Shown: one piece after another, positions 1-41,110 of the stretch
How positions within the stretch are numbered: position 1 is the first letter of the stretch
How the letters are laid out: every line of letters begins with the position of its first letter
IMG/VR virus record: IMGVR_UViG_3300021375_001947
Coordinates: 1-41,110 of that record
From: a virus
Strand: one strand, 5' to 3'
Length of the DNA stretch: 41,110 nucleotides
Notes under the pieces: generated by a model
What the model was told of the DNA's origin: nothing
Seen by the model: only the letters and a program-made list of their open reading frames with translations
Database searches by the model: none
Program-made: the position numbers and the translations under genes

Positions 1-552
1 GTAGAAGATACAGTTTGGAAAACATTACCATCACAACATGATTGGTATCCATCGTGGAGTAAGAGAGTACCTGAATTATACTTAGAAGCATATGGTGTTC
101 AACACAATTGGAAAAATTGGACAGTTGTAAGACCAGCAAATATCTTTGGTGAGTATGATAACTTTGGTGAGTGGGCAATGGCACTACCTGCCAATATCAA
201 AAAGGTTTATGAATCGGATAGGGAGATTGTTGGTTGGGGTGATGGAACACCTACTCGTGATTTTATTTACGCGGGAGATGTTGCATCTGCCACAATCAAA
301 TGTTTCGAAGATAAACTACACATCGTATCCAACTTGGGTAGTGGTGAAGAAATATCAATCAAAAGAATGGTTGATACAATTATAAAAGTAAGTGGTAAAG
401 ATATCAATGTAACTTGGGATACTTCAAAACCAAATGGAGAACCAAGAAGAAGAATGAATACTACGATACAACAAAAATATGGATTACTACCTCAGACTGG
501 ATTTGAAGAGGGAGTAAAAAGAACTTATAACTATTTTAAAGAAAACAACTAA
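1..552 (+). CDS. NAD-dependent epimerase/reductase, GDP-L-fucose synthase-like (5' partial)
   Basis: This is the C-terminal 183 residues of an extended short-chain dehydrogenase/reductase acting on a nucleotide sugar; the N-terminal NAD-binding half lies outside the window. Visible family signatures are WSK at residues 19-21 (counted from the window edge), RPANIFG at 44-50 followed by a DNF motif, and a TRDFIYAGDVA signature near 83-93. The GxxDNF pattern and the C-terminal ending are typical of GDP-L-fucose synthase and related 4-ketosugar epimerase/reductases. Oddly, the usual catalytic Tyr-x-x-x-Lys spacing is not met: the Tyr (16) is five residues before Lys21 and a Pro sits at the expected position. 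The stop codon overlaps the start of the next gene by one base, so the two are probably co-translated. It likely modifies sugars for the host surface or for virion glycans. The exact substrate is unknown. Confidence 0.8.
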   Translation, partial: VEDTVWKTLPSQHDWYPSWSKRVPELYLEAYGVQHNWKNWTVVRPANIFGEYDNFGEWAMALPANIKKVYESDREIVGWGDGTPTRDFIYAGDVASATIKCFEDKLHIVSNLGSGEEISIKRMVDTIIKVSGKDINVTWDTSKPNGEPRRRMNTTIQQKYGLLPQTGFEEGVKRTYNYFKENN

Positions 553-1100
553 TGGCACAACCAGAATTTACACCGTACTTAGATGCTTTAACAGAAGCAA
601 TGAAACTATCAATGGAAGATGATAAAACAATATTCATCGGACAACAGATAGTTTATTATGGTAACCCAATGAGTAAAACTATTGAGGGATTACCAAAAGA
701 AAGAATGATAGAAACACCAGTAATGGAAGAAACACAAATGGGAATGACTATGGGATTGGCAATGACCGGTCATCAAGTTGTTACTTTTTACCCAAGATGG
801 GATTTTGTTATTCTTGCAGCAAACCAATTAATTAATCATTTAGATAAATTAGAAGTAATGTCTGATGGAGAATGGAAACCAAATGTAATTGTAAGAGTTG
901 GTAAGGGAAGTGATAAACCATTAGACCCTGGTCATCAACATAAAGCAGATTACACAGAGGCATTTAAACAAATGGTTACAAACTGTACTATTGAAAAATT
1001 AGATACTGCAGAAAAGATATTACCAGCATATAAGAAGGCTTTATCTGAGGGGGGAATACATATACTAGTAGAGTATCCTGAATTGTACTATAAAAATTAA
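552..1100 (+). CDS. Stand-alone thiamine-diphosphate pyrimidine-binding domain protein (PDH E1-beta/transketolase-like)
   Basis: This 182-residue protein matches the N-terminal (pyrimidine-binding) domain of 2-oxoacid dehydrogenase E1-beta and transketolase-like enzymes. Key elements in order are IETPVMEE (residues 53-60), with Glu59 at the place of the cofactor-activating glutamate; a small-residue stretch MGMTMGLAMTG; the DFVILAANQLINH helix; and a HQHKADY segment near residues 128-134. The C-terminal transketolase domain that normally follows in E1-beta is absent. The start overlaps the upstream epimerase stop (TAATG), so it belongs to the same nucleotide-sugar or carbohydrate module. To be active it would need a partner carrying the diphosphate-binding (PP) domain, possibly encoded upstream of the window. 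The fold assignment is fairly sure. The reaction is not known; synthesis of an unusual or branched sugar is one possibility by context. Confidence 0.75.
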   Translation: MAQPEFTPYLDALTEAMKLSMEDDKTIFIGQQIVYYGNPMSKTIEGLPKERMIETPVMEETQMGMTMGLAMTGHQVVTFYPRWDFVILAANQLINHLDKLEVMSDGEWKPNVIVRVGKGSDKPLDPGHQHKADYTEAFKQMVTNCTIEKLDTAEKILPAYKKALSEGGIHILVEYPELYYKN

Positions 1101-1104
1101 AATT

Positions 1105-1233
1105 ATGAATTATATAAAAAAAATATTTTTGTTTCCATATAACTGGTATAAAAGAAGACAATTAAAAAAACAATACAAAAAAAAATTAGAAGAACTTCGT
1201 AAGAGAGACCCCTTTATTTACAAGAATCACTAA
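1105..1233 (+). CDS. Small basic protein of unknown function
   Basis: A 42-residue ORF starts with ATG five bases after the preceding stop and ends in TAA. It has a hydrophobic/aromatic N-terminus (NYIKKIFLFPYNWYKRR), then a Lys/Glu-rich helix and a C-terminal RDPFIYKNH. I recall short proteins ending in a similar 'DPFIY' motif from marine T4-like phages, which supports a real gene, but that is memory and not a search. There is no clear Shine-Dalgarno sequence, so it is probably coupled to the upstream gene. No function can be assigned. Confidence 0.55.
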   Translation: MNYIKKIFLFPYNWYKRRQLKKQYKKKLEELRKRDPFIYKNH

Positions 1234-1247
1234 TTATAAATTATTCC

Positions 1248-1258
1248 ATATTTATATA
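1248..1258 (+). promoter_or_regulatory. ATATTTATATA motif, candidate late promoter element
   Basis: Exact copy of the 11-bp consensus that recurs in front of genes throughout the window. It lies 20 nt before the start of the giant multi-enzyme gene, in one of the few non-coding gaps. Promoter function and direction are inferred only from repeated position. Confidence 0.5.
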
Positions 1259-1277
1259 CTGACAAGGTGTACCGAAT

Positions 1278-4200
1278 ATGAACAAACTTTCCAAATTTCT
1301 CGTAGAGAGTATAATGGAGGATGAAAATCCTATAAAAAAGACAGTAGTTATCTATGTGGGTAGGTTTCAACCTATGCATAAAGGTCATGCTGATACTTAC
1401 CAACACCTTGTCAAAAAGTTCGGTAAGGATAATGTTTATGTTGGTACATCTGATAAGGTTGCAAAACCTAAGTCACCTTTTAACTTCAAAGAGAAGGTAA
1501 AAATTATGACTACTATGTTTGGAATTCCAAAATCCAAAATACATAAAGTCAAGAATCCATACAAACCCACAGAAATTCTTAAAAAGTTTGATGAAAAAAC
1601 AACTGCATTCGTAACTGTTGTTGGAATGAAAGATAAGAATAGATTAAAACCCGATAGTGGTAAATATTTTCAATCATACAAAGGAGAACCATCTGTGGGA
1701 TATAGGGATGGTGGATATGTTTATGCAGCACCATCAAGTGGTGGTGGAATAAGTGGTACAGAAACTCGTAATGGTTTATCAGTTGGTTCTGATGAACAGA
1801 AAAAGAATTTCTTTAAGAAGCGAGCATATGGAAAGTTTAATGCAACGATTTTCAAAATGATTACTGATAAACTTAATGAAGGAGTTATTGAAATTTCTAA
1901 AGAAATGATTGAAGATTGGCTCATTAATGAAAGTTCGAATATAAGTACAGGTCAAGTGGATGATGGGCCAAACTTCTTTTTTCCAAATTACGATGTGTTC
2001 TCTAAAATAAATGTAGATAGAGCAACACGAATTGGTTATGAAGTAGTAAATATGATTACCAACAAAGAATTAGAAGATTACTATGACCATCCAACATATC
2101 CAAATGGACCTGTTAAAGCAGTAACTCCATTTCCAGCAGGTGTACTTGGTACAACAACTGCAACTAACCAAGTTGATATCTATTCATCAGATGCTTATTC
2201 TAAATGGTTTAAGCACGTAACTCGTAAAGCAGCATTAGTTGGTTACGAATTAGTAAAAGGATTGGATATTAACAAAGATGAAAAAGAACAATCATTGGAT
2301 TCTCAAAAAGGTGATAAGAAATCACAAGAAGAATACGAAGCATCTTTAAATGAAAATATAGTACTACCAATTAAAGTTGGTGATACTATTATGACTGGTA
2401 GATTTAAGAATAAAAAGACAGTTGTTAAATCAATCGGTAAAGATGAACATGGAATGCCAACAATCAATGGTAGAAAAGTAGTTACCTTTAGAATGGTTAA
2501 AGAAGGATTCATTTCAGAACTTGCAGGAACAGAAGTTAAGTGTGAAAAATGTAATCACCAATGGGAAATAGAATCTGATGATAGTGAAAAGTATTTATGT
2601 CATTCATGTGGATATGATTCTCAAAAAGGAGAGTACGATTTTGATGCATTTGATTCGTGGCAAGAAAAAATGGGTATATCCGAGGATGTAGAAGAAAGTA
2701 AAGGTAGATTAAGACCAGCGGCATTACTTAGAAGAAAAGCAGCGATGGCTGGTAAAAGAGCTCAAATCGCAAGAAGAAGAGCAAGAACGATGAAAAGAAG
2801 AAAATCTCTTGTTAAACTAAAAAAGATTGCATATAAAAAAGCATACCTACAAGTATATGATGAATTTATGAAGGATTTATTTCCTGGTATGAAAAAAACT
2901 GATTTATCAATTCAACAAGCAAAGATAGTTCATAAGAATGTATTAAGAAAAAAGAAAAGAGTTCTTAAAAGAGCAAGATTTAGATTCTTACCAGCATTAA
3001 GAGATGCAGAAGCAGAAAAGTTCGGTAGTAAGAATGAATTAATGATTGGATATGCTGGACCTGAGGATATGAAAAGGTTCGAAAAGAGAAATAAAGAATA
3101 TAGAAAAGATTCTGATTCTAATAAAGAATATCAATACGATATTGTAAAAGAAGTAAATGAATTCTTTTACATTGATTTTAAAAAGTATGTTTATAAAAAC
3201 AGAAAACAAATCAATCAAAAGTTAAAAGGATTGTCTTACAGAAAAAAAGTAGAGTTCTTAGAGTTACTTTGGAAAAAACAAGTTGGTAAAGGATTCGGTA
3301 AAGATGCGGATGGTAGAGATATACATTATAAACTTAAACAAGATAAAGTAGTTAAAGAAGGATTAAAAGAATTAGGAATTAAAGATTTCAAATCCTTATT
3401 TAAAAAGATGCCTTCTGATTTACAAAAGAGAGTTTACAATCTTAAGAACTTTGGTCAAAGAGTAGATAAACATCCAGAGGGTAATGTACTTAAACACACA
3501 ATCGTAGTTGTAAATCGTTCAATCAAAGAAGATGATATTGATATTGCAATTGCAGCAATGTTCCATGATATAGGAAAAGATGAAACTGCTGGTATTCATC
3601 CAAAGAAAGGACACATTACACACTTTGGACATGAGAAAGTATCTGCATCTTTAGTAAAGAAGTATAAAAAGTTTATAGAATCAGTTGGTGGTAATCCAGC
3701 AAATGTATTTTACATTGTTAAAAACCACATGAGATATAAACAACTATCTGTAATGACATCTAAAAAAGTAAATAAACTAAAATCATTCAGAGCATTTGAT
3801 AAATTAGGTAAATTCTCTAAACACGATAGAAGTGGATTAGATGAACAATGTAAAAGATTACCAAACGAATCAGAACAAGATTATAGAAATAGATGTTTTG
3901 GTTATGACCCACTAACATCACCACCTGCAGGATTACAAAGGTTAGGTGAAAGTAAAAACCTTAAATTAAAAATACCAAATGATGTAATTAAAATACATAA
4001 AGCATTCAAAAAGAATGGTAAAAAACTTTATGTAGTTGGTGGAGCAATCAGAGATGCTATCTTAGGTAAATCACCTAAAGATTTTGATTTAGCAACTGAT
4101 GCTAAACCAGAGGAAGTTGAAAAGATAGCAAAGGATAATGGTATATCATCTAAACCGATTGGAAAGGCATTTGGAGTTGTTTCACTTTTTATTAACAAAG

Positions 4201-6236
4201 TGGAATATGAAATAGCAACATTCAGAAAAGATATAGGAAAGGGAAGAAGACCTACATCAGTTGATTATACTGATATTCAAGGTGATGTTAAAAGAAGAGA
4301 TTTAACTGTAAATGCATTGTTCTATGATATCGATAAAAAAGAGATTGTAGATTTAGTTGGTGGTATTGCTGATTTGAAAAAGAAAAATATCAGAACAGTT
4401 GGTAAAGCAAAAGAAAGATTTGATGAAGACCCATTAAGAAAACTAAGAGCATTAAGATTTTGGACAAGATTGGGTGGTACATTGGATAAAGAACTATTAG
4501 ATGCCTTACAAAATGACCCATCAATAAAAGGAATTAGTGGTGAAAGAATTAAAGATGAGTTCTTAAAATCAATTAAATCATCAAAAAATACTAAAGAGTA
4601 TATGGATATGTGTGATAAGATTGGATTTACATCTCAGATACTTCCAAGCCTAAAAATATCAAAACCATATCCTAAAACAAATGACCACATTTTATTCTTA
4701 GCATGGATACTTAGAAAGAACTCACCCATTGTATTAAGTAAGATTCTAAATAAGATAAAATATACAAATGATGAAAGGGATGAGATAGTTTATCTAAATA
4801 CACTTCAAGATTTCAAACCTGAGAATATTATTGTGTATAAGAAAGGTCAATCTAAAGCAGATAATAATAGAATTATTTCTTTTGGTAAAATGATTGGAAA
4901 GGATATGAATAAGTTTGTTAAATACAAACCATCAGTAACCTATAAAGATGTACCAAAAGACTTAAAAGGTCCAGAAATTGGATTATGGATGAAAAATAAA
5001 GAAAAAGAGAACTTCTTAGGAGAAGGATTGATTACAGAAGGTGGTGCGTATGGACATATGTCTCACCCATTTGATACTGATATCAATTTAACCTTTGGAC
5101 AACTTAAAGATATAGTAAATAGAGCACTTGAAGGTACACTTGAGTTCACAAGAGAGAAAACAGATGGTCAAGCACTAGCTATTTCATGGAGAGATGGTAG
5201 GTTAGTAGCAGCGAGAAACAAAGGACACCTAAAGAACAGAGGTGAGAACGCTTTAGACATCAAAGGAGTATCAGATAAGTTCCAAGGTAGGGGTGGATTG
5301 AGTGATGCATACAATTATGCTATGAAAGACCTATCAAATGCAATCAAATCACTTAACGATAAACAAAGAGATAAGATATTCAAACAAGGTGCGTGTTTTA
5401 TGAACCTTGAGGTGATATACCCAACATCAGTTAATGTGATTCCGTATGGTCAGGCGTTACTTGTGTTCCATGGTACTATGGAATTCAATATGGAAGGTGT
5501 TGCAATTGGAGAGAATGGTGATGCGGCTAGAGTATTAGCTGGTATGATTAAACAAGTTAACAAAGATGTACAAGATAATTACACTATTCAAGGACCTCCT
5601 ATCGTAAAATTACCAAAATCACAAGATTTATCTAAAAAACGTAGTAAATACTCATCAATGATATCTAAATTACAAAAAGAATTTAAATTAAAGGATACAG
5701 ATGGTGTTGCAAACTATCACCAAGCATGGTGGGAACAATGGGTTGATAAGAATTCACCATCATCACTCGATAACAAAACCAAAATGGGGTTAGTTAAGAG
5801 ATGGGCGTTCATGGATAAGGGATTTAGATTAGATAAAAAGAACATTACTGATGAAAAAACATTAGAATGGGCTAAGAAAACAGATAAAGATGACCAAAAG
5901 AAGATTGGTAAGAAGAACTTAATGAAGTTTGAACAGATATTCTTAGGTTTAGGTGCAGAAGTGTTAGAGTTTACCTCATCTGCATTAACAGTTAACGCTG
6001 ATGGAGCAGTTCGTGATATGAAAAAACGAATTGATAAGACAATTAAAGATGTTAAGAAATCAGGTGACCCAAAAAAGATTGAAAAACTTAAATTAGAACT
6101 TGGTAGATTGAAATCTATTGGTGGTTCTAAGAAAATTGTACCAAATGAAGGTATCGTATTCTTGTATAAAGGAAATACTTTTAAACTTACAGGTACTTTC
6201 GCATCGGTAAACCAAATACTTGGTATTTTCTTCTAA
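1278..6236 (+). CDS. Giant multi-domain nucleotidyltransferase / zinc ribbon / HD / CCA-adding / ligase protein
   Basis: This 1652-residue protein joins several enzymes that are normally separate. Domains in order: short N-terminal helix (1-16) resembling the starts of other small proteins in this window; NMN-adenylyltransferase-like domain (about 20-218; GRFQPMHKGH at 28-37, ISGTETR at 158-164); unknown module (219-359); small basic/beta module (360-414); zinc ribbon (C422, C425, C441, C444); very basic Arg/Lys-rich helical region (about 474-650); HD domain (H740, H763-D764, H782, H785, H817); CCA-adding/poly(A)-polymerase-type domain (GGAIRD 921-926, DFD 935-937, RRDLTVNA from 1006); ligase-like domain (KTDG 1294-1297, E1378, EGIVF 1624-1628, FKLTG 1635-1639). 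Short (L/I)-x-E sites at 218, 359, 414, 469, 891, 1249 and 1254 fall at the domain borders and look like prohead-protease sites. A promoter-like ATATTTATATA ends 20 nt before the ATG. Domain calls are firm; the joint role (RNA repair, NAD metabolism, packaged cargo) is inference. Confidence 0.9.
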   Translation: MNKLSKFLVESIMEDENPIKKTVVIYVGRFQPMHKGHADTYQHLVKKFGKDNVYVGTSDKVAKPKSPFNFKEKVKIMTTMFGIPKSKIHKVKNPYKPTEILKKFDEKTTAFVTVVGMKDKNRLKPDSGKYFQSYKGEPSVGYRDGGYVYAAPSSGGGISGTETRNGLSVGSDEQKKNFFKKRAYGKFNATIFKMITDKLNEGVIEISKEMIEDWLINESSNISTGQVDDGPNFFFPNYDVFSKINVDRATRIGYEVVNMITNKELEDYYDHPTYPNGPVKAVTPFPAGVLGTTTATNQVDIYSSDAYSKWFKHVTRKAALVGYELVKGLDINKDEKEQSLDSQKGDKKSQEEYEASLNENIVLPIKVGDTIMTGRFKNKKTVVKSIGKDEHGMPTINGRKVVTFRMVKEGFISELAGTEVKCEKCNHQWEIESDDSEKYLCHSCGYDSQKGEYDFDAFDSWQEKMGISEDVEESKGRLRPAALLRRKAAMAGKRAQIARRRARTMKRRKSLVKLKKIAYKKAYLQVYDEFMKDLFPGMKKTDLSIQQAKIVHKNVLRKKKRVLKRARFRFLPALRDAEAEKFGSKNELMIGYAGPEDMKRFEKRNKEYRKDSDSNKEYQYDIVKEVNEFFYIDFKKYVYKNRKQINQKLKGLSYRKKVEFLELLWKKQVGKGFGKDADGRDIHYKLKQDKVVKEGLKELGIKDFKSLFKKMPSDLQKRVYNLKNFGQRVDKHPEGNVLKHTIVVVNRSIKEDDIDIAIAAMFHDIGKDETAGIHPKKGHITHFGHEKVSASLVKKYKKFIESVGGNPANVFYIVKNHMRYKQLSVMTSKKVNKLKSFRAFDKLGKFSKHDRSGLDEQCKRLPNESEQDYRNRCFGYDPLTSPPAGLQRLGESKNLKLKIPNDVIKIHKAFKKNGKKLYVVGGAIRDAILGKSPKDFDLATDAKPEEVEKIAKDNGISSKPIGKAFGVVSLFINKVEYEIATFRKDIGKGRRPTSVDYTDIQGDVKRRDLTVNALFYDIDKKEIVDLVGGIADLKKKNIRTVGKAKERFDEDPLRKLRALRFWTRLGGTLDKELLDALQNDPSIKGISGERIKDEFLKSIKSSKNTKEYMDMCDKIGFTSQILPSLKISKPYPKTNDHILFLAWILRKNSPIVLSKILNKIKYTNDERDEIVYLNTLQDFKPENIIVYKKGQSKADNNRIISFGKMIGKDMNKFVKYKPSVTYKDVPKDLKGPEIGLWMKNKEKENFLGEGLITEGGAYGHMSHPFDTDINLTFGQLKDIVNRALEGTLEFTREKTDGQALAISWRDGRLVAARNKGHLKNRGENALDIKGVSDKFQGRGGLSDAYNYAMKDLSNAIKSLNDKQRDKIFKQGACFMNLEVIYPTSVNVIPYGQALLVFHGTMEFNMEGVAIGENGDAARVLAGMIKQVNKDVQDNYTIQGPPIVKLPKSQDLSKKRSKYSSMISKLQKEFKLKDTDGVANYHQAWWEQWVDKNSPSSLDNKTKMGLVKRWAFMDKGFRLDKKNITDEKTLEWAKKTDKDDQKKIGKKNLMKFEQIFLGLGAEVLEFTSSALTVNADGAVRDMKKRIDKTIKDVKKSGDPKKIEKLKLELGRLKSIGGSKKIVPNEGIVFLYKGNTFKLTGTFASVNQILGIFF
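1335..1931 (+). other. Domain: NMN adenylyltransferase-like nucleotidyltransferase (residues ~20-218 of the giant protein)
   Basis: The domain has the HxGH motif inside GRFQPMHKGH (28-37) and a late ISGTETR motif (158-164). Together these resemble archaeal-type NMN adenylyltransferases (NadM), which join ATP and NMN to form NAD. Other HxGH cytidylyl/adenylyltransferases remain possible. It ends at an INE-S site (Glu218) that could be a protease cut point. Confidence 0.75.
2520..2684 (+). other. Domain: zinc ribbon (residues ~415-469 of the giant protein)
   Basis: Two CxxC pairs (C422/C425 and C441/C444) about 16 residues apart form a classic zinc-ribbon. It is bounded by ISE sites at Glu414 and Glu469. 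A Lys/Arg-rich region follows at once, suggesting nucleic-acid binding. Confidence 0.7.
3420..3950 (+). other. Domain: HD-type phosphohydrolase (residues ~715-891 of the giant protein)
   Basis: Histidines at 740, 763, 782, 785 and 817 plus Asp764 in MFHDIGK match the metal-binding pattern of HD phosphohydrolases. In the context of the following CCA-adding domain it recalls bacterial tRNA nucleotidyltransferases, which carry an HD phosphodiesterase/phosphatase domain. Here, however, the HD domain comes before the polymerase domain rather than after it. The domain ends at an LGE-S site (Glu891). Confidence 0.75.
3951..5024 (+). other. Domain: CCA-adding enzyme / poly(A) polymerase-type nucleotidyltransferase (residues ~892-1249)
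   Basis: The class II tRNA nucleotidyltransferase motifs are all visible: VVGGAIRD (919-926), the catalytic DFD (935-937), the RRDLTVNA flexible-loop motif (from 1006) and DEDPLRKLRALRF (1049-1061). These enzymes add CCA, or in some members only C or A residues, to tRNA 3' ends. An intact catalytic pair suggests it is active. Confidence 0.85.
5040..6233 (+). other. Domain: ATP-dependent RNA/DNA ligase-like nucleotidyltransferase (residues ~1255-1652)
   Basis: Motif I is KTDGQAL with Lys1294 as the candidate AMP-accepting lysine, followed by AARNKGHLKNRG. Motif III-like is MNLEVIYP (Glu1378), motif IV is EGIVF (Glu1624) and motif V is FKLTG (Lys1636). This is the covalent nucleotidyltransferase pattern of ligases and capping enzymes. 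Whether the substrate is RNA or DNA cannot be told. The segment starts just after an ITE-GG site (Glu1254). Confidence 0.7.
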
Positions 6237-6260
6237 AATTATCGGTTTCTTTAATTTTAT

Positions 6261-6271
6261 ATATTTATATA
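6261..6271 (+). promoter_or_regulatory. ATATTTATATA motif, candidate late promoter element
   Basis: Exact consensus copy in the 60-bp gap before the gene at 6297, 25 nt upstream of its ATG. It would drive the block running into gp17. Confidence 0.5.
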
Positions 6272-6296
6272 CAACATTATAACCTAATATGTAACA

Positions 6297-6950
6297 ATGG
6301 GTAAAGAATTCAAAAAGAAATATATGCATCCAACTCGTAGAAAGTTGGTAGATATGGTACAGAGTGGTCAGTATGATAAGAATACTACTATCGGATATGA
6401 GGGTAAGACCGAAACTCGTAAAGTTGGTGATAAGTGGGAAGATGAGCATCATAAATACGAAAAGAAAGATGGATTTATTGTAAAGACAGGAAAAAACTCT
6501 GAATCATTTCAAGAAGCTAGAAAATATTTAGAAGAAAAATCTAAATGTAAAATTTATCCGAACAAAACATATACAGCTAAAGATAAAAAATTGATTCAAA
6601 AGACTGGTTATTGCATGGATGCTTTGGTTGAAATTGAGCATGAAATAAAAACAGCTGGTATTTGGAAAGAGTATCAAGATTACAAGGTTTGGACACGAAT
6701 GATTATATTTGGTAAAACAAAATTAGATTCATATAGACAATCTTTAAGTGAAGTTAAAGAAGAGTATGAAATGATTAATGACCAAGGAAAAATAACAGAA
6801 ACTTGGAAATTACCTAAACCAATTGAAGAAGTTAAAGGAGAAATTCAAGAACTTATTGATTTTGGAGAAAACGAAATTAAAGAATTAGAAGAAAAAAGAA
6901 TAGAGGTTTTTGATAAACTAAAAGAAGCTAAATTGGAACACTATTTATGA
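6297..6950 (+). CDS. Conserved phage protein of unknown function upstream of the terminase
   Basis: A 217-residue, highly charged, soluble-looking protein. The N-terminus contains MHPTRRKLVDMVQSG, which I recall from hypothetical proteins of marine T4-like phages. The middle has two cysteines (C91, C111 region) and the C-terminal third (about 165-215) is a Lys/Glu-rich predicted coiled coil ending EHYL. It starts 25 nt after a promoter-like motif and overlaps the next gene by 4 nt (ATGA), so the two are translationally coupled. Its place before gp17 is where a small terminase (gp16) would sit in T4. The sequence gives no recognisable DNA-binding helix-turn-helix, so I do not call it gp16. Function unknown. 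Confidence 0.8.
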   Translation: MGKEFKKKYMHPTRRKLVDMVQSGQYDKNTTIGYEGKTETRKVGDKWEDEHHKYEKKDGFIVKTGKNSESFQEARKYLEEKSKCKIYPNKTYTAKDKKLIQKTGYCMDALVEIEHEIKTAGIWKEYQDYKVWTRMIIFGKTKLDSYRQSLSEVKEEYEMINDQGKITETWKLPKPIEEVKGEIQELIDFGENEIKELEEKRIEVFDKLKEAKLEHYL

Positions 6951-7615
6951 AAAAATATATAAAAGAAATAATAATAATTGCACTTGTAGTTATTGTCGCA
7001 TTACAAAGAGGATGTGGTACTGATTATGGTGATAAAGAAATTGTAAAGGTAGATGGTAAAGATTACGAACTAATCAAACAAGAAACTGATACAATTTACA
7101 TTGAAAAAGAAGTTAAAGTAACAAAGTATGTACCAAAGTACATTACAAAAGAAATAATAAAAGAAGTTGAAATACCAGCGAATGTAGATTCACTTGCTAT
7201 CATCAAAGATTACTTCTCAAAGGTAACTGTAACTGATACTCTAAGCCTTGATTATGATTTTCCAAAAGAAGTCACAGATTCTTTAGGAAATAAACCAGCA
7301 AGTAGTTTAGGATATGGTATTCTTACTGATGTTATCTCACAAAACAGAATCGAATCAAGAGAAATTGATTGGTTCTTCAAAATTCCAACAGTTTACAATA
7401 CTACAATTGTAAAAGAACTTCCTAAATTAGAATTCTATTATGGATTTGGATTGGGAATGGACCAAACAAATGGATTAGGTAACTTTACTGGTAATGTTTT
7501 AGTAAAAACTAAAAAGATGAACATCTATGGTTTAAATATTGGAATGTCAAACCAACTTGGTCAATACAAACCATTTGTTGGGGGTTCTATGTATTGGAAA
7601 ATAGGAAAAAAATAA
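6947..7615 (+). CDS. Membrane-anchored protein with beta-rich C-terminus, possible spanin-like or envelope protein
   Basis: A 222-residue protein begins with a few lysines and one strongly hydrophobic segment (about residues 8-19, Ile/Val/Leu-rich), followed by QRGCG. The cysteine context is not a proper lipobox, so it is more likely a signal anchor than a lipoprotein. Next comes a repetitive Lys/Glu/Val stretch (TIYIEKEVKVTKYV...), then aromatic-glycine alternation near the C-terminus (FYYGFGLGMD, YGLNIGM, FVGGSMYWKIG) that looks like outer-membrane beta-hairpins. The layout (inner-membrane anchor, extended periplasmic part, C-terminal beta part) would suit a protein spanning the envelope, such as a lysis spanin, but that is only a guess. 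It overlaps the upstream gene by 4 nt and abuts gp17. Confidence 0.75.
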   Translation: MKKYIKEIIIIALVVIVALQRGCGTDYGDKEIVKVDGKDYELIKQETDTIYIEKEVKVTKYVPKYITKEIIKEVEIPANVDSLAIIKDYFSKVTVTDTLSLDYDFPKEVTDSLGNKPASSLGYGILTDVISQNRIESREIDWFFKIPTVYNTTIVKELPKLEFYYGFGLGMDQTNGLGNFTGNVLVKTKKMNIYGLNIGMSNQLGQYKPFVGGSMYWKIGKK

Positions 7616-9208
7616 ATGGCTAAGCAAAGCTTAAAGGATATAATTAAACTTGAGTATCAGAAATGTGCTGGAGACCCTATATACTTCATGAAGAAGTACT
7701 GTATGATACAACATCCAGTTAGGGGAAAAATTCCTTTTCATTTGTTTCCGTTTCAAGAAAAAACTTTAGACCAATTCACAGAACATAGATATAATGTGAT
7801 TCTTAAATCTCGACAAACAGGTATTTCAACCTTAACGGCGGGATTTTCTCTTTGGAAAATGTTATTCAATCAAGATTTTAATGTATTAGTAATTGCAACT
7901 AAACAAGAAGTTGCTAAGAACCTTGTAACGAAGGTTCGTGTAATGAATCAATACTTACCATCGTGGTTAAAACAAACAACAGTAGAGGATAACAAACTAT
8001 CTTTAAGATACTCGAATGGTTCTCAGATAAAAGCAACATCAGCTGCTGGAGATGCTGGTCGTTCTGAAGCACTATCCCTTTTAGTATTTGATGAGGCAGC
8101 GTTTATTGATAAGATTGAAGATATTTGGGTATCAGCACAATCTACCTTATCAACTGGTGGTAATGCAATTATCCTTTCTACTCCAAATGGTGTAGGAAAC
8201 TTCTTTCACAAAACATGGGTAGGTGCAGAAGATGGTACAAATACCTTTAATACAATCAGATTACATTGGAGTGTTCATCCAGAAAGAGACCAATCTTGGA
8301 GAGATGAACAAGAGGTACTATTAGGACCAAAAGGAGCAGCACAAGAATGTGATTGTGATTTCGTTTCTTCTGGTGATACTGTAATAGACCCTCAACTTTT
8401 AATGTTTTATAAAGAATCATATGTACAAGAACCAGTAGAAAAGACTGGGTTCGATGGAAACCTTTGGAAGTGGGAATATCCAAACTATCAGAAATCTTAC
8501 ATGGTAGTTGCCGATGTTGCTCGTGGTGATTCTGCCGATTTCTCGGCTTGCCATGTTATTGATATAGAAGAATCATCTCAAGTTGCAGAATATAAAGGTA
8601 AATTAGATACCAAAGATTTTGGAAACTTCTTAGTTTCACTTTCAACTGATTATAACAACGCATTACTCGTAATTGAGAACGCAAACATTGGTTGGGCAGT
8701 AATTCAACAAGTAATTGATAGAGGATATGGAAATCTTTTCTATATGAGTAAAGATTTAAAGTATGTAGATGTAGAAAATCAATTAAATAACAAATATAAT
8801 AGAGAAGAAAGAAATATGACAGCAGGTTTCTCTACAACTTCTAAAACAAGACCTCTAATCATATCTAAGTTAGAACAATATGTTAGAGAAAAGGATATTA
8901 CTATTCGTTCATCAAGAACAATAGATGAATTATTTACATTTATATGGAACGGCAATCGTGCGGAAGCAATGAGAGGTTATAATGATGATTTAACAATGTC
9001 ATTAGCAATATCATTGTGGGTAAGAGATACTGCTTTAAGGTTAAGACAAGAAGGAATTGATTTAACTAAACAGGCATTGGGTGGAATTGGTGCACATCAA
9101 TTAGATGTTAGTGGAATGGGATTTGGAGGAAACTCATCAATGGATGAAAATCCTTGGAAAATGAGAGTTGGAGATTCAAATGAGGATTTAACTTGGTTAA
9201 TTAAATAA
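7616..9208 (+). CDS. 17: Terminase large subunit (T4 gp17-like), packaging ATPase/nuclease
   Basis: This motor pumps DNA into the prohead through the portal and cuts the concatemer. The N-terminal ATPase has a Walker A-like SRQTGIST (65-72) and a Walker B LLVFDEAA with Asp159-Glu160. The C-terminal RNase H-fold nuclease shows candidate metal-binding acids: Asp300 in VVADVARGD, Glu354 in LVIENANIG and Asp457/Asp458 in GYNDDLTMS. At 530 residues it is shorter than T4 gp17 (610). The ATG follows the previous stop with no gap. It precedes the portal gene with one small gene between, as is common in T4-like head clusters. No small terminase subunit is recognisable nearby. Confidence 0.95.
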   Translation: MAKQSLKDIIKLEYQKCAGDPIYFMKKYCMIQHPVRGKIPFHLFPFQEKTLDQFTEHRYNVILKSRQTGISTLTAGFSLWKMLFNQDFNVLVIATKQEVAKNLVTKVRVMNQYLPSWLKQTTVEDNKLSLRYSNGSQIKATSAAGDAGRSEALSLLVFDEAAFIDKIEDIWVSAQSTLSTGGNAIILSTPNGVGNFFHKTWVGAEDGTNTFNTIRLHWSVHPERDQSWRDEQEVLLGPKGAAQECDCDFVSSGDTVIDPQLLMFYKESYVQEPVEKTGFDGNLWKWEYPNYQKSYMVVADVARGDSADFSACHVIDIEESSQVAEYKGKLDTKDFGNFLVSLSTDYNNALLVIENANIGWAVIQQVIDRGYGNLFYMSKDLKYVDVENQLNNKYNREERNMTAGFSTTSKTRPLIISKLEQYVREKDITIRSSRTIDELFTFIWNGNRAEAMRGYNDDLTMSLAISLWVRDTALRLRQEGIDLTKQALGGIGAHQLDVSGMGFGGNSSMDENPWKMRVGDSNEDLTWLIK

Positions 9209-9212
9209 TCTT

Positions 9213-9223
9213 ATATTTATATA
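9213..9223 (+). promoter_or_regulatory. ATATTTATATA motif, candidate late promoter element
   Basis: Exact consensus copy in the 32-bp gap between gp17 and the gene at 9241. It is followed immediately by the AGGAG ribosome-binding site of that gene, so any transcript starting here would have a very short leader. Confidence 0.5.
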
Positions 9224-9240
9224 TTAGGAGAAACAAAATT

Positions 9241-9630
9241 ATGATATCACTACAAGAATTACTTAAAGAAGATTCACATACAGAAGAATATAATGTAGAA
9301 AATTATCACGATATAAAAGAATTCTGTGAGTTTATGAAAGAATACAAAGCAGATATAAATGAAGCTGAGTATCAAGGTAGGACGGTAAAATTGGGTAAAC
9401 CAATGCAAGGTGATACCAAGAAATTCAAAGTATATGTTAAAAACCCTAAAGGAAATGTTGTCAAAGTAAACTTCGGACATGGAGGAAGTTCCGCAAAGAA
9501 ATCAGGAGAAAAAACAATGTCTATTCGAAAGAATAATCCAGATGCAAGAAAAGCATTTAGAGCAAGACACAACTGTGATTCACCAGGTCCAAGACACAAA
9601 GCAAGATATTGGTCTTGTAGAAAATGGTAA
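9241..9630 (+). CDS. Small basic protein with capsid-targeting-like N-terminus
   Basis: A 129-residue protein with a good AGGAG ribosome-binding site. The N-terminus MISLQELLKED is nearly the same as that of the protein at 14461 and resembles those at 15586 and 15986. A candidate gp21 cut site INE-A lies at Glu41. The C-terminal half is basic and Gly-rich (FGHGGSSAKKSGEK), then ARKAFRARHNCDS and a terminal YWSCRKW. I recall this C-terminal domain from many T4-like marine phages, with no known function. Two cysteines (NCDS and WSCR) could bind metal. By analogy with T4 internal proteins it may be packed in the head with the DNA. That role is inferred. Confidence 0.8.
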   Translation: MISLQELLKEDSHTEEYNVENYHDIKEFCEFMKEYKADINEAEYQGRTVKLGKPMQGDTKKFKVYVKNPKGNVVKVNFGHGGSSAKKSGEKTMSIRKNNPDARKAFRARHNCDSPGPRHKARYWSCRKW

Positions 9631-9670
9631 TAAATTAATTAATAAAGGTTATAACATAAATTAGGAAAAC

Positions 9671-11398
9671 ATGGCAGATACTTCATTTTTTGGGAGGTTA
9701 ACAAAACTCTTTAGAGCACAAGCAGTAGTTACTATCGATAAAGATGGTAAACGAAAAGTGTTTGATGGTGATGAACGTCAACAAACAAACTTATCTTCTT
9801 TAAGAGATAGATACACAAAATTACAGAAATCTTTTTTTGAACAAGCGGGTGGTGCACAATCAATGGCATACCAACAAGTTCGTAGAGAGGTATTCAGAGA
9901 CTTCGATGCAATGGATAACGACCCTATCCTTGCTTCAGCATTAGATATATACGCAGATGAATCAACACTAAAAAATGAATTTGGTGATACACTTATGATT
10001 CAATCTGATAATCAAAAAGTACAAGACTTACTACAAAACTTATTCTATGATGTAATGAACGTAGAGTTTAATCTATGGCCATGGGTAAGAAATATGTGTA
10101 AGTATGGTGATTTTTTCTTAGGATTAGAAGTAGCAGAGGGTAAAGGTATTGTTAATGTAACTCCTCACTCTGTTTACAATACAGAAAGATTAGAAAGAAC
10201 AGACCCATCGAATCCAAATTCAGTAAAGTTTAAAATTACTGAGGACCCGAATGGAAAAGAAGAATATGAAAACTTTGAAATTGCTCATTTTAGGTTGTTA
10301 GCAGATACTAACTGGTTACCATATGGTAAATCTATGATTGAGAATGGAAGAAGATTGTGGAAACAATTATCTCTAATGGAAGATGCTATGTTAATCCATA
10401 GAATCATGAGAGCACCTGAAAAAAGAGTTTTCAAAATTGATATTGGTAATATCCCACCAACAGAAGTGGATAACTATATGCAAAGAATCATCAACAAGAT
10501 GAAGAAGGTTCCTTTTATTGATAGAAATACTGGTGATTACAACTTAAAGTATAATATGCAAAACCTAACTGAAGATTTTTATCTTCCAGTTCGTGGTAGT
10601 GATAGTGGAACCAACATTGATAACCTTTCAGGTTTAGAATATGCAACTATTGATGATATTGATTACTTAAAGAATAAATTATTCGCAGCATTAAAGATTC
10701 CAAGAGCATATTTAGGATATGAAGAAAATGTAAATGGTAAAGCAACATTAGCAGCTGAAGATGTAAGATTTGCAAGAACTATTGAAAGAATCCAAAGAAC
10801 AGTTGTATCAGAATTATCTAAAATTGCTATCGTACATTTATACTCACAAGGAATTCAAGATTCTGAAATGACTAACTTTGAATTAAAGTTGGTAAATCCA
10901 TCTACAATTTACGAACAAGAAAAAGTAAATCTGTGGAGTGAAAAAATCAGATTAGCTCAAGATATTCAAGGTCTTAATATGTTATCTAAAGATTGGGTAT
11001 ATGAAAACATCTTCAAATTAAGTGGTGGTGAACAAGATGAACAACGAGTAATGATGTTAGATGATTTAAAAGATAGATTCAGATTCCGTTCTATTGAAGA
11101 TGAAGGTAATGACCCTGCAATGGAAGATGAAGAACCAGATGATATCGAAGAACAAATAGAAAATATCAAACAGGAAATTAAAGATAAAGGTGGTAGACCA
11201 AGAGAAGGTAATACTTATAAAAAAGATAAACATCCATTAGGTAGAGACCCTTTAGGTGATAAAGAGAGAACAAAAAAACGTTCTCGGACTTCCGAAGATA
11301 AAGCGTTGAAAGTTATCAACGGTATTGCAGCAAAACGTAAATATTTACACGAAATGAAAGATATGTTAGATGAATCTAATATAATCGATGAATCGTAA
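9671..11398 (+). CDS. 20: Portal vertex protein (T4 gp20-like)
   Basis: The dodecameric portal forms the DNA entry channel at one capsid vertex, nucleates prohead assembly and docks gp17. The 575-residue sequence has typical T4-family portal features: the early YQQVRREVFRDFDAMDNDP segment followed by ALDIYADEST; the NGRRLWKQLSLMEDAMLI helix; RAPEKRVFKIDIGN; KVPFIDRNTGDYN; and the GSDSGTNIDNLSG / IPRAYLGYEE region. The C-terminal tail (about 490-575) is charged and rich in Asp, Glu and Lys. T4 gp20 is 524 residues, so this one is somewhat longer at the C-terminus. An AGGA lies 7-10 nt before the ATG. Confidence 0.95.
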   Translation: MADTSFFGRLTKLFRAQAVVTIDKDGKRKVFDGDERQQTNLSSLRDRYTKLQKSFFEQAGGAQSMAYQQVRREVFRDFDAMDNDPILASALDIYADESTLKNEFGDTLMIQSDNQKVQDLLQNLFYDVMNVEFNLWPWVRNMCKYGDFFLGLEVAEGKGIVNVTPHSVYNTERLERTDPSNPNSVKFKITEDPNGKEEYENFEIAHFRLLADTNWLPYGKSMIENGRRLWKQLSLMEDAMLIHRIMRAPEKRVFKIDIGNIPPTEVDNYMQRIINKMKKVPFIDRNTGDYNLKYNMQNLTEDFYLPVRGSDSGTNIDNLSGLEYATIDDIDYLKNKLFAALKIPRAYLGYEENVNGKATLAAEDVRFARTIERIQRTVVSELSKIAIVHLYSQGIQDSEMTNFELKLVNPSTIYEQEKVNLWSEKIRLAQDIQGLNMLSKDWVYENIFKLSGGEQDEQRVMMLDDLKDRFRFRSIEDEGNDPAMEDEEPDDIEEQIENIKQEIKDKGGRPREGNTYKKDKHPLGRDPLGDKERTKKRSRTSEDKALKVINGIAAKRKYLHEMKDMLDESNIIDES

Positions 11399-11422
11399 AA
11401 ATGGGTTATCTTTTATAAATTT

Positions 11423-11433
11423 ATATTTATAAT
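11423..11433 (+). promoter_or_regulatory. ATATTTATAAT motif, candidate late promoter element
   Basis: Near-consensus copy (two changes at the 3' end) in the gap between gp20 and the prohead-core block, 38 nt before the ATG at 11472. Confidence 0.45.
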
Positions 11434-11471
11434 AGAGTAATTTTATATATTTGTAATTGGAAATTGTAAAA

Positions 11472-12341
11472 ATGAAAAAAATAAGACATTCAAAATTTAA
11501 AAATACGGGTTTTCTATTCGAAATATTAACTCGTCAAATAACACTTGAAGTATTGAATGGCGGTGAAGAAAAAGCTAAAAGAATTGTAAAAGAATTTTTT
11601 AGTGGAAAAACTGAACTTGCTAAAGAACTTCGATTGATTAATTTATTAATAAATGAGAAATATAGTACAGAATCAAAAGCTGAAAAGTTTATTGATGTTG
11701 TGTTAGAAGCTCATACTAAAATTGATTATAGTAGACTAAAACGAGAAAAATTTAATTTAGTTAAATCTATTAAAGAAAACTTCGAGATTAACAATCTATT
11801 AGCTTCACCTGTAACTAATTACAAAATACTAGCATCAGTACATAAACTTTTTGAGGGTAAAAAGAATGATATCCTTCAAGTAAAAGATGTATTTGATTCC
11901 AAACAAACAATCATTGAGCATATTTCCAATGCAACTCCTTCTTTAAAAAAGAAAGAAGAAAAATTAGTTGAAGATTACCAAAAACAAGAAAAAGATTTAA
12001 GATTACTTACTTACAAAATTCTTTTGGAAACCTTTAACAAAAAATATACTAACTTAAACGATTCACAAAAAGGATTATTAAGAGAATATATTAATAATAT
12101 TACTAATACATCTAAATTTGGTGACTATTTTTCTAAAGAACTTGTAAACACAATTACAGAATTGCATGGTTTACATAAAAATATGAAGGATAAGATTACA
12201 AAAATAAAGTTGAAAGAAACAATAAATGTTTTGAAAAAGCAAAAAATCGGTAAGAAAATTAACGATACACAAGTTTCAGCTTTAATGATGTCTTATGAGT
12301 TGATTAAGGAGATAAAAAATGTCAATGGAAAAAAATCTTAA
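11472..12341 (+). CDS. Putative prohead core/structural protein, unknown function
   Basis: A 289-residue, Lys/Glu-rich helical protein. I chose the ATG at 11472 (MKKIRHSKFKNTGFLFEIL) over a TTG 15 nt upstream because this N-terminus matches a conserved start I recall from marine T4-like phages (RHxKFxNTGxLFExLxRQ). The rest is mostly charged helices. It lies between gp20 and gp21, the position of the small prohead-core genes 67 and 68 in T4, so a role in head assembly is plausible, but there is no direct sequence evidence. The stop lies 23 nt inside the next gene. Confidence 0.8.
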   Translation: MKKIRHSKFKNTGFLFEILTRQITLEVLNGGEEKAKRIVKEFFSGKTELAKELRLINLLINEKYSTESKAEKFIDVVLEAHTKIDYSRLKREKFNLVKSIKENFEINNLLASPVTNYKILASVHKLFEGKKNDILQVKDVFDSKQTIIEHISNATPSLKKKEEKLVEDYQKQEKDLRLLTYKILLETFNKKYTNLNDSQKGLLREYINNITNTSKFGDYFSKELVNTITELHGLHKNMKDKITKIKLKETINVLKKQKIGKKINDTQVSALMMSYELIKEIKNVNGKKS

Positions 12342-12798
12342 TAACTTTATTGAAGAACTAATTCAAGAAATTGAAAATGAATTAGATGAGGCAACTACAT
12401 CCGCTAGTGTAGCTGGGTATAATGTACCTGGTGCATTTTCTGATGGTGGTGCTAAAGATAAGAAACGTAAGAAAAAGATTTCAACTCAATTTGGTATGAA
12501 GATAGTTGGAAAGATAGATGAAGAACTAAATGAAGCTAAATCTAAAAGACCAGTAAATCGTTGGTTAGAATTAAAAAACGATGAAACAATGCATCCTCAT
12601 AAGAAGATGGCAATGGGTCTAAAAGAATTAAAATATCAGTTAAGAGAAACTGAAAAGTTTTTTAATTGGTACAACAAAATTAAAACAATGAATGAGTTAG
12701 ATTCCAATCAGTATTGGAAAAGAACAAATAAACATATTTATAAGATAAAGGAAAGACTTATTAATATAGCAAAAACAATACAGGAAATCGAAAAATGA
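12319..12798 (+). CDS. Prohead-core-region protein with possible gp21 cleavage sites
   Basis: A 159-residue protein preceded by a strong AAGGAG (12306-12311) located inside the upstream gene. The N-terminus is an acidic amphipathic helix (NNFIEELIQEIENEL) ending in LDE-A (Glu24), then a conserved TSASVAGYNVPGAF segment. A second site, LNE-A, is at Glu72. Both fit the (L/I)-x-E rule of T4 gp21. The remainder is helical, with several Trp residues (NRWLEL, FFNWYNKI, YWKR). By position and processing-type sites it is likely a scaffold-core or internal head protein. Confidence 0.75.
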   Translation: MSMEKNLNNFIEELIQEIENELDEATTSASVAGYNVPGAFSDGGAKDKKRKKKISTQFGMKIVGKIDEELNEAKSKRPVNRWLELKNDETMHPHKKMAMGLKELKYQLRETEKFFNWYNKIKTMNELDSNQYWKRTNKHIYKIKERLINIAKTIQEIEK

Positions 12799-13277
12799 AA
12801 ATATCAAGAAATAAATTAAAAGAAATCGTTAGAGAAGCTATGATTGAAGAAAGTGAATATCAAGAATTCTTCAAAAAAGCTTTAGAAAAAGCTGGTAAAT
12901 CAATCCCATCTATGTCTGATGAAGAAAAAAAAGCATTCTTTAATAATATAGAAAAAACTTGGAAAGGTAGAGGAGCAAAAAAAGAATCAGTAGAAGAAGC
13001 TCAATCACCTGCACAGAAAGCAGCATTTCAAAAAATGTTAGATAAGAAAAAAGGTAAAGATGATGATAAGAAAGAAGAAGTTAAAGAAACTGTAACTGAG
13101 GGTAAATTCAAAAAAGAAGAAAAATCATTAAAAAACCTTCAAAATACACTAAAAATAGATTTCTCAGAAGCTATGGAATCTTTACAAGATGATGGTGTTC
13201 TTGAAGCAATGGACCATTTGGAAAATGCTATTTCAAGAATTAAAGATGTAAATAAAATATTAAAAAGAAAGTCATAA
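12795..13277 (+). CDS. Charged prohead-core-region protein with targeting-like N-terminus
   Basis: A 160-residue, Lys/Glu-rich protein whose start overlaps the previous stop (ATGA). The N-terminus MKISRNKLKEIVREAMIEE is an amphipathic helix related to the other proposed targeting sequences. It is followed by a MSDEEKKAFFNNIEKTWKGRG motif seen in several phage and bacterial small proteins (memory), a low-complexity acidic/basic stretch, and VTE-G near residue 103. The C-terminal part is helical. It probably belongs to the prohead core or internal proteins. Confidence 0.75.
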   Translation: MKISRNKLKEIVREAMIEESEYQEFFKKALEKAGKSIPSMSDEEKKAFFNNIEKTWKGRGAKKESVEEAQSPAQKAAFQKMLDKKKGKDDDKKEEVKETVTEGKFKKEEKSLKNLQNTLKIDFSEAMESLQDDGVLEAMDHLENAISRIKDVNKILKRKS

Positions 13278-13453
13278 TGACTAAAAAAGAATTGTATAAT
13301 ATCATTGATGAGGAAATCCAAAATGTAAAAATGGATAAAATCAACGAAGAAATTACAGAGTCAGATGAAAGATTGATTCGTAATTTAATTCGACAAGAGG
13401 TATCAGCAATCTTTTTTGATTTATTCAAACGAAGAAAAACTTGGGGAGCATAA
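13277..13453 (+). CDS. Small protein overlapping gp21, unknown function
   Basis: A 58-residue ORF. Its ATG overlaps the preceding TAA by one base and its own TAA overlaps the gp21 ATG by one base, so it fills the gap exactly and is very likely translated. The sequence starts MTKKELYNIIDEEI, an acidic amphipathic helix of the same general type as its neighbours, and ends with a hydrophobic-basic segment (VSAIFFDLFKRRKTWGA). Position next to gp21 suggests a prohead-core protein comparable to T4 gp67/gp68, but no homology can be claimed. Confidence 0.7.
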   Translation: MTKKELYNIIDEEIQNVKMDKINEEITESDERLIRNLIRQEVSAIFFDLFKRRKTWGA

Positions 13454-14046
13454 TGAATAAACTACTAATAGAGACAAGATTGTTCGAAGGTAAAGTAAAA
13501 GAAGATGATAGCGGAAGAACTATCGTTAAAGGTATTTTACAGAGAGCAGGTGCAGAAAATCAGAATGGTAGAATATATCCAATGGAAATTCTACAAAGAG
13601 AAGCTAAGAAATATGAAACTCTTATAAAAGAGAGACGTGCTCTTGGTGAATTAGACCATCCAGACTCTTCTGTAATCAATCTAAAGAACGTATCTCATAA
13701 CGTAAGAGAGATTCATTGGGATAATGATGATTTAGTAGGAACAGTTGAGATACTACCAACTCCAAGTGGTAACATCTTAAAAGAACTACTTAAAGCAGGA
13801 ATCCTTTTAGGTATATCATCAAGAGGTATGGGTTCAGTAGAACCTCTATCAGGTGGTAAAGTACAAGTAGGTGAAGATTTTGAACTAATAGGTTGGGACT
13901 TTGTTTCCAATCCATCTACACATGGAGCATTTATGACTCCAATGAATGAATCTGTAAACAAACAAATTCAAGAACAAGGTGAAGTTTGTAACGAGTGGTG
14001 TAAATCACAAGATATGATGAGAGAAATTATAACAGAATTAAATTAA
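13453..14046 (+). CDS. 21: Prohead core protein protease (T4 gp21-like)
   Basis: This serine protease cuts scaffold, capsid and internal proteins after (L/I)-x-E during head maturation. The start is the ATG at 13453, overlapping the upstream stop, rather than an in-frame TTG 12 nt earlier. The 197-residue product has the family motifs GELDHPDSS with catalytic His69 and GISSRGMGS with the nucleophile at Ser122 or Ser123, plus GWDFVSNPST near residue 137. An LFE-G site at Glu12 and an ESVNK near the C-terminus suggest self-processing. T4 gp21 is 212 residues. Its presence amid genes with (L/I)-x-E sites supports the reading that those are its substrates. Confidence 0.93.
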   Translation: MNKLLIETRLFEGKVKEDDSGRTIVKGILQRAGAENQNGRIYPMEILQREAKKYETLIKERRALGELDHPDSSVINLKNVSHNVREIHWDNDDLVGTVEILPTPSGNILKELLKAGILLGISSRGMGSVEPLSGGKVQVGEDFELIGWDFVSNPSTHGAFMTPMNESVNKQIQEQGEVCNEWCKSQDMMREIITELN

Positions 14047-14049
14047 ATT

Positions 14050-14238
14050 ATGGCATTTGATATAAAAAAATATTTATCTAATAACGATATCACTTTAGGA
14101 ACTGTAACAAGAAATGTAGCATCAGTTCCATTCAAAGGTGGACATAATGATATTAGAAAAACTGGTTATGATGTTAAGATTACTGAAGATGGTAAACTTG
14201 ATTTATATACATTGAAAAAAGAAACTAAAAAATTATAG
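14050..14238 (+). CDS. Small phage protein of unknown function
   Basis: A 62-residue ORF beginning 3 nt after the gp21 stop. It opens MAFDIKKYLSNNDITLGT, contains a GGHNDIRKTGYDVKITEDGK segment and ends Lys-rich. No recognised family, membrane segment or signal. Tight spacing within the head-gene operon supports it as a real gene. An internal or core protein is possible by position only. Confidence 0.65.
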   Translation: MAFDIKKYLSNNDITLGTVTRNVASVPFKGGHNDIRKTGYDVKITEDGKLDLYTLKKETKKL

Positions 14239-14246
14239 GAGAAACT

Positions 14247-14456
14247 ATGGCACTAAAAACACAATATGATGCGGCACAATCCCCACATAAATCAGAATTA
14301 AAAAACAATATAGATGGAAATGTATATACGGCACCAATAATTGCTAAATTATCATCTGATAGTGTAGGTGGTTCTAAGCAAAGCACAACTGGAAATGTTA
14401 ACGATACTGCTTTAGAATTAAAAACAGAACCCGCAGGTTCAGGTTTAAAAGGATAA
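14247..14456 (+). CDS. Small phage protein of unknown function
   Basis: A 69-residue, Ser/Thr/Gly-rich ORF preceded by AGGAG at a good distance. It starts MALKTQYDAAQSPHKSEL and ends ELKTEPAGSGLKG. It looks flexible and without a hydrophobic core, and no family is recognised. It sits four bases before the next gene in the same block. Confidence 0.65.
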   Translation: MALKTQYDAAQSPHKSELKNNIDGNVYTAPIIAKLSSDSVGGSKQSTTGNVNDTALELKTEPAGSGLKG

Positions 14457-14460
14457 TACT

Positions 14461-15573
14461 ATGATTAGTTTAAAGAATTTACTTAAGGAAGAATCATTTA
14501 CTGCAATCAATAAAGATAGCGGTGAAGTTGCTGTATTCAAAACCAAGGATGCAAGAGATTCTGCAATTAAATCGGGTACTCATGATAAACAAGATAGCAA
14601 GTCGGCGAAGGGGGGTGATTCTCCTACCGACAAGAAAGACGTTCCTAAAGTAAACATCTTTAACAAAGATAAAGAAGAACCTAAGAAGGATGATAAACCA
14701 AAAGATTCTGCTAATAGTAGACCAGGTAATCCTGAAGTAAACAAAGTTGTTCGTAAGAAAGCAGCTAGTTTAGGAATTACTCCACAGAAGTTAGGTAAAG
14801 AAGAATACGAAAGTAGAATAAGTAAAGCAGCTGTTGAAGCTCTAACTGATGCAAACTTTCATTCTGAAGCAAGAAAACTAATCGCAGTATTAGAAGATAA
14901 ACCAGAGTGGGCGAATGACCCAAGAAAAGACCCTAAGATGCCAGATATCATGTCACCTGAATATGAAAAGTGGCAAAAAACAAGTGTATATTCTTCTACA
15001 TTCTATGATTCTGCTGAAGGTACTGATGAATTAGCACACGCTGCAACTGGTGAATCTGGTTGGGATGGTGTTTCTGCATTAGATGCACTTGCATTTGATT
15101 TGAAAATGAATGGTAGTAAAAACTTAGCAGCTAAGATACAAGGAATCATTGATGATACAAACGAATCAACAACCTCTATGGCAGATATGATACCCGAATC
15201 AGTTGTAATCAACGAAGGAACTCGTTCTCAAGTTGGTGTGATTGGTAGAAATGGTAAGATTGTTTCTGCATATGTTCACTACGATGGATATCCATCTAAT
15301 ATGAAACCGGGTCTTAAAAAACACATGAAGAACGAAAAAGATGTTCTTAAGTTAATTAAGATGGGTGGAGCAAGAGGAATCTTCGATGATAAAGAAATTG
15401 AATATTACAAAGGTGGAAAACCAACTAAAGGTGATATGAAAGATTTTGGTGGATATGTAGATGCAGCAGATAGAAGTGGTATGGCAGAATTTGTATATTT
15501 GTATAACATCAAAGATAAGAAATGGTATTTCGCCGATGTTTATGGTGATAAAAAATTAAAAAAATTATTCTAA
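14461..15573 (+). CDS. Candidate internal head protein with C-terminal phage domain
   Basis: A 370-residue protein. The N-terminus MISLKNLLKEES is nearly the same as in the protein at 9241. Residues about 35-95 are a disordered Lys/Asp/Pro/Ser linker and 96-240 a helical region with several Trp. A SVVINE-G site (Glu252) separates the C-terminal domain (253-370), which begins TRSQVGVIGRNGKIVSAYVH and contains HYDGYPSNM. I recall this domain from other phages as an uncharacterised family. The cut site would release the C-terminal domain as a separate piece after gp21 cleavage. Function unknown; packaging in the head is inferred. Confidence 0.75.
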   Translation: MISLKNLLKEESFTAINKDSGEVAVFKTKDARDSAIKSGTHDKQDSKSAKGGDSPTDKKDVPKVNIFNKDKEEPKKDDKPKDSANSRPGNPEVNKVVRKKAASLGITPQKLGKEEYESRISKAAVEALTDANFHSEARKLIAVLEDKPEWANDPRKDPKMPDIMSPEYEKWQKTSVYSSTFYDSAEGTDELAHAATGESGWDGVSALDALAFDLKMNGSKNLAAKIQGIIDDTNESTTSMADMIPESVVINEGTRSQVGVIGRNGKIVSAYVHYDGYPSNMKPGLKKHMKNEKDVLKLIKMGGARGIFDDKEIEYYKGGKPTKGDMKDFGGYVDAADRSGMAEFVYLYNIKDKKWYFADVYGDKKLKKLF

Positions 15574-15585
15574 GAGGAATATAAA

Positions 15586-15975
15586 ATGAAACTAAAAGAT
15601 ATACTTAATGAATCGATTATAAATGAAGGTTTCATGCCTATTATTTCACAACCCAAAATAAAGTTGAAAGGTAAAGATGGTAAATCGGAAACCTTACAAT
15701 GGAAAGTAAGTGTTAGTTCACAAGCAAGCTATGGTGATTTATATATAAACTTTGAACCTAAAGGAATAAAGACGTTACGATTAGCTTTAGAAATGGAACA
15801 AGTAGATGAAGGTGATTACTTAACTTCTGGTAAGGAAAAGAGAGTTTTACATGAACAATTAGCAAAGTGGACTCAAAGTAAATTAGGATATCCTGCAAAA
15901 CCATTATCAGGTGTCTTTAAAGCAAAATTTATGGTTGAAGTTAGTTTAGATAAACTAATTAAAAAACTTAAATAA
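15586..15975 (+). CDS. Candidate internal head protein, small
   Basis: A 129-residue protein with a GAGGA ribosome-binding site. The N-terminus MKLKDILNESIINEGF contains two (L/I)-N-E sites (Glu9 and Glu14, the latter followed by Gly), an ideal short propeptide for gp21. The mature part is a compact basic alpha/beta sequence (QPKIKLKGKDGK, LYINFEPKG, MEVSLDKLIKKLK-like end). No family is recognised. It resembles T4 internal proteins in plan: short cleaved leader followed by a small basic body. Confidence 0.75.
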   Translation: MKLKDILNESIINEGFMPIISQPKIKLKGKDGKSETLQWKVSVSSQASYGDLYINFEPKGIKTLRLALEMEQVDEGDYLTSGKEKRVLHEQLAKWTQSKLGYPAKPLSGVFKAKFMVEVSLDKLIKKLK

Positions 15976-15985
15976 GGAGAACAAA

Positions 15986-16735
15986 ATGAAATTAACCCAA
16001 CTACTTAAAGAAAACGAAGAAAGACCTCTTTCTAATGAAGTAAAAAAACACTTCTTAGAAATTGTTTCTACTTACAACAAATACCAAGAATCTATGGATA
16101 GAAAATCAGATATCGTAAAGGTAGCTGAAACACTTGGTGGTATAACAGAAGCAGCTAGAACACTTGCTATCAGAGAAGGTGATGATTGGTTCGATAAACA
16201 CACAGTTAAAAGAAACATGAGTGAATTGGATAAGTTGGGTAAACAATTCGATAAAGTTGCTCTTGAAGCTAAATCACTTGACCAAAGAATGGGTGGATTA
16301 TATGAAGATATGGGACACATACTTTCAAGATATTACAAGATTGGTGAAATCACAGAGGACCAGATGAAAGATAGATTAGGTATAAAAGAATCTAAATCAG
16401 ATTGTGGATGTGGATGTGGTGGAGTAACCGAAGGTGGTTGTGGTGATAAATCAGTAAACGAACAAGCAGTAACAATCTCTAAAAGAACTGAGAGTGGTAA
16501 CATTGTAACTCGTATCAAAGAAGAAAACGAATTAAACGAACAAGAAAGAGCTCTTTACGAATTCGGACAAAAGGTTGAAACTCTAATGGAGAAAAATTGT
16601 CCTACTGATGCTGGTAAATGGTCTGCATCTAAAGCAGCAGCAAAAAAGAAATTTGATGTTTATCCTTCTGCCTACGCTAATGGTTGGGCAGCTAAGAACT
16701 ACAAGGGTAAAGGTGGAACTTGGAAAAAGTGTTAG
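15986..16735 (+). CDS. Candidate internal head protein with Cys-rich centre and YPSAYANGWAAK domain
   Basis: A 249-residue protein preceded by AAGGAGA. It starts MKLTQLLKENEERPLSNE, of the shared N-terminal type. Residues 20-135 are mostly helical. A short Cys/Gly cluster (C140, C142, C144, C152) lies between KESKSD and a VTE-G site (Glu149), possibly a metal site or a flexible linker. Further (S/L)-x-N-E sites follow (DKSVNEQ, ENELNEQ). The C-terminal 50 residues contain VYPSAYANGWAAKNYKGKGG, a small domain I recall as widespread in phages, ending in Cys. Function unknown. Confidence 0.75.
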   Translation: MKLTQLLKENEERPLSNEVKKHFLEIVSTYNKYQESMDRKSDIVKVAETLGGITEAARTLAIREGDDWFDKHTVKRNMSELDKLGKQFDKVALEAKSLDQRMGGLYEDMGHILSRYYKIGEITEDQMKDRLGIKESKSDCGCGCGGVTEGGCGDKSVNEQAVTISKRTESGNIVTRIKEENELNEQERALYEFGQKVETLMEKNCPTDAGKWSASKAAAKKKFDVYPSAYANGWAAKNYKGKGGTWKKC

Positions 16736-16743
16736 GAAAAAAT

Positions 16744-18123
16744 ATGGAATTTGTATCATTTATAGACACTCGTAAAGGTAAGAAATTACTTAAAGTATTT
16801 AAATCACAAAGAGCAGCAAATATGTTCTTAAAAAAGAATACTGATAAAATCTTATCTAAAAGAGATATAGAATCTGTTGGTACCATGTCTAAAAAAGAAT
16901 GGGATACTAAAGAAGCAAAATACGCTATTGAAGGATTCTCATCAGATGCTCAAAGAAAAGCAGCATTCGCAAATGGATACGAAGAAAAAGATAAGAAGAA
17001 CGAAGGTAAGAAAAGATTTAAAAGACAAGATGGCATTGGTAAAGCAAAATACACAATATCTTACCACGATGGAAAAAAGAAACACAAAGATGGTAGTGAT
17101 TTCTTTGATATAAAAATCTTCAAGAACAAAAAAGATTTAAGTGATTTCGTTGGAACACTTGCAAAACAAGGATACAAACTAACAAGAGAATCAGTAAACG
17201 AAGGAATATCTGTATCTGATGAAAGACACTTTGGTAAAAAAGGTATAATCATTATGATTGATGATAATGGTAAAAAAGTATCTGCAATCTTCAAAGATAA
17301 AAAGAATGCTGATAAGTTCAATAGAAACAAACCATCAGATATCAAAAAACTTTTACAATTAGCAAAGAAAACTAAATATCCAAAAGCAATCGATGAATCA
17401 GTAAACGAAAACAAATATCGAATGATGAAGCGAAGCTCCGCTACAAAAATGTTAAATAAAAAATTAACTATCAAGCAAATTGGAAGTAGAGAAAGATTCA
17501 AAGATACTAAATCTGGAAAACCAGTTAAATTAAATGGATTTGCATTTCATATACCAGGAAAAGGATACATTGGGATGAAAGATGGAAAAGGAATGCCGTA
17601 TATTCCATTTGGTGGAAAGAAAGCATTACAACAGATATTAGATGATGGTGGATTCTTAGATTACAAAAAAAACACACTAATTAATCCAATCGATGAATCA
17701 GTAAATGAAGCTGGTAAGTTAGCAATGGGTATTGCAGCACTAACTGGTACTCGTGGTTCAGCAGTACAAGATTTTATTGATAAGAATAGAATAAACGATA
17801 AGAAATTATTCAAAGCTCTTAAGAAAGCAAACCTACAAGGTAGAATCAACTTCGCATCGGCATTAGCTGGTAGACCAGGTAATCCAAATGAAAAACTTAC
17901 AATCAAACTTTTTGGTGAAAGTAAAAAAGAAGTGATTGCTTTTAGAAAGAAAGCAAAATCCGAAACAGCATTCTACGATATACTTGATAAGATTGAAAGA
18001 AAGTATGGTAGAGGAGTATTTGAAAAATGGTTAGATAAATCTCTTAAGGATTTGAAATTAAACCCTAAGAAATACAAAACCTCAGCTGATAAACAAGAAG
18101 CACTATATCAAGCAAAACTCTAA
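16744..18123 (+). CDS. Modular basic protein with three ESVNE spacer sites
   Basis: A 459-residue, very basic protein. I chose ATG 16744, which has AGGA 7 nt upstream, over an in-frame TTG at 16720 that overlaps the previous gene. It is built of small modules separated by an identical ESVNE pentapeptide at 149-153, 218-222 and 318-322, each preceded by a short linker (twice IDESVNE). The first module contains FSSDAQRKAAFANGY, a motif I recall from other phage proteins. The modules are alpha/beta and Lys-rich (for example YTISYHDGKKKHKDG and IMIDDNGKKVSAIFKDKK). The last module (about 323-459) is helical. The repeated spacer is best read as protease cut sites making several small basic proteins. 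No enzyme motif is seen. Confidence 0.75.
   Translation: MEFVSFIDTRKGKKLLKVFKSQRAANMFLKKNTDKILSKRDIESVGTMSKKEWDTKEAKYAIEGFSSDAQRKAAFANGYEEKDKKNEGKKRFKRQDGIGKAKYTISYHDGKKKHKDGSDFFDIKIFKNKKDLSDFVGTLAKQGYKLTRESVNEGISVSDERHFGKKGIIIMIDDNGKKVSAIFKDKKNADKFNRNKPSDIKKLLQLAKKTKYPKAIDESVNENKYRMMKRSSATKMLNKKLTIKQIGSRERFKDTKSGKPVKLNGFAFHIPGKGYIGMKDGKGMPYIPFGGKKALQQILDDGGFLDYKKNTLINPIDESVNEAGKLAMGIAALTGTRGSAVQDFIDKNRINDKKLFKALKKANLQGRINFASALAGRPGNPNEKLTIKLFGESKKEVIAFRKKAKSETAFYDILDKIERKYGRGVFEKWLDKSLKDLKLNPKKYKTSADKQEALYQAKL
17391..17409 (+). repeat. Direct repeat encoding IDESVNE, copy 1
   Basis: This stretch, encoding IDESVNE with two flanking bases, recurs at 17691-17709 with a single base change (AAC versus AAT for the Asn codon). 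The same peptide is also encoded at about 17188-17202 with shorter identity. The repeat marks module borders of the protein at 16744. Confidence 0.6.
17691..17709 (+). repeat. Direct repeat encoding IDESVNE, copy 2
   Basis: Second copy of the repeat described at 17391, differing at one wobble base. It borders the last helical module of the same protein. Confidence 0.6.
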
Positions 18124-18124
18124 T

Positions 18125-18469
18125 ATGAAACTCCAAAATATCATAGACGAGATATTTGAAGAAACCACAAATGAAGATTTGAGAAACTGGTTTAAATCCA
18201 AGTGGGTTAACATCGGTAAAAAAGATAAAAGTGGTAAACATCCCCCATGTGGTACAAGTGGTAAGAAAAAAGGATATGCTAAATGTGTTCCTGCTTCTAA
18301 AGCCAAATCTATGAGTAAGAAAGAAAAAGAATCTGCAACTCGTAGAAAAAGAGCAGCACAAAATAAATCAAATAGAGGTGGTTCTCAATCAGCAGGACAA
18401 GGTAAGAAACCTATAAACGTATCAACCCATACTAAGGGAAGAAAATCAGGAACTGGTAAAGGTTCTTAA
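18125..18469 (+). CDS. Small basic protein, DUF5872-like
   Basis: A 114-residue, strongly basic protein starting one base after the preceding stop. The N-terminus MKLQNIIDEIFEETTNE is of the shared targeting type. Residues 20-60 contain WFKSKWVNIG, HPPCGTSGKKKGYAKCVPAS; this 'KW-V-IG ... CG ... KKGY-KC-P' pattern is what I recall for the DUF5872 family found in phages and bacteria. The C-terminus is a Lys/Arg/Gly/Ser tail. It may be DNA-associated and packed in the head; this is inferred from charge and the N-terminus. Confidence 0.75.
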   Translation: MKLQNIIDEIFEETTNEDLRNWFKSKWVNIGKKDKSGKHPPCGTSGKKKGYAKCVPASKAKSMSKKEKESATRRKRAAQNKSNRGGSQSAGQGKKPINVSTHTKGRKSGTGKGS

Positions 18470-18474
18470 AATTT

Positions 18475-18490
18475 TAAGTATATATACTTA
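18475..18490. repeat. Perfect 16-bp palindrome TAAGTATATATACTTA
   Basis: The palindrome lies in the 53-bp gap before bS21 and overlaps the promoter-like motif at 18484. It could form a small hairpin or be an operator-type site. There is no T-tract, so it is not a typical terminator. Confidence 0.5.
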
Positions 18491-18494
18491 TATA
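18484..18494 (+). promoter_or_regulatory. ATACTTATATA motif, variant of the candidate promoter element
   Basis: One-base variant of the ATATTTATATA consensus (C for T at position 4), 28 nt before the bS21 ATG and overlapping a perfect palindrome. Confidence 0.4.
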
Positions 18495-18499
18495 AAACA

Positions 18500-18526
18500 A
18501 TGTTACATTTAAATAAAGGAGAATGA
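18500..18526 (+). other. Possible 8-codon upstream ORF (MLHLNKGE) coupled to bS21
   Basis: An ATG at 18500 opens an 8-codon frame whose TGA overlaps the bS21 ATG (ATGA), the same overlap type seen at real gene junctions here. It spans the AAGGAG that lies unusually close to the bS21 start. It could be chance; no ribosome-binding site precedes it. Confidence 0.25.
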
Positions 18527-18864
18527 GTAAAAAGAAATCAATAGTAGGTGTTAAAGTTATCAAAGGAGATATTAATAGAGCACTAAAAAAGTTAAAAAGA
18601 AAAGTTAACGATAGTGCACATCTTTTAGAACTTAGAGAAAGAAGATACTACACAAAACCCACAACAGTTCGTAGAAAACAAAAACAACAAGCTATTAGAG
18701 AACAGCAGAAAGAAACTATACTTGGTAAAATTGATGATGGGGATACTACTCTTAGATTTTACACTAAAAAGAAAAAAACAACTCCAAATAAGCAAAATAA
18801 TACAAAAAATAAAGAAAATTCACAGAAATCCATAGAAAACAATGGGTTAAAAATGAATAAGTAA
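18523..18864 (+). CDS. rpsU: Ribosomal protein bS21 homologue with C-terminal extension
   Basis: Residues about 8-65 match bS21: VKVIKGDINRALKKLKRK, an ELRERRYYTKPTTVRR core and a Lys/Gln/Arg-rich helix. The bS21 protein binds the 30S platform near the anti-Shine-Dalgarno end of 16S rRNA and helps initiation; phage copies are known in pelagiphages and uncultivated viruses. The 113-residue product is longer than cellular bS21 (about 60-70), with an extra Lys/Asn/Thr-rich tail of about 45 residues. The AAGGAG at 18516-18521 is only one base from the ATG, far closer than normal, which may lower or regulate translation. The stop codon shares a base with the promoter motif for gp22. It likely adapts host ribosomes to phage mRNAs (inferred). 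Confidence 0.85.
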   Translation: MSKKKSIVGVKVIKGDINRALKKLKRKVNDSAHLLELRERRYYTKPTTVRRKQKQQAIREQQKETILGKIDDGDTTLRFYTKKKKTTPNKQNNTKNKENSQKSIENNGLKMNK

Positions 18865-18874
18865 TATTTATATA
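18864..18874 (+). promoter_or_regulatory. ATATTTATATA motif before the gp22/gp23 capsid block
   Basis: Exact consensus copy sharing a base with the bS21 stop codon and followed 6 nt later by a hairpin. It would drive the scaffold and major capsid genes, for which strong late expression is expected. Confidence 0.55.
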
Positions 18875-19019
18875 CAAAATAACCCACCTATTGTGGGTTT
18901 AATCATTGGTTCATGAATACCCACTAATATATGTAGGGTGACCGAAAAAACCAATTAGTTTAACACACACATTGAAAATCCCTTAATATTTTCACGATAA
19001 TAATAACGAAAGGTAAATT
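18875..19019 (+). promoter_or_regulatory. Structured 5' leader of the gp22/gp23 transcript
   Basis: This 145-nt non-coding stretch holds a 7-bp hairpin AACCCAC/GTGGGTT (18881-18887 with 18893-18899, loop CTATT). A second, larger fold pairs ATTGGTT (18905-18911) with AACCAAT (18949-18955) and encloses an ACCC/GGGT stem (18919-18922 with 18936-18939). The first hairpin has only three Ts after it, so it is a poor terminator. It more likely lies near the 5' end of the mRNA and stabilises it. The word ACCCACnAATA (18919-18929) recurs in the leader at 33954-33964. Confidence 0.45.
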
Positions 19020-20225
19020 ATGGCAAACTCAAATTTGTTAAAAGAAGCCATCGCTGATGCTAAAGCTGTAAGAGAAACTGCTATTGCTAACGCTAAGATT
19101 GCTCTTGAAGAAGCATTTACTCCACGTCTACAATCTATACTATCTCAAAAACTCCAAGCAGAAATGGAAGGAGAAGATGAGGAAACTATGGATGAGGAAA
19201 ACGTAGTAGAAGCAACTGAAGAAGTAAACGAAGAAGAAGCAGTAGAAGAATCTACTGAAGTTGAAGCAGTATCTGAAGAAACTGTAACTGAAGAAGAAGA
19301 TAAAGAAGAAGTTGAAGAATCAACTGAAACTGTATCTGAAGAATCAGAAGTAGTATCTGAAGAAGAAGTTAAAGAAGTTGATGAAGCATTATCAATGACT
19401 GTAACTGAAACTGAAGAAGAATCCGATGAGGATGAAGTATCTGAAGTAAGCGAAGAGGCTGAAGAAGAAAAAGAAGAGGAAGTAGAAGAAACTATGGAAT
19501 CTGAAGAATCAGACGAAGATGAACTTGATTTGGAATCTATCATTAAAGAACTTGAAGAAGAACTTGATGATGAAGAGGAAGAAGAAGTATCTGATATCGC
19601 ATCTGATGAAATCGAATCACACGAAGAGGAAATGCATTCTGAAGAAGAAGCTGAAGAAGAAGTAGAAGAAACTATGGAATCTGAAGAAGAAATGGAAGAA
19701 GGTGAAGAATCTGAAGAAGAAGATTTAGACGAAGAAATCGACCTTAACGAAATCCTAAGAGAAATGGGATACGGTGAAGAGGAAGAAGAAATTGAAGAAT
19801 CTGAAGAAGTTTCTGAAGAAGTTGTAGAAGAAACTAATGAACTTGAAGAAGTAAAATCAGAGCTTACAGAAGCAATGGATACTATCAAGGAACTTAAATC
19901 TACAATTAATGAAGTTAACTTGCTTAACGCAAAACTTCTTTACACAAACAAGCTGTTTAGAGCTTATGACTTAAACAATGACCAAAAAATGAAAGTTGTT
20001 GAGACATTAGACAGAACAGGTAACGTAAGGGAAGTTAAACTTGTATTTAGCACATTAGCTGAATCATTTAAGTTTAATGGAACTGCAAAAAAAGTGAAAG
20101 CAAGTAAAATCAACGAATCATTCGCATCTAAGTCAGTTGCAAGTACTGCTCCCTCTAAGGAAGTAATTACTGAATCAACTAATTCAATTGCTGAAAGATT
20201 TAAGAAACTTGCAAATATTAAATAA
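19020..20225 (+). CDS. 22: Prohead core scaffold protein (T4 gp22-like), strongly acidic
   Basis: This protein would form the internal scaffold on which gp23 assembles and be degraded by gp21. The 401-residue sequence starts MANSNLLKEAIADAKAVRET and continues with an ALEEAFTPRLQSIL segment, which I recall from marine T4-like gp22. It ends with a conserved region containing INEVNLLNAKLLYTNKLFRA and a VREVKLVFSTLAESF helix. Between these (about 50-285) lies an extreme Glu/Ser/Val-rich stretch with very few basic residues. T4 gp22 is 269 residues, so this acidic insert accounts for the extra length. An AAGG precedes the ATG. Location directly before gp23 matches T4 order. The long Ser-rich ORF on the opposite strand is an artefact of the GAA-rich codons. 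Confidence 0.9.
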   Translation: MANSNLLKEAIADAKAVRETAIANAKIALEEAFTPRLQSILSQKLQAEMEGEDEETMDEENVVEATEEVNEEEAVEESTEVEAVSEETVTEEEDKEEVEESTETVSEESEVVSEEEVKEVDEALSMTVTETEEESDEDEVSEVSEEAEEEKEEEVEETMESEESDEDELDLESIIKELEEELDDEEEEEVSDIASDEIESHEEEMHSEEEAEEEVEETMESEEEMEEGEESEEEDLDEEIDLNEILREMGYGEEEEEIEESEEVSEEVVEETNELEEVKSELTEAMDTIKELKSTINEVNLLNAKLLYTNKLFRAYDLNNDQKMKVVETLDRTGNVREVKLVFSTLAESFKFNGTAKKVKASKINESFASKSVASTAPSKEVITESTNSIAERFKKLANIK

Positions 20226-20253
20226 ATTAACAAAAATTTAAGGAGATAAAAAA

Positions 20254-21861
20254 ATGGCAAATTTTGATTTATCTAAACTTACAGAAGGAAAGAACCCACA
20301 ATCAGTAATGCTAGCAGAAACTAGAGAACTGAAAGGTAAATGGGAACAAACTGGACTTCTTGAAGGTTTAGGAGAAAGAGAACAATCACAGATTTCTGTA
20401 TTGTTAGAAAACCAAGCAAAACAATTGCTTGATGAAGCTACTGCTACCGGTACAGGTGGTGGAAACGAAGAGTGGAGTGGAGTAGCTCTACCATTAGTAA
20501 GACGTATCTTTGGTGAAATTGCATCAAAAGAATTCGTTAGTGTTCAACCAATGAACCTTCCTTCAGGTCTAATCTTTTATTTAGACTTTAAGTATGGTAC
20601 GGCTCAAGCAGGAAACCCTGGCTTCAACGGAAAATCACTTTTTGGTGGTACTGGTGCAGACTTAGGTTCAACTGATTCAGCAGTAAATGGTTTATACGGT
20701 GAAGGTAGATTTGGATATACTGTAAACAATGTATCTGATGAAGCTACAACTGGTGAACAAACTTTTGCAACTGCATCATGGCAAGAAGTAGGATTTGATT
20801 CAAGTCTTTCAGCTTCTATCGCTGCAGGTGAAATCGCTAAGATTTCTGTTGCAACAAGTGTATTAACTAGACCTGATTTAGATGGTGTAAGAAGCTTCTA
20901 CGTTTCTTCATCTGATTTCGCAGGTGCTGATACATTCTATCCAGCACATTCTAAAGTGAATGGTTCAAACTTTGAATTCTTCGCTAAAGTAACTGATATT
21001 ACTGCAGGTGTAGGTGATGGATTAACAATTAAATTTTCAGAAGCACCAACAGCTGCAGAAAGAGGAGACTTCGAAGATAGCGCTCCATCTGAACCTGCAA
21101 CTGATATAGGTATTCCTGAAGTTGACCTTGAGTTGAAGTCTGAAGCAATTGTTGCTAAGACAAGAAAACTAAAGGCTGTGTGGACTCCTGAGTTAGCACA
21201 AGATTTAAATGCATACCACAGTATTGATGCTGAAGCTGAATTAACTTCAATGTTATCAGAGTACATCTCATTAGAGATTGACCTTGAAATCCTTGATATG
21301 TTAAAAGCTAACGCATTAACAACTGAGTACTGGTCTGTATCATTAGGTGAAGAGTACAACTCTGCAACTGGTCAATGGCTAGCAGGTAGTAACTCTGCTG
21401 CTTATACTAAGAACTCTTGGTTCCAAACTCTTGGTGCGAAACTTAATAAAGTTTCTAACAAGATTCACCAATTGACACTTAGAGGTGGAGCAAACTTCGT
21501 TGTTGCTTCTCCAGATGTTTGTACTATTTTAGAATCTATTCCAGGATTTGCAGTTTCAGCTGATAAAGATGCTTCATCTTTCGCTGCAGGTGTAACTACT
21601 GTTGGTTCTTTATCAAACAGATATACTGTGTACAAAAACCCTTATATGACTTCTAACGAAATCTTATTAGGATTTAAAGGTTCAAACTTCCTAGAAACAG
21701 GAGCAGTTTACGCACCTTATGTACCATTAATCATGACACCTCTTGTATATGACCCAACTAACTTTACACCAAGAAGAGGTGTAATGACTAGATACGCTAA
21801 GAAAATGGTTCGTCCAGAATTCTATGGTAAAATCTATGTTAAAGATTTAGCTAACGTATAA
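20254..21861 (+). CDS. 23: Major capsid protein precursor (T4 gp23-like)
   Basis: This is the HK97-fold hexamer protein of the head. The 535-residue sequence has the T4-family N-terminal propeptide (residues 1-61, MANFDLSKLTEG...) ending in LLDE-ATATG, an expected gp21 cut after Glu61, close to Glu65 in T4. It is followed by EEWSGVALPLVRRIFGEI, typical of gp23, and FVSVQPMNLPSGLIFYLDFK. The C-terminal part has the family's RGGANFVVASPDVCTILE and YKNPYMTSNEILLGFKG blocks. A strong AAGGAGA precedes the ATG and a Rho-independent terminator follows the stop, so gp22-gp23 form the end of a transcription unit. No gp24 vertex paralogue is seen in this window. Confidence 0.96.
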   Translation: MANFDLSKLTEGKNPQSVMLAETRELKGKWEQTGLLEGLGEREQSQISVLLENQAKQLLDEATATGTGGGNEEWSGVALPLVRRIFGEIASKEFVSVQPMNLPSGLIFYLDFKYGTAQAGNPGFNGKSLFGGTGADLGSTDSAVNGLYGEGRFGYTVNNVSDEATTGEQTFATASWQEVGFDSSLSASIAAGEIAKISVATSVLTRPDLDGVRSFYVSSSDFAGADTFYPAHSKVNGSNFEFFAKVTDITAGVGDGLTIKFSEAPTAAERGDFEDSAPSEPATDIGIPEVDLELKSEAIVAKTRKLKAVWTPELAQDLNAYHSIDAEAELTSMLSEYISLEIDLEILDMLKANALTTEYWSVSLGEEYNSATGQWLAGSNSAAYTKNSWFQTLGAKLNKVSNKIHQLTLRGGANFVVASPDVCTILESIPGFAVSADKDASSFAAGVTTVGSLSNRYTVYKNPYMTSNEILLGFKGSNFLETGAVYAPYVPLIMTPLVYDPTNFTPRRGVMTRYAKKMVRPEFYGKIYVKDLANV

Positions 21862-21911
21862 TCGTTAATTAAAACTTAGTAGTAAGTCATTACAATTGTG
21901 ATGATAAAATT

Positions 21912-21937
21912 AAGAGGGCTTCGGCCCTCTTTTTTTG
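21912..21937 (+). terminator. Rho-independent terminator after gp23
   Basis: Stem AGAGGGC/GCCCTCT (21913-21919 with 21924-21930) with a stable TTCG loop, followed by a run of T. It is the strongest terminator in the window and closes the capsid transcription unit. Confidence 0.92.
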
Positions 21938-21964
21938 TTTTATACTTTCCTTTTTAAATACTTT

Positions 21965-21975
21965 ATATTTATAGT
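21965..21975 (+). promoter_or_regulatory. ATATTTATAGT motif, candidate late promoter element
   Basis: Near-consensus copy between the gp23 terminator and the neck genes, 32 nt before the ATG at 22008. A new promoter is expected here because a terminator lies just upstream. Confidence 0.5.
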
Positions 21976-22007
21976 AGTATAATTATATAAGTTAAGGAGA
22001 GTAATAT

Positions 22008-23159
22008 ATGTCTCAAGCAAGAATTTGGACAGGAACATCAACATTTACTTCGGGTTCATCAACACCCTTTGGAATTTATGATATAGATTCATTATTTCAA
22101 TCAGATGCACCAAAGGTTGCATCGTGGTGTGCTAAAAGGTTAGGATATCCTATAATTGATGTTGAATTAGAAGGTGAGAACTTCTTCGCAGTATTCGAAG
22201 AAGCAGTATCAGAATATTCATCACAAGTAAACCAATTTAATATAAGAAATAATTTAGGTTCTTTAGAAGGGCAACCAACTGGTGCTAATTACACCGGTCA
22301 ATCGGTATTGGGTTCTGAATTAAACAATGTAGTAACAATAGGAGAGACTTATGGTAACTTTGCTAATGTTGGTGGTAGAGCTGATGTAAAGAAAAACTAC
22401 ATAACAGTAGGAACTGGTTCACAAGAGTATGATTTACAATCACTTTTCGCTGATGTAAGTGAAAGTGGTGAAAGAATCGATGTAACTAAAGTATATTATG
22501 AATCAACTCCCGCAATTAACAGATTCTTTGACCCTTACTCAGTAAGTGGACAAGGAACTCTTAACTTAGTTGATGAATTTGGATTTGGTTCATTCTCACC
22601 AGCGGCACAATTTGTAATGATGCCAATATATGAGGATATGTTAAGAATTCAACAGATTGAATTCAACGACCAATTCAGAAAATCAGCACATTCATTTAAT
22701 ATTGTAAATAATAAAATAACCATTTTACCAAAACCAACTTCAACTTACAATCTTTGGTTTGAATATCAAGTTGTAAAGGATAGAAGAGAAGCTGCAACCA
22801 TTATTACTCCAAACGTAGTATCAGATTACTCAAACGTAGGATATAACTTTGCAGAATATACTAAAATTAATGATGTTGGTAAACAATGGATTAGAAAATA
22901 TACACTTGCTCTGGCAAAAGAAATGTTAGGAGCAATCAGAGAAAAATATAATACAGTACCAATACCTGGTTCTGAAGTTTCTTTAGATGGTGCAGCACTT
23001 AGAGCTGAAGCACAAACAGAAAAAGATAATCTTATAGAACAATTAAGAGAAAATCTTAATGAAGTGAGTAAAAAAGTAAGAATGGAGAACGAAGCTGCAA
23101 TGGTTGACCAACAACAACAGATTGCACAGAAAGTTCCCCTAAACATTTATGTAGGATAA
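22008..23159 (+). CDS. Head-neck structural protein (possible T4 gp13-like)
   Basis: A 383-residue protein with an AAGGAG site. After a Ser/Thr-rich start it has a conserved segment AKRLGYPIIDVELEGENFF followed by FEEAVSEYSSQVNQF, which I recall from neck/connector-type structural proteins of marine T4-like phages. The middle is beta-rich (VGTGSQEYDLQSLF, YESTPAINRFFDPY, FNIVNNKITILPKP), and the C-terminal part is helical and ends in a Gln-rich stretch. The gene order after gp23 (this protein, a gp14-like and a gp15-like protein) matches the T4 13-14-15 series, which is the main reason for suggesting gp13. No enzymatic motif. The structural role is fairly sure, the gp13 identity is not. Confidence 0.7.
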   Translation: MSQARIWTGTSTFTSGSSTPFGIYDIDSLFQSDAPKVASWCAKRLGYPIIDVELEGENFFAVFEEAVSEYSSQVNQFNIRNNLGSLEGQPTGANYTGQSVLGSELNNVVTIGETYGNFANVGGRADVKKNYITVGTGSQEYDLQSLFADVSESGERIDVTKVYYESTPAINRFFDPYSVSGQGTLNLVDEFGFGSFSPAAQFVMMPIYEDMLRIQQIEFNDQFRKSAHSFNIVNNKITILPKPTSTYNLWFEYQVVKDRREAATIITPNVVSDYSNVGYNFAEYTKINDVGKQWIRKYTLALAKEMLGAIREKYNTVPIPGSEVSLDGAALRAEAQTEKDNLIEQLRENLNEVSKKVRMENEAAMVDQQQQIAQKVPLNIYVG

Positions 23160-23163
23160 CGTT

Positions 23164-23724
23164 ATGCCAAAGTTTTTTAACTCAAAGGATTTGGATTTCA
23201 TAAAAACTATCTCAGAAGAGGTGGTTGATTATGTTGTAGAACAAGCAGTAACCTTGTTTAAGGTATCTGTGGGTGAAACCAAAACGAATTTATATGGTGA
23301 ATCTCTTGGTAAAGTATGGAGAGCACCTTCTACAATGATGGCAATTGTAGATAGAGAGCCAATTAATGTTAATTATGAAGGATTTGGTGCAGATAAACAA
23401 GGTACAGTTGAATTTAGATTCAACAGACAGAGAATTAGAGAAACTTCTTACGCAGTACCAAAGGTTAGAGATATAAATGGTACATTAGTACCAACTGAAG
23501 CAATACAAAACCTTACAGCAGGCTACCCTCAGATTGGTGATGTAATTTTATATGATACCATCTACTATGAAGTAGATAATGTAAGAGAACCGCAATGGAT
23601 TGGTGGTTCACCAGAAATATTCGATAAAAACTCAAGTACATTTGAAAGTACTAACAATACATTAATTGCAGCTTGTCATATGGTAAGAAAATCACAAGTA
23701 CAAATAGATGATAGGACAATATAA
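23164..23724 (+). CDS. 14: Neck protein (T4 gp14-like)
   Basis: A 186-residue protein four bases after its neighbour. It has LYGESLGKVWRAP near residue 40, then an FRFNRQRIRE strand, a GDVILYDTIYYEVDNVREPQWIGG segment and a C-terminal AACHMVRKS. The 'LYGES ... YYEVDNV' pattern is what I recall for gp14 neck proteins of T4-like phages, which close the head after packaging and accept the tail. Its stop overlaps the next start by one base. The family call is moderate; the structural role by context is strong. Confidence 0.65.
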   Translation: MPKFFNSKDLDFIKTISEEVVDYVVEQAVTLFKVSVGETKTNLYGESLGKVWRAPSTMMAIVDREPINVNYEGFGADKQGTVEFRFNRQRIRETSYAVPKVRDINGTLVPTEAIQNLTAGYPQIGDVILYDTIYYEVDNVREPQWIGGSPEIFDKNSSTFESTNNTLIAACHMVRKSQVQIDDRTI

Positions 23725-24848
23725 TGGCAGTAGACCCACTAAAAAATGTTAATTTTAACAGAGCAACACAGATAAAACGAGAAGGAAACGAACTCGGTAA
23801 AGGTGTTAGACTCTATGATGTTGATTTGGCAATTGCTGAGCACATGATAGATACGGTTGTCCCATCTGTTGAAGCATTTAATGAAAAAATCAAAGTACCA
23901 GTAATGTATGGTAATCCAGAACGATGGACTTCTGTACAAAAGAATGGATATCTAAGAGATAAAAATGGAATGTTACAAATTCCGTTGATTATGTTTAAAA
24001 GAAACTCAATTGCAAGAGATGATACTATGGCATCTTCAATGAATCGTCATGTATCATATCCAACTGTTACTAAATTTTCAAAAAAACACAAATACGATAG
24101 ATTTTCTGCAATGACTGGTACAACAAGACCTGTTCAAAAGTATGATATCGTAATGCCTGATTATGTTACTATCTCATATGAGGTAATGATATGGACTGAT
24201 TTTACAGAACATATGAATAAGATAGTAGAAGCGTTCCAATACGCAACAGATGAGTATTGGGGAGATAAGGGTGGATTCAAATTTAGAGTTCGTATAGATA
24301 ACTTCGATAATACAACAGAAGTTGGAGAAGGTTCTCAAAGAATTGTAAGAACAAACTTTACAATGTCTGTGAATGCTTATTTACTACCAGAAAAATTTGA
24401 TAATGAACCAACTCATAAGAAATCCTTATCACCAAAAAAAGTGGTTTGGGGATTAGAGTGGGATTTAACGGGTGGAACTGGTGCAAGTACTAATTCACAA
24501 GTAGAACAAAAGATGTATAACGAATATTCAGATATAATAGATTTTATGTCAGTTCGTGGTTCTAAAGAAACAACATTTATTGATGCTGATTCAATAAAAC
24601 TTACAAATGTTGAGCTACCTAAAATACCAGTTCAATTATTAGATTCATTTAATGAATCAGATAGGTTTAGAGTATATATAAATGGTGTTTATATAAAACC
24701 AACAAAATATTCATATACTGGTTCTTATACAAATAACGAAATTGAATTTAATTTTGATACTGGCTCTGCTATAACTGAAACTACATTAGGATATGAACTA
24801 TCTGCTTCAGATGAAATAGGTATAACTGGAAAGTTTATTGAATTATGA
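23724..24848 (+). CDS. 15: Tail completion/sheath-stabilizer protein (T4 gp15-like) with extra C-terminal beta domain
   Basis: A 374-residue protein. The N-terminal two thirds contain VPVMYGNPERW, then LQIPLIMFKRNS, a YVTISYEVMIWTDFTEHMNK block and a NFTMSVNAYLLPE strand, a pattern of T4-like proximal tail sheath stabilizer/terminator proteins. Residues about 300-374 form an additional small beta domain (FRVYINGVYIKP ... SASDEIGITG) that resembles the whole of the next small protein at 24845. Start and stop overlap both neighbours (1 nt and 4 nt). It probably sits at the tail top and joins neck to sheath. The gp15 label rests on order plus these motifs. Confidence 0.65.
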   Translation: MAVDPLKNVNFNRATQIKREGNELGKGVRLYDVDLAIAEHMIDTVVPSVEAFNEKIKVPVMYGNPERWTSVQKNGYLRDKNGMLQIPLIMFKRNSIARDDTMASSMNRHVSYPTVTKFSKKHKYDRFSAMTGTTRPVQKYDIVMPDYVTISYEVMIWTDFTEHMNKIVEAFQYATDEYWGDKGGFKFRVRIDNFDNTTEVGEGSQRIVRTNFTMSVNAYLLPEKFDNEPTHKKSLSPKKVVWGLEWDLTGGTGASTNSQVEQKMYNEYSDIIDFMSVRGSKETTFIDADSIKLTNVELPKIPVQLLDSFNESDRFRVYINGVYIKPTKYSYTGSYTNNEIEFNFDTGSAITETTLGYELSASDEIGITGKFIEL

Positions 24849-25171
24849 TAAAAGATTTACAAAAATTATTAAAACAGGTCCATGACCCTAATGAATATCA
24901 ATTAATATCTCATGATTTACATCACCCACTATATTGGGTATTTAAAATAGAAAATGCTAAATTAAAAGATTTAGATTTAAAAATTCGTGGGTTTCGTAAG
25001 GAACACGCACGTTTTGATATATTTATAAATGGTCAGTATATTTTAGAAAAGGATTATATTTTTGAACAAGGTGGTAAGGATTTCTTAATACATTTTATTA
25101 AGACACACTTTCCATACAATCTTTCGGATTCTGATGAAATAAAATTAGAAGGAGATGTTGAAACAACATGA
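24845..25171 (+). CDS. Small tail-region protein related to the C-terminal domain of its upstream neighbour
   Basis: A 108-residue protein overlapping both neighbours by 4 nt. Its C-terminal 60 residues contain FDIFINGQYILEKDYIF and LSDSDEIKLEGDV, which line up with FRVYINGVYIKPTKYSY and LSASDEIGITGKF at the end of the protein at 23724. This suggests a duplicated small beta domain. The N-terminal 45 residues are a helical region with several His (ISHDLHHPLYW). It is presumably a minor virion protein at the neck or tail. Confidence 0.65.
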   Translation: MIKDLQKLLKQVHDPNEYQLISHDLHHPLYWVFKIENAKLKDLDLKIRGFRKEHARFDIFINGQYILEKDYIFEQGGKDFLIHFIKTHFPYNLSDSDEIKLEGDVETT

Positions 25172-25530
25172 GTAAGAAAAAGCCAAATATAATAACTCCA
25201 TTCAACGATAGGCAACGAATTAAAGATTTGGTCAATGAAGTAATAGATGATACGTTCATCTCTACTCACACACCCAATATAGTTACATTAAATACGTTTA
25301 TCTCATTAACATTAACAAATAAAAAGTTTGTTTTTCAGGATGTGGCGGTAGATGGTTTGGAAGATTATGTGGATGTTTATCTTTTAGGATTAAAACAAAA
25401 AGATGATTCATATGGAGTTACAGATGATGGTAGTAATTTAATAATTTCTTTTACAGAAGCACTTGGACTGGATGATTCTTCATTCGTTACAACTGATTTT
25501 GAAGTAAAGGGTAAAATAGTGAGTAGATAA
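25168..25530 (+). CDS. Small tail-region protein, third copy of the beta-domain type
   Basis: A 120-residue protein overlapping its neighbours by 4 nt upstream and separated by one base from the giant fibre gene. Residues about 55-120 (VDVYLLGLKQKDDSY, then LIISFTEAL, then TTDFEVKGKIV) follow the same strand order as the C-terminal domains of the two preceding proteins, although with less identity. The N-terminus is a Lys-rich helix. It may link the fibre to the virion by position. Function unknown. Confidence 0.6.
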   Translation: MSKKKPNIITPFNDRQRIKDLVNEVIDDTFISTHTPNIVTLNTFISLTLTNKKFVFQDVAVDGLEDYVDVYLLGLKQKDDSYGVTDDGSNLIISFTEALGLDDSSFVTTDFEVKGKIVSR

Positions 25531-25531
25531 T

Positions 25532-28500
25532 ATGGCTACACTTATTCAAAGTAAACAGATACAAGGAATAGTTACTGCTTCGGTAGTAACTGGAGAATTC
25601 TTAGTCAGCGGTTCTTTAATCGTAACTGGTTCTAATTCTATATTAGGTTCTGTTACTGCATCTGCTATATCTTCATCATTTATTGGTGATGGTAGTGGTA
25701 TTACTGGTATAACTTATTCTCAAATAGGTGATACTCCACAATTTGTTGGTGGTAATAATATTACAATCACATCATCATCAAATGTAATCACAGTTCACGC
25801 AACTTTGGATGGAACTGGTACCGATAGTCAAAATTTATCTATAACAGGTGACCAACTTACTATATTAGGTGGAAACACAATCACAATACCAACTGGTAGT
25901 GGTGTTTCTGATTATACACAACTAACAAATGTACCAAGTGGCTTAGTATCTGGTTCAATTCAAATATTGGGTGGTAGTGGAGTTATAAGTGGCTCAGTTT
26001 TAAGAACATTAGATGGAACGGATGTAGTTAGTGGTTCTGTTCTTAGAACATTAGATGGAACAGATGTAGTTAGTGGTTCTATTGTATCACAACTTCCAAG
26101 TGGAGTTATTAGTGGAAGTGAGCAACTTCCAAGTGGAGTAATATCCGGTTCAGACCAAATTACAATTAGTGAATCACAAATTAGTGATTTAACACATTAT
26201 ACAGATTCAAATGTAAAAACTAAATTAGATTCAGAAGGAGTTGTAAGTGGTTCTTTAGTATCACAACTTCCATCTGGTATAGTTAGTGGTTCAGACCAAA
26301 TAACAATTACTGAATCTCAAATATCTGATTTAGACAAATATACTGATTCTGATGTAAAATCCAAATTAGATTCAGAGGGAGTAATTAGTGGTTCATCCCA
26401 AATAACAATTAGCGAATCTCAGATTAGTGATTTATCACATAGTGATACTTCACATTTAAATACATTTACTTCATCAATTCAAACTGAGGTAGATTCTTTA
26501 ACTGCAGTAACTTCTTCATACTTAACTGAAGTTCCAAGTGGAACAATTAGTGGTTCAGAACAACTCCCAAGTGGAATAATTAGTGGTTCAGACCAAATAA
26601 CAATTACTGAATCTCAAATATCAGATTTAGATAAGTACACCGATGCAGATGTACAAACATATGTGGATTCGCTTGGGGTAGTTAGTGGTTCTGTTATTGC
26701 CGAATTACCAAGTGGAGTTATAAGTGGTTCTGACCAAGTCAGTATAACTGAATCTCAAATATCAGATTTAGATAAATATACTGATTCAGATGTAAAATCT
26801 AAATTAGATACGGAAGGTGTATTAAGTGGTTCCTTAGTATCACAACTTCCAAGTGGAACAATTAGTGGTTCAGACCAAATTACAATTAGTGAATCTCAGA
26901 TTAGTGATTTAGATAAATATACTGATTCAGATGTAAAATCTAAATTAGATTCAGAAGGAGTTGTAAGTGGTTCTTATGTACAATCTCTTCCAAGTGGAAC
27001 AATTAGTGGCTCAGAACAGATTACAATCACAGAATCTCAAATATCAGATTTAGACAAATATACTGATTCTGATGTAAAAACAAAATTAGATACGGAAGGT
27101 GTATTAAGTGGTTCTATTGTATCACAACTTCCAAGTGGAGTAATATCTGGTTCAGAGCAACTTCCAAGTGGTACAATATCTGGTTCATCTCAAATATCAA
27201 TTACAGAATCTCAAATTAGTGATTTAGTACATTATACTGATACAAATGTAAAATCCAAATTAGATTCAGAGGGAGTTATAAGTGGTTCGATACAAGTAGT
27301 ATCATCATTACCAAGTGGTACAATATCTGGTTCAGTTCAAATAACAGATGGTAGTGGTATCGTATCAGCTTCTAATCAAATATCATCTCTTTTACCTGAT
27401 GGTGTAATAAGTGGTTCTACATATTCTGAATTTAGTTCTTCAGTATCAGAAAGTATTGATGCACTACAAGTATTTAGTTCTTCTGCGTATCAATTAGATT
27501 CTTCATCAATTGATAGAAGATTAGATGGATTAGAAGGAGGAGCAGCATTATACTATGACTTATCAAATACAGTTTGGAACAATAAGTATTTAAAATCAGG
27601 TTCTGGTGAAATTTCTGATACACAAAATTTCATAACAGGTAATAAACCATTTAAATTTAAATTTAATGATACGGCTAAATTAGCATACGAAGTTGGTGAT
27701 ATTGTTTATATAACAAACTTTGATAGAGATGTCGTAATTCACGCTTTAGTAAGTTCATCATACGAAACTGGTTCATTAGAAGCCGGATTTAGTATATTAG
27801 ATGTTAATGGTATAACTGGTTCTACAAGAATTAATGATTCTTATTGGATTGTAACAAAACATAGTGGTGGATTTATCACATCAGCATCATACGGAATTGA
27901 TTCTGCATCATTCGATTATAGAATTGATGGTATTGTAGCAAGTGGTAGTGGTGCAGATTGGGATGTTAACCTTTACAATATCCCAAGAGGAATAATTAGT
28001 GGTTCAGACCAAATTACAGGTTCTTTTGCAACAACATCATCATTGGATATTGTTTCAGCATCATTAGTAACTACAATTGAAAATGTTTTTCAATCATCTT
28101 CAAACTTTGATAATAAAACATTAGTAAGTGGTTCATCGCAAATTGATTTTAGAAATATTACCAATTATGTAGCAGATGAACACATAGACCACACAACAGT
28201 TGTTATTACAGCAGGCGATGGTTTAGATGGTGGTGGTAATATTGCTAGTTCAAGAGAAATAACATTAAACGTAACATCATCACACTTTGAAACAGGTGTA
28301 ACTGATATACTAACTTCAGAAGGTGTTGTAAAAACATCTACCTTAAATACTGATTTAATATCAACTGATTTCTCACAATCAGTAGATAGTAGAATTAAAG
28401 GTATAGCAGCGGGAGCAGCTCCAGCGGGTACAGTAAGTGGTTCAACTCAAATTGATATCACACAAACACAAAATTATACAGCATTTAGTTCATCTATTGC

Positions 28501-31500
28501 AACTTCTATCGATGGAGTAAGTGCAAGTCCAACCGATATTGGTTCATTAAATACATTTACATCTTCCATACAAGGAGAAGTAGATGCATTAATTGCAGCA
28601 ACCGCATCATACTTAACATCAGAAACAGATTCACAAACACTTTCTATTGATGGTGACCAATTAACAATTAGTACAGGTAATACTGTAACTATACCAACTG
28701 GTTCAGAATTACCAAGTGGTGTAGTAAGTGGTTCGGCTCAAATATTAGGTGGTAGTGGAATCTTAAGTGGTTCAAAAACCGATACAAGTTTATTAAATTC
28801 ATATACATCTTCAACTGATAGTAGATTATCAAGTATTGAAGCAGCAACTGGTTCTTATTTAACTTCTGAAACAGATTCACAAACACTTTCTATTGATGGT
28901 GACCAATTAACAATATCAACTGGTAATACTGTAACTATACCAACTGGTAGTGGAACATCTGATTTTAGTGAATTAACAAATATTCCAAGTGGACTAATTT
29001 CATCATCGGAACAATTTCCAAGTGGAGTAATATCTGGTTCAGAACAACTTCCAAGTGGACTAGTAAGTTCCTCTTTCGTTGCAGGAACAAATGTAACCTT
29101 AAATCAAGAAGGTGATGATTTATACATATCTGCTAGTGGTGGTGATACTACATATGATGGTGATAGAACAATATCTAATGATAAATTAGGAGATTTATTT
29201 ACTGATTCAGTAAATCCTGGTACAAGTGGTTCAATACAAGAATTCTTAAACGCAGTATTTTATCCAAACACAGGTCCAAGTATAACAACTGGTAATCAAA
29301 CTATTGCAGAATATACAACAAATGGTTCTACGATAACAACAATAACAGGAACAGATCCTGAAGGACAAGCAATAACATTTGATACAGCAGATACATACAC
29401 AGATGGATTAGTTTCAGTAGCTTCAAATGGTGTAATGACTTTATTAGCATCTCCAACATCAGCATCTTTCAATACTGATTTAGTAGGTGGTTCACATGGA
29501 CACAAAGTTGAAGTAACTGCAACAGATACGTTCGGTACTACAACTGAAAAAGATATTTACATATTTGTAACTCCAAACTCAACACCTGTATTTAGAGAAA
29601 CTTCTACAAGTGGTAACGTAATTACTTCGGTAACTGCAAATCTAAATGAAAACTCTACTGATGATACTTTGGTAAAACGAGTTTACTTCACAGATGCAAA
29701 TGGAGATAATATTACAATTTATTCATCATCAATTGATAACAATCATTTTGATGTAACAAAATATTCAACTTATGTTGATATTAGACAAAATACTGGTTCG
29801 TTAGATTACGAACAACAAACATCTTATACATTTAGTATATCTGCATCGGATGAACATTACGAATCTTCAGAAGATAGTGATTCAATTATAGGATTGCCAA
29901 TTACTATTAATGTAACTGATAACTTAGTACCAACTCTTAGTGACCAGACTCTTGCATCTATAAATGAAAATAGTTCAAATGGTGCAACTGTTGGTTCAAT
30001 ATCAGCTACTGATAATGAAGGTGATACTATAACATTTAAAAACTTTGAATTACATCAATTACAATTAGATGATTCAATAGTTTCAAGTGGTTCTTATAGT
30101 GGAACGGCTCAATTAACAGACCCACATGAAAATCCATTCCAAATGAGTACGAGTGGTATTGTAACAAGAAAAACAGGTGTGTATCTAAACTCTGATTTAA
30201 TTAATGAATATATTTACAGAGTTCAAATAACAGATGCATACAATAATGATTCAGCAGTATCGTTAATAACAATTAATGTTACCGATGATACACCAGCAAC
30301 CCTTTCAGATAACTGGTCAGCAGGACCATATATCAAAGAATCTGAATTAAGTGGTACAACTATAAAAACAACAGATTATGGTTCTACTTCAGCAGATTAT
30401 GGTTCAGACCAAAGTGGTACTTGGAGTTCATCAAATTCAGCAATATCAATTAATTCAGTTGGTACTATATCTTTAGGATTAGATTTAAGTGGTTCAGTAA
30501 CTCAAAGTGGTGATACATTAGATTCAACAATTACATTTACAAATACATTCGGTACAACAACTACTGATAGTTTAAGTTTAACAATTGTTGCAAATGGAGT
30601 ACCAACTGCAACATTTAGTGACCAATCAAGTATATTCAATTCAAATGAAGCAACAAATGGAACGAACTTAGTTTCAGTTTCAATTTCTGATACTGAATCG
30701 GATACTCCATATCAATTATCAATTGGTGGAACTGATGCAAGTAAATTAACTGCAGTACCTCAAAACGCTGCTTCTTCATCTTGGGAATTACAAGCAAGTG
30801 AAGATTTAAGTGGTGGAACTTATACATACGATGTAACTGTAACTGATAAGTATTCTAAATCAACAACTTACAGTAGTAGAACAATTACTATTGCACAAGG
30901 AGATACTGGTACTTTAGGAGGAGATACAACTTCTTACATTATCGAATCAGCAGAAAATGGAGATTCATTAAGAGATGCAACTGGTTTCGGAGGTGGTAAC
31001 GCTTCTCAACTTTCAGTTTCATATACAGATTATGGTTCACCATCAGTACAATCTTATACTTCATCAAACGAAGCATTTGATATCGATACAAGTGGTAACA
31101 TTACATTAGGATTAAATATTAGTGGTTCATCTACTGGTAGTAGTGATACAATCAGTTCAAATATTACTTTTGTAGACCAATTTGGTAATATAGGTAGTGG
31201 TTCTTTAACTGTTAATGTATTTGCAAATGCAGCACCAACCGCAACATTTAGTGAAAACAGTTCATACTTTAATAGTAACCAAGCAACTGGTAGTATTTCA
31301 TTGGTAGATATAAGTGTAAGTGATACTGAATCAGATACTCCATATGTTTTAACACTTAGCGGTACAGATGCAAGTTCATTTAATGTGGTATCACAAAACG
31401 CTAATGGTACATCTTGGGAATTACAACCATCTTCTGATTTATCAGGAGGAACATATTCTTATAATGTAATCGTAACAGATAACTTTAGTAAGCAAACAAC

Positions 31501-33379
31501 ATACAATAAAAGTTTAACAATAACTCAAGCAAATAATGGTACTATTACAACTAATGGTACATTCTACATTATTGAATCTGCAACAAATGGTTCATTAATA
31601 AGAACTAATTCAAATGGTAGAACTGGTACTCAAGGAGATATTGGAGTAACGTACTCTCCAGATTATGGTTCTCAGATTGCTAGTGGATTTAGCTCAAATA
31701 ACGCATTAATTTCTGTAAACTCAAGTGGTAACTTAACTGTTGGTACTGATATAAGTGGTAGTGGAAATACAAATGGTTCTACAATTACTCCTACTATATC
31801 TTGGACTGACCAATATGGAAATAATGGTAGTGATACAATAACGGTAAACGTTACTAAAAATAATGCACCTACTGTATCATCTACTCAAACATTTAATGAA
31901 AACACAAACCAAGCAACTGGTTCATCGGAAATAGTAAGATTAAATCTTACTGATACTGAAAGTGATACAATTGTAAATGGTGGATTATCATTTAGTGGAT
32001 ACAATACAACTTATTTCACTCCAAGTATTTCAACCCCACAAATGAAGTTGTTGGTAAACTCAACTTCAGTACCAGCAGGAACTTATCCATATACTGCATC
32101 AATAGAAGATGTACATGGATTTAGTACAACTGTTCATAGTGGTTCAGTAACTATATCACAAGCAGATGATGGAACGCTTGGTGGAGATACAACTTCTTAC
32201 ATTATAGAATCCGCAGAAAGTGGAGATGTATTGAGAGATGCGACTGGATATAATAATGGTAACCCTTCACAATTAAGTGTAAGTTACTCACCATCATATG
32301 GTTCACCATCAGTTCAAACTTACTCATCATCCAACCCAGCAATTGTAGTAGATAGTAGTGGTAATTTAACATTAGGTGTAGATATTAGTGGTTCCGTAAC
32401 TCAAAGTGGAGATACAATAAGTTCAACAATAACATTTACAGACCAATATGGAAATTCTGATACTGATACTATAACTACAACTGTATTTGCAAATGGAGCA
32501 CCTGCTGCATCATTTACTTCGGCATCAAATTATGAAAGTGATAATTCAATAAGTGGTTCAACTGCAGGAACATTAACAGTAACCGATACAGAAAACAATT
32601 CACCATTTACATTCATCCTCGCGGGAACAGATGGTGATAAATTTAATGTTGCAGGAAGTTCATCACCATTTGAAATACAACCAACAGGTTCATTAGATGG
32701 AGGAACATACTCAATTAATATTACAGTAACAGATAGTTATAATGAAAGTGTAACTTTAACAAATGAAACAATTGTGGTAGATACATCAGCAGATTATGGT
32801 CAAGTTTATGTTTATAATTCCGGCCAATACGCTGGAGATGGTGCAACAAATTATCTTTACAATTTAGGAGCTGCTGAAGGTAGTGGAACCCCTGCAGCTG
32901 CAACTGTTGCATTCGATGGAAATGGATTCATTGAAAAAATAATTGAAAATGGTGTACTTGGTGATACTTCATTCACTTATGCATGGGGTGGTACACAAAC
33001 AGCACTTTTAGTAGCCAGTGGTAGTGGTGAAAATCTACACGATGTATTAGGTACTTTTAGTGATATGAGTTATGGGGGAGGAACTAATAGATTCTTCATC
33101 ATATTCCCAGCAGCATCAGGTATGACCGGAATACCAACATCTATGACAGATGCCTATGCAGGAAGTAATGTGGGTGAATATGTTTTAGAGGTAGGTGTTG
33201 ATGGAACTACAATTGACGGTACTAATACAATAGAAGCTTCAAGAATACACCAAGTAACATTAGATACAGCAGTAGGTGGATATACATCATACTATGTAAT
33301 AGGAAACTATAATCAAATTTCAGCAACAACCTCAATTTACCTTGGAGTTTCTCCAGCAAGTGGAAGTGGGGGAGTTTAA
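25532..33379 (+). CDS. Giant repeat-rich fibre/adhesin protein with cadherin/Ig-like domains
   Basis: A 2615-residue Ser/Thr/Gly-rich protein, the largest in the window. Residues about 1-210 open with SGS/TGS-type repeats. About 210-570 hold eight copies of ESQISDL, most at an exact 47-residue spacing, interleaved with LPSGxISGS units. About 570-1240 is a long fibrous section with further ISGS and 'DSQTLSIDGDQLTI' repeats. About 1245-2420 hold many Ig/cadherin-like beta domains (for example SINENSSNGATVG, SATDNEGDTITF), including a repeated two-domain block with GGDTTSYIIESAE. The last 190 residues (from DYGQVYVYNSGQY) form a distinct, non-repetitive domain that may be the receptor-binding tip. 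There is no signal peptide. It is most likely a tail fibre or head decoration fibre; which one is not clear. Confidence 0.85.
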   Translation: MATLIQSKQIQGIVTASVVTGEFLVSGSLIVTGSNSILGSVTASAISSSFIGDGSGITGITYSQIGDTPQFVGGNNITITSSSNVITVHATLDGTGTDSQNLSITGDQLTILGGNTITIPTGSGVSDYTQLTNVPSGLVSGSIQILGGSGVISGSVLRTLDGTDVVSGSVLRTLDGTDVVSGSIVSQLPSGVISGSEQLPSGVISGSDQITISESQISDLTHYTDSNVKTKLDSEGVVSGSLVSQLPSGIVSGSDQITITESQISDLDKYTDSDVKSKLDSEGVISGSSQITISESQISDLSHSDTSHLNTFTSSIQTEVDSLTAVTSSYLTEVPSGTISGSEQLPSGIISGSDQITITESQISDLDKYTDADVQTYVDSLGVVSGSVIAELPSGVISGSDQVSITESQISDLDKYTDSDVKSKLDTEGVLSGSLVSQLPSGTISGSDQITISESQISDLDKYTDSDVKSKLDSEGVVSGSYVQSLPSGTISGSEQITITESQISDLDKYTDSDVKTKLDTEGVLSGSIVSQLPSGVISGSEQLPSGTISGSSQISITESQISDLVHYTDTNVKSKLDSEGVISGSIQVVSSLPSGTISGSVQITDGSGIVSASNQISSLLPDGVISGSTYSEFSSSVSESIDALQVFSSSAYQLDSSSIDRRLDGLEGGAALYYDLSNTVWNNKYLKSGSGEISDTQNFITGNKPFKFKFNDTAKLAYEVGDIVYITNFDRDVVIHALVSSSYETGSLEAGFSILDVNGITGSTRINDSYWIVTKHSGGFITSASYGIDSASFDYRIDGIVASGSGADWDVNLYNIPRGIISGSDQITGSFATTSSLDIVSASLVTTIENVFQSSSNFDNKTLVSGSSQIDFRNITNYVADEHIDHTTVVITAGDGLDGGGNIASSREITLNVTSSHFETGVTDILTSEGVVKTSTLNTDLISTDFSQSVDSRIKGIAAGAAPAGTVSGSTQIDITQTQNYTAFSSSIATSIDGVSASPTDIGSLNTFTSSIQGEVDALIAATASYLTSETDSQTLSIDGDQLTISTGNTVTIPTGSELPSGVVSGSAQILGGSGILSGSKTDTSLLNSYTSSTDSRLSSIEAATGSYLTSETDSQTLSIDGDQLTISTGNTVTIPTGSGTSDFSELTNIPSGLISSSEQFPSGVISGSEQLPSGLVSSSFVAGTNVTLNQEGDDLYISASGGDTTYDGDRTISNDKLGDLFTDSVNPGTSGSIQEFLNAVFYPNTGPSITTGNQTIAEYTTNGSTITTITGTDPEGQAITFDTADTYTDGLVSVASNGVMTLLASPTSASFNTDLVGGSHGHKVEVTATDTFGTTTEKDIYIFVTPNSTPVFRETSTSGNVITSVTANLNENSTDDTLVKRVYFTDANGDNITIYSSSIDNNHFDVTKYSTYVDIRQNTGSLDYEQQTSYTFSISASDEHYESSEDSDSIIGLPITINVTDNLVPTLSDQTLASINENSSNGATVGSISATDNEGDTITFKNFELHQLQLDDSIVSSGSYSGTAQLTDPHENPFQMSTSGIVTRKTGVYLNSDLINEYIYRVQITDAYNNDSAVSLITINVTDDTPATLSDNWSAGPYIKESELSGTTIKTTDYGSTSADYGSDQSGTWSSSNSAISINSVGTISLGLDLSGSVTQSGDTLDSTITFTNTFGTTTTDSLSLTIVANGVPTATFSDQSSIFNSNEATNGTNLVSVSISDTESDTPYQLSIGGTDASKLTAVPQNAASSSWELQASEDLSGGTYTYDVTVTDKYSKSTTYSSRTITIAQGDTGTLGGDTTSYIIESAENGDSLRDATGFGGGNASQLSVSYTDYGSPSVQSYTSSNEAFDIDTSGNITLGLNISGSSTGSSDTISSNITFVDQFGNIGSGSLTVNVFANAAPTATFSENSSYFNSNQATGSISLVDISVSDTESDTPYVLTLSGTDASSFNVVSQNANGTSWELQPSSDLSGGTYSYNVIVTDNFSKQTTYNKSLTITQANNGTITTNGTFYIIESATNGSLIRTNSNGRTGTQGDIGVTYSPDYGSQIASGFSSNNALISVNSSGNLTVGTDISGSGNTNGSTITPTISWTDQYGNNGSDTITVNVTKNNAPTVSSTQTFNENTNQATGSSEIVRLNLTDTESDTIVNGGLSFSGYNTTYFTPSISTPQMKLLVNSTSVPAGTYPYTASIEDVHGFSTTVHSGSVTISQADDGTLGGDTTSYIIESAESGDVLRDATGYNNGNPSQLSVSYSPSYGSPSVQTYSSSNPAIVVDSSGNLTLGVDISGSVTQSGDTISSTITFTDQYGNSDTDTITTTVFANGAPAASFTSASNYESDNSISGSTAGTLTVTDTENNSPFTFILAGTDGDKFNVAGSSSPFEIQPTGSLDGGTYSINITVTDSYNESVTLTNETIVVDTSADYGQVYVYNSGQYAGDGATNYLYNLGAAEGSGTPAAATVAFDGNGFIEKIIENGVLGDTSFTYAWGGTQTALLVASGSGENLHDVLGTFSDMSYGGGTNRFFIIFPAASGMTGIPTSMTDAYAGSNVGEYVLEVGVDGTTIDGTNTIEASRIHQVTLDTAVGGYTSYYVIGNYNQISATTSIYLGVSPASGSGGV
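26090..27300 (+). repeat. 141-bp tandem repeats (LPSGxISGS / ESQISDL units) in the giant fibre gene
   Basis: ESQISDL is encoded at 26171, 26312, 26414, 26609, 26750, 26891, 27032 and 27206. Five of the seven spacings are regular or nearly so; four are exactly 141 bp (26171-26312, 26609-26750, 26750-26891, 26891-27032). Copies differ mainly at synonymous bases. Repeats of this kind can shrink or grow by recombination and so change fibre length. Confidence 0.85.
30290..32790 (+). repeat. Repeated Ig-like two-domain blocks in the giant fibre gene
   Basis: Blocks of roughly 600 bp recur. Each has a 'GTLGGDTTSYIIESAE' type start (clear near 30908 and 32171, diverged near 31540), a 'SGNLTLGxDISGS' strand, a 'TITFTDQYGN' strand and an 'APTATF' type linker with 'SDTESDTPY'. 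The first, more diverged copy begins near 30290. They are protein-level repeats with considerable DNA divergence. Confidence 0.7.
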
Positions 33380-33389
33380 TATTTATATA
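33379..33389 (+). promoter_or_regulatory. ATATTTATATA motif, candidate late promoter element
   Basis: Exact consensus copy that shares a base with the stop codon of the giant fibre gene, 21 nt before the ATG at 33411. Confidence 0.5.
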
Positions 33390-33410
33390 TAATTAAAAGG
33401 AAAAAAATAA

Positions 33411-33881
33411 ATGCCATCGTATAGTTCAAAACTTGTATTATCATCAGCAGCTTCGAGTAGTGGTGTTGCAATCGCCGATGTCGAATTCATAAAGGGTGCC
33501 TTTTATACAGTAGCTGAATATGATGATTTGGCTGATATTCCAATTACACGAATATCTGATGGTCAAATTGTATGGGTAGAAGATGTAACTAAAACTTATC
33601 AAGCAACAATAACTTTAGCTAACCCTCCCGCTTCATTTACTGATACAGTAGCTTGGGCAGAATTTACTGGCTTCGGTGGTAGTGGTGGAGGTAGTGGTGA
33701 TATTACTTCAGTAATAGCCGGTGGTGGTTTAACAGGTGGTGCTTCAAGTGGTACTGCTACTTTAGAAGTTGGAGAAGGCGATGGTATCACAGTAGGTGTT
33801 GGATTGGTATCTCTAAACACAGGTTCGGTACATTTTGCTGAAGGAGTACAAAAAACAAATTTAGATGGTGGGGATATATAG
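33411..33881 (+). CDS. Small fibre-associated structural protein
   Basis: A 156-residue protein with an AAAAGG site. The N-terminal two thirds contain a compact beta segment (AFYTVAEYDDLADIP, SDGQIVWVEDVTKTYQ, VAWAEFTGFGG) like small domains at fibre joints. This is followed by a Gly/Ser linker (GGSGGGSGD) and a GGGLTGGASSGTATLEVG repeat-like tail ending NLDGGDI. It lies between two giant fibre genes, so it is probably a fibre hinge, adaptor or tip protein. No enzyme motif. Confidence 0.65.
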   Translation: MPSYSSKLVLSSAASSSGVAIADVEFIKGAFYTVAEYDDLADIPITRISDGQIVWVEDVTKTYQATITLANPPASFTDTVAWAEFTGFGGSGGGSGDITSVIAGGGLTGGASSGTATLEVGEGDGITVGVGLVSLNTGSVHFAEGVQKTNLDGGDI

Positions 33882-33897
33882 TATTTCTACTAAAAGG

Positions 33898-33908
33898 ATA
33901 TATTTATA
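33898..33908 (+). promoter_or_regulatory. ATATTTATAAA motif, candidate late promoter element
   Basis: Near-consensus copy 107 nt before the ATG at 34016. It is followed after 13 nt by a hairpin, the same layout as in front of gp22. Confidence 0.45.
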
Positions 33909-34015
33909 AAGTATAACATATAACACTACATAGTGTTTGATAGAGGGCAGATGACCCACGAATAATAAAGGTTAACGAATATTTTAATTAATTAATTTAA
34001 AAAAGGAAAAAACAA
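33909..34015 (+). promoter_or_regulatory. Structured 5' leader of the 1201-residue fibre gene
   Basis: This 107-nt gap holds a perfect hairpin AACACT/AGTGTT (33922-33927 with 33932-33937, extendable by one A-T pair) and a GGG/CCC pairing option in GAGGGCAGATGACCCACG. The word ACCCACGAATA (33954-33964) matches ACCCACTAATA in the gp22 leader. The end is AT-rich with an AAAAGGAAAA ribosome-binding site. It probably belongs to the mRNA 5' end. Confidence 0.4.
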
Positions 34016-37000
34016 ATGGCACAAATTATAAGACATAGAAAAGGTGTCTTGGAAAGTGTAAATGGTTCAACTAAAAGAAAAGCTGAACTACTCATTGTAA
34101 CGGGTTCATCTGGTATTACAGCTACCAATTCTTCCGCAATGGTATTTTTTGGTGATGGTACAGACGCTACCTCTGCTAACAAAATATTATACGGTACATC
34201 AACACCTGATTTAACAGGTGGTGATTATGGTAACTCAGTAGATGGTATCCCATATTACAACACGACTACAAGTAAACTTTTTATACTAGCAAAAGCTGGT
34301 AATATTGAAGTTCAAGCTACTGCAAACACTGGTGGAACTGGTATTATATCAGGTTCTTCTCAAATTGCAACGGTGCTTAACTCAGATAACACAAATATAA
34401 ATTTAGGTAGTGGTACTCTTACAACAACAGGTATCTCTAACTTAGGAGTTATCTCAGGTTCAAGTATGGACTTGACTGGTAACGCAAATATTCAAGGAAA
34501 TATCACATTAGGTGGTAACATCACAATTGGTGATGCATCTTCTGATACAATCGCATTCGGTGGTGATTTATCAACTGATATTATCCCTAACGCAAATAAC
34601 ACTTTAGATTTAGGTTCTGCAACTGATAAATTTGCAGAAGTACACGCAACTACTCTTTTTGGAGCATTAAATGCAACTAATGGTGTAATTAGTGGTTCTT
34701 CTCAAGTAATAGACAGTTTACCAACTGGTGTAATCTCTGGTTCAACTCAACTAGATGGAACAACAATTGGTTCAACTGCAAACTCTTCATTTATTGGAAC
34801 ATTTACTGGAGTAGTAAATGCAAGTAATGGTGTAGTTTCTGGTTCATCTCAAGTATTCTCAGATGTTAGTGGTGATGTTACTATCGGTTCTGATGGAACT
34901 GCAGCAATTGAAGCTGGTGTAATTGTAAACGCTGATGTTAACGCAACTGCAGCAATTGCTCACACTAAATTAGATTTTGATGGTTCAGGTATAATCTCTG
35001 GTTCAGCACAATTACTTAACGTAGCAACCGATTTTGGTAGTGGTAGAGTAAGTGGTGAACAAATTGGTGATTTAGCTGGAACTTCAACCTTAACAGGTTC
35101 ATTCGTAGGTGATGGTGCTGGACTTACAGGTCTTGCAACTGATTTACAAGTTTCTGATGGTAGTTCATCTAATTTACTTGATTTACAAAACGATGCAATT
35201 AGAATTGTACCTGTAGCTAATGAAACAACTGTTGATTTATATTCAGTAGGTGCAATAAAAGGATGGACAGTAGGTATTGCTGATAATCCAACTCTTACTG
35301 GTAATGTAACTGTAACTGGTAACTTTGAAGTTCAAGGTACTCAAACAATTGTTGATTCAACAACTGTACAGATACAAGATAATATTTTAGAATTAAACGG
35401 AGCTGGTTCAGCAAATGGTGGTCTTTTAGTTAAAGATGCAGTTGGTGGTTCAACTACAAGTGGTTCTTTACTATGGGATACAACAAATGATTATTGGAAA
35501 GCTGGTAAAGCTGGTTCAGAATCTCAGATTTTAACATCTGGTGGAAACTTTGGACTTATCTCAGGTTCTTCTCAAGTAACTGATATTAATAATACGGCTG
35601 GTGTAATCTCAGGTTCATCTCAAGTATTCTCAGATATTAGTGGTGATGTTACTATCGGTTCTGGTGGAACTGCAGCAATTACGGCTGATTCAATTATTAA
35701 CAATGATATTAAATCAGATGCGGCAATTGCTTATACTAAATTGAATCTTGAAGGTTCGGGTATAATGTCTGGTTCATCTCAAATATTAGGTGGAAGTAGT
35801 GTTGTTTCTGGTTCTTCTCAAGTAACTACTGCAGCAGCTGCAAGTGAAATTCTTATCAAGCACGCATCAAATGGTACAATCGATGGAGCATCTGTTTACT
35901 CATTACCTGCAACTTCAACAATTGCAATTAATGATTCAACACCAACTTCAGCAGGAGCTAATGGTGAATTAATCATCAATGGTACATCAGCTGGATTTTC
36001 TGGTATCGTAACACAAGATTTAGGCGGTGCAACTGTTTATCAACAATACGCAACTTCTGGTGATGGTTTAGTAAACTTCATCGCATCAAGTGGATATGGA
36101 TTTGAATTTAGAGCTGATAATACGGCTGGTAAATCATGGCAGATTGATTCCGATGGTGATTTCGTTGCACAAGGTAACTTAGATGTTTACGCATATAGAG
36201 GTGTATTTACAAACGATATCTCAGGTTCTAACTTGAAATTGACTGGTAATGCACAAATTGATGGTGATATCACTTTAGGTGGTAACATTACTTTAGGTGA
36301 TGCAACTGGTGATTCAATTAACTTTAGTGGTGAACTTGCAACTGATATTATTCCTGATGTAAATAACTCAGTTGATTTAGGTTCTTCTTCAAGAGTATTT
36401 GCAGAAATCCATGGAACTCAAATTAACGCTACTACTTTCAAAGCAGCAAGTGGAAATGTAATCTCTGGTTCAGGCCAATTACTTAACGTTGCTACTGATT
36501 TCGGTAGTGGTAGAGTAAGTGGTGATAACTTCGGTGATGCTGCTGGAACTTCAACCTTTACTGGTTCATTCGTAGGTGATGGTTCGGGTATCTCAGGTCT
36601 ATCAACAGATTTATCTGTTAGTGGTTCTGATGGTTCAAATGATACAGTAGCTCTTTTAAATGGAGCTCTTACTTTCGCAGGAGGAACTGGTGTATCAACA
36701 GCAGTTGCAACTGATACTGTAACTATTACGGTGGGAGATGGTTCAACATCTGCTAAAGGTATCGCTTCATTCTCATCAACTAACTTTGGTGTATCGAGTG
36801 GTAATGTATCTTTAATATCAGGTAATGGTGTAGATTCAAGTGGTGGTGTATTAGGTGCAAACTTAAACGCTGATACTGCTGGTGATGGTTTATCTTATTC
36901 ACTATCTAATCAACAACTTGATGTAGATTATGGTTCTACTGCAGCAACTGCAGTACAAGGTAACACAACCATTTCTGTTAGTGGAACTACAAATGAAATC

Positions 37001-37621
37001 GAAATCACTGGTACAACTGCACAAGCCCTTGGTGGTGGAGCAAGTTATACTGTTGGTTTACCTTCTGATGTAACAATCGGTAACGATTTAACGATAACTA
37101 CTGACTTATCTGTTGGTGGAGATGCAGTAATTACTGGAAACCTTTCAGTATTAGGTAGTACTACTACAATTGATTCAACTACTGTAAACATCGGTGATAA
37201 TATATTAGAACTTAACTATGGTGGTGCACAAACTACCGCTGGTTTACAAGTTACTGATTCAACTGGTGGAGCTACTGTAAGTGGTTCATTAATATGGAAT
37301 GGTACTAATGATAATTGGACAGCTGGGGCTCTTGGAAGTGAAAAAGAACTTGCAAGATTAAACGCTTCTCCAACTGCTAACACAGTTCTTAAGGCTGATT
37401 CTAATGGTTTATTAGTTGATTCTGTATTAACTGATGATGGTACTGATGCTACATTTAGTGGTGATGTAATTGTAAGTGGATTAACTAACGCTAATTCGTT
37501 TATTTACGCAGATGCTAACAAAATGTTAACTGCTATTGTACCAACACAAGCAGGAGATGTAATTCAATGGAATGGTTCAGCTTTCGTTGCAAGTAATGCA
37601 CTCGATGGAGGTACATTCTAA
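34016..37621 (+). CDS. Large fibre protein with internal duplication
   Basis: A 1201-residue Ser/Thr/Gly/Asn-rich protein with a good AAAAGGA site. The N-terminus MAQIIRHRKGVLESVNGSTKRK resembles the basic start of the two following fibre proteins. A block containing GNITLGGNITIGD, LDLGSATDKFAEVHATTLFG, ATDFGSGRVSGEQIGD and GSFVGDGAGLTGLATDL occurs twice (about 34490-35160 and 36250-36630). A second repeated unit, VDSTTVQIQDNILELNG-like, occurs near 35350 and 37160. ISGSSQV motifs link it to the 2615-residue fibre. This style is typical of tail-fibre or whisker-like proteins of marine myoviruses. A terminator follows. The virion fibre role is likely, the exact location unknown. Confidence 0.8.
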   Translation: MAQIIRHRKGVLESVNGSTKRKAELLIVTGSSGITATNSSAMVFFGDGTDATSANKILYGTSTPDLTGGDYGNSVDGIPYYNTTTSKLFILAKAGNIEVQATANTGGTGIISGSSQIATVLNSDNTNINLGSGTLTTTGISNLGVISGSSMDLTGNANIQGNITLGGNITIGDASSDTIAFGGDLSTDIIPNANNTLDLGSATDKFAEVHATTLFGALNATNGVISGSSQVIDSLPTGVISGSTQLDGTTIGSTANSSFIGTFTGVVNASNGVVSGSSQVFSDVSGDVTIGSDGTAAIEAGVIVNADVNATAAIAHTKLDFDGSGIISGSAQLLNVATDFGSGRVSGEQIGDLAGTSTLTGSFVGDGAGLTGLATDLQVSDGSSSNLLDLQNDAIRIVPVANETTVDLYSVGAIKGWTVGIADNPTLTGNVTVTGNFEVQGTQTIVDSTTVQIQDNILELNGAGSANGGLLVKDAVGGSTTSGSLLWDTTNDYWKAGKAGSESQILTSGGNFGLISGSSQVTDINNTAGVISGSSQVFSDISGDVTIGSGGTAAITADSIINNDIKSDAAIAYTKLNLEGSGIMSGSSQILGGSSVVSGSSQVTTAAAASEILIKHASNGTIDGASVYSLPATSTIAINDSTPTSAGANGELIINGTSAGFSGIVTQDLGGATVYQQYATSGDGLVNFIASSGYGFEFRADNTAGKSWQIDSDGDFVAQGNLDVYAYRGVFTNDISGSNLKLTGNAQIDGDITLGGNITLGDATGDSINFSGELATDIIPDVNNSVDLGSSSRVFAEIHGTQINATTFKAASGNVISGSGQLLNVATDFGSGRVSGDNFGDAAGTSTFTGSFVGDGSGISGLSTDLSVSGSDGSNDTVALLNGALTFAGGTGVSTAVATDTVTITVGDGSTSAKGIASFSSTNFGVSSGNVSLISGNGVDSSGGVLGANLNADTAGDGLSYSLSNQQLDVDYGSTAATAVQGNTTISVSGTTNEIEITGTTAQALGGGASYTVGLPSDVTIGNDLTITTDLSVGGDAVITGNLSVLGSTTTIDSTTVNIGDNILELNYGGAQTTAGLQVTDSTGGATVSGSLIWNGTNDNWTAGALGSEKELARLNASPTANTVLKADSNGLLVDSVLTDDGTDATFSGDVIVSGLTNANSFIYADANKMLTAIVPTQAGDVIQWNGSAFVASNALDGGTF

Positions 37622-37644
37622 GAATATACTGATATTTAACTTAA

Positions 37645-37673
37645 AACCCTCACAGAAATGTGGGGGTTTTTTT
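37645..37673 (+). terminator. Rho-independent terminator after the 1201-residue fibre gene
   Basis: Ten-base-pair stem AACCCTCACA/TGTGGGGGTT (one G-T pair) with a GAAA loop, then seven T. It ends the transcript of the gene at 34016. Confidence 0.9.
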
Positions 37674-37743
37674 ATATCTTTATTTATTTTCATACTTATA
37701 TTAGTAATGATGTGTTCTAAAAAATCAATTATTCAAATCATCA

Positions 37744-37754
37744 ATATTTATATG
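37744..37754 (+). promoter_or_regulatory. ATATTTATATG motif, candidate late promoter element
   Basis: One-base variant of the consensus between the terminator and the fibre gene at 37777, 22 nt before its ATG. The rest of the 155-nt gap (37622-37776) holds only the terminator and AT-rich sequence. Confidence 0.45.
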
Positions 37755-37776
37755 TAATAAATTAGGAAGAAATTAA

Positions 37777-40236
37777 ATGGCAGCAATATTACAATTAAGA
37801 CGAGGAGCTTTAACTGATTTTAATAGTTATGGTACCAATGTATCTGAACCATATTTTGATACAAGTAGAGATACACTCCAACTTGGAACAACAGATGGTA
37901 CTGGTTCTGATGCAGATTGGATTACGTTAGTAAAACTTTCACAAGCAAATAGAAATTTCACAAAAAATGAACCAAACACAGGTTCACTTTGGTTAACAAG
38001 TGGTTCTGATGGAACCAGTGGTAACTATACTGGTTCAAACATGATTCTATATAATAACATTATCGTTAGTGGTAGTGGTTTTATAGAAGGAGATTTACAT
38101 TTAGAAGGACACTTATTTTTAGGTTCAGGTTCAGATGATGATGTAGTAAGAGTACAATCAGAATTTAGTGGTTCTATTGTACCCGATAATGATATAACAG
38201 GTTCAACAACTCCAAATTCTACAATAGCATATTATGATTTAGGTACAACAGCAAAAAGATATAGAAACATCTTTTTACAAAAAGATGGTACAAACGCTGG
38301 ATTTCTTTCTGGCTCACATATTGATTTAACTGGTAATATCAAAGTTGATGGTGAAGGTCAGTTTGGAACTCTTAGGGTTGATGATTTAACTGATAATAGA
38401 GTTTTACTCGCAGGTGTTAATGGTGAAGTTGAAGATGATTCAAATCTAACTTACGATGGTAATGATTTTAACTTATCAAATAGTGATTTTCATCAAGTAG
38501 GTAGTGGAGCAAGTTTTCAATTCGATGGTGCTGGTATGGAAATTAGTGGTTCTATTTCGAATAATGCATTGGCAATTGATAATGGTATTGTATTTACAAA
38601 TGTATTTGGAACTTTAGATAATCAAAATGAATTCACTTGGGATGGTGATTTTGTAAACATAGTAGGTGGAGTGACAGCTTCACAAGATTTAACAGTAAAC
38701 AGAGCAGCATATCTTGCATCTGCAAAAGTAGAAGATTTAACTGAAGATAGAATTGTAATAGCAGGTAATCGTGGTGAGATAGAAGATGACCAATACTTTA
38801 GATTTACTGGTAATAATTTTATCGTAGGAGATTTAGAAAGATTTAAAGTTCAAGTATCAAATGGTAACACCTTTATTAGTGGAGCAGTTCAAATGTTCTC
38901 AACACTTGATGTAGATGGACAATCAACTCACGCTTCTCTTAATGTAGAAGATTTAACAGATAACAGAGTAGTAATCGTTGGAGCAGGTGGAGAAATAGAA
39001 GATGATGTAAACTTCACATTCAATGGTACAGAACTCAATATAGGAACTGGTAACTTTACAGTTCAACAAGGAAGTGGTAATACACAAATATTAGGAACAT
39101 TAGATGTTGATTCACAATCAACACTATCATCTCTTAATGTACAAGATTTAACAAGTGGTAGAGTAGTACTCGCTGGAACAAGTGGTGAAATTGAAGATAG
39201 TGGTAATCTTACATTTGATGGTTCACTTCTTACTGTAACTGGTGATACAACAATTACTGGTGATTTAACAGTTCAAGGAGATACAACACAACTTAATGTT
39301 TCTACACTTAATGTAGAAGATAAAAATATTTTAATTGCAAGTGGAGCAGCAGATGCTTCAGCAGCAAATGGTGGTGGAATTACAATCGATGGAGCAGATG
39401 CAACAATCTTATATTCATCTGGTAATGATTCGTTCCAACTAAACAAACAATTACAAGTAGAGGGTAATATTAGTGGTTCTTCATTTGGAGGTACTACCCT
39501 ACTCTCTTCATCAAACGAAAACTTTGCAGATTACTCACAATCGGTAGATTCAAGATTAGATTCAATAGAAGGACCGATGAGTAGTTCAATCGATACAAGA
39601 TTGATAGAAATATTCGCAACAGGTTCAGACCACGAAACAAGATTAGATTTACAAGAATCTCACAGTTCATCATTCACATCAAATGATTTAGATATGAATG
39701 GTAACAAAGTTCTATTTGGTAACGTTTACTCAACTGAAGGAGATTTACCAGCAGCAGGAACTTATCATGGTATGTTCGCTCATGTACATGGAACTGGTAA
39801 AGGATATTTTGCTCATGGTGGTAATTGGATTCCTTTATTAAATGAAAGTACCTTTACAACAGATTCGGCATCGTTTGATTCAAGATTAGATGCACAAGAA
39901 TCATTTAGTACATCATTAGATGATACATTTGCAACAGAAGCAGAAGTAAATTCAGCAACTTCAAGTTTAAGTTCATCATTAGCAGTTGATATTGCTAGTA
40001 ACTTATCTGAGATTACTAATCTAAATTCATTTAGTTCATCTATTGATACTACAATAAAAACAAAATTAGATACAGAAGCAATAGTAAGTGGTTCTGAATT
40101 TACAGGTTCAGTTAATATAACAGATTCTATGAATTTGGCTGCACAAGACCCATTACCAAGTGGTAATATTGGTGATTTAGCAGTATCTGGTTCTAATCTA
40201 TTTTTCTACAATGGAGCATGGACTCAAGTAGTATAA
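37777..40236 (+). CDS. Fibre protein with Mtd-N-like start and VEDLTDNRVVI repeats
   Basis: An 819-residue protein. The N-terminal 60 residues (MAAILQLRRGALTDF ... DTLQLG ... WITLVKL) resemble the small 'LQ-RRG' domain at the start of many phage receptor-binding proteins (major-tropism-determinant N-terminal type). Four repeats follow with the pattern VEDLTDNRVVIVGAGGEIEDD then a strand such as FTFNGTELNIG (about residues 203-240, 315-350, 385-420 and 445-480). A later block, TYHGMFAHVHGTGKGYFAHG, is what I recall from marine phage tail proteins. The C-terminus has coiled-coil-like SFDSRLDAQES and SSS-rich parts ending in a SGSNLFFYNGAWTQVV strand. It is probably a trimeric fibre. Confidence 0.8.
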   Translation: MAAILQLRRGALTDFNSYGTNVSEPYFDTSRDTLQLGTTDGTGSDADWITLVKLSQANRNFTKNEPNTGSLWLTSGSDGTSGNYTGSNMILYNNIIVSGSGFIEGDLHLEGHLFLGSGSDDDVVRVQSEFSGSIVPDNDITGSTTPNSTIAYYDLGTTAKRYRNIFLQKDGTNAGFLSGSHIDLTGNIKVDGEGQFGTLRVDDLTDNRVLLAGVNGEVEDDSNLTYDGNDFNLSNSDFHQVGSGASFQFDGAGMEISGSISNNALAIDNGIVFTNVFGTLDNQNEFTWDGDFVNIVGGVTASQDLTVNRAAYLASAKVEDLTEDRIVIAGNRGEIEDDQYFRFTGNNFIVGDLERFKVQVSNGNTFISGAVQMFSTLDVDGQSTHASLNVEDLTDNRVVIVGAGGEIEDDVNFTFNGTELNIGTGNFTVQQGSGNTQILGTLDVDSQSTLSSLNVQDLTSGRVVLAGTSGEIEDSGNLTFDGSLLTVTGDTTITGDLTVQGDTTQLNVSTLNVEDKNILIASGAADASAANGGGITIDGADATILYSSGNDSFQLNKQLQVEGNISGSSFGGTTLLSSSNENFADYSQSVDSRLDSIEGPMSSSIDTRLIEIFATGSDHETRLDLQESHSSSFTSNDLDMNGNKVLFGNVYSTEGDLPAAGTYHGMFAHVHGTGKGYFAHGGNWIPLLNESTFTTDSASFDSRLDAQESFSTSLDDTFATEAEVNSATSSLSSSLAVDIASNLSEITNLNSFSSSIDTTIKTKLDTEAIVSGSEFTGSVNITDSMNLAAQDPLPSGNIGDLAVSGSNLFFYNGAWTQVV

Positions 40237-40259
40237 ACTATAAATCTGAGAGTTAATAA

Positions 40260-41110
40260 ATGGCAGCAATATTACAATTAAGACAGGGTTCAACAAGTAA
40301 TTACATCTCACAAGGACCTAATATAGCAGAACCTTTCTTCGATACTGGTTCAAATATTCTTGTCGTTGGTAAATCTGGTACTGAAGTTATTAAACTTACA
40401 AAATTAGATGAATCAAATGTTGGTTCATTTTCTATTACTGGTGATTTAACTGCCTCAAACGCTATACTTAGTGGTGATATTACAATTGGTGGAAATATTA
40501 TCTTAGGAGATGATGTTACTGATGATATTACAATATCGGGTCAACTTGATTCTAATTTAATTCCAAAAACAGATGCCACATATGATTTAGGTTCAACTAC
40601 AAAAAAATGGAACAATCTTCATGTAGTTAGTGGTTCAATTGATTCAATAGATTTATCATCTTCATTACCAAGTGGAGTAATTTCAGGTTCTTCTCAATTA
40701 CCAAGTGGTATTATAAGTGGAAGTTCTCAATTACCAAGTGGTACTGTAAGTGGTTCATCTCAAATAACTTATTCGGATATATCATCAGTTCCAAGTAATA
40801 TTGTAAGTGGTTCATCTCAAGTAGCTGAACTTTTACCAGAAGGAACACTTAGTGGTTCATCTCAAGTAGAAAATATTTTACCAAGTGGGATAATTTCTGG
40901 TTCAGAACAATTACCAAGTGGAGTAATTAGTGGTTCTTCACAATTACCAGATGGTGTGGTTAGTGGCTCAACTCAAATTACAAATGGAAGTACTATTTTA
41001 AGTGGTTCTATTATAAATCAACTTCCAAGTGGTGTAGTAAGTGGCTCAACTCAAATTACAGATGGGAGTACTATTTTAAGTGGTTCTATTGTAGACCAAT
41101 TACCAACCGA
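40260..41110 (+). CDS. Fibre protein paralogous to the preceding gene (3' partial)
   Basis: The ATG at 40260 opens a frame that stays open to the window end (283 codons). The first 25 nt are identical to those of the gene at 37777, and the N-terminal domain (MAAILQLRQGSTSNY ... IAEPFFDTGSNIL) is clearly the same type. A GDITIGGNIILGDDVTDD block and LIPKTDATYDLGSTTKKW resemble the duplicated blocks of the 1201-residue fibre. From about residue 128 onward it is a run of (L)PSGxISGSSQ repeats like those in the 2615-residue fibre. It has no obvious ribosome-binding site and lies 23 nt after the previous stop. Its C-terminal part, probably the receptor-binding end, is outside the window. Confidence 0.8.
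   Translation, partial: MAAILQLRQGSTSNYISQGPNIAEPFFDTGSNILVVGKSGTEVIKLTKLDESNVGSFSITGDLTASNAILSGDITIGGNIILGDDVTDDITISGQLDSNLIPKTDATYDLGSTTKKWNNLHVVSGSIDSIDLSSSLPSGVISGSSQLPSGIISGSSQLPSGTVSGSSQITYSDISSVPSNIVSGSSQVAELLPEGTLSGSSQVENILPSGIISGSEQLPSGVISGSSQLPDGVVSGSTQITNGSTILSGSIINQLPSGVVSGSTQITDGSTILSGSIVDQLPT
40630..41110 (+). repeat. Dense LPSGxxSGSSQ repeats in the partial fibre gene
   Basis: About a dozen degenerate copies of a 10-20-residue unit (core PSG-(V/I/T)-(I/V)-SGS-(S/E/T)-Q) occur up to the window edge. The unit is shared with the genes at 25532 and 34016. Confidence 0.8.

Follow-up and report, generated by a model that had tools for sequence, protein, structure and literature searches.

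Freshwater huge phages of Bacteroidetes encode the ribosomal protein bS21 no more than about five genes away from TerL, the portal, the protease and the major capsid protein (MCP); late expression of phage bS21 has been published for them, and its substitution into host ribosomes has been proposed (Chen et al. 2022, PMC9723584). Incorporation into ribosomes of E. coli has been reported for the bS21 of Pelagibacter phage HTVC008M (Mizuno et al. 2019, PMC6375957, as cited in PMC9723584). Bacteroidia ribosomes are blind to Shine-Dalgarno (SD) sites because their 16S tail is held by bS21, bS18 and bS6 (PMC9976891). In F. johnsoniae, a Y54A substitution in bS21 or its C-terminal truncation increased translation of strong-SD mRNA 3- to 5-fold; the effect was seen with exceptionally strong SDs, ΔC ribosomes performed worse on weak-SD mRNA, and a pairing of −13 kcal/mol was reported to be necessary for the effect on rpsU (McNutt et al. 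2023, PMC9976891).

Here, we analyzed a 41,110-nucleotide stretch of viral DNA (the window) that encodes a bS21 among its head genes. That phages can encode bS21 next to their capsid genes is known from published work; its coupling to SD sites looks new, as we found no report, within open-licence papers, of SDs confined to the late genes of bS21-encoding phages.

A bS21 gene in a T4-like head block

The open reading frame at 18523–18864 (+ strand, stop included) runs from ATG to TAA and encodes a product of 113 aa. Residues 10–61 (18550–18705, +) match the Pfam family Ribosomal_S21 (PF01165; E = 3e-13, 49.7 bits against a cut-off of 27), PHROG 21469 “ribosomal protein S21” provides a second family match, and solved bS21 chains are matched at E ~1e-6 to 1e-4. 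These matches confirm the bS21 core recognized in an earlier sequence-only reading of this DNA. Structure modeling predicted helices at residues 14–29, 32–39 and 46–71 and a 52-residue extension whose distal part has low confidence. A phage collection searched with the window bS21 gave no match, and a scan of genome contigs with bS21 gave no relatives. The aromatic residue at position 54 that is expected of an anti-SD-sequestering Bacteroidia bS21 is absent: in a gap-free alignment with F. johnsoniae bS21 (7jil residues 11–56 against query residues 16–61), the position of Tyr54 is occupied by Arg59 (codon 18697–18699, +), which is invariant across the phage bS21 family in the alignment of relatives.

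The bS21 gene lies in a T4-like head block. The terminase gene (7616), the gp20 portal gene (9671–11398) and the S77 protease gene (13441–14046) lie upstream of bS21, and an acidic gp22-like scaffold protein gene (19020–20225, +) and the gp23 MCP gene (20254–21861, +; PF07068, E = 4e-77) follow it directly, which bears out its earlier placement just before the capsid genes. The T4-like tailed-phage markers Terminase_6N, Portal_T4, Peptidase_S77 and Gp23 were all matched, while the gp22-like protein, which has no Pfam or family match, was assigned from its position and its relatives. In the window, bS21 is encoded near TerL, portal, protease and MCP on the same strand as the structural genes, and the order bS21, gp22-like, MCP recurs in relatives. 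An inverted repeat seen by eye after bS21 (AACCCAC...GTGGGTT, 18881–18899, +) is a possible weak terminator.

Several further features of the block were noted. The gene directly upstream of bS21 (18125–18469, +) is a conserved neighbor whose product is small, basic and weakly similar to DUF5872; a homolog with 31–33% identity sits beside bS21 in otherwise different phages (L101 and L105, ~9645–9980), and the protein is possibly functionally linked to bS21. The structural-block proteins encoded at 9241, 14461, 15586, 15986 and 18125 have similar N-termini (MISLQELLKE, MISLKNLLKE, MKLKDILNE, MKLTQLLKE and MKLQNIIDE, respectively) that resemble the leaders by which internal head proteins of T4 are targeted to the capsid and which the prohead protease cuts, and these products may be packaged and injected. 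Motifs resembling ATTTATATA recur upstream of structural genes 1278, 6297, 9241, 11457, 33411 and 37777 as candidate late promoters; in Flavobacterium phage vB_FspM_immuto (hereafter immuto), TATTTATAAATA recurs before structural genes and is also a candidate late promoter.

The leader of the phage rpsU gene is unusual in its spacing. The native leader reads AAAGGAGA-ATG, and an SD core, AAAGGAG (18515–18521, +), stands 1 nt before the bS21 ATG. With a gap of 1 nt, an SD is too close to the start to be used normally; in other window genes, the AGGA-to-ATG gap is mostly 6–9 nt. Of 21 clade members, 18 have AGGAGA directly before the bS21 start, while the leader diverges. The Bacteroidia trait of a strong, normally spaced SD before rpsU is therefore not seen here. 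The leader also contains a recurrent GTTACA (18502–18507, +), which showed no enrichment before other genes and was therefore rejected as a motif marking starts or promoters in general.

Shine-Dalgarno sites on structural genes

We scored an SD core as AGGA, GGAG or GAGG at −20 to −4. Such cores precede 64% of 28 window genes compared with 14% in an upstream control stretch, in agreement with the earlier remark that many genes here carry strong SDs. On longer contigs of the clade, with “structural” denoting homologs of the window's structural genes, SDs were found on 16/30 structural versus 46/255 other genes in G001, 12/23 versus 5/35 in G003 and 10/16 versus 2/29 in G005. Pooling these three contigs gave 38 of 69 structural and 53 of 319 other genes (p = 2e-10), and the anti-SD pairing energy agreed with this split. 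The sister phage G002 had SDs on 8/21 structural versus 18/210 other genes. The contrast was weak or absent in G006–G008, G041 and G043, whose contigs are shorter and largely structural themselves. A gene-caller artefact is an unlikely source of the split, as the same caller gives SDs on 0.41–0.45 of the non-structural genes of G016, G017 and G053.

The SDs are also conserved gene by gene. They were present in 18/18 orthologs at each of MCP, neck, 15986, 12795 and 23164; in the window, the AAGGAG sites of the first three lie at 20240–20245 (MCP), 21994–21999 (neck gene 22008) and 15974–15979 (gene 15986), all on the + strand. The leaders of the MCP, neck and 15986 orthologs are only 43–46% identical at −40 to −21. 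The late-gene sites are thus complementary to the anti-SD, normally spaced and kept despite divergence of the leaders. Because retention in 18/18 orthologs while the leaders diverge looks like selection, something in the infected cell probably reads the late-gene SDs.

We then considered how SD use is distributed relative to bS21. Among 71 gp23-clade contigs, an SD-rich block was almost always accompanied by a phage bS21: 37 had bS21 and were SD-rich, 13 had bS21 only, 2 had SDs only and 19 had neither, with the absence of bS21 not established for each contig, since many are fragments. An independent-pairs test of bS21 against SD was not significant and was underpowered, with about five (4–5) independent bS21 changes; given so few events and this test result, the clade-wide correlation is suggestive only. 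The immuto genome, in which no bS21 was found, had SDs at 5/169 genes versus 28 in the control stretch. A second class of bS21-encoding phages (G016, G017, G051, G053, G054 and Mel-JY01) uses SDs genome-wide, as phages of SD-using hosts would be expected to do; what sets the window clade apart is the split between structural and other genes.

Mel-JY01 (L071, L073 and L074; PP395634.1), labeled a Microcystis phage, has further features worth recording. Its MCP and TerL group with those of Bacteroidota phages, and TTG-N20-TANNTTTG promoters are strongly enriched in its genome (18 forward versus 0 reverse); the phage encodes bS21 and uses SDs throughout. Its Microcystis host label may be wrong.

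Probable hosts and possible routes to SD reading

The hosts of the clade are probably Bacteroidia, and probably Flavobacteriales-like, an indirect assignment made from GroEL, start sites, promoters, signal peptides and the hosts of related phages. Among typed genomes, GroEL of G001 scored best against Tyr54-type ones, with G128 and the Flavobacteriaceae MAG G011 at the top (62% identity). The start sites of non-structural genes show A enrichment at −10 to −14 and no clear G peak, like those of immuto and of Tyr54-type cells. Bacteroidota promoters of the form TTG-N20-TANNTTTG were found in G001, G003 and, strongly, G002; as a separator of Tyr54-type from Arg-type Bacteroidota hosts the motif fails, since genome-wide counts overlap. 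In several secreted proteins, the signal peptide is followed by Q, in line with the Bacteroidetes Q-rule (PMC5837995), although the scan was crude and Arg-type cells have such proteins too. Scanning genome contigs with the MCP recovered only relatives of 49–58% identity, and the location of 3/8 loci in Flavobacteriales/Flavobacteriaceae MAGs is not decisive. The related phage immuto (TerL 55% and MCP 52% identical) infects Flavobacterium.

The residue at position 54 predicts SD use imperfectly. In cellular Bacteroidota (L330–L349, a small sample confounded by class), 5 Tyr54-type genomes had 0–8% SD and 15 Arg-type genomes 12–59%, and huge phages with a host-like Tyr-type bS21 had 2–18%. Exceptions occur in both directions: L202, L214, L123 and L168 are SD-rich phages despite Tyr or Phe at this position, and L151, L152, L158, L165, L169, L173 and L205 are SD-poor despite Arg. 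Residue 54 alone is therefore ruled out as the rule deciding SD use. Per-site comparisons of bS21 residues with SD richness, with F/Y at position 38 among the strongest, were confounded by clade and were set aside as evidence. Separately, in the 735-kb phage LR756501.1, which encodes a Tyr-type bS21 (L350, ~20001), the phage rpsU gene is preceded by a strong SD like that of hosts (AAAGGAGGATAA) and may be under host-style autoregulation.

We propose that phage bS21 takes the place of host bS21 late in infection, leaving the anti-SD free and thereby favoring SD-bearing late mRNAs, a reading of the sequence data to which we give an even chance. Host bS21 would help to keep the 16S 3′ tail out of reach, leaving SDs unread, and early phage genes would be translated by the host's own mode. 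Phage bS21 would later enter new or exchanging 30S subunits and, failing to hold the 16S tail as host bS21 does, would leave the anti-SD free, so that SD-bearing late phage mRNAs would be favored over SD-less host mRNAs. The mis-spaced rpsU SD adds the most speculative step: ignored by unmodified ribosomes, it would misplace SD-reading ones and create negative feedback, and its role as a brake acting on SD-reading ribosomes only is speculation. Taken as a complete two-part switch, with a non-sequestering phage bS21 acting in trans, a late-gene SD code in cis and the rpsU SD as brake, converting SD-blind Bacteroidia ribosomes into SD-reading ones, the model is plausible, though we would lean slightly against its holding in full. 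Several points count against the mechanism: residue 54 is an imperfect predictor, independent bS21 changes are few, some contigs of the clade show little or no contrast between structural and other genes, ΔC ribosomes of F. johnsoniae performed worse on weak-SD mRNA, and the phage SDs are weaker than −13 kcal/mol, although energies were computed differently here.

The sequence-only reading had suggested that phage bS21 tunes initiation on phage mRNAs and that its tail might contact mRNA or rRNA. The first part gains support from the concentration of SDs, their gene-by-gene conservation, the comparison with immuto and the probably SD-blind host; the part assigned to the tail does not, and Arg59 in the core appears to be the better candidate for tuning initiation.

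Some of the same observations admit other explanations. The host could belong to a Bacteroidota lineage with weak SD use and a native Arg-type bS21, in which case the phage protein would be a host-like spare that maintains complete ribosomes, the late SDs would result from strong expression and there would be no switch. Arg-type Bacteroidota genomes with merely 12–20% SD use do exist, some cellular bS21s of the Arg type give slightly higher scores with phage bS21, and bS21 is also encoded by phages with genome-wide SD use. We nevertheless consider this explanation doubtful, because the start sites of non-structural genes have a Bacteroidia-like A enrichment without a clear G peak, GroEL sides with Tyr54-type genomes and phages that use SDs have them on non-structural genes as well (0.30–0.45).

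Alternatively, in an SD-blind host, the SDs could be read through another phage factor, one able to modify or eliminate host bS21, bS18, bS6 or an initiation factor, with phage bS21 restoring completeness or serving another role. Several bS21-encoding phages are SD-poor, which implies that bS21 is not sufficient, and the pocket also needs bS18 and bS6 (PMC9976891); SD-rich blocks lacking a phage bS21 are, however, rare (2/21 in the survey), and no candidate second factor came to light incidentally. In F. johnsoniae, losing bS21 is by itself enough to free the anti-SD, a point that we counted in favor of this unlikely explanation. An origin of the structural block in a phage whose host uses SDs, which would make the SDs functionless leftovers of an import, is very improbable: the MCP tree nests the clade among SD-poor lineages, and SDs kept in 18/18 orthologs while leaders diverge do not resemble leftovers. 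Modular exchange is common among phages, and related phages with genome-wide SDs exist, both of which would fit such an import.

The C-terminal extension (residues 62–113; 18706–18861, +) is real, but its broad conservation is limited to the proximal part. It extends about 52 residues past the core, where about 45 extra residues had been estimated earlier, and is not simply Lys/Asn-rich as then described: residues 62 to ~84 are conserved across relatives (ETILGKIxDGDTxxRFYTKKKK), followed by a variable K/N-rich stretch and an end motif. The extension is kept in the close IMG/VR relatives L002–L021, whose proteins are 86–113 aa, and this conservation rules out a misread stop. The modeled last helix (46–71) passes beyond the core into the conserved proximal tail, and an IENYGLKM-like motif recurs at the tail end in a subset of relatives; both would suit a tail that selects phage messages through contact with mRNA or rRNA. 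That the tail is the working part is nonetheless highly improbable, with contact to either RNA not supported, since the distal tail is variable in length and sequence with low model confidence, and structural SD enrichment in G002 (L021), whose bS21 has only 86 aa, shows that SD use does not depend on the tail and leaves the tail unsupported as a cause.

Comparison with known systems

If the proposed replacement of host bS21 is true, a virus would change the start signals read by the ribosome by swapping one protein and would mark its late genes accordingly; few examples exist of specialized ribosomes that go with a defined cis code. The idea can be tested directly, as ribosomes of F. johnsoniae, mutants of its bS21 and reporters with and without SDs exist (PMC9976891), and other phages could be screened from sequence alone for SDs restricted to late genes where the host group is SD-blind.

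The window phage resembles those of Chen et al. (PMC9723584) in having bS21 near TerL, portal, protease and MCP, in being an AT-rich large myovirus and probably in infecting Bacteroidetes. It differs in that bS21 lies on the same strand in the window and on the opposite strand in those phages, and in having Arg at position 54, which is always aromatic there; late-gene SDs are not among the features reported in the parts of that paper considered here. HTVC008M likewise encodes bS21, but it has an alphaproteobacterial host, and no late-gene SD code is described in what is available of that work (PMC6375957). The T4-like phage immuto (NC_055915), with TerL 55% and MCP 52% identical to those of the window phage, differs from it in having no bS21 and SDs at just 5/169 genes. 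Finally, F. johnsoniae bS21 shares the fold and core of the window protein, aligning without gaps over residues 16–61 (McNutt et al. 2023, PMC9976891). The cellular protein has 64 aa, its Tyr54 holds the 16S tail, and its rpsU gene has a well-spaced strong SD, whereas the phage protein has Arg59 and a 52-residue extension, and the SD of its gene lies 1 nt from the start (PMC9976891).
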